The notes beneath the pieces are model-generated. The model ran no database searches. It had not been told where the DNA came from and worked only from the letters and a program-made list of their open reading frames with translations. From an uncultured Verrucomicrobiota bacterium (GTDB lineage Bacteria > Verrucomicrobiota > Kiritimatiellia > Kiritimatiellales > Tichowtungiaceae): a stretch of DNA of 64,000 nt. Both the position numbers and the translations under genes were made by a program. Positions within the stretch are counted from its first letter, which is position 1, and every line of letters starts with the position of its first letter. Location: assembly GCA_903831085.1 (NCBI GenBank), contig CAIKWE010000031.1, positions 1 to 64,000 of the forward strand, in the 5' to 3' direction. Below, one piece after another: positions 1 to 64,000 of the stretch.

Positions 1-500
1 ACGGCGGCGATGGCCAGAACCCCGGAGCCGGTGCCGATATCGAGCATTGTCTTCGCGCCGCTCTGCGGGACAAAGCGGTCGAGCTGTTCGAGGCCGAACC
101 GCGTCGTGAAGTGGTTGCCGGTTCCGAAGCTCAGCCCCGGATTAATCACCAGCTCGATGCGGTCGCTCTGCCCGGCCAGCCACGGCGGAACCACGCGAAG
201 CCGGTGCCCGATATCCATCGGCTTGAAGTGTTTCTTCCAGCTTTCCGCCCACTCTTCGTCGGCATACTCACGGACTGATTTCCCAAGGATCGAAAAATGT
301 TCCAGCGCCCGCGCAGCGATCTCCGCCTCGATGGTATTGTCGAAATAGATTTCGAGCGCGCATTCGACGCCGCCGGGCTTTTTCAGCTCTACGACTGTCC
401 TTCCGAGATTTTCTGCCACCCAGTCGCTGATCGTCTCCGCCGCGCTCTGCGCGATCATCAGCGTTAAAATCGCTCCGCCCGTTGGTTTTTCCGTTTTCAT
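1..500 (-). CDS. prmA: Ribosomal protein L11 methyltransferase, 3'-truncated by window edge
   Basis: Reverse-strand reading from ATG at 500 gives MKTEKPTGGAILTLMIAQSAAETISDWVAENL...NPGLSFGTGNHFTTRFGLEQL...MLDIGTGSGVLAIAAV, a PrmA-type SAM motif. Confidence 0.8.
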   Translation of the reverse strand, partial: MKTEKPTGGAILTLMIAQSAAETISDWVAENLGRTVVELKKPGGVECALEIYFDNTIEAEIAARALEHFSILGKSVREYADEEWAESWKKHFKPMDIGHRLRVVPPWLAGQSDRIELVINPGLSFGTGNHFTTRFGLEQLDRFVPQSGAKTMLDIGTGSGVLAIAA

Positions 501-531
501 GTGCAGGGCTTATACCGTAAATTACCCGCCA

Positions 532-1686
532 ATGAAAACTGTTGTGGCAGAAACTGTTCTTTTGGGCCGCGAGGCGTTTGCAACGCTTGGCGAAGTGGTG
601 GTCGTTCCGGATCGGCAGATCGGGCCGGAGCATCTCAAGGATGCCGACGCGCTCATCATCCGCTCCAAAACCAAAGTGACGCCGGAGCTGATCGAGGGCT
701 CCGCCGTGCGCTTCGTCGGCACCGCCACAGCCGGTTTTGAGCATATGAGCTGGCTTGCCAGCCGTAGCTCTGCTTTGCAGAGCGTAGGCTGGTGCGCCGC
801 GCCGGGCTGTAACGCCGACAGTGTCGCAGACTATATGACCGCCGCTTTGCTTACTCTTCATATGAAACACGGCGTGGAACTGGAAGGCCGAACCCTTGGC
901 ATCATCGGCGTCGGACAGGTTGGCTCGCGCGTTGCCAAACGTGCGGAAGCGCTCGGCCTGCGCGTTCTGCTTAACGACCCGCCGCGCGCCGCGAAAGAAG
1001 GTAATGCCGGGTTCCAAGAATTGGAAACGCTGCTGGCCGAAGCGGACTTCGTTACGCTTCATGTGCCGCTGATTAAGGAAAAACCTTGGCCGACGCTTCG
1101 TATGGCCGACTGCCGCTTCTTTGAACAGATGAAGCCCGGTGCGGTTTTCATCAACGCTTCGCGCGGCAAGGTGCTCGACAGCGACGCCCTGCTCCACGCT
1201 AAAGCAAACGGAATTGTTTCACACGCCGTGCTCGATGTATGGGATCCGGAACCGGTCATCCGCGCCGATGTGCTTACCATCACCACCATCGGAACGCCGC
1301 ATATCGCGGGCCACTCCTTCGAAGGTAAGCTGAACGGAACAGTTCAAGTCTACCGCGAGGCGTGCCATTTTTTTGAAACGGCGCCGGTCTGGAATCCCGC
1401 GCCGTTGCTACCCGCCGTGGCGGTGCCGGAACTGAAAATTGATTCGCGCGGCAAAAGCGACCTTGAGATTCTGGCCGAAGCTATCGCATCGATCTACGAT
1501 ATTGGCATCGACCAGCTCTCTATCGAAGACATTGCGCGGTTTGACAAACTGCGCGCACATTACCGCGTGCGGCGCGAGTTTAAGAATACAACCATCCGGT
1601 TGTCTGAGCACAGACCCTTACTGCTGAAAAGATTCAGCGGTTCCGGATTCTCCGTTTCTAAGGTTGGCGCACCAGATAACGGGTGA
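532..1686 (+). CDS. pdxB: 4-phosphoerythronate dehydrogenase-like D-2-hydroxyacid dehydrogenase
   Basis: AAPGCNADSVADY, GIIGVGQVGSRVAKRAEALG, HVPL, INASRGKVLDSDAL, TPHIAGHSFEGK; PdxB-type C-terminus. Confidence 0.85.
   Translation: MKTVVAETVLLGREAFATLGEVVVVPDRQIGPEHLKDADALIIRSKTKVTPELIEGSAVRFVGTATAGFEHMSWLASRSSALQSVGWCAAPGCNADSVADYMTAALLTLHMKHGVELEGRTLGIIGVGQVGSRVAKRAEALGLRVLLNDPPRAAKEGNAGFQELETLLAEADFVTLHVPLIKEKPWPTLRMADCRFFEQMKPGAVFINASRGKVLDSDALLHAKANGIVSHAVLDVWDPEPVIRADVLTITTIGTPHIAGHSFEGKLNGTVQVYREACHFFETAPVWNPAPLLPAVAVPELKIDSRGKSDLEILAEAIASIYDIGIDQLSIEDIARFDKLRAHYRVRREFKNTTIRLSEHRPLLLKRFSGSGFSVSKVGAPDNG
758..792. repeat. In-frame hairpin inside pdxB (16-nt imperfect arms, 3-nt loop)
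   Basis: CCAGCCGTAGCTCTGC-TTT-GCAGAGCGTAGGCTGG. Confidence 0.7.
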
Positions 1687-1908
1687 GACAAAGTCGGCAT
1701 TTCATTAAATGGGCTTTGGGCCATATTCGGTGCATAAACCACCCTCGACGCAGGCTCTCGGAAGCGTCGGTTCGTCCGCATTTGGGACACTGGTTTTTGG
1801 AATGGATTTTGAACTTCATTACTTTCCCCCGAAAGCTGACCGAAATTATACGCTCTTCTTAGGGATATTCAACAGGTTTGTGGGGTTTCCCCCTACACGA
1901 CAGGCCGG

Positions 1909-2145
1909 TTAGCGGTAATTAAAGAGCTGGTCTAGCTTGTAAGCCTCTCCGGTGGAGGCAGAAAGAGCTGCAACAATTTTGTCCTGAATGTGGCGCGTCA
2001 GACGACGACCTTTCCGACCCTTCTGCACCTGTTTGTGGGTCAAGCCGTCTTTTGACGCCGCCACCAGATCGTGATTCTTCAGTCCGCGTTCTTCCATGAT
2101 GGCATCCAACGGCTGAATGCCCAGTTCCAGATCTTTGTCGCTCAT
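1909..2145 (-). CDS. Small conserved hypothetical protein, HTH-like
   Basis: 78 aa ORF, MSDKDLELGIQPLDAIMEERGLKNHDLVAASKDGLTHKQVQKGRKGRRLTRHIQDKI; 4-nt overlap with dus suggests an operon. Confidence 0.55.
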   Translation of the reverse strand: MSDKDLELGIQPLDAIMEERGLKNHDLVAASKDGLTHKQVQKGRKGRRLTRHIQDKIVAALSASTGEAYKLDQLFNYR

Positions 2146-3152
2146 TGATTTTGCTCCAGTACTTTATCCACCGCCGTCATCACCGTTTTGACATCGTGCA
2201 TTTCGTTGAGGTGCTGCAAAAGTTCGCGTCGTCCGCGCAGTCCTTTCATGTACTGCGCAAGGTGCGGGCGGAAATGCAGACAGGCCGACTGCTCAGGATT
2301 GTATTTGGTTTTGCACCGCCGCCCCGCCGCCGTAGCGGAAGTCATTTCAACCAGCCGAAGTAAGTGCGTCTCGATCACGGCACACCGGGTTCCAAGGTCT
2401 GGAACCGGCATTGCCGGATTTTTTATCTGATTAAATAACCAAGGGTTACCGACCGCACCGCGGCCGATCATTACGCCGTCCACGCCCGATACGCGCACCA
2501 TTTCGGTCGCGTCCTCCGGCGTGTTGATGCCGCCGTTTCCAATGACTGGAATTTTGAGCGCCTGTTTGATTTCGCCAAGCTTTTCCCAGTCCGCCTCGCC
2601 TTTATGGAAATTGCAGGCGAGCCGTCCGTGCACAGCAATCATATCCGCGCCGGCGTCTTCGACGATTTTGGCAATGGTCAGGTGGTCGGGAAATGCGGGG
2701 CTGAAGCCGATACGGGTTTTGACGCTGACCGGAAGTGAAACCGCTTTTTTGACCGCGCGCACGATCTCGCCGATCTGCTCCGGCTCTTTCATCAGCGCGG
2801 CGCCCGCGCCGCGCCGGACGACCTTGCGCACCGGACAGCCGCAGTTGAGGTCGATCCAGTCAAAACGGCCGAGCTGTTCGATATATCGCGCGGCTTCGGC
2901 CATCGCCTCGACTGACTTACCGAAAATATGGCCCGCGATCGGATGATCCAACTTAGAAACTTCCAGAAACTGGAATGTTTTCTGCGAGTCGCGGCGGATT
3001 CCTTCGGCGCTGGTCACTTCAGTATAGCAGGCTCCCGCGCCATTCTCTTTGCAGATGGAGCGGAACGCGGCATCGGTGTAGCCAGCCATCGGCGCGAGCA
3101 CGACAGGAAAGTTGATCGTGACTGTTCCGAATTTCAGAGGGTTCAAATTCAT
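2142..3152 (-). CDS. dus: tRNA-dihydrouridine synthase
   Basis: LAPMAGYTDAAFRSICKENGAG, DLNCGCPVRKVVRRGAGAALM, VIGNGGI, MIGRGAVGNPWLF. Confidence 0.92.
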   Translation of the reverse strand: MNLNPLKFGTVTINFPVVLAPMAGYTDAAFRSICKENGAGACYTEVTSAEGIRRDSQKTFQFLEVSKLDHPIAGHIFGKSVEAMAEAARYIEQLGRFDWIDLNCGCPVRKVVRRGAGAALMKEPEQIGEIVRAVKKAVSLPVSVKTRIGFSPAFPDHLTIAKIVEDAGADMIAVHGRLACNFHKGEADWEKLGEIKQALKIPVIGNGGINTPEDATEMVRVSGVDGVMIGRGAVGNPWLFNQIKNPAMPVPDLGTRCAVIETHLLRLVEMTSATAAGRRCKTKYNPEQSACLHFRPHLAQYMKGLRGRRELLQHLNEMHDVKTVMTAVDKVLEQNQ

Positions 3153-3157
3153 AGCGA

Positions 3158-3787
3158 TTAGACGCCTGCACTTTTAGCCAACGCCGCTTTCACATTCGCC
3201 GTGATCACATCCCATTGCTTATCGGCAATCTGTTTCTGCGTGGCCAGCCACGTACCGCCGACAGCGCTGACAATCGGAAGCGCAAGCCATTCGTTCATAT
3301 TGTCCAGACTGACGCCGCCAGTCGGGCAGAATTTGACGCCCAGCGACACATACGGTGCGGCCATGTTTTTGAGCATATTCACGCCGCCCGCCGCGCCGGC
3401 CGGGAAAAATTTCAGCATTTTGCAACCAAGCGCAAGGCCCTGTTCAATTTCCGACGGCGTCATGACACCGGGAATAAACAGAGTTTTGTTCAGCTGGAAA
3501 AATTTTACCGTGTCAGGATTAAGCCCCGGCGCCAGACCGAAACTGACACCGACATCGATGCACATTTTCGCCTGTTCGGGCGTCACCACGGTACCCGCAC
3601 CGACCAGCATTTCGGGAAATGATTTTTTGATCCGCTTCAACGCTTCGGGCGCGGCGGCGGTACGGCAGGTCACTTCAATCACATCCATGCCGCCCTTGAG
3701 CAGCGCTTCAGCCAGCGGCTCGGCGTCGTTGGCGTTGTCGATCACAATCACCGGAATTACTGGTCGTTTCAAAAGTTCGTTCAACAT
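3158..3787 (-). CDS. eda: 2-dehydro-3-deoxyphosphogluconate (KDPG/KHG) aldolase family
   Basis: IEVTCRTAAAPEALKRI, VGAGTVVTPEQ, FFPAGAAGGVNMLKNMAAPY, FCPTGGVS. Confidence 0.9.
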   Translation of the reverse strand: MLNELLKRPVIPVIVIDNANDAEPLAEALLKGGMDVIEVTCRTAAAPEALKRIKKSFPEMLVGAGTVVTPEQAKMCIDVGVSFGLAPGLNPDTVKFFQLNKTLFIPGVMTPSEIEQGLALGCKMLKFFPAGAAGGVNMLKNMAAPYVSLGVKFCPTGGVSLDNMNEWLALPIVSAVGGTWLATQKQIADKQWDVITANVKAALAKSAGV

Positions 3788-3802
3788 AAGGTTCTCCTTC
3801 TG

Positions 3803-5773
3803 TTATCGGTATATTTTCCCAGCGCGGTAATCGGCCCAGGCGGTTTCAAACCACAAATTGCTCTCGGGAATCGGACGGCACTTTACCCAGCGCTGTTTCA
3901 CTTTACCATTCTCAACCACGGTTTCCTGCACCTTGGCGCGGAACTCCGTGTTTTCGGGAAGAAAGCTCCACTCGGACGAATCAAGCTGTTCGTGCGCCCG
4001 CTGACCGGAGGCATCGCGCACCATGGCCGATCCGCGTGAACCGACGCCGCTCTTCACATGATACAGCGTTGCTTCCAAATAGACCCAGTGCGCAAAGCAG
4101 AGCTGGCGGTTGCGAAACGCCTGCACAGCCTCGACGGCATTGCCGACTTTACAGCCGTTTGCTTCCAGCGCGTCAAACTGCGCCTTCGCTTCCCTGGCGG
4201 CTTTTTTCAGGCCGTCGAGCGAACGGATATGCGCACCGGCCTTACTCATGCGTTCCTGCAGTTCTGCGCGGACCGAACGCCAGTCGGCGGTTGATTTTTC
4301 GCAACGCTTCATGAATCCAGAAACTTCTTTTGCCGCTGCTTTGGCCGCCTTGGTGAAGTCGCTCATTTTCAGACTGCTGCCTGCGTAGCAGTTGCCGATG
4401 TACTCGGCGGCGCGCAAAGAGCCAACCTGTCCAGAATTCAGCGCCGAGCCGCCGGGGCGGGCCACGCCGTGCGAGCCGTTGACTTCGCCGACCGGAAAAA
4501 GGTGTTTGATATTGAGCGATTCCCACCAGTGATTACCCGCCAAACCACCATTATTGTGCTGAGCGCAGACGGCAACTTCGAGCGGCTCTTTGGTGATGTC
4601 GATGCCGTGATCTTTGTACAGTCCGATCGCGCCGGGGTTCATGTGAGCGAGGCGGCCGATCGGTGTTGTCTGAAACGCTTTGGATTTTTCCAGATACTCG
4701 TACGCCTCTTTTTCCAAGGCTTGGAAATCGAAGCCTTCCGGATTATTGCGGAAATCGAGAAATACACGGCGGCCCTTCAGCGCGGTTTCGATGTAGACGA
4801 GAATATCGATAATCGACGAACCGCCGATGATTTTCTTGGAATCGAACGGCCACTGATAGCCCTTCAGAAAAACCATGCTGTTCATTTTTCCAATGGTTGG
4901 AAAATAGTCGCGCATGAATTCGCGCGGATCGCTTTCTCCGTCGGCGTCGGTGGAAACAAACTTCGGAACCACCTGCATGTAGGTTCCGGAAACGTTCCAG
5001 CGGAACTTAATGGAAGCCAGTCCGTACTGCGCTTCCGGTAATCCCTGCGCCATTGCACCGGCCTGGAGCGCAACGCCGATCGCGCCGGTATGAACGACTG
5101 GATAGACGCTGGTTTTATACAAGCCGCCCGGCCCGCCAACCGCGAAGACGACGTTATCGGCGGCATACGCGACAAGCTTGCCTTTGGCGTTCAGCGCCAG
5201 TGCGCCGCAGGCACGCTTGTCTTTGCCTTCGCCGACGGTCAGCAGGCTGACGACGTTGATATTCTCCTGCACCGGAATTTTGCGACGTTTCACTTCGGCG
5301 ATCAGCGCGCGGCACATATCACGCGAGGTGTACGGGCCGACCGATGTAGCACGCTGCGCCGGGTCGTGGTCGGTTTTGTAGCCGACAAACTGACCGAATG
5401 GATCCTGCGGAAATTTGACTCCGAGATTCACAAGGTTCAGGAAAGCACGACCTGACGTCGCGGCTTCAACGAGCGAGAGATCGCCGTGCATGCTTCCGGG
5501 AGCAAAATAGTTTTTTGCCATCACCATCGGCGCGTCGAGATCGTTTCCGCACATCGCGCTTTTGTAGTAGGTCTGTTTGTCTGAGCCGGTGTTGATGGAG
5601 GTGCCCATCTTCAGCCCTTCGGTCACGATCAGAACATCCTCGATTCCCTGATTGCGCAACTGCACGGCGGCATTCAAGCCGGCCGCGCCGGAACCGATCA
5701 CCAGCGAATGCACGCGGGTTACAGCGATTTCATTTTTCTTATCCAATTTGAGTACAGATTTTTCCATTTTCAC
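3803..5773 (-). CDS. FAD-binding oxidoreductase (succinate dehydrogenase/fumarate reductase flavoprotein-like)
   Basis: VIGSGAAGLNAAVQLRNQG dinucleotide-binding motif; HNNGGLAGNHWWESLNIKHLFPVGEVNGSHGVARPGGSALNSGQVGSLRAAEYI. Confidence 0.8.
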   Translation of the reverse strand: MKMEKSVLKLDKKNEIAVTRVHSLVIGSGAAGLNAAVQLRNQGIEDVLIVTEGLKMGTSINTGSDKQTYYKSAMCGNDLDAPMVMAKNYFAPGSMHGDLSLVEAATSGRAFLNLVNLGVKFPQDPFGQFVGYKTDHDPAQRATSVGPYTSRDMCRALIAEVKRRKIPVQENINVVSLLTVGEGKDKRACGALALNAKGKLVAYAADNVVFAVGGPGGLYKTSVYPVVHTGAIGVALQAGAMAQGLPEAQYGLASIKFRWNVSGTYMQVVPKFVSTDADGESDPREFMRDYFPTIGKMNSMVFLKGYQWPFDSKKIIGGSSIIDILVYIETALKGRRVFLDFRNNPEGFDFQALEKEAYEYLEKSKAFQTTPIGRLAHMNPGAIGLYKDHGIDITKEPLEVAVCAQHNNGGLAGNHWWESLNIKHLFPVGEVNGSHGVARPGGSALNSGQVGSLRAAEYIGNCYAGSSLKMSDFTKAAKAAAKEVSGFMKRCEKSTADWRSVRAELQERMSKAGAHIRSLDGLKKAAREAKAQFDALEANGCKVGNAVEAVQAFRNRQLCFAHWVYLEATLYHVKSGVGSRGSAMVRDASGQRAHEQLDSSEWSFLPENTEFRAKVQETVVENGKVKQRWVKCRPIPESNLWFETAWADYRAGKIYR

Positions 5774-5794
5774 TTCTCCGAATATTATTATGGA

Positions 5795-6568
5795 TTACAG
5801 GCGCGGCACCGTGAATCCGCCGTCGATCGTGATGATCTGTCCGGTGGAATAGGCAATGTCTCCGCGCGCCATCATGGCGGCCGCTTTGGCAATATCTTCC
5901 GGCAGTCCCCAGCGGCTCTGCAGCAGAATATGGTCTTCGAAAATGAGCTTGTCATATTTACCGGTCACAACCGCCGTCATGTCGGTTTTGATAATGCCCG
6001 GACGGATCTCGTACACCGGAATATCAAATTCGCCGAGGCGCACCGCAAAGAGCTGGGTCATCATGCTCATCCCGGCTTTGGAAATGCAGTATTCACCACG
6101 GCCTGTCGAGGCAACACTGGAGGACATGGAGGCGATGTTGATGATGCATCCGCTGAAAGCTGAATCCGCTTTTTTCTGTTCGATCATCCAGTTGGCCGCG
6201 GCCTGCGTCAGGAAATAGGGCCCCTGCAGATTGATCTTCATCACCCGTTCGTAGCTCTCTTCCGTCGCTTCGAGAATGTCGGCCCGCACTTTCGGTGCGA
6301 CGCCTGCATTGTTGACCAGAACATTCAGTCGGCCGAATTTTTCTTTTACCGCTTCAATCGTCTTCGCACGGTCCGCCGCAGACGATACATCGGCGCGGCA
6401 GTAAAGCACTTTTGCGCCAGCGCGTTCGAGCTGTTTGAGAGCATCCGAAACCACGGACTCCTCATGAACATCCATGACGGCAATATTAAAATCTTCGGCC
6501 GCCAGCTTTTCGGCGATCGCAAATCCAATCCCGCGACCAGCCCCTGTAATCAATGCTGTTTTTTTCAT
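5795..6568 (-). CDS. Short-chain dehydrogenase/reductase
   Basis: TGAGRGIG, NNAG, YCISKAGM, C-terminal ITIDGGFT. Confidence 0.9.
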   Translation of the reverse strand: MKKTALITGAGRGIGFAIAEKLAAEDFNIAVMDVHEESVVSDALKQLERAGAKVLYCRADVSSAADRAKTIEAVKEKFGRLNVLVNNAGVAPKVRADILEATEESYERVMKINLQGPYFLTQAAANWMIEQKKADSAFSGCIINIASMSSSVASTGRGEYCISKAGMSMMTQLFAVRLGEFDIPVYEIRPGIIKTDMTAVVTGKYDKLIFEDHILLQSRWGLPEDIAKAAAMMARGDIAYSTGQIITIDGGFTVPRL

Positions 6569-6589
6569 ACTGCGTTCCCTTTGTTCCGT

Positions 6590-7138
6590 TTAAAACCGTT
6601 TCTGTTTGTGGATGTGCTGAATGATAATCCGGCAATCTTCCATCGCCTCATAGGTGTGTTCGAACAGTGCATCGAACTGAAGACAATCTCCGGTTTTCAA
6701 AATATGCGTTTCATAAGGCAGAACGACCTTCAGTGCGCCAGCCAGCACCCAGCAGGTTTCATAGTCATCGCGGTGAGCATCCGGACTGGAACGCTTGGCT
6801 CCTTTTGGCGCTTCGGCATAAAAACATTTTGAATTGGCGAATTCGATCTGCCGGAAATGAAAATCTCCCGCGATGCGCTCTGTTTCTTTTTTGCACTGGG
6901 CGGTTCGTGACTCGACCAGCGCGAGCAATTCGGCCGAGGTGATTCCAAAGGCTCTGGCCAGACGGAACAATGTGCCGAGACCGGCGACGGCCTGATTGCG
7001 CTCCAGCTTGGAAATCACTGCCGGCGAAATCCCTGTTTTTTTAGAAAGATCCGCGATGGTCAGCCCGTCCCGTTTGCGCAGGTCGCGCACAACGGCGAAC
7101 CGGTACATTTCGGGGCCTTCTTCAATCTTTCCAGTCAC
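6590..7138 (-). CDS. XRE-family HTH regulator with C-terminal cupin domain
   Basis: LRKRDGLTIADLSKKTGISPAVISKLERNQA HTH, then cupin-like C-terminal half. Confidence 0.85.
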   Translation of the reverse strand: MTGKIEEGPEMYRFAVVRDLRKRDGLTIADLSKKTGISPAVISKLERNQAVAGLGTLFRLARAFGITSAELLALVESRTAQCKKETERIAGDFHFRQIEFANSKCFYAEAPKGAKRSSPDAHRDDYETCWVLAGALKVVLPYETHILKTGDCLQFDALFEHTYEAMEDCRIIIQHIHKQKRF

Positions 7139-7264
7139 GCCGGGAACTCCTTTTGCCCGCTACATTAGCGTCTAGAATATTTCGTTTGCAATATATTTTA
7201 TGCATTAAATTATTGATTAGGAATCTTTTTGCGGCATTATGTGACAAAACAACGGGGGCTTCCC

Positions 7265-7729
7265 ATGATTATCGGCGACCTGCAAAAGATCAAAGGCCGG
7301 ACTTATCCGGCCCGGCGGCGGACACAAAATCTTGTCGGCGGCGCTTCGCCTGTGCAATGCGAAAACTTCTGCATGGGTTACGTGACGCTTGAGACGAACG
7401 GCGGACAGGTTCCGTGGCATAATCAGGAATCGGAAGAAGTCTACTTCGTTGTCGATGGTCGTGTTGAGATGTGTCTCGGCGAAGAGCGCCGCGAAATGAC
7501 CGCCGGACAGATCGTTCAGATTCCGCCGGGAGTTTTTCACCAGATGACCAACATCGGCGACAAGCCGGCACACTTCATCTACTGCTACGGTCCGGCTGGT
7601 GACGTTGCGCACTGGCGGCAGGAACTGGCCGGCACGCTTCCAAAGGCTGGGATCGAGGTTCCTCCTCTGCCGGAAGGAGCCCGACAGCAGTGCACCGAAA
7701 TGCCCGAAGGCGGACCGATCATTATTTAG
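7265..7729 (+). CDS. Cupin domain protein
   Basis: WHNQESEEVYFVVDGRVEMCLGEE...IPPGVFHQMTNIGDKPAHFIY. Confidence 0.85.
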   Translation: MIIGDLQKIKGRTYPARRRTQNLVGGASPVQCENFCMGYVTLETNGGQVPWHNQESEEVYFVVDGRVEMCLGEERREMTAGQIVQIPPGVFHQMTNIGDKPAHFIYCYGPAGDVAHWRQELAGTLPKAGIEVPPLPEGARQQCTEMPEGGPIII

Positions 7730-7754
7730 AAACCTGAACAAAGGAATTGAGACT

Positions 7755-8933
7755 ATGGAAACTAAACGAATTGGAATCATCATGAACGGCGTGACGGGAC
7801 GCATGGGCACCAACCAGCACCTTGCGCGCTCCATCAGCGCCATCATCAAACAGGGCGGTATAAAAATCGGCAACGACATGATCATCATGCCCGACCCGAT
7901 CCTGACCGGACGGCGCGAACACGCCATCAAGGAACTGGCCGAAAAATACGGCAGGGACGCCCGCGGCGAAGCCTACAAATACACCACCGAAGTGCAGGGC
8001 GCGCTCGACGGAAAATACGGCGACTACGAAATTTTCTTCGACGCCTCCGGTACGCTGCAGCGCGGCGAGTTCGTCGAAATGGCCGTGAAAGCCGGTAAGG
8101 CGATCTACTGCGAAAAACCAACCGCCGTCGAAACCGCCGAAGCCGTCCGCCTCGCCAAGCTGGTTGAAAAGGCCGGCCTCAAAAACGGCGTCGTGCAGGA
8201 CAAGCTCTGGCTGCCCGGCTTTCGCAAACTAAAAATGCTCAAGGAACTCGGCTTCTTCGGAAAAATTCTCTCCGTCAAAGGCGACTTCGGCTACTGGGTC
8301 TTCACCGGCATGGATGAAGATCAGCCCGCCCAGCGTCCGAGCTGGAACTACCGCGCCGAAGACGGCGGCGGCATGATGATTGATATGTTCTGCCACTGGC
8401 GCTACGTCATCGACAATGTCTTCGGCCCCATCAAGAGTCTCGTCGCCCACGGCAGCATCGACCTGCCGGAACGCCGCGCCGAAGACGGTAAACCGTTCAA
8501 ATGCACCGCCGACGACTCTGCCTACGCCATGTTCCTGCTGGAAGACGGCACCATGGTTCAGTTCAACAGCTCCTGGTGCACCCGCGTGCGCCGCGACGAC
8601 CTGTTGACGGTTCACGTCGACGGCGTGAAGGGTTCCGCCGTCGCCGGGCTGCGCGAAGTGAAAACCCAAAGCGCAGCCAACACACCGAAACCGGTCTGGA
8701 ATCCGGACATCAAACAGCCGATCGACTTCTTCGCCGGCTGGGAAGACGTTCCGAACAACCTCGAATACGACAACGCCTTCAAGATCCAGTGGGAACTATT
8801 CATCAAGCACGTCGTGCTCGACACGCCGTGGCGCTACAGCCTGATGGAAGGCGCTAAAGGCGTTCAGCTCGCCGAACTCGGCATGCAGAGCTGGAAAGAG
8901 CGCCGGTGGGTCGACGTTCCAAAACTCGGATAA
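7755..8933 (+). CDS. Gfo/Idh/MocA-family oxidoreductase
   Basis: [56 protein letters not shown]. Confidence 0.85.
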
Positions 8934-8939
8934 TCCCCG

Positions 8940-9016
8940 TTCCAACCTTTGGAAAAAACACGGAAATTTTTTCCAATGTTTGAAAAAACAGCGTATACCT
9001 TTTCCGGAGCTTGGAA
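8940..9016. repeat. Three TTCCAA-NNN-TTGGAA-type palindromes at 31-bp intervals upstream of aroC
   Basis: 8940 TTCCAACCTTTGGAA; 8971 TTCCAATGTTTGAAA; 9002 TTCCGGAGCTTGGAA. Confidence 0.85.
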
Positions 9017-9036
9017 ACATTCGGCGGAGAACGGTT

Positions 9037-10119
9037 ATGAGCAGCACATTCGGCACGCTTTTCAGGGTGACTACATTCGGCGAATCGCACGGCAAGTCGG
9101 TCGGCGCGATTGTGGACGGCTGCCCCGCCAATCTACCGCTGACAGAGGCGGATATTCAGCCGCAGCTCAACCGCCGCCGGCCCGGTCAAAACGCATTGAC
9201 CACGCCGCGCGACGAAGCGGATCAGGTGACGATTCTTTCCGGCACGGAAAACGGCGTAACACTTGGAACACCAATCGGTCTTTCGGTGAATAACCGCGAC
9301 CAGCGTCCGGGCGATTACGGCGATATGTCGGGAGTGCCACGTCCGTCACATGCGGATTATACCTATTTGATGAAGTACGGCGTGAAGGCGTCGAGCGGCG
9401 GCGGCCGTTCCAGCGCCCGCGAAACTGTCAGTCGTGTGGCAGCCGGTGCCATTGCGGAAAAATGGCTGAAGATGCGCTTCGGCGATGTCTCGATCGTTTC
9501 TTATGTAAGTTCGGTCGGAAAAATCACTGCGCCGGAAATTACCGCTGAGGGACTGACGCGCGAACAGGTCGATGCCAATCTGGTGCGCTGCCCGGATGCA
9601 GAGACCGCGCAGAAGATGATTGCGGCAATTGAAAAAGCGCGCGACGAAAAGGATTCACTGGGCGGAACGCTGACCTGCGTCTGCCGCGGCTTTCCGGCCG
9701 GACTGGGCGAGCCGGTGTTTGACAAGCTGGAGGCGCTGCTGGCGCAGGCGATGCTTTCGATTCCGGCGGTAAAGGGCTTTGAGATCGGCTCCGGGTTTGC
9801 CGGCACGCTGATGCGCGGTTCGCAGCATAATGATGCGTTTGTTCAGAAAAGCGGACGCCTCGGCACAAAGACGAATTACAGCGGCGGAATACAGGGCGGA
9901 ATTTCGAACGGAGAGCCGGTCGTCTTCCGGATTGCGATCAAGCCGGTGGCGACGATCGGGCAGGCTCAGGCGACGGTTGCTCTGGACGGCCATCCGGTTA
10001 CACTGGAAGCCAAGGGCCGGCACGATCCGTGTGTGTTGCCACGCGCTGTTCCGATTGTAGAGGCGATGGCCGCGCTGGTTTTGGCCGACGCCGCGCTACG
10101 CCAGGAATATCGCGTCTGA
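9037..10119 (+). CDS. aroC: Chorismate synthase
   Basis: [51 protein letters not shown]. Confidence 0.97.
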
Positions 10120-10192
10120 ATTGCGCTAAAACGGGCAGATATATTTTGCTTTCCACTGATTTTTTATTACTCTAGCACGCTTTTCAACAATG

Positions 10193-10266
10193 GTAGGTGT
10201 AGCTCAGCTGGTTAGAGCGTCAGATTGTGATTCTGAATGTCGCGGGTTCGAATCCCGTCACTTACC
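10193..10266 (+). tRNA. tRNA-His (GTG)
   Basis: Cloverleaf GTAGGTG-TA-GCTC..GAGC-G-TCAGATTGTGATTCTGA-..-GCGGGTTCGAATCCCGT-CACTTAC; encoded CCA follows. Confidence 0.93.
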
Positions 10267-10305
10267 CCACATTTCTGCCTGTACGGAAAGCTCGGGGAGC
10301 CGCTC

Positions 10306-11460
10306 ATGCATAAGAGAAAAGACGAGATCCAGGACATCTATCAGAGTAGCGACCGCGACTTTGAGGACGATTTCATTCCGAAAGTTGCACAGGAGATAAT
10401 TGAAGATCGTCAGCGCGACCTGCGCCGCAGCCAAATTGCTTCGTTTTTCTTCGGTTCGCTGGTTCTCGTGCTTTCTGTGGCTCTGGTTGCTGTGGTCATC
10501 CGCGATTTTTTGAGCGAACGAAAAATATCCCAAAAAGTCCGCATTCCGGAGACGCCCTATATTCCGCGCTATTCGCTGCCGTTGGACGCCCTCTGGGTGA
10601 TGGACTATCAGCAAGCGGCCGCACAGGCAGAGGCCGACGAAAAACCGGGGCCGAAGCCGCTTTCAGTTAAATGGGTGAAGAACGCCGCTTATCACATTAT
10701 TATGGGGCAGCAGGCGCTGGCCGTTAACGAGCCGAAGCAGGCGCTGGAACATTTCCAAAAGGCGGTTGAGATTTATCCGGACATCGAAGGCCTGCATCGC
10801 GCCGTGGGTATACTTTACCTCCGGCGTGAAGAGTACGCGCTGGCGGCACAGCACCTTGAAAAAGCGTTGGCCGAGAAAGAAGAGCCCGATGTGGTTAATA
10901 ATTTGGCTGTCGCTTACATTGGCACAGAAGAATACGATAAAGCCGAGAAGCTCCTGAAGCGCTTGCTGGAACTGGAGCCGGAAAACCCGGGCTGCCACAA
11001 GAATCTTGCCACGCTCTACCGCAAGATGAAGCTCGATGACAAGGCCTGTTTCCATTTTGAAAAGTACATCGACCTGCAACCGAACGATCTGGACACCATG
11101 CAGACGTACGCACTCTATCTGGCGAAGCTGCGCCGGTGGAAAGAAGCGGCGGACTTTCTGACCAAACTGACGCAGCAAGTAACGGATGTTGCGCCGGTCT
11201 ACTTTCTTCTGGCGCAGGTTCAGGTGCAGAATGGCCAGCAGGAGAAAGCCCTGGCTGCGCTTAAACGGGGAATTCAACTGACCGATCCGGAGCTGGCGCT
11301 AGCGTGGATGCGCCGCGATGAATTCGATAAGGTGCGCGGCGCCGTCGATTTTAAAAATCTGATTGATCAGTTGGAAATCGCATCGGTGTCCCTGGAAAAA
11401 CCCGGTGCCGCTCAGCGCCCCGGCGAAACACGGACAAATCCTCCGCCCGCCGGCCAGTAG
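10306..11460 (+). CDS. TPR-repeat membrane-anchored protein
   Basis: Transmembrane segment IASFFFGSLVLVLSVALVAVVI followed by TPR units (PKQALEHFQKAVEIYPDIEGLHRAVGILYLRREEYALAAQHLEKAL). Confidence 0.75.
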   Translation: MHKRKDEIQDIYQSSDRDFEDDFIPKVAQEIIEDRQRDLRRSQIASFFFGSLVLVLSVALVAVVIRDFLSERKISQKVRIPETPYIPRYSLPLDALWVMDYQQAAAQAEADEKPGPKPLSVKWVKNAAYHIIMGQQALAVNEPKQALEHFQKAVEIYPDIEGLHRAVGILYLRREEYALAAQHLEKALAEKEEPDVVNNLAVAYIGTEEYDKAEKLLKRLLELEPENPGCHKNLATLYRKMKLDDKACFHFEKYIDLQPNDLDTMQTYALYLAKLRRWKEAADFLTKLTQQVTDVAPVYFLLAQVQVQNGQQEKALAALKRGIQLTDPELALAWMRRDEFDKVRGAVDFKNLIDQLEIASVSLEKPGAAQRPGETRTNPPPAGQ

Positions 11461-13310
11461 AGACCGTCCCCGCCTGCACTATTCCGGATTTGTTCCGGGC
11501 GGAATATTTCCTGAAGCCGCCGGATGGCTTCGGCATCGGCTTTTTTATCAATCACGGTCAGAGTATGCAGCCGGTTGACGCCCTCTTTCTGTAGAAGACG
11601 AATGGCACGTGCTGTGCTGAACGGGTCGCCGTCCGTCACCAACATCCATTGTTTCTTTTCCGGCAGACGCACCGCCACCGCCGAATCGCCCGCCCGGAGA
11701 ATTTTTATATCACGGTCTGATTCGAAATGAGCAGAACCCCACAGCAATACCGATAGCAGCACCAGCGACAGCGCGCCCTTCCGCCAGCGGACGGGACCGG
11801 TGAAAAATAAAATCCATCCGGCATACCAAAGACCGGTTACCGGAGCGGAGGGAGCGCGAACCGCGAGGCAGGCGCCGGGCAGAGGGGAAAGACGCTCAAC
11901 AATCCATATCAGCAGTCCGATAAACAGCAGATTGGCCTGATTAAAAAGCGCCGCCGCCGCGGGGAAGAAAAATATTCCGCCCAGTAACGCCAAACATCCG
12001 GCCAGCATGACCATGAATGTCAGCGGGATAACCGCCAGATTGCCGATCAGCGCCGCTAGAGATAGGTTATTAAAAAACCACGCCGTAATCGGCGCGGAAA
12101 AAAGCCACGCCGCCAGCGAAGTAAGCATCATCAACCCGAGGTTGCGCAACAGGACGGCAGCAGGATGGTTTCCGCTGAGCCGTTTAAGAGGCGCTTCCCA
12201 GCCGGCCAGACGAAATTCTTTGATCTGCCGCATGGTCCAGCCGTTCACGACAATGAGCCCGTAAACCACAACAAAGGACAGCAGAAACCCCGGGTCGCTA
12301 AGGTTCTCCGGCTGAAATGCCAGCAATAAAATTGTGGCCAGCGCAATGGACGACATTGCATCCGGGCGGCGGGCGGCCAGCGGCGCTACAAAAAAGACCC
12401 CCGCCATCGCAAGAGCACGCAAAGCGCTCGGCTGGAGCCCTGTGGTGAAAATATAAAGGAAAAGCGCCGGGAGCAGCGACAGCCCCCAGCGGGGGCGGGC
12501 GATGCCGAAAATTTTCAGTCCGGCAATAAAGATCGCGCCCAGGATCACGACATGCTGACCGGAAATGGCGAAGATATGCAGTGTTCCGGTGCGGATGAAC
12601 ATTTGATAAAGGTCGGGAGGAATCGCCTGCCGGTATCCCAGCAGCATGGCATGCAGCAGTTGCGTCTGTTCGGGAAAGGCTTCCACACCCAGACGGAGCC
12701 ATGCGGCGGCACGGCGGCGGACTTCATAACACCGGCTGGCCAGCGAAATCCCGGCCTCCTTGATTTTGCAGGCATCCGCTCCGGAAACGCTCAGAAATCC
12801 GTCCGCACCGCCGCGCGGTCTTTCATAGCCGATATAACGTCCTTTTAACCGCCACTGTTCTCCGAAAAGAATCGGGGCGGCAGATTTTTTCAGATAAACC
12901 CGCAGCACGGCATCAGACGGAAGCTGTTCCTCGCCGTGACGTACAGTCGCCGTGCGGAACAGAAAAGAAGCCGTTCCGTCCGCACTGGAAACAGACGGCT
13001 CATCTTCGACCGTGCCGATCAGTTCCTGTTGGTGGAAATTCACTTCGGCGACCGGCAGCGCAGCGCGGGAGGGAACGGGCATTTCGTTAATGGCGGCGTG
13101 TGTGGCGGCAAGCAGGCCGCAGACGACATAAATCAGCGGAGTTGTCCGCCGACTGCACAAAACCTTCCAACTGGCAAAGGCCAGAAGCAGAGCGCCCGCA
13201 CTAAGCATCAGTAAAGGAGCGCCGCCGAGCCCGCGCTGAATGCCCAGACCCGCCGCGATGGACAGGGCGACTCCGACCAGCGGGCGCCGCACCTGTTGAG
13301 CTAAGATCAT
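11412..13310 (-). CDS. comEC: ComEC/Rec2 competence-type membrane protein
   Basis: LLHAMLLGYRQAIPPDLYQMFIRTGTLHIFAISGQHVVILGAIF, LQPSALRALAMAGVFFVAPLAARRPDAMSSIALA. Confidence 0.85.
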   Translation of the reverse strand: MILAQQVRRPLVGVALSIAAGLGIQRGLGGAPLLMLSAGALLLAFASWKVLCSRRTTPLIYVVCGLLAATHAAINEMPVPSRAALPVAEVNFHQQELIGTVEDEPSVSSADGTASFLFRTATVRHGEEQLPSDAVLRVYLKKSAAPILFGEQWRLKGRYIGYERPRGGADGFLSVSGADACKIKEAGISLASRCYEVRRRAAAWLRLGVEAFPEQTQLLHAMLLGYRQAIPPDLYQMFIRTGTLHIFAISGQHVVILGAIFIAGLKIFGIARPRWGLSLLPALFLYIFTTGLQPSALRALAMAGVFFVAPLAARRPDAMSSIALATILLLAFQPENLSDPGFLLSFVVVYGLIVVNGWTMRQIKEFRLAGWEAPLKRLSGNHPAAVLLRNLGLMMLTSLAAWLFSAPITAWFFNNLSLAALIGNLAVIPLTFMVMLAGCLALLGGIFFFPAAAALFNQANLLFIGLLIWIVERLSPLPGACLAVRAPSAPVTGLWYAGWILFFTGPVRWRKGALSLVLLSVLLWGSAHFESDRDIKILRAGDSAVAVRLPEKKQWMLVTDGDPFSTARAIRLLQKEGVNRLHTLTVIDKKADAEAIRRLQEIFRPEQIRNSAGGDGLYWPAGGGFVRVSPGR

Positions 13311-13323
13311 TTCAAACGCTCGC

Positions 13324-14601
13324 TTATTTCCGTCGCGGCTGGAGGGGCTCCAGCTCTCTCTGTTTCTTAATGTCAGATCCGCCGGGCTCTTCCGCCTTCT
13401 GTTCCACCTCGCGCTTACTGATCGCTTCAATAGCCTTGCGGCCTTCAATCCCGATGATACGGTCCGTGAACGAGCGGAATTCGGAGGTTTCGCGCACCGG
13501 ATCAAAAAGCGGGTCTCTAAACCAGGAAGAGACGGCCTCTCCACCGAAAAGGCCAGCCGCCTGCCCCATGAAGATCACCGCTTTACCCGCCTCATTCTGC
13601 TGCGCATAGCAGCGCGCGAGCATCTGATAATATTCCGGCTTCGGATCAAGTTTTGTCAGCTCCAGATAATATGGAACGGCATTTTGATAGTCGTTCTGGT
13701 CGAAATAAATTTTCCCGCAACCTTGCATCGCGTCTCTGTTTTTGGCTTCGTTTTCCAGAACTCGTTTGAACAGCGCCAGTGCGGCCTCTTTGTTGCCCAG
13801 ATTCATCTGTCCGGCGGCGGCAAAAGCCAGCACGGTCGCATTATTCGGCTGATCCCGAAGCATCCGGTCGGCCAGCATTCCTCCGGCGGCATTTTGTCCG
13901 CTCGCCATCAATGCCTTCAGTAAATTCATTTGCAGATCCGGTTGCTGACTGTTCTGATCCAACAAGTGAAGGCACAGCGGAACCGCTTCAGCATATCGCC
14001 CCCGGCGCATATAAATATCGACCAGGAGTTTCTGTGCCGCCTGATTGTCCGGCACGATGCGCAACACCTGCCCTAATCGCTGGATCGCATCCTCGTCAAC
14101 ACCCCTTAGGGCGAACGCTTCGGCTGAGCGCAAGGTCTGCGCGGCTAGGTCCCACTGCCCCAGCCGCTGTTCGATCAGCGCAGAATCAACAACCGGCTCC
14201 CGCGACGCCGGAGTTCCGGCAGAAACGGCAACGGCACTGGACAATTGTTCCGTCACGGCGGCGGCGGATTCCCGCCGCTGCTTCTCCTTGGCAGACGGTT
14301 TGGCCATGTAGTCGAGCACCAGTTTCAATATAAAAAATCCGCCGACCAGCAGCACGACGATCAGAACCGCCCGGAGTAAGAGCGCGGCAATCGCCCAGTC
14401 ACTGGCGCGGTAGTTGACTTCGCGGCGGCGAGCCGGACTGTGCTGCGAGGTTCGGTGAGTCTGTCGCGTGTCTCTGCCGTCGGAATATTCATCTAACGGG
14501 GCATGCCCGGCGTGCTGTGAATAGAAGTTATCGGAATCCGGTCTTGCGGGTTTCGCACGGACATTGTCCGGCCGGGCCTTTTTTTTGCGGAATAATTTCA
14601 T
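13324..14601 (-). CDS. TPR-repeat membrane-anchored protein
   Basis: Basic N-terminus, transmembrane segment AVLIVVLLVGGFFILKLVL, TPR-like repeats. Confidence 0.7.
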   Translation of the reverse strand: MKLFRKKKARPDNVRAKPARPDSDNFYSQHAGHAPLDEYSDGRDTRQTHRTSQHSPARRREVNYRASDWAIAALLLRAVLIVVLLVGGFFILKLVLDYMAKPSAKEKQRRESAAAVTEQLSSAVAVSAGTPASREPVVDSALIEQRLGQWDLAAQTLRSAEAFALRGVDEDAIQRLGQVLRIVPDNQAAQKLLVDIYMRRGRYAEAVPLCLHLLDQNSQQPDLQMNLLKALMASGQNAAGGMLADRMLRDQPNNATVLAFAAAGQMNLGNKEAALALFKRVLENEAKNRDAMQGCGKIYFDQNDYQNAVPYYLELTKLDPKPEYYQMLARCYAQQNEAGKAVIFMGQAAGLFGGEAVSSWFRDPLFDPVRETSEFRSFTDRIIGIEGRKAIEAISKREVEQKAEEPGGSDIKKQRELEPLQPRRK

Positions 14602-14702
14602 GATTTCCTGCGCTCCGGGCTGAAAATAAAACGGTTGCAGTATCGGGCGAGGTGCGTAAAGTGTCAAGCATCCGCGGGATGCTGCGCAAGGCCCGCCCGG
14701 AG

Positions 14703-15791
14703 ATGTTTATGGAAGTTTTTATTCTGATTTCGTTGGCGGCGCTGGTGCTGGTTCAGCTCGGTCTGGCGCTGCACGGAAGCGCCCGGCAGGATACGCGGCT
14801 CGAAATGCTCACGCGCAATCTCAACACTCTAACCGAACAGCTGGACTCCCGCGCCCGCAAAAGTGAAGAAGCGGTTCAAACACAGATTGAAAAACTGGTC
14901 ACCTCCAACAATCAGCGGCTGGATCAGATCGGCGAGAAGGTCGAGCAGCGGCTCGACAAAGGGTTTAAGGAAACCACGACTGTTTTCAGCGATGTTCTTA
15001 AGCGGCTGGCGCTGATCGATAAGGCGCAGGAAAAAATAGACAAACTCACCGTGAATGTTGTCAGTCTGCAGGAGGTGCTTTCTGATAAACGTTCGCGCGG
15101 CGCTTTCGGCGAGGTGCAGCTCGGCGCGCTCATTTCCAACATGATGCCCGAAAAAAGTTACTCGCTTCAGCACACCTTCCCGAATGGTGTGCGCGCCGAC
15201 TGTGTGCTGTTCCTGCCCGAACCGACTGGCACCATCTGCATCGATTCAAAATTTCCGCTTGAAGGCTATCAGCGCATGACCGACCTGTCGCTGGGCGATG
15301 CCGACCGTACCGCCGCCGAGCGGCAGTTCCGGCAGGACATCAAAAAACACATCAAGGATATCTCCGGGAAATACATTATTCCCGGCGAAACCTCTGACGG
15401 GGCCATGATGTTTATTCCGGCGGAGGCGGTCTTCTCCGAAATTCACGGGCACTATCCGGATCTTGTCGAGGAAGCGCAGCGGGCACGTGTCTGGATGGTC
15501 TCGCCGACCACGATGATGGCGGTGCTCACCACCGCCCGGGCGGTGTTGAAAGATGCCGCGACCCGCCAGCAGGTGCATGTTATCAAGGAGCATCTGGTGG
15601 CGCTGGCACAGGATTTCAGCCGTTTCCAGGAGCGGATGGATAAACTGGCCGCGCATATCGGTCAGGCGCACAAGGATGTCGACGACGTGCAAACCTCCGC
15701 GCGGAAAATCACCAGCCGTTTCGGTAAAATCGAAAAGGTTGAACTTTCCGGCGAACATACCGTCCTGCCTGCCGATACGAACGAAGATTGA
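14703..15791 (+). CDS. rmuC: DNA recombination protein RmuC
   Basis: RGAFGEVQLGALISNMMPEKSYSLQHTFPNGVRADCVLFLP...IDSKFPLEGYQRM. Confidence 0.9.
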   Translation: MFMEVFILISLAALVLVQLGLALHGSARQDTRLEMLTRNLNTLTEQLDSRARKSEEAVQTQIEKLVTSNNQRLDQIGEKVEQRLDKGFKETTTVFSDVLKRLALIDKAQEKIDKLTVNVVSLQEVLSDKRSRGAFGEVQLGALISNMMPEKSYSLQHTFPNGVRADCVLFLPEPTGTICIDSKFPLEGYQRMTDLSLGDADRTAAERQFRQDIKKHIKDISGKYIIPGETSDGAMMFIPAEAVFSEIHGHYPDLVEEAQRARVWMVSPTTMMAVLTTARAVLKDAATRQQVHVIKEHLVALAQDFSRFQERMDKLAAHIGQAHKDVDDVQTSARKITSRFGKIEKVELSGEHTVLPADTNED

Positions 15792-15875
15792 GTTGAAAAA
15801 CTCTGTTGGGTTTCGGATTTGAACTCACGGAATGAAGGTGGTACGTTGCCCGCCGTTAATTAAAAGGAGAGAACC

Positions 15876-16046
15876 ATGGCTTATGTAATTTCTAATGACT
15901 GCTCAATGTGCGGCGCTTGCGAAAGCGCGTGTCCGGTCGAAGCAATTAGCGCGGGTGACGGCAAATACGTTATCGACGCTGGTAGCTGCACCGACTGCGG
16001 CGCCTGCGAAGCGACCTGCCCGATGGGCGCTATCAGCGCGGCTTAA
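15876..16046 (+). CDS. 2[4Fe-4S] ferredoxin (56 aa; absent from the supplied ORF track)
   Basis: MAYVISNDCSMCGACESACPVEAISAGDGKYVIDAGSCTDCGACEATCPMGAISAA: two CxxCxxCxxxCP motifs; GGAG ribosome-binding site upstream. Confidence 0.95.
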   Translation: MAYVISNDCSMCGACESACPVEAISAGDGKYVIDAGSCTDCGACEATCPMGAISAA

Positions 16047-16065
16047 GGCTGGCCTTGTGCACGTG

Positions 16066-16098
16066 AAAAGCCTCTCGCGAAAGCGAGGGGCTTTTTTA
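16066..16098 (+). terminator. Rho-independent terminator after ferredoxin
   Basis: AAAAGCCTCTCGCGAAAGCGAGGGGCTTTTTTAT. Confidence 0.85.
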
Positions 16099-16539
16099 TG
16101 CCGGGAAAAAGCGAAGCAGCGCCAGCGCGGAAACAATACCCGTCAGCATGCCGAAAAATACTTCCAAACGCGTGTGCCCCAGTAGTTCCTTCAGCTTGAT
16201 CTCGGAGAAGTGGTGCTCTTTGAACACTTCGTCCACGATCTGATTGAGCAGACGGGCTTGTTCTCCCGCCGCCGCGCGTACGGTCTGGGCGTCGAACATC
16301 ACAATCGCGGCGAAAAAGAAGCTCACGGTAAACGCCGGTGAAGCGAAGCCTTCGGTCATGCCCATAGCGGTCGCCATCCCGCTGGCCAGTGCTGAATGTG
16401 CGCTTGGCATTCCGCCGGTGCTCGCCAGATAACTGAAATCCAGCCGGTGGCTCTGTGCCAGACAGATAATCATCTTGGTTGTCTGCGCCACCAGCCAGCT
16501 GGCCACGCCAGCCCATAAAGCGATATGAAAAAAATGCAT
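16096..16539 (-). CDS. Divergent PAP2 family membrane protein (YuiD/DUF212-like)
   Basis: TGGMPSAHSALASGMATAMG, GHTRLEVFFGMLTGI. Confidence 0.85.
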   Translation of the reverse strand: MHFFHIALWAGVASWLVAQTTKMIICLAQSHRLDFSYLASTGGMPSAHSALASGMATAMGMTEGFASPAFTVSFFFAAIVMFDAQTVRAAAGEQARLLNQIVDEVFKEHHFSEIKLKELLGHTRLEVFFGMLTGIVSALALLRFFPA

Positions 16540-16616
16540 CGGTTTTTCCTGTCGGGGTTGTCCTTGAGAACGAGGAGAATAATAAAGAGCATATCGCCGG
16601 GCGGCGCAACCTTATT

Positions 16617-17516
16617 TCAGGCCGGCTTGACCCACGGCGGCTGAGCGGGCAGAAACGCCGCGAACTCCGCATTCAGTTTCTGCTGATAAGCCCCGCGGAA
16701 CGTTCCCGCGAGAAACCGGTCGTACGCCTCTTCGATAAACCGCTTCCAGCTCGCTTCCTCATGGCCGGGATTAACCGGATAGAAACAGGCGTCCAAAGAC
16801 TCGGCCGCAACCTGATCTCCCATCGCGTCGCCGATCATCAGTACATTTTCCGGCCGGTAGCGTCCGGCGGTGATCATTTGCAGATGCTCCGCCTTCGTTC
16901 CGAGCTCCTGCCCGGCAATAATCTGAACAAATTGCGCCAGATTGTTTTCTTCCCACTCTTTCACCAGCGCCTCTTCCGGTGTTTGGGAAACTACCGCCAG
17001 ATCGGAACCGGCCCGGATTTTTTCAAGGCTCTCCCGTACACCCCGGAACGGCGAAATTTTCCGCATACGGGTCTCAATATCCCGGTTCACGGCCAGCGAC
17101 CATTCGACCACCCGCGCCAGCTCCGGATCGCCCGTCCGTTTGGCCTCTGAGATCAGCGTCGTATTCCCGAGCGGCAGGCCGGACTGGCAATAGGCCCGCA
17201 AAGCCTTCCGCTCCGGCAGAGCCACTCCGCTGGCGACCACCTCCGGCCAATCGTGAAGAAGATCAAAAACCTGTAACAGCGCCGGAAACCGGTTTTGCCC
17301 GCGCCATTTGGAATAGAGATTCACAAACTCTGCGGCCTGCCGGAGCTGCGGCTCGATCGCTTCCAGCTTCCATATCTTGATGATCAAAGGATGAAAATGA
17401 TCCTTCTGCTTTACTTCCATCGTATCAAAAACACAGCCGTCGGAATCGATGCCGACAAATGTTCCAAACGTCGGAACAAAGCCGAGCAGATCTTCGCGGG
17501 TAAAACTTTTTCTCAT
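16617..17516 (-). CDS. HAD-superfamily hydrolase
   Basis: FVGIDSDGCVFDTMEVKQ, MIGDAMGDQVAAES. Confidence 0.8.
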   Translation of the reverse strand: MRKSFTREDLLGFVPTFGTFVGIDSDGCVFDTMEVKQKDHFHPLIIKIWKLEAIEPQLRQAAEFVNLYSKWRGQNRFPALLQVFDLLHDWPEVVASGVALPERKALRAYCQSGLPLGNTTLISEAKRTGDPELARVVEWSLAVNRDIETRMRKISPFRGVRESLEKIRAGSDLAVVSQTPEEALVKEWEENNLAQFVQIIAGQELGTKAEHLQMITAGRYRPENVLMIGDAMGDQVAAESLDACFYPVNPGHEEASWKRFIEEAYDRFLAGTFRGAYQQKLNAEFAAFLPAQPPWVKPA

Positions 17517-17630
17517 GCGCGGCAGGCTACCCGTTTGCCCCCGCCCTGTCCAGCGGCTTGCAGGAATGAGCAATCCCTGTTAAACAGAAGTCATACAATG
17601 CGTTAAGTGGTGGATTATTGGATTGAGAAA

Positions 17631-18008
17631 ATGAAAAAACAAAAATCTAAAGAACCGTGGGAGCCCAGATTATTAACGGCAACTCGTTGGATTTTTTTGA
17701 TTTGGGTTTTGTTCATAATCCTTGTCGTTGCCGTGAATTCCGGATCTTTACTCTCCTTGGATATGATGCTTTATGCCGGCCCTCAGATTTTTCTGTTTAT
17801 TGTGTCATGCTATTCTTTGCCATTTTCCGGAGCGCTCCTACTTATTGATGCTTTGATAATTGGAGTGTTTGCATTCTCCCTTGGCTGTTACGGTCTTTTT
17901 GCACTAATCCAATGTCTGCTCTTATTATCCGGCCCGCCATTGTTGTTCGGAATAGTTTTTTTGGTGTACGGCATAATAAAAAACAAAAAGGCCCAATCAT
18001 CGGTTTGA
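17631..18008 (+). CDS. Small hydrophobic membrane protein, hypothetical
   Basis: 125 aa with several transmembrane segments; visibly more AT-rich than neighbours. Confidence 0.5.
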   Translation: MKKQKSKEPWEPRLLTATRWIFLIWVLFIILVVAVNSGSLLSLDMMLYAGPQIFLFIVSCYSLPFSGALLLIDALIIGVFAFSLGCYGLFALIQCLLLLSGPPLLFGIVFLVYGIIKNKKAQSSV

Positions 18009-18138
18009 GTTTGTAACTGATGATGTCGCCCGCCCGTAATGCTTCCCTTCGTTCCCTTCTGTAAAACTTCTTGCCCGAAGCTTGTCCAAACCTTGGAATT
18101 CAGGCTAAATGTGCTCCCACGACGAAAGGGTTTCTCTG

Positions 18139-19404
18139 ATGAAGGTGCTGGTGATTGGAAACGGCGGACGGGAACACGCGCTCTGCTGGAAACTGAAAAA
18201 TGATTCGCGCAAGCCGGAGCTTTTCTGCGCCCCCGGTAATGCCGGTACCGCGCAGCTCGGCACCAACCTCGCCCTTTCCGCCACCGACGTCGCCGGAATC
18301 GTCAGCTGGGCAAAAGCCAATCAGCCCGACCTGACCGTGATTGGCCCCGAAGCGCCGCTTTGCGCCGGTCTGGCCGACGCGCTGGAAGCGGAAGGCTTCC
18401 GCGTTTTCGGTCCGCGCAAAGCCGCCGCCGAACTCGAAGGCAGTAAAAAATTCGCCAAGGAAATTATGCAGGCCGCCGGAGTTCCGACCGCCGCCTGCGC
18501 CGTTTTTACCGACGCCGATAAAGCCTGCGCCTATGTCCGCCAGCGCGGCGCGCCGATTGTCATCAAGGCCGACGGCCTCGCCGCCGGTAAAGGCGTAACG
18601 GTTGCCGAAACGATCGAGCAGGCCGAAGAAGCCATCAAAGACGCGCTCGGCGGAGCGTTCGGCGACGCCGGCAGCCGCGTCGTCATCGAAGATTTTCTGG
18701 TCGGCGAAGAAGCGTCCATCCTCGCGCTGATCGACGGCGAACACGTCGTGATGCTCGCCTCGTCACAGGATCACAAGCGGGTGTTCGACGGCGACCAAGG
18801 CCCGAACACCGGCGGCATGGGCGCTTACTCGCCTGCGCCGGTCGCCACCGACGCCGTTCTTGATATCGTCCGCGCCGAAGTGTACGGCCGCACGCTGGCC
18901 GAACTGAAAAAGCGCGGCATCACCTACAAAGGCGTGCTCTACGCCGGGCTGATGATTCATAACGGCCAGCCGAGCGTGGTCGAATTCAACTGCCGCTTCG
19001 GCGATCCCGAAACGCAGGCGGTGCTCGCCCGCTGGGACGGCGACATGATTCCCGCGCTCGAAGCCTGTATTGACGGCACGCTTTCCGAAGATTTGATCCG
19101 CTGGAAAAAAGAGCAGTCCGTCTGCGTCGTCATGGCGGCGGGCGGCTATCCCGGCGACTATAAAAAAGGCGACGAAATTTCCGGCCTCGACGCCGCGGCG
19201 GAACACGCCGTCGTTTTCCACGCCGGCACCGCGCTCAAGGACGGCAAGGTCGTCACCGGCGGCGGGCGCGTTCTCGGCGTCACCGGAATCGGCAAGGATC
19301 TGCGCTCCGCCGTGGATAATGCCTACGCCGCCGTGAAAAAAATCTCGTGGAACGGCGCTTTTTACCGCAAAGATATCGCTCACCGTGAACTGAAGAGGAG
19401 CTGA
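18139..19404 (+). CDS. purD: Phosphoribosylamine-glycine ligase
   Basis: MKVLVIGNGGREHALCWKL, QDHKRVFDGDQGPNTGGMGAYSP, FNCRFGDPETQAVL. Confidence 0.97.
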   Translation: MKVLVIGNGGREHALCWKLKNDSRKPELFCAPGNAGTAQLGTNLALSATDVAGIVSWAKANQPDLTVIGPEAPLCAGLADALEAEGFRVFGPRKAAAELEGSKKFAKEIMQAAGVPTAACAVFTDADKACAYVRQRGAPIVIKADGLAAGKGVTVAETIEQAEEAIKDALGGAFGDAGSRVVIEDFLVGEEASILALIDGEHVVMLASSQDHKRVFDGDQGPNTGGMGAYSPAPVATDAVLDIVRAEVYGRTLAELKKRGITYKGVLYAGLMIHNGQPSVVEFNCRFGDPETQAVLARWDGDMIPALEACIDGTLSEDLIRWKKEQSVCVVMAAGGYPGDYKKGDEISGLDAAAEHAVVFHAGTALKDGKVVTGGGRVLGVTGIGKDLRSAVDNAYAAVKKISWNGAFYRKDIAHRELKRS

Positions 19405-19406
19405 CT

Positions 19407-19913
19407 ATGGCTAAACCGCAAGTTGCAATCGTGATGGGAAGTTCCAGTGATTGGAAAACCGTCGAGAGCTGTTTCCAAACCTTGGAAGAATTCGGCATTA
19501 AAGCCGAAGTGAAAGTGATGTCGGCTCACCGCACACCGCACGAGGCGTGCGAGTTCGCCGAGAACGCCGCCAAGAACGGATTCAAAGTGATCATCGGTGC
19601 GGCGGGCGGCGCGGCGCATCTCGCCGGAGTTCTCGCCGGGCACACGATTCTTCCAGTGATTGGAATTCCGATGCCGGGCTGGGCGCTCGACGGAATGGAT
19701 TCGCTCCTTTCGACCGTGCAAATGCCGAAAGGCGTTCCGGTCGCGACGGTCGCGATCGGCAAAGCAGGCGCAATCAATGCCGCGATTCTCGCCGTGCAGA
19801 TGCTGGCGCTTTCCGACGCCGGACTCAAACGCAAGCTGGTGGCCTACAAAGCCAAAATGCGCAAAGAGGTGCTCAAGTCCAATGCCGATTTGCAGAAGCA
19901 GATCAATGGCTGA
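19407..19913 (+). CDS. purE: N5-carboxyaminoimidazole ribonucleotide mutase
   Basis: VAIVMGSSSDWKTV, VMSAHRTP, AAGGAAHLAGVLAGHT. Confidence 0.97.
   Translation: MAKPQVAIVMGSSSDWKTVESCFQTLEEFGIKAEVKVMSAHRTPHEACEFAENAAKNGFKVIIGAAGGAAHLAGVLAGHTILPVIGIPMPGWALDGMDSLLSTVQMPKGVPVATVAIGKAGAINAAILAVQMLALSDAGLKRKLVAYKAKMRKEVLKSNADLQKQING
19442..19487. repeat. Pair of phased palindromes, 31 bp apart, in the 5' part of purE
   Basis: 19442 TTCCAGTGATTGGAA; 19473 TTCCAAACCTTGGAA. Confidence 0.85.
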
Positions 19914-20499
19914 AATCGTCCAGATCAACGCCGACAGGCCCGAGCCGGAAATCATCCGCCGGGCCTGTATGCTTTTGGAGGCGGGCGAACTGGTGGTGGT
20001 GCCGACCGAAACGGTATACGGCATCGCCTGCGATCCGGCGCATCTCGAAAAACTCTACGCCGCCAAGGAGCGCGACCGCGGCAAGCCCGTCGCCTGGCTG
20101 GCCGCCAGCCTTGAACAGGTCAAAGCGCTCGGCGCAAACTTTGGAAAACACGGCCGCGCGCTGGCCGAAAAATACTGGCCCGGCCCGCTGACGCTGGTGC
20201 TCAGTATACCTGCCGGGCCGACCGGCTTCCGCGTTCCGGCACACGAGGTGCCGCTGGCGCTGGCCCGCGCTTTTGGAAAACCCATCGCTTTGACCAGCGC
20301 CAATAAGAGCGGCGGCGCGGATGCCGTTTCCGCTCAGGAAGCCTTCCAGACTCTGGAAAACCATGTCGCCCTCTTCCTCGATGCGCTTCCAAGCGTCGGA
20401 AAAAAACCGAGCACGGTTGTCCAATGTCTGGAAACAGAAATCAAAATCCTGCGTGAAGGAGCGGTTTCCAGAGAAGAAATTGAACAGGTGGTCGCATGA
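19906..20499 (+). CDS. L-threonylcarbamoyladenylate synthase (Sua5/YciO/YrdC)
   Basis: GELVVVPTETVYGIACDP, PLTLVLSIPAGPTGFRVPAHEVPLALARAFGKPIALTSANKSGGA, PSTVV. Confidence 0.9.
   Translation: MAEIVQINADRPEPEIIRRACMLLEAGELVVVPTETVYGIACDPAHLEKLYAAKERDRGKPVAWLAASLEQVKALGANFGKHGRALAEKYWPGPLTLVLSIPAGPTGFRVPAHEVPLALARAFGKPIALTSANKSGGADAVSAQEAFQTLENHVALFLDALPSVGKKPSTVVQCLETEIKILREGAVSREEIEQVVA
20344..20433. repeat. Three palindromes in the 3' end of the Sua5-like gene (spacings 43 and 32 bp)
   Basis: 20344 TTCCAGACTCTGGAA; 20387 TTCCAAGCGTCGGAA; 20419 GTCCAATGTCTGGAA. Confidence 0.75.
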
Positions 20500-20954
20500 A
20501 AAAGCTGATTTTTGTCTGTACCGGTAATATCTGCCGCAGCCCGATGGCCGAAGGCCTTTTGAAACACATGCTTGGGCCGGATTATGGCTGGGAGATTTCC
20601 TCGGCCGGCGTCTGTGCCGCAACCGGAGCCCCGGCCAGCCCGAATGCGGTCGAAGCGCTCCGGGAACAAGGCATTAAAATTTCCGACCATCGTTCACGCT
20701 ACCTGACGCCGGAGCTGATTAAAGAGGCCGATCTGCTGGTCGTCATGACCGGCGGGCACCGCGACGCGATCTTAGCCATGGCCCCCGAAAGCGCGGGTAA
20801 AGTTTTCTTGCTAAAATCGTTCGGAATCCCACAATCAACGACTGATATTTACGACCCGTTTGGGGAGGCGCTGGATGTTTACCGCCGCGTGCGTGACGAA
20901 ATTGACGCCGCCTTACCCGACCTGATTCTTTATATGATGGAAAAGAGGAGCTGA
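20496..20954 (+). CDS. Low-molecular-weight protein phosphatase
   Basis: [31 protein letters not shown]. Confidence 0.92.
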
Positions 20955-20955
20955 C

Positions 20956-22638
20956 ATGAAGATCATTATCGGTGCCGACCACGGCGGTGTTGAACTGAAG
21001 GCAAAGTTTGTAAAAATTCTGAAGACAAAAGGCTTTGAAGTTGAAGATGTTGGAACCAACTCCGCCGAATCGGTTGATTATCCCGATTATGCCGCCGAGG
21101 TCGCCCGCCGGATTTCCGAAGACGAAGCCGACCAGGGAATCCTGATCTGCAACACCGGTATCGGCATGAGCATCACGGCCAATAAATTTCCGCGGGTGCG
21201 CGCCGCCGTCTGCTGCACACCGGAAATGGCCAAGCTGACCCGCATCCATAATGCATCCAACGTGCTTTGTCTCGGCGGCCAGATACTGGAGGAGAAAACC
21301 GCAGTCGCCATTCTCGACGCATGGCTGACCAACCAGCCGGAGCCCGGCGGACGGCACGAACGCCGCGTTAATAAAATCAACGCTTTCGGAAAAAGCACCA
21401 GCGATGCCATCGCGCTCTACGAATCCGATCCGGCCATGTACAAAATTCTGCGCGACGAAAACGTCCGCCAGAAAAACAACATTGAGCTGATCGCCTCGGA
21501 AAATATTGTCAGTCAGGCCGTGCGCGAAGCGCAGGGCTCACGCCTGACTAACAAGTACGCCGAAGGTTATCCGGGCAAGCGCTGGTACAACGGCTGTGAA
21601 TGCGTGGACGAAGCCGAGCGGCTCGCTATCGACCGCGCCAAAGAAATGTTCGGTGCCGAGCACGTTAACGTCCAGCCGCACTGCGGAAGCAGCGCCAACA
21701 TGGCGGTTTACTATGCCGTGCTCCAGCCGGGCGACACCATTCTCGCCATGAGTCTCGCCGAAGGCGGACACCTGACCCACGGCCATCCGATGAATTTTTC
21801 GGGCCGCTTCTTTAAGATTGTCCCCTACGGCGTCCGCAAAGACAACGAGCAGATCGACTACGACGAGCTTCAGCGCCTCGCCGAAGAACACAAGCCGCGT
21901 ATGCTGGTCGCCGGAGCCAGCGCTTATTCGCGCATCATCGATTTTAAACGGATGCGTAAAATCGCTGACGCGGTCGGCGCCTACTTCATGGTCGATATGG
22001 CGCACATCGCCGGTCTCGTCGCGACGGGCTGTCACCCGAGCCCGATACCGGATGCCGATTTTGTGACCACCACCACGCATAAAACGTTGCGCGGCCCGCG
22101 CGGCGGCATGATCCTCTGCAAAGAAAAATTCGCGGCGGATATTGATAAGCAGGTGTTCCCCGGCATTCAGGGCGGCCCGCTCATGCACGTGATCGCCGCC
22201 AAAGCGGTCGCCTTCGGCGAAGCGCTGACGCCGGAATTTAAAATCTACCAGCAGCAGGTTGTTAAAAACGCCAAGGCGCTGGCCGAAGCGATGCAGGCTA
22301 ACGGATTCCGTCTGGTCGCCGGCGGAACAGACAACCACCTGATTCTGGTGGATGTCGGCGCAAACGGCTTCACCGGCAAGGATGTTGCCAATGCGCTGGA
22401 TAAGGCTTCGATCACGGCCAATAAAAACGGCATCCCTTTCGATCAGAAGAGTCCGTTCGTCACCTCCGGCGTGCGGCTTGGAACCCCGGCGGTCACCACG
22501 CGCGGCATGAAGGAAAAGGATATGGTGCAAATCGCCGACTTCTTCAAGGCCGTCACAGACAACATCAGCGATGAAAAGAAGCTGGCGGAAATCCGCACAG
22601 AAGTGATTGCCTTCTCGAACCGCTTCCCTCTGCTGTAA
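20956..22638 (+). CDS. Fused ribose-5-phosphate isomerase B / serine hydroxymethyltransferase
   Basis: One uninterrupted 560-aa ORF: RpiB ([39 protein letters not shown]) then GlyA ([63 protein letters not shown]). Confidence 0.92.
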
Positions 22639-22641
22639 AGC

Positions 22642-23058
22642 TTACTTGAGATAAGAAGAAAGCGTGGCGGGCTCGCCGGCAAGGGAGAGCGGCGACGAGA
22701 TACCCGGAATGGATGCGGCCTTCAGCTGGTTGGTATCCACCGAAGCCATCATTTCATCGTCCGGCATTTTGACCACCGCCATCGAACCGACCGACGCGGC
22801 CGGCAAGGGGCGTTCGAGCAGGTGCAGTCCGAGGAAAAGCACAAAGAGTGCCGCGACGCCATAACGCGGCTGGGCGAACATCCATGCGAAGCTCTTATCG
22901 GGAAACAGCGTCTGGACGTTGCTGGTTGAGCGAACGGTGCGCATCGTGTTCTGAATGTTTTTTTCAGCACGAAGCGCATCCGGATGCTCGTAGGCCTTGA
23001 GCGCCAGCAGGCCGGCGATATCCAGCTCCGAGGTCTTTACTTTTTTGTTTTTGCTCAT
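22642..23058 (-). CDS. Hypothetical protein cotranscribed with sigma factor (anti-sigma-like membrane protein)
   Basis: 138 aa with one hydrophobic segment (YGVAALFVLFLGLHLL); 4-nt overlap with the sigma gene. Confidence 0.6.
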   Translation of the reverse strand: MSKNKKVKTSELDIAGLLALKAYEHPDALRAEKNIQNTMRTVRSTSNVQTLFPDKSFAWMFAQPRYGVAALFVLFLGLHLLERPLPAASVGSMAVVKMPDDEMMASVDTNQLKAASIPGISSPLSLAGEPATLSSYLK

Positions 23059-23660
23059 TTTACAAACTCCGCCAGTTCTGCCTGCAGCTGTTTATGCGCA
23101 TAAAACAGGCGCGATCTCACGGTTCCCTCCGAACAGCGCATCACTTTGGCGATTTCTCCGTGGGGCATCCCCTGCACATCGTACATTGTGACTACTGCTC
23201 TGTGCTTCTCGGACAGCTTCAGTAGGGCCCCGTTCATTTTTTCCTGAAATTCTCCGAGGCTTATTTTTCGCAAAACTGACCCTTTGCTGGAGAATTCGCG
23301 GTAGGATTCGGCGGTTTTGATGTCCGGATCGAATTCGTCGAAGGCGACGGTCTGCCGGCGGTTGCGCCGTTTACGGAAATTGATCGTGCGGTTCAGAGCG
23401 ATGCGGTAGATCCAGGTATAAAACCCCGACTGTTCGCGGAAATGGCCGAGCGCCTTCCAGGCTTTGACAAAAACCTCCTGCGCCAGATCTTCGGCGTCCT
23501 CGCGGTTGCTGGTCATGCTGTAAACCAGCCCGTAGATTTTACCGTGATAGCGCCGGACCAGCTCTTCGTAAGCGGCGGTATCACCAGCCTGCGAACGGTG
23601 AACCAAATCGAGGTCATCCGGCCCTTCGGGGCGCTGATCGGTTTTGGGAATTTCGCTCAT
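23055..23660 (-). CDS. ECF-type RNA polymerase sigma factor
   Basis: YHGKIYGLVYSMTSNREDAEDLAQEVFVKAWKAL, FYTWIYRIALNRTINFRKRR, VRSRLFYAHKQL. Confidence 0.92.
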   Translation of the reverse strand: MSEIPKTDQRPEGPDDLDLVHRSQAGDTAAYEELVRRYHGKIYGLVYSMTSNREDAEDLAQEVFVKAWKALGHFREQSGFYTWIYRIALNRTINFRKRRNRRQTVAFDEFDPDIKTAESYREFSSKGSVLRKISLGEFQEKMNGALLKLSEKHRAVVTMYDVQGMPHGEIAKVMRCSEGTVRSRLFYAHKQLQAELAEFVK

Positions 23661-23663
23661 TTT

Positions 23664-23709
23664 TTCCAATGCTTGGAACTGCTTATAACCGTTTTTCCAA
23701 CTCTTGGAA
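23664..23709. repeat. Pair of exact palindromes, 31 bp apart, immediately upstream of the sigma factor
   Basis: 23664 TTCCAATGCTTGGAA; 23695 TTCCAACTCTTGGAA. Confidence 0.9.
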
Positions 23710-23713
23710 AAAG

Positions 23714-23746
23714 AAAAGCGCCCCGAAAAATTCCGGGGCGCTTTTT
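23714..23746 (-). terminator. Rho-independent terminator downstream of ppdK
   Basis: AAAAGCGCCCCGAAAAATTCCGGGGCGCTTTTT. Confidence 0.85.
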
Positions 23747-23765
23747 GAACTGCTTCCGAGTTCGA

Positions 23766-26519
23766 TTAACCTTGAATGGCGGCCTGCGCGGCGGCCAGAC
23801 GGGCGATCGGTACGCGGAACGGCGAGCAGCTGACGTAGTTCAGTCCGACTTTACAGCAGAACTTCACGCTGGCTGGGTCGCCGCCGTGTTCGCCGCAGAT
23901 CCCGCACTTGAGATCTGGACGGGTCGAGCGGCCTTTTTCCACACCCATCTGCACCAGCTGGCCTACGCCGCGCTGGTCGAGGTGCTGGAACGGGTCGCAC
24001 GGCAGCAGTTTTTCCTGCAGGTAGTCCGGCAGGAAAGAACCGATATCGTCGCGGCTGAAGCCGAAGGTCATCTGCGTCAGGTCGTTGGTGCCGAAGCTGA
24101 AGAATTCAGCCGATTCGGCAATTTCGTCAGCCGTCAGGGCGGCGCGCGGAATTTCGATCATCGTGCCGACCATATATTTCAGCTTCACGCCTTCTTTCTT
24201 GATCACTTCTTCGGCGGTTTCGCGAACGATCTTCACGAGGAAGTCGAGCTCGGCTTTGGCACCGACGAGCGGGATCATGATTTCGGGCAGCACTTTGACT
24301 TTCTTCTTGGCCTTGCCGACTTTGCAGGCGGCGGCGATGATCGCGGTGGTCTGCATGACGCACAGTTCGGGGTAAGTGACCGAGAGGCGGCACCCTCGGT
24401 GTCCGAGCATCGGATTGAATTCGTGCAACTGCTGAACACGGTCAGCAACCTGTTTTGCCGGAACATTCAGACGTTTCGCCATTTCCGCCTGATCTTTGGC
24501 GGTGTGCGGAACGAATTCATGCAGCGGCGGGTCGAGCAGGCGAACGGTAACGGGCAGGCCGTCCATCGCCTTGAAGATACCTTCGAAGTCCTTCTGCTGC
24601 AGCTTGAGCAGTTTGGCGAGAGCTTTCTTGCGGCCCGCTTCGTTATCGGCAATGATGAACTCGCGGATCGCCCAGATGCGGTCGCCTTCGAAGAACATAT
24701 GCTCGGTGCGGCAGAGGCCGATCCCTTCGGCGCCGAACTCGCGGGCGTTCTGAGCGTCTTTAGGTGTGTCGGCATTGGTGCGCACGTTGATCTTGCGGTT
24801 GGCGTCCGACCACTGCGAAATCTGTTCGTACATTTTGTAGATCGGGTGTTTCTTGGCGGCGGCGTTATTGTCCACCACGCCGGAAACCACCGGACTCGAC
24901 TGCGTCGGGATCTGGCCTTCGTAGACCATACCGGTTGAGCCGTTGAGGCTGATGAAATCGCCGGCCTTGTAGGCTTTCTTGCCGACGGTGACGGTGCGTT
25001 TCTTGTAGTCGATCTGAAGTGCGCCTGCGCCGCAGATACAGCACTTGCCCCAGCCGCGTGCCACAACCGCCGCGTGGGAAGTCATGCCGCCGGTGGAGGT
25101 GAGCACGCCCTGCGCCGCCCACATGCCGCCCACATCTTCGGGGCTGGTTTCGTGGCGGACGAGAATGACTTTCGCTTTCGGATCTTTCGCCACGGCCGCT
25201 TCGGCTTCTTTGGCGTCAAACACGATTTTACCAACGGCCGCACCGGGCCCTGCGGGCATCGCGGTCGTGATCAGTTTGGCTTTCTTTTCCGCCGCGATAT
25301 CAAAGATCGGGAACAGCAACTGTTCGAGGTCTTCGCCGGAAACGGTCATCAGCGCTTCTTTTGATGTCAGAATCTTGGGCAGCGCCTTGCCGGTGAACAC
25401 ATCTTTGCCGAGCGTCATTTCAACGGCCCAGCGGACGCCTGCCAGACCGGTGCGCTTGGCGTTGCGGGTCTGGAGCATCCAGAGTTTGCCTTCCTGCACC
25501 GTGAATTCCACGTCCTGCGGATATTTATAGTGCTTCTCAAGGCGGTCCATGATCTTGAGCAGATCGGTGTGCGCCTTTTTCCAAACCGGTGATTTTTCTT
25601 TCGGCATGTCGTCGATATTCTTCGGTGTGCGGATACCGGCCACGACGTCTTCGCCCTGTGCATTGACGAGGTATTCGCCCATCGGCTTACTGTCGCCCGT
25701 TCCGCCGTCGCGGGTGAACGCCACGCCGGTACCGGATTCGTCGCCCATGTTGCCGAACACCATCGCCTGAACGTTGACGGCCGTGCCGAGCAGGCCGGTC
25801 ACCTTGTTAATCTGGCGGTATTTTTCGGCGCGCTCAGAGTTCCACGAACCGAATACGGCCTTAATGGAGAGATGGAGCTGCTCCATCGGATCCTGCGGGA
25901 ACGGTTTTTTGACGTGCGTCTGATAGACCTTCTTATAGATGTCGACCAGCTCTTTGAGCTGTTCGGCGGTCAGGTCGGTGTCTTCTTTGGCTTTATATTT
26001 TTTCTTCAGCTTTTCGATTTCGACTTCGAAGTGGTGGTGTTCGAGGTCGGTATAGGGGCCCATCACGACGTCACCGAACATGTCGATGAAGCGGCGGTAG
26101 CAGTCCCATGCGGTGCGCTCATTGCCGGTCTGCTTGATGAAGCCGAGAACCGACTTGTCGTTCAGGCCGAGGTTAAGAACAGTGTCCATCATGCCGGGCA
26201 TCGAGATCGCCGCGCCGGAACGGACGGAAACGAGCAGCGGATCGGTCGCATCGCCGAGCTTTTTGCCCATCAGTTTTTCGAACTTGCTGAGGGTTTTCTT
26301 GAGCTGTTCTTCCATGCCTTCGGGATATTTGCCGCCGCTCTTGCTGTAGCAGGCGCATGCTTCGGTTGAAATGGTGAGGCCGGGCGGAACCGGGAGGCCC
26401 GCATTTGCCATCTCCGCAAGGTTGGCTCCCTTGCCGCCGAGAATAGCCTTCATCGTTTTGTCGCCTTCGGTATGCTCTTTACCGAATCCGTAAAAGTACA
26501 CGTACTGTTTTGTTGCCAT
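23766..26519 (-). CDS. ppdK: Pyruvate, phosphate dikinase
   Basis: MATKQYVYFYGFGKEHTEGDKTMKAILGGKGANLAEMANAGLPVPPG, GGMTSHAAVVARGWGKCCICG, FSFGTNDLTQMTFGFSRDD. Confidence 0.97.
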   Translation of the reverse strand: MATKQYVYFYGFGKEHTEGDKTMKAILGGKGANLAEMANAGLPVPPGLTISTEACACYSKSGGKYPEGMEEQLKKTLSKFEKLMGKKLGDATDPLLVSVRSGAAISMPGMMDTVLNLGLNDKSVLGFIKQTGNERTAWDCYRRFIDMFGDVVMGPYTDLEHHHFEVEIEKLKKKYKAKEDTDLTAEQLKELVDIYKKVYQTHVKKPFPQDPMEQLHLSIKAVFGSWNSERAEKYRQINKVTGLLGTAVNVQAMVFGNMGDESGTGVAFTRDGGTGDSKPMGEYLVNAQGEDVVAGIRTPKNIDDMPKEKSPVWKKAHTDLLKIMDRLEKHYKYPQDVEFTVQEGKLWMLQTRNAKRTGLAGVRWAVEMTLGKDVFTGKALPKILTSKEALMTVSGEDLEQLLFPIFDIAAEKKAKLITTAMPAGPGAAVGKIVFDAKEAEAAVAKDPKAKVILVRHETSPEDVGGMWAAQGVLTSTGGMTSHAAVVARGWGKCCICGAGALQIDYKKRTVTVGKKAYKAGDFISLNGSTGMVYEGQIPTQSSPVVSGVVDNNAAAKKHPIYKMYEQISQWSDANRKINVRTNADTPKDAQNAREFGAEGIGLCRTEHMFFEGDRIWAIREFIIADNEAGRKKALAKLLKLQQKDFEGIFKAMDGLPVTVRLLDPPLHEFVPHTAKDQAEMAKRLNVPAKQVADRVQQLHEFNPMLGHRGCRLSVTYPELCVMQTTAIIAAACKVGKAKKKVKVLPEIMIPLVGAKAELDFLVKIVRETAEEVIKKEGVKLKYMVGTMIEIPRAALTADEIAESAEFFSFGTNDLTQMTFGFSRDDIGSFLPDYLQEKLLPCDPFQHLDQRGVGQLVQMGVEKGRSTRPDLKCGICGEHGGDPASVKFCCKVGLNYVSCSPFRVPIARLAAAQAAIQG

Positions 26520-26652
26520 CGGGTTTCTCCTGTTAGTTTTCGTTTTGCTCAACCTGTCGGTCTGCAAAAACCTTATTTTTCAAAAAAAGACGGGCCATGC
26601 TAGCAGAGCGCACGGGGGTGTCAAGGCGGGTTTCGGCCTCGATACGCTGGCT

Positions 26653-28269
26653 TTAGTCCACATCCAGCGGGCCGCCGGGGCGGTCCTGAATAACGGTATG
26701 CCGCGCATGGGCGGAGGTTTCCGGCCAGTCCTCATTATAATGCAGTCCGCGGCTCTCTTTGCGCCGCTGGGCGGAACGGACAATCAGCTCCGCCACGGCG
26801 GCCAGATTGCGCAGTTCGATCAGGTCGGCGGTGACGAGGTATTCCTTATAGTAACTGCGGATTTCCTCGCGGATGGTGTGAATGCGCCGCCGCGCCCGCG
26901 CCAGCCGGCGGTCGGAGCGGACGATGCCGACATAGTCCCACATCACCGAACGCACTTCGTTCCAGTCGTGTGCGACCACGATCTCTTCATTACTGGAAAC
27001 CGCGTCGCCGCACTCCCAGCGCGGAATCCTGATGTCGGCCACCGGATTATTTTTCCAAGCCTTGGACGCTTCGTCCGCACAGCGGTGTCCGCAGACGGCC
27101 GCTTCGAGCAGCGAGTTGCTGGCGAGACGATTGGCGCCGTGCAGTCCGGTGCTGGAAACTTCGCCGATGGCGTAAAGCCCCGGCATGGCGGTGCGCCCGT
27201 TGACGTCGGCAACCACGCCGCCGCAGGAATAGTGCGCGGCGGGCACGACCGGCACCGGCGCACGGGCCATGTCGAAACCGTACTTCAGACAGGCTTTATA
27301 AAGCGTCGGGAAGCGCTGCTGCAAAAATTCCGCATCGCGATGCGAAATGTCGAGATAAACAAACGGATCGCCGTACTTCTTCATGACGGAGTCGATGGCG
27401 CGCGCCGTGATATCACGCGGAGCCAGCGCGCCGCGGTCGTCAAAGTCGTAAACAAATTCGCGCCCGCGCCGGTCGATCAGTTTCGCGCCCTCCCCGCGCA
27501 CCGCTTCCGAGATCAGGAAGGTTTTTGCGTCGGGGTGATAAAGGCAGGTCGGATGAAACTGAATCATTTCCATGTCGCGGATCGGCAGGCCAGCGCGCCA
27601 CGCCATCGCCACGCCGTCGCCGGTGGCGACGTCCGGATTACTGGTATAAAGGTAAACTTTGCCCGCCCCGCCGGTGGCGAGAATCGTGACCGGCGAGCGC
27701 ACGGCGAGAATTTCGCCGGAGGTTTTATCGAGAAAATAGCAACCGACACAGCGGTTTTCGCCGCTCAGGCCGATCCAGCCGGTCGGCACCACATCGATCG
27801 CCTGCCAGTTTTCGGCGATGGTGATGTTCGGGTCGGCTTTGGCGCGGGCCAGCAATCCTTTTTCGATCGCTTCGCCGGTAATGTCGCCGGCGTGGAGCAC
27901 GCGGCGGCACGAATGGCCGCCCTCCTGCCCGAGATCGTATTCGTCCGGATGCTCCGCGCTCCGGTCAAAAAGAACGCCGGCGGCTTCAAGTTCCGCAATC
28001 CGCTCCGGCCCGCCTTCGACAATGGCGCGCACGGCGGCCTTTTCACTGAGCCCGCCGCCGGTCTGCACCGTATCGGAAATATGCTCGGCCATGGAATCGG
28101 ACGGATCAACCACGCAGGCGATGCCGCCCTGCGCATAGCAGGTGTTGCATTCGGCGGCTTCGCGCTTGGACGCCACCAGCACCTTGCCGTGCGCGCTCAG
28201 CCGCAAAGCGGCCGTCAGGCCCGCCAGCCCGCTGCCGATCACCAGAAAATCTGTATCGCGTGTCTGCAT
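26653..28269 (-). CDS. nadB: L-aspartate oxidase
   Basis: FLVIGSGLAGLTAALRL, GGIACVVDPSDSMAEHISDT, HPTCLYHP, YSCGGVVADVNGRTAMPGLYAIGEVSSTGLHGANRLASNSLLEA. Confidence 0.96.
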   Translation of the reverse strand: MQTRDTDFLVIGSGLAGLTAALRLSAHGKVLVASKREAAECNTCYAQGGIACVVDPSDSMAEHISDTVQTGGGLSEKAAVRAIVEGGPERIAELEAAGVLFDRSAEHPDEYDLGQEGGHSCRRVLHAGDITGEAIEKGLLARAKADPNITIAENWQAIDVVPTGWIGLSGENRCVGCYFLDKTSGEILAVRSPVTILATGGAGKVYLYTSNPDVATGDGVAMAWRAGLPIRDMEMIQFHPTCLYHPDAKTFLISEAVRGEGAKLIDRRGREFVYDFDDRGALAPRDITARAIDSVMKKYGDPFVYLDISHRDAEFLQQRFPTLYKACLKYGFDMARAPVPVVPAAHYSCGGVVADVNGRTAMPGLYAIGEVSSTGLHGANRLASNSLLEAAVCGHRCADEASKAWKNNPVADIRIPRWECGDAVSSNEEIVVAHDWNEVRSVMWDYVGIVRSDRRLARARRRIHTIREEIRSYYKEYLVTADLIELRNLAAVAELIVRSAQRRKESRGLHYNEDWPETSAHARHTVIQDRPGGPLDVD

Positions 28270-28272
28270 TGT

Positions 28273-28328
28273 TTCCAACCTCTGGAAAATCTGGCGGCAC
28301 GTTAGCACATTATTTCCAAGGTGTGGAA
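28273..28328. repeat. Pair of palindromes upstream of nadB, starts 41 bp apart
   Basis: 28273 TTCCAACCTCTGGAA; 28314 TTCCAAGGTGTGGAA. Confidence 0.8.
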
Positions 28329-28502
28329 ACGTAAACTCCCAACGGTTCAGCCGAGGTTTGCCTTTGTCTTCGCCGGTGCCGCGTGATAAAACGACTCCGT
28401 GAGCGCGGTGATTTTAGTCAAATTAAGGCTTTTTTTGCAGCGAAAGTCTGGCATTGTCCCGCGCTTTCCGGCGTATAACCTGTTTTCTGAAAGGAGCCAC
28501 TT

Positions 28503-29393
28503 ATGATTAAAAAAGGCGGAACTTATGTAGTGATGGGCCTGCTCAACACCGACTCCATCGCCTACGCCACCGGCAAGATGATCGAGGAGCTGGGCGGCAA
28601 GGTGATTTACACGGTGCAGAACGAGCGCCTGAAGAAGATCTTCTTCGACCGCGGCTGTACCGATATCTCGCAGGAAGAAAAGGACATGATGGACATCCGC
28701 TACTGCGAGGTGACCATCGAAAGCGAAGTCCGCGCCCTCTTCGAAGGCATCGGCAAACTGGACGGCGTTGTACATTCCATCGGCTTTGCCAACCCCAAGA
28801 CCTGCCTTGGCGACCATATTTACACCGAAGCGATGGAGGATGTTAAACAGGGATTCCATATCAGTTGCGCCTCGCTGGCGACGGTTTCGCAGTTCGCGCA
28901 GGAGCATATGCCCAAAGGCGGTTCCATCGTAACGCTCTCCTTCGCCTCGCAGGTCGCCTTTCCCTTCTATAACTGGATGGGCGTCAATAAAGCGGCTCTC
29001 GAAGCCTTGGTTCGTGCTCTGGCCCGTGAATACGGCCGCGAACACGTCCGCGTCAACGCCGTCTCCGCCGGACCGCTCGCCACCAAAGCCGCCAAATCGA
29101 TTCCGCACTTCGCGCATCTGGCCCGCGTCTGGAAAAAAATGAGCCCGCTGCCGTGGGATGTCATCAACGATAAAAAGGAAGTCGCCCACGCCGTGGTCTT
29201 CCTGCTGGGCGAAGGCTCCAAAAAAATCACCGGCCAAACCCTCTATGTGGATGGCGGCGCATCGGTTGTCGGCGGCGAACTGCTTCCAAAAGAACGGCCG
29301 ATCAAATCCATGCCCGCCAAACGGAGAACCGCCGCTAAAGAACGGCTCGAAAGAATGCGGGAACTGCAAAAATTGCACCAGCAGGGACTGTAA
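28503..29393 (+). CDS. fabI: Enoyl-ACP reductase
   Basis: VMGLLNTDSIAYATGKMIEELGGKVIYT, VHSIGFA, YNWMGVNKAALEALVRALAREYG, TLYVDGGASVVG. Confidence 0.88.
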   Translation: MIKKGGTYVVMGLLNTDSIAYATGKMIEELGGKVIYTVQNERLKKIFFDRGCTDISQEEKDMMDIRYCEVTIESEVRALFEGIGKLDGVVHSIGFANPKTCLGDHIYTEAMEDVKQGFHISCASLATVSQFAQEHMPKGGSIVTLSFASQVAFPFYNWMGVNKAALEALVRALAREYGREHVRVNAVSAGPLATKAAKSIPHFAHLARVWKKMSPLPWDVINDKKEVAHAVVFLLGEGSKKITGQTLYVDGGASVVGGELLPKERPIKSMPAKRRTAAKERLERMRELQKLHQQGL

Positions 29394-29395
29394 AA

Positions 29396-29426
29396 CGAAA
29401 AGCCGCTCAACCGAGCGGCTTTTTTA
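29396..29426 (+). terminator. Rho-independent terminator after fabI
   Basis: AAAAGCCGCTCAACCGAGCGGCTTTTTTATT. Confidence 0.85.
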
Positions 29427-29435
29427 TTGAAGTGG

Positions 29436-29507
29436 CGACCCCTACGGGAATCGAACCCGTGTTGCTAGGATGAAAACCTAGAGTCCTAACCGCTGAACGA
29501 AGGGGTC
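29436..29507 (-). tRNA. tRNA-Glu (TTC)
   Basis: Reverse: GACCCCTTCGTTCAGCGGTTAGGACTCTAGGTTTTCATCCTAGCAACACGGGTTCGATTCCCGTAGGGGTCG. Confidence 0.93.
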
Positions 29508-29610
29508 AGCGAAAAAGTGAGGGCGTAAGATAGCAGACCCGAGCGGCCGGGCAACATAAAATAACGGCTTTTTGGTCTATGCTTTTCAAATGCTCGCTGG
29601 CATCCTCCCT

Positions 29611-29703
29611 TCCTGTTCCCGGGGTGCCGGACGCCGCAAGGCGGACGCGCTGAGATAATACCCGCTGAACCTGATCCGGCTAATACCGGCGAAAGGGAGT
29701 GAC
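29611..29703 (+). promoter_or_regulatory. TPP (thi-box) riboswitch
   Basis: GGGGTGCC..GCTGAGATAATACCCGCTGAACCTGATCCGGCTAATACCGGCGAAAGGGA, diagnostic THI element sequence upstream of thiSGH. Confidence 0.95.
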
Positions 29704-29708
29704 GTGGT

Positions 29709-29744
29709 AAAAACTCCCTTCGTACAACGAACGGGAGTTTTTTG
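29709..29744 (+). terminator. Intrinsic terminator of the TPP riboswitch expression platform
   Basis: AAAACTCCCTTCGTACAACGAACGGGAGTTTTTT directly after the aptamer. Confidence 0.85.
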
Positions 29745-29759
29745 CATTCTAGCGAATGC

Positions 29760-29862
29760 GGAAGGATGGAATGGAGGAATGATGGGCTGCCAAAAAAGAT
29801 ATTCATCTTTGGTTTGGAGCTTATTGCCAACCTTCCAATATTCCAGCATTCCATTATTCCGG
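29760..29862. repeat. Inverted intergenic element, GGAATG-repeat arm / CATTCC-repeat arm
   Basis: GGAAGGATGGAATGGAGGAATGATGGG ... CCAACCTTCCAATATTCCAGCATTCCATTATTCC. Confidence 0.6.
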
Positions 29863-29870
29863 AGGGGCTT

Positions 29871-30191
29871 ATGTTTCTGACTGTGAACGGCGAAAAATAT
29901 GAGCACGGCGGCGACGGAACCGTCCCCGCCCTGCTGGCGGAACTCGGCGCAACGCCGGAACACACCGCCGTGACCGTAAACGGCGAACTCGTTCGTTGCC
30001 ACTCCCTCCGGTCGTTGCCTCGTAATACCGAGGCCTCTCTCGCTTCGCTCGGGTCCAAGGATTGGACCCGAGCCGCAGGCGAGAGTGCTTTTGGTATTTC
30101 CAAAAGAAGCGACCCGAAAGGGAGCGGCAACATTTTCAAACTCAATGACGGCGACGCCGTCGAAGTCCTTACGTTCGTCGGAGGTGGATAA
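29871..30191 (+). CDS. thiS: ThiS sulfur carrier protein with internal insertion
   Basis: [41 protein letters not shown]...[18 protein letters not shown]; ends in GG and is followed by thiG. Confidence 0.85.
29995..30131. repeat. About 137-bp imperfect palindrome inserted within thiS
   Basis: Left arm GTTGCCACTCCCTCCGGTCG...CTCTCGCTTCGCTCGGGTCCAA / right-arm reverse complement GTTGCCGCTCCCTTTCGGGTCGC...CTCTCGCCTGCGGCTCGGGTCCAA. Confidence 0.85.
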
Positions 30192-30955
30192 TGCTCAAAC
30201 TTGGAACTGTTGAATTCAAATCGCGGCTGATTCTGGGAACCGGAAAGTTTTCTGACACGGCGACGATGATTAAGGCCATCGAGGCTTCCGGCACGGAACT
30301 GGTGACGGTTGCCCTTCGCCGTTTCAACCGCGAAAAGCCCAGCGACGATCTTTGCGCTCCGCTGGCGAAACTCAAAAACATTACGCTCATGCCCAACACC
30401 TCCGGCGCGATGAATGCCAAAGAAGCCGTCCGCGCCGCGCAACTCGGACGCGAATTGAGCGGCAGTCCGTTCGTTAAAGTTGAAATTCATCCCAACCCGC
30501 ATCACCTGATGCCCGATGCGATCGAAACATACCTCGCCGCCAAAGAACTCGCCGCCGACGGCTTCATCGTCTTGCCCTACATTCCAGCCGATCCCGTTCT
30601 CGCCAAAAAACTGGAAGATGTCGGCTGCGCGGCCGTCATGCCGCTCGGCGCGGCGATCGGCAGCGGCGGCGGACTTTCCACGGCAGAAATGATCAAGCTG
30701 ATCATCCGCGACAGCAATATTCCCGTCATTGTCGACGCCGGACTGCGCGCGCCGTCGGAAGCGGCCCGCGCCATGGAAATGGGTTGCGATGCCGTGCTTG
30801 TTAATTCCGCCATCGCCGCCGCCAAAGATCCGGCCGCCATGGCCCGCGCCTTTGCACTTGGCGTCGAAACCGGATTTGCTGCGCGGCAGGCGGGCCTGAT
30901 GCCGAAATCGGATGTTGCGGTTGCAACAAGTCCCTTAACTTCCTTTTTGAAATAG
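30191..30955 (+). CDS. thiG: Thiazole synthase
   Basis: [73 protein letters not shown]. Confidence 0.97.
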
Positions 30956-30978
30956 GTCACATAAGCCCCATACGTCCT

Positions 30979-32085
30979 ATGCCTCACCTGCCCGACTGGT
31001 TAAACCCTGAACCTTGGCTGAAACACACCGTTTCGGCACAGGAGGTCGAGCGCGCGCTCAGCGCGGAGTCGCCGGATGAATCGACGCTTGCCGCCCTGCT
31101 CTCGCCTGCGGCGGCGGACTTCCTGGAGCCGATGGCGGCGCGCGCTCAGGCGCTGACGCGCCGTCACTTCGGCCGCACCGTTCAGCTTTACGTTCCGCTT
31201 TATCTTTCCAGTCACTGCTCCGGCGGATGCGCTTATTGCGGGTTCGCCGCCGACCGCCATACCGACCGGCATGCGTTGGATTTCTCCGCCGTTGAAAAAG
31301 AGCTGGATGCAATCCATGCAATGGGCTTCGAAGAAGTTCTATTGCTGACCGGTGAGCGTTCCTCGCAAGCCGATCTCGACTATCTGCGTGAATGCGTCCG
31401 GCTGGCCGCGCGCCGGTTTCATAATGTCGCCATCGAAGTTTTTCCAATGGCTGAAGAAGAATACCGCTCGCTGGCGGAAGCCGGCTGCACCGGCGTGACG
31501 CTTTATCAGGAAACCTATCATCCCGAAACCTATGACCGGATGCACCGCTGGGGACCGAAAAAAGATTTTTTCCAACGCTTGGAAGCGCCGTCGCGAGCGC
31601 TAACGGGCGGACTGCGCTTCGCCGGACTCGGCGCGCTGCTCGGCCTCGCCGATCCGCGCTATGACATGCTGGCGCTCTACCGCCACGTCCGCCATTTGCA
31701 GAAAACACACTGGCAGGCCGGACTGACTGTTTCGTTCCCGCGCATCCGTCACGAGGCGGGTGGATTTGTCCCGCCGCATCCGGTCGACGAAAAAATGCTC
31801 GCGCAAATTATTTTCGCCTTCCGCATCTGCCTGCCCGATGTGCCGCTGGTGCTCTCGACCCGCGAAGGTGCCGCCTTCCGCGACGGCATGGCTGGAATCG
31901 GCGTTAACAAAATGAGCATCGCCAGCAAAACCACCGTCGGCGGTTACGGCAGCGAAGGTTCCAAGGAAGGTCAGTTTGACGTCAGCGACGACCGCGGCCT
32001 CGACGAATTCTGCGCCATGCTCCGCGCTAAACAACTGGAACCGGTCTTCAAAAACTGGGACGGCGTTTACCGGCTCACGGCCTGA
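30979..32085 (+). CDS. thiH: 2-iminoacetate synthase ThiH (radical SAM)
   Basis: CSGGCAYCGF radical-SAM cysteines, LYQETYHPETYDRMH, GLGALLGLADPRYDMLALYRHVRHL. Confidence 0.93.
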   Translation: MPHLPDWLNPEPWLKHTVSAQEVERALSAESPDESTLAALLSPAAADFLEPMAARAQALTRRHFGRTVQLYVPLYLSSHCSGGCAYCGFAADRHTDRHALDFSAVEKELDAIHAMGFEEVLLLTGERSSQADLDYLRECVRLAARRFHNVAIEVFPMAEEEYRSLAEAGCTGVTLYQETYHPETYDRMHRWGPKKDFFQRLEAPSRALTGGLRFAGLGALLGLADPRYDMLALYRHVRHLQKTHWQAGLTVSFPRIRHEAGGFVPPHPVDEKMLAQIIFAFRICLPDVPLVLSTREGAAFRDGMAGIGVNKMSIASKTTVGGYGSEGSKEGQFDVSDDRGLDEFCAMLRAKQLEPVFKNWDGVYRLTA

Positions 32086-32431
32086 ACATGAAGTAGACCG
32101 CGCCGAGGATGCAAAGTCCGGCCCAGAGATAATCGAGTTTGAGCGGCTGGTGCATATAGAAAATTGCAAACGGAACAAAGACCGACAGCGCGATCACTTC
32201 CTGCATGATTTTGAGCTGCGGCAACGAAAGCTGGGTGTAGCCGATCCGGTTGGCAGGAATCATGATGAGGTATTCAAAGAGCGCGATACCCCAGCTGACC
32301 AGCGCGGCGATGAACCATTTCCGGCCTGCCATGTTGCGCAGATGGGCGTACCACGCAAAGGTCATAAAGACATTGGAGAGCGCCAGAAGACAGGCGGATT
32401 GGATGGCGGGCGGAACAACACATAATTTCAT
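32075..32431 (-). CDS. DMT-like membrane protein (DUF486 family)
   Basis: 118 aa, LLALSNVFMTFAWYAHLR...ALVSWGIALFEYLIMIPANRIGY. Confidence 0.8.
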   Translation of the reverse strand: MKLCVVPPAIQSACLLALSNVFMTFAWYAHLRNMAGRKWFIAALVSWGIALFEYLIMIPANRIGYTQLSLPQLKIMQEVIALSVFVPFAIFYMHQPLKLDYLWAGLCILGAVYFMFRP

Positions 32432-32465
32432 TCGGCCTATTCCCTTCACCTTGAAAAATATTTTG

Positions 32466-32567
32466 AACAGAAGGCAACGAAGAACGCCAAGGGGAAGATA
32501 AATGAGGAAGTCGCCTTATTTACAGGATGGCAAAACCCCTTCGTTTTCCTTTGTTTCCTTCTGTAAA
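32466..32567. repeat. Inverted intergenic repeat with ACAGAAGGMAACRAAG arms
   Basis: AACAGAAGGCAACGAAGAACGCCAAGGGG ... ACCCCTTCGTTTTCCTTTGTTTCCTTCTGTAAA. Confidence 0.65.
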
Positions 32568-32601
32568 CCCACTTCTATACAATTTGAGCGCACGGCGGGA
32601 G

Positions 32602-33414
32602 TTACTCCATTAAATTCCGCACCGCCGCTTCGAGATCCGGCTGACGCAGGAGACTCTCGCCGACCAGAATCGCGGCAATTCCCGCATCGCGAAGCATCGT
32701 CACATCGTCTGCCGTGCGGATGCCGCTTTCGCTGATCAGCGTGCAACCGTTCGGCGCAAGCTTGCGGAGCTGAAGCGTGGTTTCCAGTTTGGTTTCGAAG
32801 GTCTTCAGGTTGCGGTTGTTGATACCAATGCATTCCGCCCCGGCGGCAACGGCCCGTTTCATTTCCTCTTCCGTATGCACTTCAACCAGCGGCGTCATGC
32901 CGGAGGCTTCGATCAGACGGACATATTTCTTCAGTTCCACATCACCGAGCGCGGCGACGATCAGAAGCACGGCCGACGCGCCCAGCGCCTCGGCGTGGAA
33001 AATCTGGCGCGGGTCGATGACGAACTCCTTGTAGAGCATCGGCAGACTCGTCGCGGCGCGCACCGCGTTCCACTGCTCTTCGCCGCCGCCGAAATATTTC
33101 GCGTCCATCAGACAGGAGATCGCCTGCGCGCCGGCCGCTTTATAAGCGCGGGCGATCGCGGCAGGATCAAACGGCTCGCGGATCGGCCCGGCCGACGGCG
33201 ACTTACGCTTCACTTCGGCGATCAGACCAATCGGCGCGGCTTTCAGCGCGGCGATAAAATCAATTTTCCCAACGGTTGGAACTTTTTCGCTGCACGGCGG
33301 TGCTTTTTTTCCAATGTGTGGAATGTTTTCGAGCACTGTTTCCAAGGTTTGGAAATATCCAGGCGCTTCGATCTCGTGCCGCTTGTTGGCGATGATTTCT
33401 TCTAAGATATTCAT
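32602..33414 (-). CDS. trpC: Indole-3-glycerol phosphate synthase
   Basis: MNILEEIIANKRHEIEA, IGLIAEVKRKSPSAG, CIGINNRNLKTFE, LISESGIRTADDV. Confidence 0.95.
   Translation of the reverse strand: MNILEEIIANKRHEIEAPGYFQTLETVLENIPHIGKKAPPCSEKVPTVGKIDFIAALKAAPIGLIAEVKRKSPSAGPIREPFDPAAIARAYKAAGAQAISCLMDAKYFGGGEEQWNAVRAATSLPMLYKEFVIDPRQIFHAEALGASAVLLIVAALGDVELKKYVRLIEASGMTPLVEVHTEEEMKRAVAAGAECIGINNRNLKTFETKLETTLQLRKLAPNGCTLISESGIRTADDVTMLRDAGIAAILVGESLLRQPDLEAAVRNLME
33267..33354. repeat. Three palindromes in the 5' end of trpC (spacings 42 and 31 bp)
   Basis: 33267 TCCCAACGGTTGGAA; 33309 TTCCAATGTGTGGAA; 33340 TTCCAAGGTTTGGAA. Confidence 0.85.
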
Positions 33415-34532
33415 CGGGTCACCGCCTCTTTCTGCTTCAGCTTGAGATAGGCCTCGATGAAGTCGCCGATGTTGCCGTCGAGCACGCTCTGGGTATTGCC
33501 GCTTTGCGCGTCGGTGCGGTGATCTTTGACCATGGTGTAGGGTTGCAGGACGTAAGAGCGGATCTGATGGCCCCAGGCAATTTCCCCTTTGGCTCCATAA
33601 AACTGCTCGGCGGCCTGTTTCTTTTTATCCAGTTCGTACTCGTACACTTTGGCACGCAGCATCTTCATGGCTTTTTCGCGATTCTTGTGCTGAGAGCGTT
33701 CGGCCTGACATTGCGTAATAATGCCGGACGGAATGTGGACGATGCGAACGGCGGAGTCGGTGGTGTTAACGTGCTGTCCGCCCTTGCCGCTTGAGCGGTA
33801 GGTGTCGATCCGCAGATCTTTTTCTTCAATCTCAACCTCAACGTCGTCGTCAATTTCAGCGGTGACATCGAGCGCGACGAACGAGGTATGGCGGCGGGCG
33901 GCGGAATCGAACGGACTGATGCGCACCAGCCGGTGAACGCCGCGCTCGCTCTTGAGATTACCGTAGGCATAATCGCCGGAAACCTGAAAGGCCACGCTCT
34001 TGAGCCCCGCCTCTTCGCCCGGTTGCATATCGAGCACGTCGACGGTAAAGCCGTTGCGTTCGGCATAACGGCGGTACATGCGGTAGAGCATGTCAGCCCA
34101 GTCGCACGACTCAGTGCCTCCCGCGCCGGCGTGCAGACTGAGATAGGCGTTTTTTGAATCCATCGGTCCGCCGAGCAGCGACTGCATTTCCAAAGCCCGG
34201 AAACTGGTTTCGCAATCGGAAAGCATCTGTTCAATTTCGCTGGCTGCGGCCTGCTGTCCGGCTTCGTCTTCTGTTTCGGCAAGTTCCAGCATGACACCGG
34301 CATCGCCGAGCGCGGCTTCGATTTTTTGAAACGGGCCCAGCACCGCTTTAGCCGCTTTCGTGGCCGCGATATTCGCCGCCGTGCGGGTTTGATCGTTCCA
34401 GAAGCCGGGCGAGAGCGTTTCCGCTTCAAGACGGCTCAGCTCGGCGATCTTTTCGTTGATGCCAAGGTAGCCGCGCATTTCTTCCATGCGCGCGCGGACC
34501 GTCTCCATTTTTTCTTTTAGTTCTTCGAGCAT
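33411..34532 (-). CDS. prfB: Peptide chain release factor 2 (no programmed frameshift)
   Basis: GAGGTESCDWADMLYRMYRRYAER, SPFDSAARRHTSF, SSGKGGQHVNTTDSAVRIVHIPSGI; continuous reading through RGYLGINEK. Confidence 0.92.
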   Translation of the reverse strand: MLEELKEKMETVRARMEEMRGYLGINEKIAELSRLEAETLSPGFWNDQTRTAANIAATKAAKAVLGPFQKIEAALGDAGVMLELAETEDEAGQQAAASEIEQMLSDCETSFRALEMQSLLGGPMDSKNAYLSLHAGAGGTESCDWADMLYRMYRRYAERNGFTVDVLDMQPGEEAGLKSVAFQVSGDYAYGNLKSERGVHRLVRISPFDSAARRHTSFVALDVTAEIDDDVEVEIEEKDLRIDTYRSSGKGGQHVNTTDSAVRIVHIPSGIITQCQAERSQHKNREKAMKMLRAKVYEYELDKKKQAAEQFYGAKGEIAWGHQIRSYVLQPYTMVKDHRTDAQSGNTQSVLDGNIGDFIEAYLKLKQKEAVTR

Positions 34533-36068
34533 GCGGAACTTTTCCGGCGTTTGATCAAGAGGATGATAAATAACGCAACGCCCCCGGCCAGGCAAGCCTG
34601 TGCGAAGAGGTCGCCGAAACGAACGTAAAAGGTGGCGACGCGAGCCGGATCCGACGGAATCGTTTCTGCGATCTGAAATCCCTGTGTTCGCGGAGCAAGC
34701 GTCTGCGTGACGCGGCCGAACGAATCAATGGAGCAGGTGATGCCGGTATTGGCACAGCGCAGCATCGGCAGGCGGGTTTCCACGCAGCGGAGCACCGCGT
34801 TGGCTAGGTGCTGCGCCGAACCGCAGTCGGGATCAAACCACGAATCGTTGGTCTGATTGACAAGCAGGGTCGCGCCGGCGCGGGCGGCGCGGCGCGCAAG
34901 ATACGGCAGCGAATCTTCAAAGCAGATCAGCACACAGAAACCGCGGTTGTCGCCGGGCCGTTTGAGCAGCGCCGCCGAACGGCCCGATGTGAAACTGGAG
35001 CCGATGGGTGTCAGCGCGTTGATCAGTGGAATTTTCCCTTCGAACGGAATGTATTCGCCGAAAAGCACAAGGTGCTGTTTGTAATAGCCGCCGAGCAGTT
35101 CGCCCTTTGTATTGAACAGCATGCTGGCATTGTAATAGTCCGGCTTCCCGTCCGCGCGCCAGACCACATCCATGCTCCCGACCAGTATCGGCACGCCGTT
35201 CGTGACCATCTTTTTGACCAGCCCCGCGCTGCGTTCGTTGAAGCGGACAAAATCGGGCAGCGCGGTTTCGGGCCAGATGATCAAATCGAGTCCGGAGGTG
35301 TGCTGCGCAAGCGCGGTCAGTTTTTCGAGCCGCTTATAGGCCAGCTCCGGATCGGCCGGCTCCCAGTTTCCAACCTCCGGAATATTCGGCTGGATAAGCG
35401 CGACCCGCACTGGCGCTCCTTCAGCGACCGGTTTGTGCAGCAGTTTCTTTATACCGATCGACCAGACCATCGCGACGGCCAGCAACGCGCAAATCATTTC
35501 GATATGCATCCGGTAGGCGCGCCGTAATCCCGCCGCGTATTGAAGAAGCGTCGCGGCGAACGCCGCGTTCACAAAAACGATCAGCGCCGAAAGCGCATAA
35601 ACGCCACCCCACTCCGCGACCTGAATGAAGGGCAGGTTTTTATACTGGCTGACTCCCAGCAGATTCCACGGAAAGCCGGTCGCGAAAATCGCGCGCAGAT
35701 ATTCTGAAGCCGCCCAGACCGCCGCCGCGCCAAGCATCCAGCCGAGATTTTTTAAACCGTCTGCACTGCGCCATGCACAACGGCGCAGCGACACAAACAC
35801 CGCAAACGGCATGAAGTAGAGCGCGCAGTAAAACGCCAGTCCGATCGCCCCCAGCCAGGTGACGTGCCGCAGCCAGTAGAGCGAGCCTAGAAAAAATATC
35901 GCGCCGGCCAGCCAGCCGAGAAACGCGGCGCGGCGCGGCGCCCGCGCAGGCCAGAATCAGCGGAATCAGCGCGATCCAGCCGCAGAAAGAAAATCCGAAC
36001 GGCGGAAAACTCAGGAAAAGGAGGATGCCGGTACAAAAAGATGCTGGAATGGAAAGATATTTTTTCAC
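34517..36068 (-). pseudogene. lnt: Apolipoprotein N-acyltransferase, apparent frameshift
   Basis: N-terminal part in one frame (KKYLSIPASFCTGILLFLSFPPFGFSFCGWIALIPLILACAGA), remainder in another (RAAFLGWLAGAIFFLGSLYWLRHVTWLGA...VRVALIQPNIPEVGNWE...LIIWPETALPDF); junction near 35930-35950. Confidence 0.75.
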
Positions 36069-36085
36069 TGGCGGAGTCCGGTTGT

Positions 36086-36739
36086 TCACAAATCGACGAG
36101 CAGAACGGCGGGCGCGGCGCACCAGTTGTTCTTTTTAGCGCGGAGGGCCAGAACATCATGGATATGGCCGGTCAGTTGCCGCGCGGGCTGCCGTCCGCGG
36201 ACAAATTTCGTCAGCCGCGCAAGTCCCTTGATGCCGAGCGTGCCCTGTCCGCTCGACTTCTTCCAAACATTGGAAACTTTTTCTGTCAGTACGCGCACCG
36301 TCTGGAACAAAATCAGTTCGTGCCGGTCCGCTTCGGTCAGGCAGACCTTATCGAAGTCTAGCACCCAGACGGTTCCCGCCGATGTCAGGTTTTGCGGACG
36401 CAATGCGCGGGAGGAAAAAAGCGGATAGAGTTCGGGAAACGGATATTCGGCGGAAAGCACTTCGAGCCACGATTCGGCGTGCGAACGGTGAGTGCGGTCA
36501 TGGCGCAGAATCCGCCCGGCGGCTTCCGCGTCGCCGGTCGCGCAGAACGAGCGCGCCATGAGAAGCGAAAGCGTATGTTCCGGCATGCGGGTGTTATGCT
36601 GACAAAAGACAGCGAGGCTTTCGGTGATGTCCGGCGCGGCGGCGCGGTCATGGATTTCCAAGTTTTGGAAAAGCCGATGAACAGTTCCGGACCACAGCTG
36701 ACGTTCTTCAAGCCGGCGGCTCTGGTGCGTATCGATCAT
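36086..36739 (-). CDS. Hypothetical protein
   Basis: 217-aa ORF filling the space between nrdR and lnt, overlapping nrdR by 4 nt; carries two motif-derived peptides (LFQNLE, VSNVWKK). Confidence 0.6.
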   Translation of the reverse strand: MIDTHQSRRLEERQLWSGTVHRLFQNLEIHDRAAAPDITESLAVFCQHNTRMPEHTLSLLMARSFCATGDAEAAGRILRHDRTHRSHAESWLEVLSAEYPFPELYPLFSSRALRPQNLTSAGTVWVLDFDKVCLTEADRHELILFQTVRVLTEKVSNVWKKSSGQGTLGIKGLARLTKFVRGRQPARQLTGHIHDVLALRAKKNNWCAAPAVLLVDL

Positions 36740-37191
36740 TCGCGTCCGATCAGCCTTTCGGCCTCGTTCATGAACTGGTTGACGTCTTTGAAGCGGCGGT
36801 AAACCGAAGCGAAGCGCACATAGGCCACTTCGTCGAGTTTTTCGAGCAGGGCCATCACTTTGGTGCCGAGCGCGGTCGAGGGAACCTCTCGTTCGAACTC
36901 CGCTTCGACCTGCGTGATGACGCTGTTGGTCATTTGTTCGATCTGCTGAATGCTGATCGGCCGTTTCTGGCAGGCAATCGCGATCCCCTGCATCAGTTTT
37001 TCGCGGGAAAGCTCTTCGCGGCGTCCGTCGCGCTTGATCACCTGCAGGGCGGCGCGCAAAACTTCTTCGTAGGTGGTGAAACGATGGCCGCAGTTCAGGC
37101 AGAGGCGGCGGCGGCGGATGGAGGCGCCCTCCCGCACTTCACGGCTGTCGATGACCTTGTTTTCGCGATGTTCGCACTTCGGACATTTCAT
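36736..37191 (-). CDS. nrdR: Transcriptional repressor NrdR
   Basis: MKCPKCEHRENKVIDSREVREGASIRRRRLCLNCGHRFTTYE. Confidence 0.97.
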   Translation of the reverse strand: MKCPKCEHRENKVIDSREVREGASIRRRRLCLNCGHRFTTYEEVLRAALQVIKRDGRREELSREKLMQGIAIACQKRPISIQQIEQMTNSVITQVEAEFEREVPSTALGTKVMALLEKLDEVAYVRFASVYRRFKDVNQFMNEAERLIGRE

Positions 37192-37274
37192 ACGGCGCGC
37201 CCTGTTCGTGTTAAATTGGCGTGAGGATAGCCATTGGTTTTTTTAAAGGAAACGAAAAACTGCTTGATAAAAAA

Positions 37275-37298
37275 GCAGCCCCGGAAAACCGGGGCTGC
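37275..37298 (-). terminator. Probable intrinsic terminator downstream of the lysine-rich small protein
   Basis: GCAGCCCCGGAAAACCGGGGCTGC, flanked by A/T. Confidence 0.7.
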
Positions 37299-37322
37299 AT
37301 CAGAACTAATCAGCCGAGGCTG

Positions 37323-37436
37323 TTATTTCTTTTTAGCGACTTTTTTCACGGCCTTTTTAGCGACTTTCTTTTTCGCTACTTTTTTCACGGCCTTCTTCGC
37401 CACTTTCTTCTTCGCTACTTTTTTCTTAGCTGCCAT
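37323..37436 (-). CDS. 37-aa lysine/alanine-rich histone H1-like protein (absent from the ORF track)
   Basis: MAAKKKVAKKKVAKKAVKKVAKKKVAKKAVKKVAKKK; GGAG-like ribosome-binding site (AAGGAGAC) upstream and strong hairpin after the stop. Confidence 0.8.
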   Translation of the reverse strand: MAAKKKVAKKKVAKKAVKKVAKKKVAKKAVKKVAKKK

Positions 37437-37599
37437 TTTCGTCTCCTTGTTGACTGGGTTAACCCTTCTCTCAGCTGACTTCCGCAACTCTCATCATTTT
37501 TTAACCGCTGCTTCACGTCAGCTTGTCCCTGTACAAGCGAAGGTATAACGATTAAAAATTTTTCTTGCAACTGGAGATTGTGGAAATCGTAAAAAATTT

Positions 37600-38208
37600 T
37601 TACCACCGGTTGTGGTGCTCGCGCGCGATAATTTCCGCAAGTTCATCCGCCGCTCTCTCAAAAATATCGTTGATGACAGTGTACTGATAGTACGACTGAT
37701 GTTTCATTTCGTCTGCGGCGTTGCGCATTCTTTTCTCAATCACCTCGGCGCTGTCGGTCGAACGTCCGCACAACCGGCGGCGCAATTCCTCCATGGATGG
37801 CGGCGCGATGAAAATATCAACGAGGCTCTGTTTAATTATGTCGTCGTCGGCCAGCGCGGCGCAGGCGAGGCGGATCTGCTTCGCGCCCTGCACATCAATA
37901 TCCATAATGATATCAAGCCCCTGTGCCAATGCGTCGTAGACCGTCTGCTTCAGCGTGCCGTAGCGGTTGCCGTGCACCCGCGCGTGCTCCAGAAACTCGC
38001 CGCTGGCGATGCGTTTGCTGAATTCCTCCTCCGAAAGGAAGTGATAGTGCACGCCATCCTGCTCGTTGCCGCGCGGCGCACGCGTTGTGCAGGAGATGGA
38101 ATAGACCATCTGCGGAAATTTTTCGATCAGCCGGTTGCACAGCGATGATTTTCCGGTGCCGGACGGCGCGGAGACAACCAGCAGCAGCGGTTTTTGCTTA
38201 CTCGACAT
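37600..38208 (-). CDS. gmk: Guanylate kinase
   Basis: LLVVSAPSGTGKSSLCNRL, YSISCTTRAPRGNEQDGVHYHFLSEEEF. Confidence 0.96.
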   Translation of the reverse strand: MSSKQKPLLLVVSAPSGTGKSSLCNRLIEKFPQMVYSISCTTRAPRGNEQDGVHYHFLSEEEFSKRIASGEFLEHARVHGNRYGTLKQTVYDALAQGLDIIMDIDVQGAKQIRLACAALADDDIIKQSLVDIFIAPPSMEELRRRLCGRSTDSAEVIEKRMRNAADEMKHQSYYQYTVINDIFERAADELAEIIAREHHNRW

Positions 38209-39076
38209 TCTGAATCTGCTCCCGGATCCGTTCGAGTTCGGTTTTGAACGCCACCACCTGCTCCGTGATCTTCAGATCGTTCGCCTTGGAACCGATCGTG
38301 TTGATCTCGCGGAAAAGCTCCTGCGACAGAAAGTCGAGCGAGCGTCCGGCGGGATCGCCGCCGCGCAGCATTTTTTTAAACTGCTGAATGTGGCTCTCCA
38401 GCCGCGTGATCTCTTCCGAAATATCGCTTCGTTCAGCGAACAGCGCGATCTCTTTGATGATCCGCTCATCCGCCGCGACATGTTTCAGTCCGGCGGATTC
38501 CAATCCCTGGAACAATTTCTTCCGGACATTGGAGGCGATCTGCGGCGCGCGCGCTTTGATCTTCTCCAACATGACTTCCAGCAGCGCAAGCCGCTTCAGA
38601 AAATCGGTTTCGAGCGCTTTGCCTTCGCGCAAACGCATCGCGTTGAGTTTTTTCAGCGCGGCGGTCAGCGCTTTTTCCAAGGTCTGGAAAAATTCCTCCG
38701 GATTCTGCTCCGTCGTCTGCATTTTCAGCAGGCCGGGCATCTGCAGCAGCAGCGAGGCGCTCAAATCGTCCTTGAGGTTCAGCTTTTTGGCCGCGCGGCG
38801 CAGTTTATTGACGGTTTCTTCGGCGCGCGGAAGGTTGATCTGCATCGTCGCGCCGCCGTTCGCGGCCTCGAGCTGCACGTTTCCGCTGATCCGCCCGCGC
38901 GAAATCTGTTCCTGAATGATTTTCTGAACACGCGACTCGAACGCCGCGAGCTGCGGCGGCAGGCGCACCACCGTATCGAGCTGTTTGCGGTTTACTGAAC
39001 TCAGCTCGACCGTCACCTGCACCTGTTCCGTACGGGCTGATGCCGCGCCGAAACCTGTCATGCTTTTAATCGCCAT
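38198..39076 (-). CDS. YicC family protein
   Basis: [12 protein letters not shown], C-terminus [48 protein letters not shown]. Confidence 0.93.
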   Translation of the reverse strand: [292 protein letters not shown]

Positions 39077-39078
39077 GA

Positions 39079-39924
39079 TTACCACCGGTATTCTGCATCG
39101 TTACCCGCCCCGGAAACCTCAACCCCCTTTGCCTCCAGCGAAACCATGCCTTTGGGGCTGACATCTATTAGCGCATAGACGGTATACGCTTTGTTGAGCT
39201 TTTTTTGTTCCGCTATTTTCTTAAAGAACGCGAGGCCTGCCGCCGGGAATTTGATCGGAGCGGGCAGGTGTCCTCTGCCGCAGGAAATGAAAGTGCTGTA
39301 TCCTTCGGCGGATTTCTGTTCGATTTTACCTGCATCATAAAATTCCAGCCCTACGATTTTTCCATTCAGTTGGTCGGGGAAAAGAACCGCGTCGCTGGCA
39401 GACACCTTTGGCTTGGCGGCTAAATCCGGAATCTCTGTCTTTACTGACCATTGGTATTTCCCCTCATCGTCGGCCTTTTTATATTCATTGCCTACCGCCA
39501 CAGAACGATTGGTGCCGCCGCCGACTTGAACATAGACTTCCTCCTGATCCTGGCGTTGCATTACGGAACTGTCCTCGTGTCCAGGTTCTGGAACAGATTT
39601 TAAAAAAAACCCGAGCCCCTCTTGAGCAAAAACCACCTGCTCCCCTGCGGAATCCGTGGTTACAGAGTAATCGCCCGATTCGCGGGGTTTTTCACTGGAG
39701 CGCAAATTGCCTGTGTACAGCCCGTTTTTCAGCTTTCGCACGAAGTATGTCCGGTTGAATTTAACTTTTATAATTTTCCCGGCCAGCTGGGCCCGCGCGG
39801 TTGCTACTTCCCTGGCTGCATATTCTCCGCCAGCCGGGGGCGGCAGCTTTTCGGCTGTTGCAGTAAGAATGAAGAAGCCGCTGATTACACCCGCCCATCG
39901 CCGAATCGTCTTTCCCTTATACAC
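39079..39924 (-). CDS. Hypothetical secreted protein
   Basis: Signal-peptide-like N-terminus (WAGVISGFFILTATA); no family recognised. Confidence 0.55.
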   Translation of the reverse strand: MYKGKTIRRWAGVISGFFILTATAEKLPPPAGGEYAAREVATARAQLAGKIIKVKFNRTYFVRKLKNGLYTGNLRSSEKPRESGDYSVTTDSAGEQVVFAQEGLGFFLKSVPEPGHEDSSVMQRQDQEEVYVQVGGGTNRSVAVGNEYKKADDEGKYQWSVKTEIPDLAAKPKVSASDAVLFPDQLNGKIVGLEFYDAGKIEQKSAEGYSTFISCGRGHLPAPIKFPAAGLAFFKKIAEQKKLNKAYTVYALIDVSPKGMVSLEAKGVEVSGAGNDAEYRW

Positions 39925-39936
39925 GGTGCTTCTCCT

Positions 39937-41133
39937 TTATTTGATACCCCGTCCCTTTTTCCACTCCGCGATCTGCTGCACGTCTTTATCGCCGCGACCC
40001 GAGACATTGATGATGAGAATATCGTCTTTTGAAAACTGTGCGCCGTTTTTGACAACCCACGCGATGGCGTGCGAGCTTTCAAGCGCGGGCAGAATTCCTT
40101 CCCACTGCGCGAGCTGGTCGAAGCCGGCGACGGCATCGGCGTCTTCGATGTAAGTGTACTCGGCGCGGCCGGTGTCGTGCAGCAAAGCGTGTTCGGGGCC
40201 GACAGAAGCGTAATCCAAACCGGCGCTGACGGAATGCGTCAGCAGAATCTGTCCGTCGTCGTCCTGCAGAACATAACTCTTCGTGCCTTGCAGCACGCCG
40301 ACTTTGCCGCCGGCGAAACGCGCGGCGTGTTTGCCGGGCTCGATGCCAAGGCCGCCGGCTTCGACGCCGATCAGACGGACGCCTTTGTCCTTTATAAAGG
40401 AACTGAAAATTCCGATGGCATTACTTCCGCCGCCGACGCAGGCGATAATGGCTGTCGGCAGGCGTCCTTCGGCTTTCAAAATCTGTTTGCGCGCCTCTTT
40501 GCCGATCACGCTCTGGAAATCGCGCACGATCATCGGGTACGGGTGCGGCCCGAAGGCGGTGCCGAGGACGTAGTGCGTGCCGCGCAGGTTGCTGACCCAG
40601 TCGCGCATCGCTTCGTTGATCGCTTCCTTGAGCGTCTGCTGCCCGGCGGTGACGGCAACGACTTTCGCGCCGAGGCTTTCCATGCGGAAAACGTTGAGCG
40701 CCTGCCGCTCCATATCGACCTTGCCCATGTAAACGACGCATTCCATACCGAAGAGCGCGGCGGCGGTGGCGGTGGCGACGCCGTGCTGGCCCGCGCCGGT
40801 CTCGGCAATCAGCCGCGTCTTGCCGAGCCGCTTCGCCAAAAGCGCCTGCCCGATGACGTTATTAATTTTGTGCGCACCGGTGTGGTTGAGGTCTTCGCGT
40901 TTGAGATAAATCTTCGGGCCGCCGAGTTGCGCGGTCATCCGTTCGGCGAACCAGAGCGGCGACGGACGGCCGACATATTCGCGCAGGTAATAATCGAGTT
41001 CTTTTTTGAAGCCGGGATCTTTCCGCGCCGTTTTATAAACGCGTTCCAGTTCGCGAAGCGGCTCTATCAGCGTTTCCGGAACAAAGACGCCGCCGTACGG
41101 GCCGAAGTGTCCTTGTTTGTCCGGCAGAGTCAT
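39937..41133 (-). CDS. trpB: Tryptophan synthase beta chain
   Basis: [55 protein letters not shown]. Confidence 0.97.
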
Positions 41134-41762
41134 CGCCTGGCTCTTTCGATAAACTGTTTCACCTTGCGGATATCTTTGACGCCCGGCTCTTTTTCGACGC
41201 CGGAACTAACATCCACGCCCCATGGTTTCACCGAGGCGATCGCTTCGCGCACATTTTCGGGGGTGAGCCCGCCGGCCAGCATCAACGGCTTGCCGACGGC
41301 GGTTTTCATCGCCATCGCGCGCTCCCAGCTGCTGACCTTGCCGGTGCCGCCGACGGTATCCGGATCGAACGTGTCAGCCAGCAGAACCGCAGGCTCGGGA
41401 TCAACCGCGCGCAGTATGTTGCGATTGACGTCCTCGCTCATGCGCGGCGAAAGCCAGACTTCCAACCCATGGAAGATCGGGCGGTTGATTTTCCAATCAT
41501 TGGAATTCATGTGGATCTGAACCACGTCAAGGCGGCAGGCGACGGCAACGGATTCGACTTCGTCGGCCGACGGCTCGACGAAAACGCCGACCTTTTTAAT
41601 CTGCTCGGGAATGCTCTTGAGCCAGCCGGTGACCTGCTCGGGCCGGACATAGCGCGGGGAGCGCGGCCAGAAAATAAAGCCGATCGCCTCGGGCTCTAAA
41701 GCGCAAATCTGCTCCAGATCGTTTTTGGAGCAGATTCCGCAGATTTTAATAAACACCTTCAT
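41130..41762 (-). CDS. trpF: Phosphoribosylanthranilate isomerase
   Basis: [55 protein letters not shown]. Confidence 0.95.
41460..41505. repeat. Pair of palindromes, 31 bp apart, within trpF
   Basis: 41460 TTCCAACCCATGGAA; 41491 TTCCAATCATTGGAA. Confidence 0.85.
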
Positions 41763-41769
41763 AGGACTT

Positions 41770-41857
41770 CCGTGGAATATTGGAGTGTTGGAATACTGGA
41801 TTACTGTACGCCTGCTTTACCCGCCAATCCATCGTTCCTTTGTTCCATCATTCCGCG
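41770..41857. repeat. Inverted intergenic element related to the one at 29760-29862
   Basis: TGGAATATTGGAGTGTTGGAATACTGGATTACTG ... CCAATCCATCGTTCCTTTGTTCCATCATTCC. Confidence 0.6.
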
Positions 41858-41870
41858 CTCCTTCGGAACG

Positions 41871-42518
41871 CTATTTTTCCAAGCTTTCCTCCGCGAGTTC
41901 TTCGGCGATTTCTTCGGCGGCTTCGAACGCCATGTCGCGGCGGACTTCGCTGTCACTGAAAAAGAGCGGGTTCTGGCCGTCGGCCCAGGCGATGCGGACA
42001 TCCGTGATGCCGATGAAGCCGAGGGCGGCGCTCACCTGACGGGTCAGGGCGTCGCGATTGTCATTTTCCTTATAAATGCCGCCGGAGGCGACCAGCAGCA
42101 CGACGGTGGTGATGTTGTGCAGCGGCTTCGGACCGGCATCGGTCAATTCGAACATCATGCCGGGGGCCAGAACCTGATCCATCCAGGCTTTCATGATACC
42201 GGGAGCGGAAAAGTTCCACATCGGCATGGTCAGCACCAGCACATCAGCCTTTTTGAGTTCGTCGACCTGCTTCTGGACATAGTTCGCGGCCGCTTCTTCG
42301 GCTTTGGTCGGCTCATAGGCCGGATCAAACACCGGCATCCACATGCGGCGGAAAAGATCGTTGGAGTAGTAAGGCGGTTTGTCCTGATAAAGGTCGACGT
42401 TGTTGAGCTCCACGTCGGGGTTCAGTTCCAGCAGTTTACCGAAAAAGCGGGCGGCGAGCTGCTTGGAAACAGACTGCTCGACCGGCTTCGGATTAGCGCA
42501 TACATGCAAAATATTCAT
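41871..42518 (-). CDS. FMN-dependent NADH-azoreductase / NAD(P)H oxidoreductase (flavodoxin fold)
   Basis: MNILHVCANPKPVEQSVSKQLAARFF, LVLTMPMWNFSAPGIMKAWMDQV. Confidence 0.85.
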   Translation of the reverse strand: MNILHVCANPKPVEQSVSKQLAARFFGKLLELNPDVELNNVDLYQDKPPYYSNDLFRRMWMPVFDPAYEPTKAEEAAANYVQKQVDELKKADVLVLTMPMWNFSAPGIMKAWMDQVLAPGMMFELTDAGPKPLHNITTVVLLVASGGIYKENDNRDALTRQVSAALGFIGITDVRIAWADGQNPLFFSDSEVRRDMAFEAAEEIAEELAEESLEK

Positions 42519-43148
42519 TCGATCATACTCCCCTGGGTTCGTTCTGTTTGGAAAATCAACGGCTGGAACTGTAACAGCGGCGCGGGGCGCGGCACAAGCG
42601 TTTCTTTGAGGCCTGTGGAAATTTCCGGCCCGCGCGGCAGACCGCAGGCCTGAGTCTTCAGGCTTTAGGCCGACGGCGACAGGATGCTTTCAGCCAGACG
42701 GCGTATTCTTTCTGATCGATTTCTACGGCAAATATTTATCGCTTCACTCGGCCAGCTTCTTGAGCGCGTTGTGATAGCGCCGCATGCCGCGTTCCGCAAT
42801 TTTCATCTGAAAATTGGCATTTGGGGCAGCAGCCTTCGTATGGCCGCCCCCGTTTGGGCTGCGGCCTTCTGCCTTTTGGCTTTTGGGCTTATCGGTCATG
42901 TGAGAACTGTGTTTATAACGTCCGATTTTGGCAAGTCCGGATTGTCGGCACCTCAAGCCTATAGCCTAAGGTCTATGGCCTAAAGCCTTCTCAAAGATCT
43001 GCCCCAGACAGGATTTTCTGCGCCTACGGCTTGCCCTTCGGGGCCGTCCTGTCAACGACAGTCCTGCCTCACTGCGCTGCGCTTGTGTGAACCTAAGGTT
43101 CTCATCCCGTCCTCATTCATCATTCATAGTTCATCATTCTGAATGTGG

Positions 43149-43222
43149 TGCCTCGGACAGGAGTCGAACCTGTAACCCTCAGATTCGAAATCTGATGCTC
43201 TATCCAGTTGAGCTACCGGGGC
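43149..43222 (-). tRNA. tRNA-Arg (TCG)
   Basis: Reverse: GCCCCGGTAGCTCAACTGGATAGAGCATCAGATTTCGAATCTGAGGGTTACAGGTTCGACTCCTGTCCGAGGCA. Confidence 0.93.
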
Positions 43223-43382
43223 GTTTGGAAGTGATGAACGATAAGCGATGATCGCTGAATGTGCGAAGAGATTTTTCACCACAGAGTCCACAGAGGACAC
43301 GGAGAAGATTTGTCTCTCGCAAAGACGCCAAGTCGCAGAGATTTTATGCGCATTTTGCGCCCTTTCGCGGCAGAATACTCCC

Positions 43383-43490
43383 ATGGATCACCTGACTCCA
43401 AAGATGCGCTCATGGAATATGTCGCGGATACGCGGAACAGATACAAAACCCGAGGTTCTCGTCCGCTCCATGTTGCACCGCGCCCCATAG
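43383..43490 (+). pseudogene. vsr: N-terminal remnant of a Vsr very-short-patch repair endonuclease
   Basis: MDHLTPKMRSWNMSRIRGTDTKPEVLVRSMLHRAP*; matches the Vsr N-terminus (T-x-x-x-RSxxMSxIRGxxTKPE) then stops. Confidence 0.7.
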
Positions 43491-43596
43491 AAACTAGGCG
43501 CCGTTCCATATAAGAACATTTGTTCGCCTTGTTCTGGTATTTTTACAGCGTGCGATTATGCTCGGCCTGCAAAGAAGCCAAGGACACAACGCCGCT

Positions 43597-44589
43597 ATGC
43601 GATACTGGTGGGTTAATCATAATCAGACATTCCGACAAGAATTTGGCGGCGGATATATCTGGTGTCCAAAGAAGAATCGCAACGGGCAGCAAAACCACTT
43701 CTATGAAACGGTGCGAGAGGTTGCTCCGGGAGATGTCGTTTTCTCTTTTTCCGACACCCGAATTCAAGGATTTGGGTTCGCAAAAACCCACTGTTATTCA
43801 TGCCCAAGGCCAAATGAGTTTGGTCGAATTGGCGATTCTTGGGATCACAGCGGCTGGCGCGTAGATGTTGCCTTCCAAAAGCTCGCCATTCCTCTCCGCC
43901 CCATAGATTACAAGGATCTTTTTGCCCCGCTTCTTCCAGAAAAATATGCGCCGATACGGGCTGAAACTGGCTATGGAAACCAGGGAGCTTATTTTTCAGA
44001 AGTTACTAAAGCCATCGCCCTTTTAATCGCCAATCTTTCCGACCCAACACTTATTCATCTTTTTGATACGCACACGGCCAACGAAACGCCGGGCGGATAT
44101 GAAACGGCCGCAACGGCTCCGTTGTGCTCTATTTTAGAGTGGGAAGACCAACAGCAACGGATCATAGAAAGCTCCACTGAGGTTTCAGAAACCACACGAA
44201 AAGCCCTTGTCTATGCGCGAAAAGGACAGGGCCTGTTCAAACAGCGTGTTTCTGAATTTGAAAAAGCTTGTCGTATTACTCGGGTCAACAACCCTGCTCA
44301 TCTAATCGCAAGTCATATAAAACCGTGGCGCGAGTCAAATAATGAGGAACGTCTTAGCGCCGGGAACGGCCTTCTCCTTACGCCATCTATAGACCACCTC
44401 TTTGATCGAGGCTTTATCACCTTCGCGGATGATGGCGAGGTTGCTATATCGCCTGTGGCCGATAAAGTTTCGCTCGAACGAATGGGCGTAAAAACCGTTG
44501 CCCCGCTATTCGTGGGGAGTTTTAACTCCGATCAAAAATATTTTCTCCGCTATCACCGAGAGGAAATTTTCCTACAAGCCGCCTCTTAG
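43597..44589 (+). CDS. HNH endonuclease, restriction-type, with N-terminal EVE/PUA-like region
   Basis: MRYWWVNHNQTFRQEFGGGYIWCPKKNRNG..PGDVVFSFSDTRIQGFG; C-terminal LIASHIKPWRESNNEERLSAGNGLLLTPSIDHLFDRGFITF. Confidence 0.8.
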   Translation: MRYWWVNHNQTFRQEFGGGYIWCPKKNRNGQQNHFYETVREVAPGDVVFSFSDTRIQGFGFAKTHCYSCPRPNEFGRIGDSWDHSGWRVDVAFQKLAIPLRPIDYKDLFAPLLPEKYAPIRAETGYGNQGAYFSEVTKAIALLIANLSDPTLIHLFDTHTANETPGGYETAATAPLCSILEWEDQQQRIIESSTEVSETTRKALVYARKGQGLFKQRVSEFEKACRITRVNNPAHLIASHIKPWRESNNEERLSAGNGLLLTPSIDHLFDRGFITFADDGEVAISPVADKVSLERMGVKTVAPLFVGSFNSDQKYFLRYHREEIFLQAAS

Positions 44590-44849
44590 CCGAGAACGCG
44601 ATGTATATCTTCGGTTGTTTCGATGTAGCCTCCCTCGCCCAACTGCTTTTTGATGTTCCGAATAATTCTGCGGTAATACCTCAAGATCGCTTGCGCCTCC
44701 TCGACACCGTTTACTTCGGCAATGTGTCCATACGAAACGCCGTGTTTGTAGTAGCCAACGGGTTCTTCGTACAGCGCCACGCGACAAGTCAGCCCGTCGA
44801 GCACTTGTCCCCACTCCTGCTCGTTCAACTCTACTTTTGGTTTTTTCAT
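44586..44849 (-). CDS. Small hypothetical protein
   Basis: 87 aa, acidic/basic mixed, MKKPKVELNEQEWGQVLDGLTCRVALYEEPVGYYKHGVSYGHIAEVNGVEEAQAILRYYRRII. Confidence 0.6.
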   Translation of the reverse strand: MKKPKVELNEQEWGQVLDGLTCRVALYEEPVGYYKHGVSYGHIAEVNGVEEAQAILRYYRRIIRNIKKQLGEGGYIETTEDIHRVLG

Positions 44850-44945
44850 GTCTGTAGTATCCCGGCTTTTCGTTTGGTTTTCTACAGACTATCGGTCTCA
44901 TTTTCGGATTTGTCCACGGACGATGAGTCCAGTTGCGTAGAGGGG

Positions 44946-44982
44946 TTCCAAGGTTTGGAAGATTTCTTTCCAAACATCGGGA
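44946..44982. repeat. Pair of palindromes upstream of the NERD gene, starts 22 bp apart
   Basis: 44946 TTCCAAGGTTTGGAA; 44968 TTCCAAACATCGGGA. Confidence 0.75.
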
Positions 44983-45017
44983 AGACGGGCATGCTCCGAA
45001 AAATCCGGAGAATAAAC

Positions 45018-45878
45018 ATGGCGGCTGAAACTGTGGTTCCCGACTTTTTTGTACAAATCCTGTCGAAATATTGGTGGATGCTGCTAATCCCTGCGATTCC
45101 GCCTTTGATGAAAATGTTCGCGCCACTGATTAAAGGCAAGGTCGGCGAGGGCGTGGTGAATCTGGCGGCGAAACTCCGGCTCGACCCGAACGTGTACCAC
45201 ATGATGAAAGATGTGACGATCCCGTCAAAAACCGGCACGACGCAGATCGACCATGTGATCGTTTCAAAGTTCGGCCTGTTCGTGATCGAAACCAAAAATT
45301 ACAAGGGCTGGATTTATGCCGACACCAAAGACGCCAAATGGACGCAGGTTAATTTCAAACAAAAGAACCGTTTCCAAAACCCGTTGCGCCAGAACTACGC
45401 CCACATTTGCGCGCTGTCCGAACTGCTCGAACTCCCGAAGGACAAAATCCTCGGCGTGGTCTGCTTCATGGGTGATGCGAAGTTTAAAACCGAAATCCCG
45501 AGCGGCGTTTTTCTGGAAGGCCGCTACGTCAACTACATCCAGTCGTTCCAGACTCCGGCTTTCTCCGAGGCCGAGGTTTCCGGCATTATTCAGAAACTTG
45601 AATCCGAACGCCTTGAGCGCGGGTTCAAAACCAACCGTCAACATATCTGGCAACTCAAGGATCGCCATTCGACCGGAGGGTTTCGCTCCGTCGAACCCGG
45701 CGGCGACGGAGCGCCGCCCTCCAAAAATGATTTTGCTGTTACTGGTTGTGCTAAAAGCGCCTGCCCGAAATGCGGAGCCGCAATGGTTCTACGAACTGCA
45801 AAAAAAGGCGCTAACGCTGGAAATCAGTTCTGGGGTTGCTCCCGCTATCCCGACTGCAAATCGATTCGCCCGGTTTGA
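45018..45878 (+). CDS. NERD-domain nuclease-related protein with C-terminal topoisomerase-type C4 zinc finger
   Basis: TGTTQIDHVIVSKFGLFVIETKNYKGWIYAD; CPKCGAAMVLRTAKKGANAGNQFWGCSRYPDCKSIRPV. Confidence 0.88.
   Translation: MAAETVVPDFFVQILSKYWWMLLIPAIPPLMKMFAPLIKGKVGEGVVNLAAKLRLDPNVYHMMKDVTIPSKTGTTQIDHVIVSKFGLFVIETKNYKGWIYADTKDAKWTQVNFKQKNRFQNPLRQNYAHICALSELLELPKDKILGVVCFMGDAKFKTEIPSGVFLEGRYVNYIQSFQTPAFSEAEVSGIIQKLESERLERGFKTNRQHIWQLKDRHSTGGFRSVEPGGDGAPPSKNDFAVTGCAKSACPKCGAAMVLRTAKKGANAGNQFWGCSRYPDCKSIRPV
45675..45722. repeat. In-frame hairpin between NERD and zinc-finger domains
   Basis: GGAGGGTTTCGCTCCGTCGAACCCGGCGGCGACGGAGCGCCGCCCTCC. Confidence 0.7.
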
Positions 45879-45995
45879 TGCGCCGGGTGAGGTCACCCGG
45901 CCTACAGTTTTTGCCACTTCGTTGCCTCGCATTCGCGAGGCCCAGCTCGACGCTGTCTCGGTTGTGCTTTCTCGTGTTTTTTGTGGCTATTCCGT

Positions 45996-46126
45996 TTCCA
46001 ATGCTCGGAACTATTCGCGGTTTGTTTGTGCTCTCTACGTGCTTTCGCGGCAAATCCGTTTCCGAAGATTGGAACCCTCTGCGCCCTCCGCATCTCCGCG
46101 AGAGATCTCTCTTCCGATGTCTGGAA
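45996..46126. repeat. Three degenerate palindromes upstream of the receiver cluster
   Basis: 45996 TTCCAATGCTCGGAA; 46060 TTCCGAAGATTGGAA; 46112 TTCCGATGTCTGGAA. Confidence 0.65.
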
Positions 46127-46307
46127 GTCCGCCCCGAGGTCCGCGGTCAAAATCCGGTGTGTTTGCCCCGTGTTTTGAAAATTCTCGGGATCGAGAGTTG
46201 AATTGTCGGGTAAAAATGATATATCTGGAAACTTGTGGCCGCTGTTTGTTTGATGCCGACACGATGTCCGCAAGCTGTAACAAGATATTAACAAAGGTGT
46301 TTAGATT

Positions 46308-46688
46308 ATGCCCCGTATTTTGATTGTAGATGACGCTCCGTCCATTCTGATGCTGCTCTCTGCGCTTTTGACCGGAGAGGGCTATGAAGTTGGCACGGCC
46401 AAAAACGGTGAAGAGGCCGTCAAGCTCCTGAAGGCCGAGACGTTCGATCTGATGATTTCTGACATTAACATGCGGCCCGTTAACGGGGTGGAGCTGCTGC
46501 GCAAGACCAGAAAATCCTATCCGAAGATGGGTGTCATCATGCTGACGGCCTACGAGACGATGTTTACCGCTGATCAGGCCACGGAAAACGGAGCCTTCGC
46601 CTACGTCGTCAAGCCCTTCAAGCGCGCCAAGCTGCTTGAGACGGTGCAGCAAGGGCTTGAGAAATACGGCGTCTCTGAAAAAATCTGA
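46308..46688 (+). CDS. Stand-alone response regulator receiver protein (1 of 3)
   Basis: MPRILIVDDAPSILMLLSALL..DLMISDINM..IMLTAY..YVVKPFKRAKLLETV. Confidence 0.9.
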   Translation: MPRILIVDDAPSILMLLSALLTGEGYEVGTAKNGEEAVKLLKAETFDLMISDINMRPVNGVELLRKTRKSYPKMGVIMLTAYETMFTADQATENGAFAYVVKPFKRAKLLETVQQGLEKYGVSEKI

Positions 46689-46841
46689 CCTTCGGGGCGG
46701 CGGCTCCGCCGGTCCGAATCGGGGGTTGAAAAAGCAGACGAAGAGGTGTAGCTTGATGGTTTGTGGGTTTCTTTTTCTCGATGCAGGAATGCCGCCCGCA
46801 GGTCGTAGCAAGATAGGTTGAAAGATAGAGGTGTTTAAACT

Positions 46842-47207
46842 ATGCCACGCATTTTGATTGTCGATGACGCGCCGTCCATTCTGTTGATGCTCTCGAAGCT
46901 TCTGACCGAAGAGGGGCACGCGGTTGCCACGGCCAAAAACGGCGAAGAGGCCGTCAAGCTCCTGCAGACCGAATCGTTCGATCTGATGATCTCAGACCTC
47001 AACATGCGGCCCGTTAATGGAGCGGATCTGTTGCGCAAGACCAGAAAATCCTATCCGAAGATGGGCGTCATCATGCTCACGGCCTACGAGTCGATGTATA
47101 CCGCCGAACAAGCCGCAGAAAACGGAGCCTTCGCTTATATCGTCAAGCCCTTCAAAACCGCTAAGCTGCTCGAGACGGTACACCGCGGGCTTGCGTATTA
47201 CGTATAA
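46842..47207 (+). CDS. Stand-alone response regulator receiver protein (2 of 3)
   Basis: MPRILIVDDAPSILLMLSKLL..DLMISDLNM..IMLTAY..YIVKPFKTAKLLETV. Confidence 0.9.
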   Translation: MPRILIVDDAPSILLMLSKLLTEEGHAVATAKNGEEAVKLLQTESFDLMISDLNMRPVNGADLLRKTRKSYPKMGVIMLTAYESMYTAEQAAENGAFAYIVKPFKTAKLLETVHRGLAYYV

Positions 47208-47309
47208 ATGTAAACTCCGGGGCGGCTTCATCGGGAGCGGTCTCCCTGTGCAGACACGGCTCCCGCCATCTATAACGGCGCGTATAGAAACGGAAGGGGA
47301 ATTTAAATC

Positions 47310-47684
47310 ATGCCTCGTATTCTGGTCGTAGACGATTCTCCGCCTTGTCTGATGCTGCTCTCCAAACTTCTCGCCGGACTGGGGCACGAGGTCGCCACGG
47401 CCAAAAACGGTAAAGAAGCGCTCGAGGTTCTTCAGGCCGGGCCGTTCGATCTGCTGGTCTCGGATCTGAACATGGAGCCCATTAACGGGATGGAGCTGCT
47501 GCGCGCGGTCAAGGTCTCCTGCGTAAAAATGGAAGTCATCCTGGTCACTGCCTATGCGTCGCTTTACAGCACCGACGAGGCTAAAAAATGCGGAGCTTTC
47601 GCCTATATCACCAAACCTTTCAAAACCGCTATGCTGTTCGAGACGGTGCATCGAGCGCTTGAGCGCTCCGGCGCCACGGCATGA
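47310..47684 (+). CDS. Stand-alone response regulator receiver protein (3 of 3)
   Basis: MPRILVVDDSPPCLMLLSKLL..DLLVSDLNM..ILVTAY..YITKPFKTAMLFETV. Confidence 0.9.
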   Translation: MPRILVVDDSPPCLMLLSKLLAGLGHEVATAKNGKEALEVLQAGPFDLLVSDLNMEPINGMELLRAVKVSCVKMEVILVTAYASLYSTDEAKKCGAFAYITKPFKTAMLFETVHRALERSGATA

Positions 47685-47822
47685 AATACAGGCCCGGCGC
47701 GGCTTCTTCTGTCCGGTTTCTGTCCGCGGTTAGATTCTCTTTTTTCCGTGTAAATCCGTGTGTTCCGTGATTAACTGCCTGCCCTTTAAACCGATAACTG
47801 CTAACGGATAACCGGTAACTTT

Positions 47823-50800
47823 ATGATTAATGCTGTTTTGAAGAAAATTTTCGGGTCGAAGAACGAGCGCGACATTAAGAAGATGCTGCCGCTGGTTCAG
47901 CGGATCAACGCGCTGGAAATCGAGTATCAAAGGCTCTCCGACGATCAGCTCAAAGCCAAGACCGCCGAGTTCAGGGAACGCTTCGCGCAGGGCGCGCCGC
48001 TGGACGAACTTCTTCCCGAGGCTTTCGCGACCGTGAAGAACGCCTGCCGCCGGCTGTGCGGCTCCATCGTTCACGTCTGCGGGCACGATATGGAATGGGA
48101 CATGGTGCCGTTCGATGTGCAGCTGATCGGCGGCATCTCGCTCCATCAGGGCCGCATCGCGGAAATGGCGACCGGCGAAGGCAAAACGCTGGTGGCGACG
48201 ATGCCGGTTTACCTGAACGCGCTGGCGGGCCGCGGCGTTCATGTGGTGACAACCAACGACTTTCTGGCCGAGCGCGACTCGACCTGGATGGGCTATGTCT
48301 ATCAATACCTCGGCCTGACAGTCGGCTGTCTGAAAGGTCAGATGCCGCCGCCGGAGCGCCGCGCGCAGTATGACTGCGATATCACCTACGGCACGAACAG
48401 TGAGTTCGGCTTCGACTATCTGCGCGACAATATGGCGATGCGCCCCGAGGATATGGTGCAGCAGCGCGGCCACGCCTACGCCATCATCGACGAAATCGAC
48501 TCGATCCTGATCGACGAGGCCCGCACGCCGCTGATTATTTCCGGCCCCGCGCCCTACTCCGCGGACGAGCAGTACCGCGCGCTGAACGGCACCGTGCAGC
48601 GGCTCGTCCGCCGTCAGCAGGAACTCTGTTCGAAGATGATCAGCGAGGCGCAGGAGCTTCTCGAAAAAGGCGATACCGATGCCGCCCAGCGCAAGCTTTA
48701 TCAAGTGAATCAGGGCATGCCGAAGAATAAGCAACTGGCGAAAATGATCGAAGAGCCGGCGACCCGCCGCCTGCTGGAGCAGGTGAACAACATGATGATC
48801 ACCGACTCTTACAAAGCAGAGGCGCGCGCCCTTCGTGAGGAAATGTTTTTCGCGGTGGACGAAAAAGGCCACGACGCCAGTCTGTCGGACAAAGGTTGCG
48901 AAACGCTGAGCCCCGAGGATCCGGAATCGTTCCTGATGCCTGATCTGGCAACCGCGCTGTCCGAGCTCGAAGGCCGCGTCGGTCTCGCCCCGCAGGAAAA
49001 ACTGGTGATCCGCCAGAAGCTGCAGGACGAGTTCGCGACCCGCAGCGAACGCATCCACGCCGTGAACCAGCTGATCCGCGCTTACTGCATCTATGAAAAA
49101 GATGTCGAGTATGTCGTGCAGAATAACCAGGTGATTATCGTGGATACATTCACCGGCCGTCTGATGGACGGCCGCCGCTGGAGCGACGGTCTCCACCAGG
49201 CCGTCGAAGCCAAGGAGGGCGTGAAGATCGAGCGCGAAACGCAGACGCTGGCGACGATCACGATTCAGAATTATTTCCGCATGTACGATAAACTCTCCGG
49301 CATGACCGGCACCGCCGAAACCGAGGCGAGCGAGTTCCACGAAATCTACAAGCTCGATGTGGTGGTGATTCCCACCAACCGCCCGATCCGCCGCGTGGAC
49401 ATTAACGACCAGATTTATAAGACCAAACGCGAGAAGTACACCGCGGTGATCGAGCAGATCAAAGACTGCCACAAAAAGAAACAGCCGGTGCTCGTCGGCA
49501 CCGCCACGGTTGAAACCTCCGAGGTGATCAGCCGGATGCTCGACCGCCAGGGCATTCCGCATAATGTGCTCAACGCCAAAAACCACGCGCGCGAAGCGGA
49601 GATCGTCTCGCTGGCCGGTCAGCCCGGCGCGATCACCATCGCCACCAACATGGCGGGCCGCGGTACCGACATTAAGCTCGGCAAAGATGTGGTCTGGCTG
49701 AGCCGCGATCAGATTATGGACAAGTCCCTTTCGCTCAGCACCGCGCCGTCGGGCGAAAGTGAGCCGTTGAAAAAACTGCTGATGGAAAAACCGTGCGGGC
49801 TTTATGTGATCGGTTCTGAACGCCATGAGTCCCGCCGCATCGACCGCCAGCTGCGCGGACGTTGCGCCCGCCAGGGCGACCCCGGCCTTTCGCGGTTGTA
49901 TGTTTCGCTCGAAGACGACCTGATGCGCCTGTTCGGTTCGGACCGCATCGCGAGCATCATGGAAAAGCTCGGCATCGAGGAAGGCGAGGTGCTCGAGCAT
50001 CCGTGGCTGAATAAATCCATCGAGAAAGCGCAGGAGCGCGTCGAGCAGATGAATTTCGGCATCCGTAAGAACACTCTGAAGTACGACGACGTGATGAACC
50101 AGCAGCGCGAAGTGATCTACGGCTTCCGCCAGACCGTTCTGCGCAGTCAGGATCCGCGCGAACAGCTTTACGACATCATCACCGACATCATCGAGCAAAA
50201 CGCCGAAGCGCCCGCCGAGGAATTTCTGGCCTGGGCCAACATGACCTTCCCCGTCGGCCTGCGCGCCGAAGATATTCCGGAAGAACCGGAAGCGCGGGTC
50301 GAACTGCTCTTCGGGCGCGTCAAAGAAGCCTATGAGCTGAAAGTGACGCATGAAACCCCGGAACGGGTCAAAGGCCTTGAGCAGATGATCATCCTGCAGT
50401 CGGTGGACGAACACTGGCAGGAATATCTGCGCAACATGGACAGCCTGCGTGAGGGCATCGGTCTGCGCGCTTACGGGCAGCGCGATCCGCTGGTTGAATA
50501 CAAGCGCGAAGCGTTCAATCTCTTCGGCGACTTGATGGATGTCATTAAAAATGAAATTTCGCAGAACATCTTCCGCACCGGCTCCTCCATGGAGGCGCTG
50601 CAGAGCTTCTGGCAGTCGCTCAACAAAATGATGGTGAGCAACCGCGCGCAGCAGGATCAGGCCTCAGCGATGGCGCTTGCGAAACAATCCGCCTCACAGC
50701 CCGGTCACGGCGCACCGCCCGGCGCTGAGCCGGCGCAACAGCCGATTCGGCGTATCGGTCCTGACGTCGGTCGTAATGATCCCTGCCCGTGCGGAAGCGG

Positions 50801-50831
50801 CAAAAAATACAAGAAGTGCTGCGGACAGTAG
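47823..50831 (+). CDS. secA: Preprotein translocase subunit SecA
   Basis: [60 protein letters not shown]-terminal [19 protein letters not shown]. Confidence 0.97.
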
Positions 50832-50847
50832 CCGGCGGAGGATCCTT

Positions 50848-52173
50848 CTACGGCTGATTCACGCCGGAAGCCGATTGAAGTCCCGCGGCCACTTCCGGAA
50901 GGATGCCTTTCCGGACATAGATCGGATCGATCAGCGTGCGCAGGGTTTTCAATTTCGCGGCGAAGCTCAGCGAGCCGGCGATACAGCAGAGTCCCGCGGC
51001 GATGACGGTCATTGGCGCGCCGATGACATGAACCAGCGCGCCAGCCAGCAGACAGCCGAGCGGAACAGTGCCCATGAACGCCATGGAATAAAAACTCATC
51101 ACACGGCCGCGTTTGTCGTCATCCACGATGAGTTGAAGCAGCGTGTTGGTCGCGGCCATTTGCATAACCATGCCGCCGCCGACTACCGGCATCACCGCCA
51201 CCGTCAGCCAGAGCGAGGAGGAAAGCCCCAGCCCGAACAGGCCGAGGCCGAAAACCGCCGGCGACCATGCGATCAATGTGTCGAGTCCGCGGACACTGCG
51301 TCGCATGGCAAGAAACATGGCGCCCGACATCGCGCCGAGACCCACCGCCGAGGCCAGTAACCCCTGTGTGCGCGCTCCGCCGTGTAGAATCTGGTCCGCG
51401 AAAATCGGCAGCAACTGACCAAATGACGCGCCGGTCAGGCTGACCAGCGCCACCAGCAACAGCAGCGCGCGGATCGGCGGGAACCCGAACGCATACACGA
51501 ACCCTTCTTTCAGATGCTGGAAAACCGCCTTGTCCGACGAGGCGCGTAGATGCGGCGGCACTTTCATCATCAGAAGCGTCACAACGCCCGGAACAAAGGT
51601 AAGCCCGTTAAGTAAAAAACAGAGCCCCTCGCCGGCCGCCGCGATGGTCACCCCCGCGATCATCGGCCCCAGCATGCGCGCGCCGTTCACCATGGATGAG
51701 TTCAGCGCGATCGCACCGGCCAGATCCTCCCTCCGGTCCACCATCTGGACGAGGAAGGCCTGCCGCGCCGGCAGAGCCAGCGCGTCGATAAATCCAAGCA
51801 GAAGCGACAGCGCGATAACATGCCAGGCCGTGATGTGCCCGGAAAACATCAGCGCCGCCAAAGCCAGCGCCTGAATCATGGAAAGAACCTGCGTGAGAAT
51901 CACCAATTGATAGCGGCTCCAGCGGTCCACCAGAACGCCAGCCAGCGGCGCCATGAAAAACGCGGGAATCCGGCTGGCGAAGCCGGCCAGTCCGAGCAGA
52001 ACCGCGTTGTGCTCCAGTCTCCAGACGAGCCACGCCACAGCCGTCATCTGCATCCAGGAGCCGGGCAGCGAAATGCACTGGCCTATGAAATACAGACGGA
52101 AATTGCGGTAGTGCAGCGCGCGGAACATCAGCTGCAGCCGCGACATTTCGGCGGGGTTATTGTTTTTTTTCAT
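50848..52173 (-). CDS. MFS transporter
   Basis: FIGQCISLPGSWMQMTAVAWLVWRLEHNAVLLGLAGFASRIPAFFMAPLAGVLVDRWSRYQLVI, 10-12 transmembrane segments. Confidence 0.88.
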   Translation of the reverse strand: MKKNNNPAEMSRLQLMFRALHYRNFRLYFIGQCISLPGSWMQMTAVAWLVWRLEHNAVLLGLAGFASRIPAFFMAPLAGVLVDRWSRYQLVILTQVLSMIQALALAALMFSGHITAWHVIALSLLLGFIDALALPARQAFLVQMVDRREDLAGAIALNSSMVNGARMLGPMIAGVTIAAAGEGLCFLLNGLTFVPGVVTLLMMKVPPHLRASSDKAVFQHLKEGFVYAFGFPPIRALLLLVALVSLTGASFGQLLPIFADQILHGGARTQGLLASAVGLGAMSGAMFLAMRRSVRGLDTLIAWSPAVFGLGLFGLGLSSSLWLTVAVMPVVGGGMVMQMAATNTLLQLIVDDDKRGRVMSFYSMAFMGTVPLGCLLAGALVHVIGAPMTVIAAGLCCIAGSLSFAAKLKTLRTLIDPIYVRKGILPEVAAGLQSASGVNQP

Positions 52174-52177
52174 CTTT

Positions 52178-55100
52178 TTACAACGACAGCAGTTCCTGAA
52201 CATCGTTCCAGTTGAGCGCCTGCATGAACGCCCCCTCTTTTTCGAGCGTGGCGTTGATGACGCCCTGTTTGCGCTGCTGCATCTGCAAAACTTTTTCTTC
52301 GACCGTGTCTTTGGTGATGAGCTTGACGCTGTAAACGGTGTTTTTCTGCCCGATACGGTGGGCGCGGTCGGTCGCCTGATCTTCCACCGCCGGATTCCAC
52401 CACGGGTCGTAGTGGATCACCATGTCGGCACCGGTCAGGTTGAGTCCGCTTCCGCCCGCTTTGAGGCTGATGAGGAAAACCGGTATGGAGCGGTCGGTGT
52501 TGAACTCTCTCACCATCGCCTGCCGGTTTTTCGTGGCGCCGTCGAGATAGCAGTATTTCAGTTCCCGTGCTTCGAGCTCCCGCCGCAGAATAGCGAGCAT
52601 CGAGGTGAACTGGCTGAAGACGAGAATGCGGTGGCGCGCGTCGAGCGCTTCATCGACCAGTTCGAAAAAGAGTTCCATTTTAGCGGACGGGAATTCGCTC
52701 TTGAGGTTCGGCAGTTTGAGCAGGTCGAGATGACAGCAGGTCTGACGCAGGCGAAGCAGTGTTTTGAATATCTGCATGCGTGAACGGTTGAAGCCCTGCG
52801 CCTCGACCATATCCGCGATTTTCCGTTTCGAGCTTTCCAGCAGCTCTTTGTAAACCATGTATTGGTCTTTGCTGAGCGAGCTGTGCGCGACACGCTGAAT
52901 TTTTTCTGGCAGATCTTTGGCCACTTCGCGTTTGAGGCGGCGCAACAGGAATGGATGCAGTTTGCGGCGCAGCTTCATCTGCGCCAGCTCGCCGTCGGGC
53001 CCGCCGCGGCTGATCGGCTGTTCGTAGTGCTCACGAAACGCTTTGTGGTTGCTGAGATAGCCCGGCATCAGAAAGTCCATGATCGACCAGAGATCCGCGA
53101 CGCTGTTTTCGATCGGCGTGCCGGTGAGCACGAGCTTGTGCTGCGCGCGGATTTTTTTAGCAGCGACGGCGTTTTGCGTCGAACGATTTTTAATGTGCTG
53201 CGCCTCGTCAAGCACGGCAATGGCGAATTCGTATTCCAGATATTTTTCGATGTCGCGGCGCAGCAACGCGTAGGAAGTGATGATCAGATCGCTTTCGCCG
53301 ACTTTTTCCCAATGCTCATGGCGATCCACTCCGTGCAGTTTTAAAACGCGCAGGCCGGGCGTGAACCTTTCAGCCTCCTCGGCCCAGTTATCGACCAGGC
53401 TGGTCGGACAGACGATAAGCGACGGCTTGCCGCGAGCTTTTTCGTTCCGCCGCTCCAGTTGAAGCCAGACGAGAGCCTGCAGGGTTTTTCCCAGCCCCAT
53501 TTCGTCGGCGAGAATTCCGCAGAAGCCGCTTTGTTCGAGGTAGCGCAGCCAATAAACGCCGTCCTTCTGGTAGGAGCGCAGGGTTTCTTCAAGTTTCGCG
53601 CCGATCGGTTCCGGCTCGATTTTCGCATCACGGTTCTGCTTCTTCGCCTTATTAAGCCAGTCGGGCGACGCTTCAACGTCCACGCCGTCGAGCGAATGAA
53701 GCGATGACTGAACGTAGGCGGCGTAAATGTCGTTCATGCGAAAGGTTCCCGCCGCGCCGCCCGCGCCGAAAGCGCAGTCGCTGAAAACCTCGCGCGCGGT
53801 TTCAATGGCGTCGATGTCGAGCAGGATGGTGCGCCCGTCCTTTTCGACGAACGCCTCGCCCATGTTCAGCGCGCGCTGGATTTCGCTTTCGCTCAGGCTC
53901 TGCCCGGCGCTGTTTTCGTAGGCGTAGCCGACATCAAAAAATCCGCCGCCGGGCGCTTCGTTGATGCGGATGACCGGCGTGGTGAATTCCGCCTCTTCCA
54001 TAAACGGCGCGACGCGCCCTTCCAGTTCGACGCGCCAGCCGAAGCGGCGCAGGCGCGGAATGGCGCCGCCGAGAAAGTTCAGCACCTCGCGCTGGCCGAC
54101 GATGGAGGTGAGCAGGTCGCCGCGGTGTCCGCGCAGTCCGGTCGGCGCGAGTTTTTCCAGCGCCTGCTTTTCGGCTTCCGGATTGCGCACGCGGTATTCC
54201 AGAATGTCCTCGGACGAAGGAATGGCGAACCCGCCCGCGGCTTCCTCGCGGCATGCAACGAGAATGGTGTCGCCGTACTCGGCGTAAAGTTTCGCGGCGA
54301 GCGAGGCGCGGCTGCCGCTGACAACCAGACGGAAATGCGGTTCGGCCGGTGCCAGCGTGAAGAGGTCGGCCGAAACATCCGTGTCCACATGGATGAGGTT
54401 TCCAAGGGTTGGAAGTTCCTGATTGAGGAAGTGCGGCACGGCGGGACGCAGAATGCGCGTGGGCTGATGGTAGATGCTCCGCAGCGGCGCGGGCAGCAGC
54501 TCGTCCAGTTTGCGGAATGTGTTGCGCGCAAAGGCCCAGCCTTCGCGCGGGCCGATGATGAACAGAGGCGCTCCGTTGCGTCCCGGCAGTTCGGCGTGCA
54601 TGGAGAGGTTGATTTCGCCGCTCGCTTCGTCGAGTTCGATGTGCAGGCGAGTGCCGATGGTTTCCGGCAGAACCGCGAGCGGAGCCTCCTCTCCGTCTTC
54701 ATAGAGCGGTTTGTTGACGCAAAGTTGGAGCAGATTGATGAAGTCGGCCTCGCCGGCGACCAGCCGACCGCGGGCAGGTCCTTCGCAGATATCTTCGAGC
54801 ACGAACAGCAGGTTTTCATCGCGCGGCGTGAATGAAAGCGGAAGATCGGATGGAACATCGTTGAGTGGAATATTCCGTCCGTTGTAACAGGCAAAACAGC
54901 GCATCGGAAAGCGTCCGCCGCGCGCCTGTTCGCGCCAGTTCTGTTCGAGCACGATCCGCAGAACGGCGGAGGTTCCCTTGGGGTGTCCGGCCGGAACGCG
55001 GGCAATGTATTTGGATTCGTCGAGGTGGCGGATGCGCTCGGCGCGTTTTTTTTCTTTGTTCGCTTTTTCCTGCCGCTGCGGATCGCTGTACTGTTTGATC

Positions 55101-55369
55101 GCTTCGAGCCCTAAAGCGACCAGATGGCTGCATATGAGACCGCGCTCCTGATTGTCGCGGCACGGGCAGTGGTTGTCGACCAGGCCGTCCGGGAGGATTT
55201 CAAATTTCGTGCGCATCCCGCGGATGCCGACGGCCAGTTCGCCGGAGATCATCGGATGGTCGTATTCGACTTTTTCGACCAGTCCCCGCTCGAACAGCAG
55301 TTTCCCGTCGCGGAAAGATTTCCAGCCGGCCCAGTCCTGCAGAATTTTCTGTGTAAACGGTAATGCCAT
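52178..55369 (-). CDS. SNF2-family DNA/RNA helicase with SWIM zinc finger
   Basis: CRDNQERGLICSHLVALGLEAI (SWIM); GILADEMGLGKTLQALVWLQ, VLDEAQHIKNRSTQNA, YLDGATKNRQAMVREFN, LKAGGSGLNLTGADMVIHYDPWWNPAVEDQATDRAHRIGQ. Confidence 0.95.
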   Translation of the reverse strand: MALPFTQKILQDWAGWKSFRDGKLLFERGLVEKVEYDHPMISGELAVGIRGMRTKFEILPDGLVDNHCPCRDNQERGLICSHLVALGLEAIKQYSDPQRQEKANKEKKRAERIRHLDESKYIARVPAGHPKGTSAVLRIVLEQNWREQARGGRFPMRCFACYNGRNIPLNDVPSDLPLSFTPRDENLLFVLEDICEGPARGRLVAGEADFINLLQLCVNKPLYEDGEEAPLAVLPETIGTRLHIELDEASGEINLSMHAELPGRNGAPLFIIGPREGWAFARNTFRKLDELLPAPLRSIYHQPTRILRPAVPHFLNQELPTLGNLIHVDTDVSADLFTLAPAEPHFRLVVSGSRASLAAKLYAEYGDTILVACREEAAGGFAIPSSEDILEYRVRNPEAEKQALEKLAPTGLRGHRGDLLTSIVGQREVLNFLGGAIPRLRRFGWRVELEGRVAPFMEEAEFTTPVIRINEAPGGGFFDVGYAYENSAGQSLSESEIQRALNMGEAFVEKDGRTILLDIDAIETAREVFSDCAFGAGGAAGTFRMNDIYAAYVQSSLHSLDGVDVEASPDWLNKAKKQNRDAKIEPEPIGAKLEETLRSYQKDGVYWLRYLEQSGFCGILADEMGLGKTLQALVWLQLERRNEKARGKPSLIVCPTSLVDNWAEEAERFTPGLRVLKLHGVDRHEHWEKVGESDLIITSYALLRRDIEKYLEYEFAIAVLDEAQHIKNRSTQNAVAAKKIRAQHKLVLTGTPIENSVADLWSIMDFLMPGYLSNHKAFREHYEQPISRGGPDGELAQMKLRRKLHPFLLRRLKREVAKDLPEKIQRVAHSSLSKDQYMVYKELLESSKRKIADMVEAQGFNRSRMQIFKTLLRLRQTCCHLDLLKLPNLKSEFPSAKMELFFELVDEALDARHRILVFSQFTSMLAILRRELEARELKYCYLDGATKNRQAMVREFNTDRSIPVFLISLKAGGSGLNLTGADMVIHYDPWWNPAVEDQATDRAHRIGQKNTVYSVKLITKDTVEEKVLQMQQRKQGVINATLEKEGAFMQALNWNDVQELLSL

Positions 55370-55377
55370 TGCCCCAT

Positions 55378-55423
55378 TTCCAATCATTGGAAAAATGTGA
55401 TCCATTCTTTCCAAATGCAGGAA
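55378..55423. repeat. Pair of palindromes, 31 bp apart, upstream of the SNF2 helicase start
   Basis: 55378 TTCCAATCATTGGAA; 55409 TTCCAAATGCAGGAA. Confidence 0.85.
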
Positions 55424-55456
55424 AATAGCGAGTCGAAATTTCCACTGCCTGGGAAA

Positions 55457-56569
55457 TTATTCGAAGGAAAAGCGATGCTGTGTGAGGTTCTGTTCGTCGC
55501 GCATGACGAGGAGCTGCTTCTGGAGAACCGGGTCTACGGGAACGCCTTTGTCTTTGCGTTCGAGCCACGTGAGGTGCTCTTTTTCGCCGCAGGTGTAGAT
55601 GCGTTCGGCGCCCGGCGCTTTTTCGGAGGCGCGCAGTTCGCGCAGAATATCACCGGCGGTTTTTTTGAAGGCGGCAAGGTCGCAGAAGTGTTCGATATCA
55701 ATGGCCATGAAAAAGTGGCCGATTCCGTAGGGCTGCGGTTTGCCGTTTTCATCAAGCCCGCTGAGCTGTTTCAGGAAAGCTCCCTGCTGGAGCGTTGCGG
55801 AAAGCAGTTCGACGACGGTGGCGAAGCCGTAGCCTTTGTAGCCGCCACCTTCTTCGCCGATGCCGCCAAGCGGGGTGAGCGCGGCTTCGCCGCTGACGAG
55901 ATCCTTGAGAATCTGCGCCGAATCCGTTTTGGTTTTTCCGTCGCGGCCGATGACAAGCCCAGGCGGGCAGTCGCGCCCCTCGCGTTCGTACTGCTCGATC
56001 TTCCCGCGCTGAGTGATCGAGGTGGCGTAGTCGTTGGTGAAGGGAAAATCCTCATCAGTCGGAATGCCGAAGACCAGCGGGTTGGTGCCGAGCATGTTTT
56101 CGACGCCGAAGGTGGGGGCGATGGAGGGGCGCGCGTTGGTTCCGGTCAGTCCGATCATGCCAGCGCGACAGGCCATCATGGGATAATAAGCCGCGAAGCC
56201 GTAATGGGTGGAATTGCGGGCGACCACCATGCCGAGGCCGTAGGTGCGCGCTTTTTCGATGGCCATTTCCATGCAACGTTTGCCGATGACCATGCCCATG
56301 CCGTGGTGACCGTCGACAACGACTGTGGCTGCTATGTCTCGAACGATTTCAAACTGCGTAACAGGCTGCTGGATTTTATCTTTCACGATGCGGTCGTAGT
56401 AGATGGGTTTGAGGCGGCCGACGCCGTGGGAGTCGATTCCGCGTTTGTCGGAGGTGATCAGCACGTCGGCGCAGACGCGGGCGTCTTTTTCCGGAACGCC
56501 AAGGGCTTTGAAAACATCCGCCATGAAGGCTTCCAGCCGATCGAAGGGTATCCATTTCGTTTGCGGCAT
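55457..56569 (-). CDS. Malate/L-lactate/ureidoglycolate dehydrogenase family (Ldh type-2)
   Basis: VCADVLITSDKRGIDSHGVGRL, VVVDGHHGMGMVIGKRCMEMAIEKA, GMVVARNSTHYGFAAYY. Confidence 0.9.
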   Translation of the reverse strand: MPQTKWIPFDRLEAFMADVFKALGVPEKDARVCADVLITSDKRGIDSHGVGRLKPIYYDRIVKDKIQQPVTQFEIVRDIAATVVVDGHHGMGMVIGKRCMEMAIEKARTYGLGMVVARNSTHYGFAAYYPMMACRAGMIGLTGTNARPSIAPTFGVENMLGTNPLVFGIPTDEDFPFTNDYATSITQRGKIEQYEREGRDCPPGLVIGRDGKTKTDSAQILKDLVSGEAALTPLGGIGEEGGGYKGYGFATVVELLSATLQQGAFLKQLSGLDENGKPQPYGIGHFFMAIDIEHFCDLAAFKKTAGDILRELRASEKAPGAERIYTCGEKEHLTWLERKDKGVPVDPVLQKQLLVMRDEQNLTQHRFSFE

Positions 56570-56573
56570 GCGT

Positions 56574-57779
56574 TTATCCTTCCACCACGGATTGGATTAT
56601 TTTTCCGAACCGGCGCAGACCTTCCTCGAGCGTGTATTTGCGCTCCACGAGTTCGCGGGCGCTCCGGGCCATGCGGGCGCTCAGGTTGCGGTCCGTGAGC
56701 AGCCATTCGACGCTGCGGGTGAAGAGCTCGGGCGTATCGGCAACCAGACAGTTGACGCCCGTTTGCGCGTCGATCCCCGCCATCCCCAGCGAGGTGGAGA
56801 CCACGGGCAGTCCGGCCGCCATGGCTTCCAGAACTTTCAGGCGCATGCCGGAGCCGAGACGCACCGGAGAAACAAAAACACGCGCGCGGTTGCGGTAGGG
56901 CCGCAGGTCTTTGACCGCGCCAGTGACGATAATCCGTTTGTCTTTGCGGGCCAGCCTGAGGACATTCTGTCGCGGGCTTGAACCAACGATATAAAATTTG
57001 ACTTCGGGGTGGCGTTCGCGGAGTTGCGGCCAGACATGGTGATAGAACCATTCCACACTGTCTTCGTTGGCGGGGTCGTCCATAAATCCGGTGAGCAGGA
57101 CGATCGGCTCTTTCGGAACGGGCGGATGTTGCTGTAGATATTCCACATCGATGCCGGAGGGCACGACGGTGACGGCGAGATCCTGCGCGTAGTACTGCAT
57201 GGTGAAGCGGTCTTCTGGAGTGAGGACAAAAATGCGGTCGGCGCTTCGGTACATGTTGAATTCGTATTTTTGAAGTCCGCGCAACTGGGGAATGCTTTTC
57301 AGGTGCAGTTTCAAACGGACTTCACCCAAATCTGAGTATTTCTCATAAGAGGCGGTGACACATCGGTGACAGGAAATGATCTTGTGAACGGCCGACAGGT
57401 AGGGATTTTTATGCAGGTATGGTCCCATTTCTGAAAATTCGGCGATAACTAGATCATATTTCCCTTGTTCGGCCACTTCCCCGACCGCTTTCATCATTTC
57501 CGCGGAATAGCATTTCCAGAAGGCCGCCGGGCGGCTTAATGAAAGATAGTCGTGAAAGGCGCGGACAAAAATATTCCGTTCGGGGTGCGGCAGCGTGTGC
57601 AGGCCGATCAACAGCGGCCGCAGGGAGTCCAGCTCTTCTTTTTTCTCATTCTGAATGAAGGTCAGCAAGCCGACCCGATGTCCCTGTTCGGACAAGTAGC
57701 GGATGCGCTGATAAATAATCCGGTGGCCGCCGGCGACTTCGGCGTGAGGGAGTTTGTTGGTGAGGAAAAGTATTTTCAT
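56574..57779 (-). CDS. Glycosyltransferase, GT4-like
   Basis: MKILFLTNKLPHAEVAGGHRIIYQRIRYLSEQGHRVGLLT; VSPVRLGSGMRLKVLEAMAAGLPVVSTSLGMAGI. Confidence 0.9.
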   Translation of the reverse strand: MKILFLTNKLPHAEVAGGHRIIYQRIRYLSEQGHRVGLLTFIQNEKKEELDSLRPLLIGLHTLPHPERNIFVRAFHDYLSLSRPAAFWKCYSAEMMKAVGEVAEQGKYDLVIAEFSEMGPYLHKNPYLSAVHKIISCHRCVTASYEKYSDLGEVRLKLHLKSIPQLRGLQKYEFNMYRSADRIFVLTPEDRFTMQYYAQDLAVTVVPSGIDVEYLQQHPPVPKEPIVLLTGFMDDPANEDSVEWFYHHVWPQLRERHPEVKFYIVGSSPRQNVLRLARKDKRIIVTGAVKDLRPYRNRARVFVSPVRLGSGMRLKVLEAMAAGLPVVSTSLGMAGIDAQTGVNCLVADTPELFTRSVEWLLTDRNLSARMARSARELVERKYTLEEGLRRFGKIIQSVVEG

Positions 57780-57792
57780 GACCGCGGCGGTT

Positions 57793-58032
57793 TCAGTAGA
57801 GCTCCTGCACCAGTTCCATGAATTCTTCAGGAGAATAATCGCTCAGCCTCCGCCCGGAGGCGCTAACGGCTTCGTCGATCCGGCGGCAGATTTTCTGCAA
57901 CGCTTCGTGGGTTTCGCCGGAGCCCATAAGCACGTGATATTCGTCCGCCTGTGTGATTCGGATATGCCCGGCTTCACCGTCGAATCCGACGCCCAGCAAT
58001 CCAACAATCCGGCTCTGTCCGGTCTCGCTCAT
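57793..58032 (-). CDS. Small hypothetical protein
   Basis: 79 aa, follows the glycosyltransferase gene direction. Confidence 0.55.
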   Translation of the reverse strand: MSETGQSRIVGLLGVGFDGEAGHIRITQADEYHVLMGSGETHEALQKICRRIDEAVSASGRRLSDYSPEEFMELVQELY

Positions 58033-58092
58033 CTCTTTTTATCTGTTCCCTCTTGCACTCGGTGAAAATCTCTGGCTTATTTCCCGTTCTTC

Positions 58093-58163
58093 TGCCCGAT
58101 TGTGTAATGGTAGCACAGCAGACTCTGAATCTGCTTGTCTAGGTTCAAATCCTAGTCGGGCAA
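58093..58163 (+). tRNA. tRNA-Gln (CTG)
   Basis: TGCCCGATTGTGTAATGGTAGCACAGCAGACTCTGAATCTGCTTGTCTAGGTTCAAATCCTAGTCGGGCAA, encoded CCA follows. Confidence 0.92.
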
Positions 58164-58174
58164 CCAGTTTTCCT

Positions 58175-59269
58175 TTACGAAACCCGGATGGGCATCAGCA
58201 CGTACAGGAAAGGCACGCTGGTTTTTATCACGCCCGGGCTCAGCTCGTCCGACAGCTCGAAAAAGATTTCGTCGGAATCCAGATGGCGGAGCGGTGCCAT
58301 CAGGAAGCCGGGATTAAACGCGATGGAAATCTCTTTTCCTTCGTATTTCACCGGAATCGTTTCGCGGGCTTCACCGATTTCCGGACTGTTCGTGACCAAC
58401 TCCAGTTTATTTTTTCCGAAGGTCAGGCGAACGGAGGCCGTCTGGTCGTCTGTGAGCAGCGATACGCGGCGGACGGCATTCAGGATTGTTTCACGATCAA
58501 TCGCCACGCGCTCTTCGCACTGCGAAGGAATCACCTGCTGGAAGTTCGGATAGGTTCCTTCGATCAATTTGGAGATGATCAGAATCCGGTCGAAGTCGAA
58601 CGCGATTTGTGTTGCTGCCACACGGATGCGTAAAACCCCTTCGTCACCAAGTGTCTTGATCAGCTCATTCAGTGTTTTGGTGGGGACGACCAGGCTGGCT
58701 TCGGCATCTTCAGAAAATTCCACCTCCTGCTCAACCAGGGCAAGGCGGCGGCCATCCGTTGCGACGACGGTGAGTTTTTCATCTTTAAAACTAAGCAGCG
58801 CGCCGTTGAGTATGTAGCGGGTTTCATCTGTCGATGCGGCATAACCCACTTTCTGGAGCATGTCTTTAAAAACGTCCTGATCGATGGTATAAACATTTCC
58901 TTCTTCAAATTCGGGAAGCGGCGGAAAATCTTCTTCCGGCAGGCCGACCAGTTTAAAAAATGACGGGCCGCAACGAATGGTTGCCACATCTTTTGCATCC
59001 ACTTCAATTTCAACGGACCCGCCTGGAAGCTCCCGGCAGATACTGAAAAACCGGCGGGCCGGCAGTGTGGTTCCGCCTTTTTCTTTGATTTCGGCGGCGG
59101 CGGCGGTTTTAACGCACACTTCCATGTCGGTTGTCGTTAATGAAACCGTGTCTCCTTCGGCCTTCAGAAGAACGTTGGATAAAATAGGAAGCGTGCTGCG
59201 CTGTCCAACGATCGACTGAACTTTTTGAAGAGCCTCAAGCAGAACATCTTTTTCGATTGTGAGTTTCAT
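58175..59269 (-). CDS. dnaN: DNA polymerase III subunit beta
   Basis: MKLTIEKDVLLEALQKVQSIVGQRSTLPILSNVLL; C-terminal FLYVLMPIRVS. Confidence 0.96.
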   Translation of the reverse strand: MKLTIEKDVLLEALQKVQSIVGQRSTLPILSNVLLKAEGDTVSLTTTDMEVCVKTAAAAEIKEKGGTTLPARRFFSICRELPGGSVEIEVDAKDVATIRCGPSFFKLVGLPEEDFPPLPEFEEGNVYTIDQDVFKDMLQKVGYAASTDETRYILNGALLSFKDEKLTVVATDGRRLALVEQEVEFSEDAEASLVVPTKTLNELIKTLGDEGVLRIRVAATQIAFDFDRILIISKLIEGTYPNFQQVIPSQCEERVAIDRETILNAVRRVSLLTDDQTASVRLTFGKNKLELVTNSPEIGEARETIPVKYEGKEISIAFNPGFLMAPLRHLDSDEIFFELSDELSPGVIKTSVPFLYVLMPIRVS

Positions 59270-59275
59270 TAACAC

Positions 59276-59508
59276 CCCTCCGAATGAATAGAGTTATAAA
59301 TTTATATAAACCGTCTTATTATTACTACTGTAAATAGACTCACCAGTCAGCCTATTTTTCTTTTCAACACCATCTCATTACCGCACTTAGCATTGTGAAT
59401 ATCTCTGTTGAAAAATCGAGCGCAACCCCGCCTGATTTTCAGCAACCTGAAGTTATTGTTTTTATACCCAGCTTATCCACAGGATGATATGAAGGTTATT
59501 CAAAGCGT
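59276..59508. other. dnaA-dnaN intergenic region, candidate oriC (AT-rich stretch plus DnaA box)
   Basis: AT-rich GAGTTATAAATTTATATAAACCGTCTTATTATTACTACTGTAAATAG near 59290-59340; perfect DnaA box TTATCCACA at 59473-59481. Confidence 0.5.
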
Positions 59509-60867
59509 CTATCCGGCCTTTTGGGTGCTATGACCAACCCGCTGGCGCAGCAACGAAAGAGTCTGGCGGAGTTTTAGATCTTCGGTTTGTTTCCGCTCAA
59601 CCAGCTGACAGGCGTGCACGATGGTGGCGTGGTTGCGGCTGAAGGCGTCCCCGATCACCGGGAAGGACTGATTTGTCATCGTGCGGGCCAGATACATGGC
59701 AACCTGACGGGGCCAGGCGATATTCTGCGGACGCTTGGGTCCGACCAGGTCGCCCAGACGGATATCAAAGTGTTCCGCCACCGTTTTCTGAATGCTTTCG
59801 ATGCTGATCGCGTGTTTTTTCTCCTGATCCAGCGTGTCGCGCAGCAGATATTCCAGCTTGGAGCGGTCCACGGCCTGTCCCGTCAGCGAAACGTAGGACG
59901 CCACGCGGATCAAAGCCCCCTCCAGCCGGCGGATATTGGAGGAAATCCGTTCGGCGATGTAGAAGAGCAGGCTTTGGTCTATCGTTAGATTCAGCTGTTC
60001 GCATTTTTTGCGGAGAATCGCCACGCGGGTTTCAACGTCCGGGCTCTCCAGCTCGACCACCAGACCCCACTCAAAGCGCGACACCAGCCGCGGCGCCAGA
60101 CCCGCCAGTTCGCCGGCTGGCCGGTCGGAGGTCATTACGATCTGCTTATGGTTTTCAAAAATGGCGTTGAATGTGTGGAAAAACTCCTCCTGCATCTGAT
60201 CCTTGCCAGCCAGGAAATGGATATCATCGATCAACAGCGCGTCCACCGTTCGGTATTTCTTGCGGAACTTGGCCAGCGAGCGGGTTGTCAGCGCCTCGAT
60301 ATATTCATTAACGAAAGATTCGCAGGTGGTGTAGCACACCGTTCCGCGGGAATTCTTCGAATGGATGAAATTACCGATCGCCTGCATCAGATGGGTTTTA
60401 CCCAAACCGACATCGCCGTGAACGAAGAGCGGATTATAGGCCCGCGACGGTGACTGTGCCGATGCGATCGCGGCGGCGTGCGCAAACTGGTTCGATGGAC
60501 CGACTACAAACGCATCAAACGTGTAGTTTTTGTTGAGGTTTGTTTCCGCCGGTTTCTTGGAAGGAAGGATCGAATGGCGCTTCTCCCGTTTTTCTTCCGG
60601 TGGTTCGCCGAGCAGAGAATAGTCCACCACCAGTTCGATTTTCATTTCACTGCCGGAGATGGCGGTGAGCGCCTTCCGGATGAGCGGCAGGTAGTGCTCT
60701 TCCAGCCACGACTGGTAAAAATCATTGCCGACCACCAGGGTAACCTTGTTTTCCTCGACACTGCGGCACTGAATGACAGCGATCCACTTCTCGAAAATAT
60801 CCTTTGGCAGAGCCTCCTCCAGGTGACGGCAGGCCTCTTCCCAAAGCTTATCTTTATCTTTGCGCAT
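59509..60867 (-). CDS. dnaA: Chromosomal replication initiator protein DnaA
   Basis: YTFDAFVVGPSNQFAHAAAIASAQSPSRAYNPLFVHGDVGLGKTHLMQAIGN; RPQNIAWPRQVAMYLARTMTNQSFPVIGDAFSRNHATIVHAC. Confidence 0.97.
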   Translation of the reverse strand: MRKDKDKLWEEACRHLEEALPKDIFEKWIAVIQCRSVEENKVTLVVGNDFYQSWLEEHYLPLIRKALTAISGSEMKIELVVDYSLLGEPPEEKREKRHSILPSKKPAETNLNKNYTFDAFVVGPSNQFAHAAAIASAQSPSRAYNPLFVHGDVGLGKTHLMQAIGNFIHSKNSRGTVCYTTCESFVNEYIEALTTRSLAKFRKKYRTVDALLIDDIHFLAGKDQMQEEFFHTFNAIFENHKQIVMTSDRPAGELAGLAPRLVSRFEWGLVVELESPDVETRVAILRKKCEQLNLTIDQSLLFYIAERISSNIRRLEGALIRVASYVSLTGQAVDRSKLEYLLRDTLDQEKKHAISIESIQKTVAEHFDIRLGDLVGPKRPQNIAWPRQVAMYLARTMTNQSFPVIGDAFSRNHATIVHACQLVERKQTEDLKLRQTLSLLRQRVGHSTQKAG

Positions 60868-61157
60868 ACGGTTCCAAATCGGCACAGTTAAAAAATCATT
60901 AACAACCAGAGGGGAGATATCGACAAGTTATCAACAAGCGAATCTCCCCTGCGCTTTCGCGACGTGGTGAAGCTATTAAACAACGCATAGGTGTCACAAG
61001 GGCAAAGCCGGAAGCAGTTGAAAAAAAAGCACCGCACACAAGATGTAGTTTGAAAAAAGAGATGCCACACAACATAGCATTCGAAGTTCGGAAAAATAAA
61101 AACTCATAATCTGCACGTTTTTTTTGTAAATAGGTTTCTAACAGAAGCTTTACGAAT

Positions 61158-62270
61158 ATGAAAAAACCAGCATCAGTCCACATACTTATCAGCAGCGCAA
61201 AAAACGCCGCCAACGTCCGTTATTTGTGCGGAGCGGAACCTCCTGAAACGGCGGTGCTTATCCAAACCGGCCGCCGTGGAACACTCATCGTTTCTGAAAT
61301 GGAATACAACCGCTTGCGCCGAACCGTCAAACGCGGCATCACCGTTCTGCATCCGGAAATGATCGGCTCCTCCTGGAAAAAAGGTCCGGCGGACTGGATA
61401 AAAAAATCTGTCACCGAGAAAAAACTCATCGTCGGCACCGACTTTCCGCTCGGCCTCGCCGAAAAACTCAAACGCGCCGGCTTCAAACTGAAAATTTCAG
61501 AAGAAGCGATCTGTCCACAGCGCGAAATCAAAACCGCTGACGAGATTTCCGCCGTACAAAACGCCCAGCGCGCCGCTGTCGCCGCCATGAACGCCGCGAT
61601 CAAACAGATCGCCTCGGCGGAAATCGGCCAGGACGGAATCCTGCGTTGCGGCCAAACCGTTCTGACTGCCGAAATGGTTCGCGCTACGATCTGCCACACC
61701 CTGCTCGACCGCGAAGGCATCGCGCTTGAAACGATTGTTGCCGGCGGCCCGCATTCCGCCGATCCGCACGAACGCGGTACCGGCCCGCTCCGCGCCGGAC
61801 AGCCCATCGTTCTCGACATTTTCCCGCGCTCCGCCGTAACCGGCTACTGGGGCGACCTCACCCGTACCGTTTGCCGCGGCCCGGCACCGGCGGAGCTGAA
61901 GAAAATGTACAACGCCGTCAAAGCCGCGCAGTCCGCCGCGCTCCAAGCGGTTAAAGCTGGTGTCTGGACCGACGATGTTCACGCCGCCGCCGCCGGAGAA
62001 CTGGATCGACGCGGATTCAAAAACGAAACCATCGACGGCGTGCCGCAAGGATTTATTCACGGAACCGGTCACGGTGTCGGACTTGAAATTCACGAAGCGC
62101 CGCGCGTTTCATCCGCTGTGCACAAAAAACTGCGCGCCGGAAATATCATCACCATCGAACCGGGACTCTACTATCCGCATATCGGCGGCATCCGCATCGA
62201 AGACACCATCGCTGTCACCAAAGACAGCTATAAAATTCTTGTCCCCTGCCTGAAGAAGTTGGAAATATAA
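61158..62270 (+). CDS. M24-family metallopeptidase (Xaa-Pro aminopeptidase type)
   Basis: VLDIFPRSAVTGYWGDLTRTVCRG, FIHGTGHGVGLEIHEAPRVS, ITIEPGLYYPHIGGIRIEDTIAVT. Confidence 0.9.
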   Translation: MKKPASVHILISSAKNAANVRYLCGAEPPETAVLIQTGRRGTLIVSEMEYNRLRRTVKRGITVLHPEMIGSSWKKGPADWIKKSVTEKKLIVGTDFPLGLAEKLKRAGFKLKISEEAICPQREIKTADEISAVQNAQRAAVAAMNAAIKQIASAEIGQDGILRCGQTVLTAEMVRATICHTLLDREGIALETIVAGGPHSADPHERGTGPLRAGQPIVLDIFPRSAVTGYWGDLTRTVCRGPAPAELKKMYNAVKAAQSAALQAVKAGVWTDDVHAAAAGELDRRGFKNETIDGVPQGFIHGTGHGVGLEIHEAPRVSSAVHKKLRAGNIITIEPGLYYPHIGGIRIEDTIAVTKDSYKILVPCLKKLEI

Positions 62271-62306
62271 AAGGTGGAGCGCGACCGCCTGCCGCTCCGC
62301 AGCTTA

Positions 62307-62403
62307 GTTCAACGGCAGAACTGAGCGAAGCGGGGCGGCCCAGCGCGTCCGCATTGGGAACCGCCATCGCCGGCTCGCGTTCTCTTCGATGACCTTGTTG
62401 GGC
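62307..62403 (-). repeat. attC-like integron recombination site
   Basis: Reverse strand GCCCAACAAGGTCATCGAAGAGAACGCGAGCCGGCG....CGCTTCGCTCAGTTCTGCCGTTGAAC: 7-bp core-like ends (GCCCAAC / GTTGAAC) about 97 bp apart, just after the stop codon of the repeat-protein gene. Confidence 0.5.
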
Positions 62404-62430
62404 TAGGCATCAGCGAAGAATCCCTGCACA

Positions 62431-63843
62431 TTACTTCGTGACCGGGATCAAAGCCATGCCACTAACAATACCCAACCCATCGGCGCTTGCCTTTAGGTGG
62501 CCTTTACAACGGATTGTTCCGAATCTGACCCAGCCGGGATATTCAAATTCACTTTCGTCGTTGCAGAGGAAAGTCGTTGGTTTTCCGGGCAATCTAATAG
62601 AAGTCGCATTTCGGACCGTTCCGCCCACCCCCTCATTTTTCACTAGCACTTTGCCCCCAAAGGCAGCCCATGGAATCAGTTCGCCAGTTCTTAGGACTTG
62701 ATGATTCTTTAGTTTTGCAGTAGCAGTCTCACATTTCGGACTGTCTGGATAATTCATGATAAAGTCTATCCACGCAGAATCCGTGTCGGCGATCTCGGCC
62801 GTCGTCCATGCTTTCTCGGCAACTAGAAGCGGCAGACGCTTTTTTGCCTCCGAGGCGTATTGTGACGTTGGGTAGTTCGTCAGAAAAGCCTCGTAGGCCG
62901 GGATGGAGTTCGCCTTCTGAGCAGATTCCCAATCGCGGTCAGCCTCCATGCGACTCAATTCCGTTTTTGCCTTAGGCGATTGTTTGGCATTCGGATGCTT
63001 CTGGATGAACTCCTTGTACGCGGAGATCGTTCCCACTGACCTTGCGCTTTGCCAGTCCGCCAACTGGGATTGGTAGGAGCGTTTATCGATAGCGGCCTTG
63101 CGGACACCTGAATTCTTGGCCGTCGCGACGATCTTATCCAGCAGGGCTTGGTTGGTGGTGAGTTTGTCGAAGGCGGCTTTACTGACAAACCCATCTTCAT
63201 CATCCATCGCGATTTTTGCCAGCGCGGCTTGATCCGTTATTTTAGCGACAGCAACTCGACGAACATCGCGGTCAGCATCCCCCATCGCGATTTTTGCGAG
63301 TGTCGTTTGATCCGTCAGTTTGCCGACAGCGGCCAGGCGAACGGCACAAGTCTTATTTTCCATGGCGATTTTTGCCAGCAGGGCTTGGTCCGTTGTCTTG
63401 GCCACCATTTCAAAGGGCGAATCGGAACCAACCACGGTTCTGCCGATATTTGCTAATATATCGGACAGGCTGGCGAGTTTTTCGGCGGCGGCATCACGAA
63501 CGAACCACTCTTTGTCTTCCCCGGCGATCTTCGCCAACAGAGCCTTGTCGGTGAAGTTTTTGTTTTTAACGGCGGCCTGGCGGACCTGCCAATCCTTGTC
63601 CTCGGTGGCGATCTTCGCCAACAGAGCCCTATCGGTGAGTTTCCCGGCGGCGACAAGACGAGCGAAAGAGCTCTTGCTGTCCACAGCGAATACTGCTAAC
63701 GCGGGTTGATCTGTTGTTGTCCAGGCGGCCTGTTCTTCGGGCGTAGTACAACCAGCCAGAACAAAGAGCAAAAAACATAAGGCGCGCGGCGCAATCCTGT
63801 TGATGCATTTTTTCTTAATTACACCCGAAGTCTGCATTTTCAT
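62431..63843 (-). CDS. Putative lipoprotein with HEAT/LRV-like repeats and C-terminal TPR-like repeats
   Basis: Lipobox-like FLLFVLAGC; repeats of LTDQALLAKIAMEDKDxxVRxAAVxK; then repeats of SIPAYEAFLTNYPTSQYASEAKKRL. Confidence 0.8.
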   Translation of the reverse strand: MKMQTSGVIKKKCINRIAPRALCFLLFVLAGCTTPEEQAAWTTTDQPALAVFAVDSKSSFARLVAAGKLTDRALLAKIATEDKDWQVRQAAVKNKNFTDKALLAKIAGEDKEWFVRDAAAEKLASLSDILANIGRTVVGSDSPFEMVAKTTDQALLAKIAMENKTCAVRLAAVGKLTDQTTLAKIAMGDADRDVRRVAVAKITDQAALAKIAMDDEDGFVSKAAFDKLTTNQALLDKIVATAKNSGVRKAAIDKRSYQSQLADWQSARSVGTISAYKEFIQKHPNAKQSPKAKTELSRMEADRDWESAQKANSIPAYEAFLTNYPTSQYASEAKKRLPLLVAEKAWTTAEIADTDSAWIDFIMNYPDSPKCETATAKLKNHQVLRTGELIPWAAFGGKVLVKNEGVGGTVRNATSIRLPGKPTTFLCNDESEFEYPGWVRFGTIRCKGHLKASADGLGIVSGMALIPVTK

Positions 63844-63868
63844 GGGAAGCTTTCCCTTCAGATAAAAC

Positions 63869-64000
63869 CTACGCCCTCTCAATATCGGCGCCGAGGGCGC
63901 GGAGGCGTTCGTCGATGGCTTCGTAGCCGCGGTCGATGACTTGAGCGTTGTCGATGACACTGCGGCCTTCGGCGCAGCAGGCGGCGATCAGCATGGCCAT
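63869..64000 (-). CDS. murA: UDP-N-acetylglucosamine 1-carboxyvinyltransferase, C-terminal end (truncated by window)
   Basis: Reverse: [43 protein letters not shown]. Confidence 0.85.

Follow-up and report, generated by a model that had tools for sequence, protein, structure and literature searches.

Analysis of the 64,000-nucleotide stretch of DNA considered here (the window) indicates, with a probability of roughly 0.88, that the gene at 43597-44589 encodes a VcaM4I-like type IV (modification-dependent) endonuclease, solitary and NTP-independent, and predicted from sequence comparison to have been acquired horizontally into a tRNA-Arg(TCG)-secA hotspot that formerly held a Vsr-linked C5-methyltransferase restriction-modification (R-M) system.

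Organization of the locus

The locus contains the following features:

43146..43222, minus strand: tRNA-Arg (TCG), identified with ARAGORN and Rfam; anchor of the hotspot
43383..43490, plus strand: vsr remnant (Pfam PF03852), codons 1-34 plus one stray codon and TAG; catalytic part gone
43597..44589, plus strand: predicted EVE-HNH modification-dependent endonuclease of the VcaM4I family, 330 aa, intact (phmmer, profile and residue comparisons)
43597..44046, plus strand: EVE (PUA-superfamily) reader domain, approximately residues 1-150 (VcaM4I mapping; Foldseek matches to 6yex, 2eve and 5j3e)
44182..44586, plus strand: HNH (beta-beta-alpha-Me) nuclease domain, approximately residues 196-330 (PF13391 HNH_2, E 3.5e-12; VcaM4I alignment)
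44586..44849, minus strand: orphan 87-aa protein, convergent with the nuclease gene and overlapping its stop
45018..45878, plus strand: NERD nuclease-related domain with topoisomerase-type zinc ribbon (PF08378, E 2e-30; PF01396, E 8e-12)

The tRNA-Arg gene also adjoins the variable region in congeners G003, G005, G006, G008 and G011. A direct repeat of the tRNA end, the mark of an integrase-type island, was looked for and none was seen. Between the tRNA and the vsr stub (43280-43340) lies an unusual repeat-like sequence, with CACAGAGTCCACAGAGGACAC and TCTCGCAAAGACGCCAAGTCGCAGAG, that is single-copy within the window; a CTCGCAAAG.CGCCAAGTC stretch also occurs upstream of vsr in G009. Genes combining NERD and zinc-ribbon domains are found near vsr at three separate loci (window 45018-45878, L007 5893-6732 and L039 2733-3196). 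Upstream of secA, the window carries three single-domain response regulators in tandem (46308-47684), and longer response-regulator genes (~465 aa) occupy the corresponding place in G003 and G011.

The 87-aa protein has no significant match in Pfam, NCBIfam, PADLOC or PHROGs, and searches of plasmids, phages and viral contigs gave no relatives. Nine of 58 relatives have its gene, and at least eight of these carry an HNH_2 nuclease, vsr, a C5 methyltransferase or a Schlafen-group-3 helicase no more than about 3 kb away from it. By this tally, which is guilt by association without a matched control, the protein represents a candidate defense-associated family.

A vsr relic in a restriction-modification hotspot

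The vsr stub (43383-43490) translates as MDHLTPKMRSWNMSRIRGTDTKPEVLVRSMLHRAP*, with coding sequence at 43383-43487 and a TAG stop at 43488. It matches the Pfam Vsr profile (PF03852) above the gathering score (E 2.1e-7), and its match to NCBIfam TIGR00632 (E 6e-5) falls below the family cut-off, as expected because the gene is truncated. The domain is incomplete: the first 32 of the 74 profile positions are matched before the stop, and 34 of about 140 codons remain, with everything downstream gone, unlike the full-length genes that congeners carry at the same locus. Residues 1-34 of the stub are 76-88% identical to the products of intact congener vsr genes. These coordinates agree exactly with the sequence-only reading, which had described a Vsr N-terminus ending in a stop with an intact HNH gene about 100 bp further on; the measured spacing is 106 bp.

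No further vsr remains were detectable in 43486-43610, where alignment scores resembled those of shuffled sequences or of other window fragments for most references; the G013 reference reached 0.7% of shuffles, and in the G009 comparison a third of random window fragments scored equally high. Elsewhere in the window nothing rose above noise, and the stub is the single Vsr match in the whole genome. We also considered insertion of the EVE-HNH gene into vsr, and rejected it: the 3' part of vsr was sought downstream of EVE-HNH and nothing was found.

Comparison of the interval from azoR/tRNA-Arg(TCG) to secA across 13 congeners showed it to be a hotspot of restriction systems with a C5 methyltransferase. 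G009 harbors an intact vsr with an MvaI/BcnI REase and an HTH-C5 methyltransferase, tRNA-Arg not being found in its interval. G008 presents tRNA-Arg, a vsr gene with its middle replaced, an orphan gene and a C5 methyltransferase, while G005 has tRNA-Arg followed by C-terminal vsr shards up to the contig end, so that broken vsr copies occur at the hotspot in two congeners besides the window genome. G011 combines a C5 methyltransferase with a GHKL ATPase and an HNH nuclease, and a SinI REase with a C5 methyltransferase adjoins secA in G002, where the contig ends. G003 and G006 show no R-M system at the site, and the interval of the other congeners is unreadable because of contig breaks or rearrangement. 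The window locus shares the hotspot and a homologous vsr with the Vsr-containing, C5-methyltransferase type II system of G009; unlike that locus, it retains neither a methyltransferase nor a type II REase, and hence no complete type II system.

In both the window (43383-43490) and G008 (L079 4144-4251), vsr is broken at an almost identical codon (33-34) and followed by unrelated sequence, which possibly reflects one shared inactivation event; DNA homology between the two spans the tRNA and then vsr. No C5 methyltransferase (PF00145) was found in the whole assembly (94.6% complete), a search that was positive in 10 of 14 control genomes, and the earlier statement that a cytosine methyltransferase is absent thus extends from the locus to the genome. 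Because of the congener synteny and of the lack of a detectable C5 methyltransferase in the genome, we conclude that the stub is a real relic of a C5-methyltransferase R-M system lost from the site, an origin that had been proposed from the letters and is now backed by synteny.

An intact homolog of VcaM4I

The EVE-HNH gene begins at an ATG at 43597, 106 bp past the vsr stop, and stays open to 44589 (330 aa); the mechanical ORF starts at 43558, and we placed the start at the methionine where homologs begin. A phmmer search against PDB sequences identified VcaM4I (6yex and three further entries) over residues 1-326, essentially full length, at 41% identity (E 1.2e-78), and a profile of nine homologs matched VcaM4I with E 2.4e-114. 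VcaM4I is a characterized EVE-HNH modification-dependent endonuclease in which P24, W82 and Y130 form a pocket that takes the flipped 5mC or 5hmC, Q10, T11, E15 and W22 touch the base edge, and cleavage uses H224, D250 and D254; it restricts the 5hmC phage T4gt, and an S23L change inactivates it (PMC7897488).

Mapped onto VcaM4I, the pocket of the window protein consists of Q10, T11, E15, W22, C23, P24, W82, Q129 and Y132, retaining every VcaM4I pocket residue (Q10, T11, E15, W22, S23, P24, W82, Q128 and Y130) except S23, which is replaced by cysteine. The VcaM4I HNH site H224/N241/D250/D254 aligns with H240, N257, D266 and D270. Pocket residues other than those at the S23 and Q128 positions are invariant across the nine-sequence alignment, as are H240, N257 and D266. 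The position of VcaM4I F132 is occupied by S134 in the window protein and by alanine or threonine in homologs, and C23 is also present in the close homologs L109 and L007. The window protein thus has in common with the Vibrio enzyme (PDB 6yex, 6yjb, 6ykf and 6ymg; PMC7897488) its domain order, length, base-flipping pocket and HNH catalytic residues, and differs from it in the S23-to-C and F132-to-S substitutions, a longer inter-domain region and the host.

An AlphaFold model built from the nine-sequence alignment without templates reached a mean pLDDT of 65, with a mostly confident N-terminal domain and a weak HNH half (pLDDT below 50 in places); the single-sequence model (pLDDT 36) was of no use. 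Foldseek searches with this low-confidence model returned 6yex (VcaM4I), then EVE proteins that stand alone, 2eve among them, and the complex of THYN1 with 5mC (5j3e), with E-values for these three of 6e-26 to 4e-4. The fold check proposed for the N-terminal region thus did recover EVE similarity, and together with the full-length VcaM4I match it bears out the suggestion of an EVE/PUA-like module. The reading of an intact HNH nuclease was likewise confirmed by the PF13391 match and a frame that runs uninterrupted over the full length of VcaM4I. The further suggestion of a stand-alone type IV-like enzyme is supported, at the level of sequence, by homology to VcaM4I with retained pocket and catalytic residues; there is no PF00145 match in the genome and no methyltransferase gene adjoining it that could be its cognate.

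Distribution and origin of the EVE-HNH gene

With a GC3 of 0.45, EVE-HNH has the lowest value among the 38 long ORFs in the window, the flanking housekeeping genes (azoR, trp, gmk and secA) lying at 0.72-0.78. The gene occurs in 1 of 14 genus members; in two other congeners the matches (~30-36% identity) fall mostly in the HNH half. Across the phylum, 10 of 388 sampled genomes carry it. Its full-length relatives are located within a type I R-M operon, next to AAA-ATPase genes or on plasmids; in phage and viral collections the only matches were to the HNH domain, in two Ruminococcus phages, and no full-length EVE-HNH turned up. Among the loci examined, vsr was found near EVE-HNH only in L007 and a C5 methyltransferase only in L004; six other full-length EVE-HNH loci matched neither vsr nor any of the C5 methyltransferase queries.

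On the Verrucomicrobia contig L007 (5001-9804), the N-terminal third of EVE-HNH is separated by 4 kb from its last 33 residues; a 111-aa gene is present in two copies, one after each piece, and a NERD gene and a full vsr lie between the pieces. A rearranged duplication has destroyed EVE-HNH on this contig.

A host without C5 methylation can accommodate a nuclease that reads 5mC, and a conflict between C5-methyltransferase R-M systems and a methylation-dependent HNH nuclease has been documented in Pectobacterium, where PcaRCI and PcaRCII are incompatible unless one is lost or silenced (PMC8989522). There, both coexist via promoter methylation, whereas the window genome has lost the R-M system. 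The notion that EVE-HNH carriers avoid C5 methyltransferases phylum-wide found no support, as 4 of 10 carriers encode one versus 217 of 388 sampled phylum genomes, a nonsignificant difference (Fisher P = 0.35). Because of this result, and because L004 carries a C5 methyltransferase about 3 kb from EVE-HNH, two genes upstream, it is not established that R-M loss permits EVE-HNH or that the two exclude each other.

Discussion

The sequence-only reading had taken EVE-HNH for the survivor of the same R-M island that left the vsr stub. Its patchy distribution, its GC3 and the location of its relatives in unrelated defense islands lead us to conclude that it probably is not, and that it seems to have reached a defense hotspot later, by lateral transfer. 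A rival explanation, in which vsr, the methyltransferase and EVE-HNH as restriction subunit formed one unit of which EVE-HNH survives, would account for EVE-HNH directly adjoining vsr in the same orientation, for the L007 pieces lying ~0.1-4 kb from a full vsr and for the nearby methyltransferase in L004. We regard it as very unlikely, since the R-M systems at the syntenic site use other nucleases (MvaI/BcnI, SinI or another HNH) and not EVE-HNH, relatives elsewhere mostly lack vsr and matches to the queried C5 methyltransferases, the base composition of EVE-HNH is foreign to its surroundings, and a 5mC-dependent nuclease paired with a C5 methyltransferase would be expected to attack its own DNA.

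More improbable still is that EVE-HNH is non-functional, or acts for instance as a general DNA-repair or competence nuclease rather than in defense against modified DNA. The S23-to-C and F132-to-S changes speak for this reading and may weigh against VcaM4I-like activity, although cysteine is small and shared with L109 and L007, and homologs themselves carry alanine or threonine in place of F132. Against it stand the full-length frame with all catalytic residues kept, the invariance of most pocket residues among nine homologs and the presence of relatives within type I R-M and AAA-ATPase islands and on plasmids. That the vsr fragment should be a product of chance or of assembly, as its 34 codons and the draft state of the genome might suggest, has a negligible probability in view of its E-value (2e-7), of its identity to congener vsr (up to 88%), and of its position relative to tRNA-Arg, which it shares with the broken vsr in G008, the DNA of the two loci being homologous at the tRNA as well as at vsr.

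Under the favored interpretation of a laterally acquired VcaM4I-like enzyme, decay of the resident R-M system, reducing it to the first 34 codons of vsr, would have preceded or accompanied the arrival of EVE-HNH. By analogy with VcaM4I, the EVE domain would flip 5-methyl- or 5-hydroxymethylcytosine of incoming DNA into an aromatic pocket formed by P24, W82 and Y132; this may release autoinhibition by the linker (helix), upon which an HNH domain dimer would cut nearby DNA. From the same analogy we infer the cleavage specificity of the window protein and its putative restriction of phages or plasmids. A more speculative and rather unlikely extension is a guard swap, in which the C5-methylating R-M system decayed, and the 5mC-reading type IV nuclease took its site and bars re-entry of such systems, with the 87-aa protein perhaps acting as an accessory or regulatory component common to the HNH, vsr, methyltransferase and Schlafen-helicase defense modules of the order.

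The window enzyme represents a further EVE-HNH reader, ~41% identical to VcaM4I, of a type already structurally solved, and its added value lies in what comparison across genomes shows of how R-M systems decay and are replaced at a single site. Within one genus, this site presents a natural series of intact R-M with vsr, broken vsr with methyltransferase, shards only, vsr stub with a type IV nuclease, and no R-M at all, a series suited to examining the sequence of steps in R-M decay and whether methyl-dependent nucleases take over from the decayed systems.
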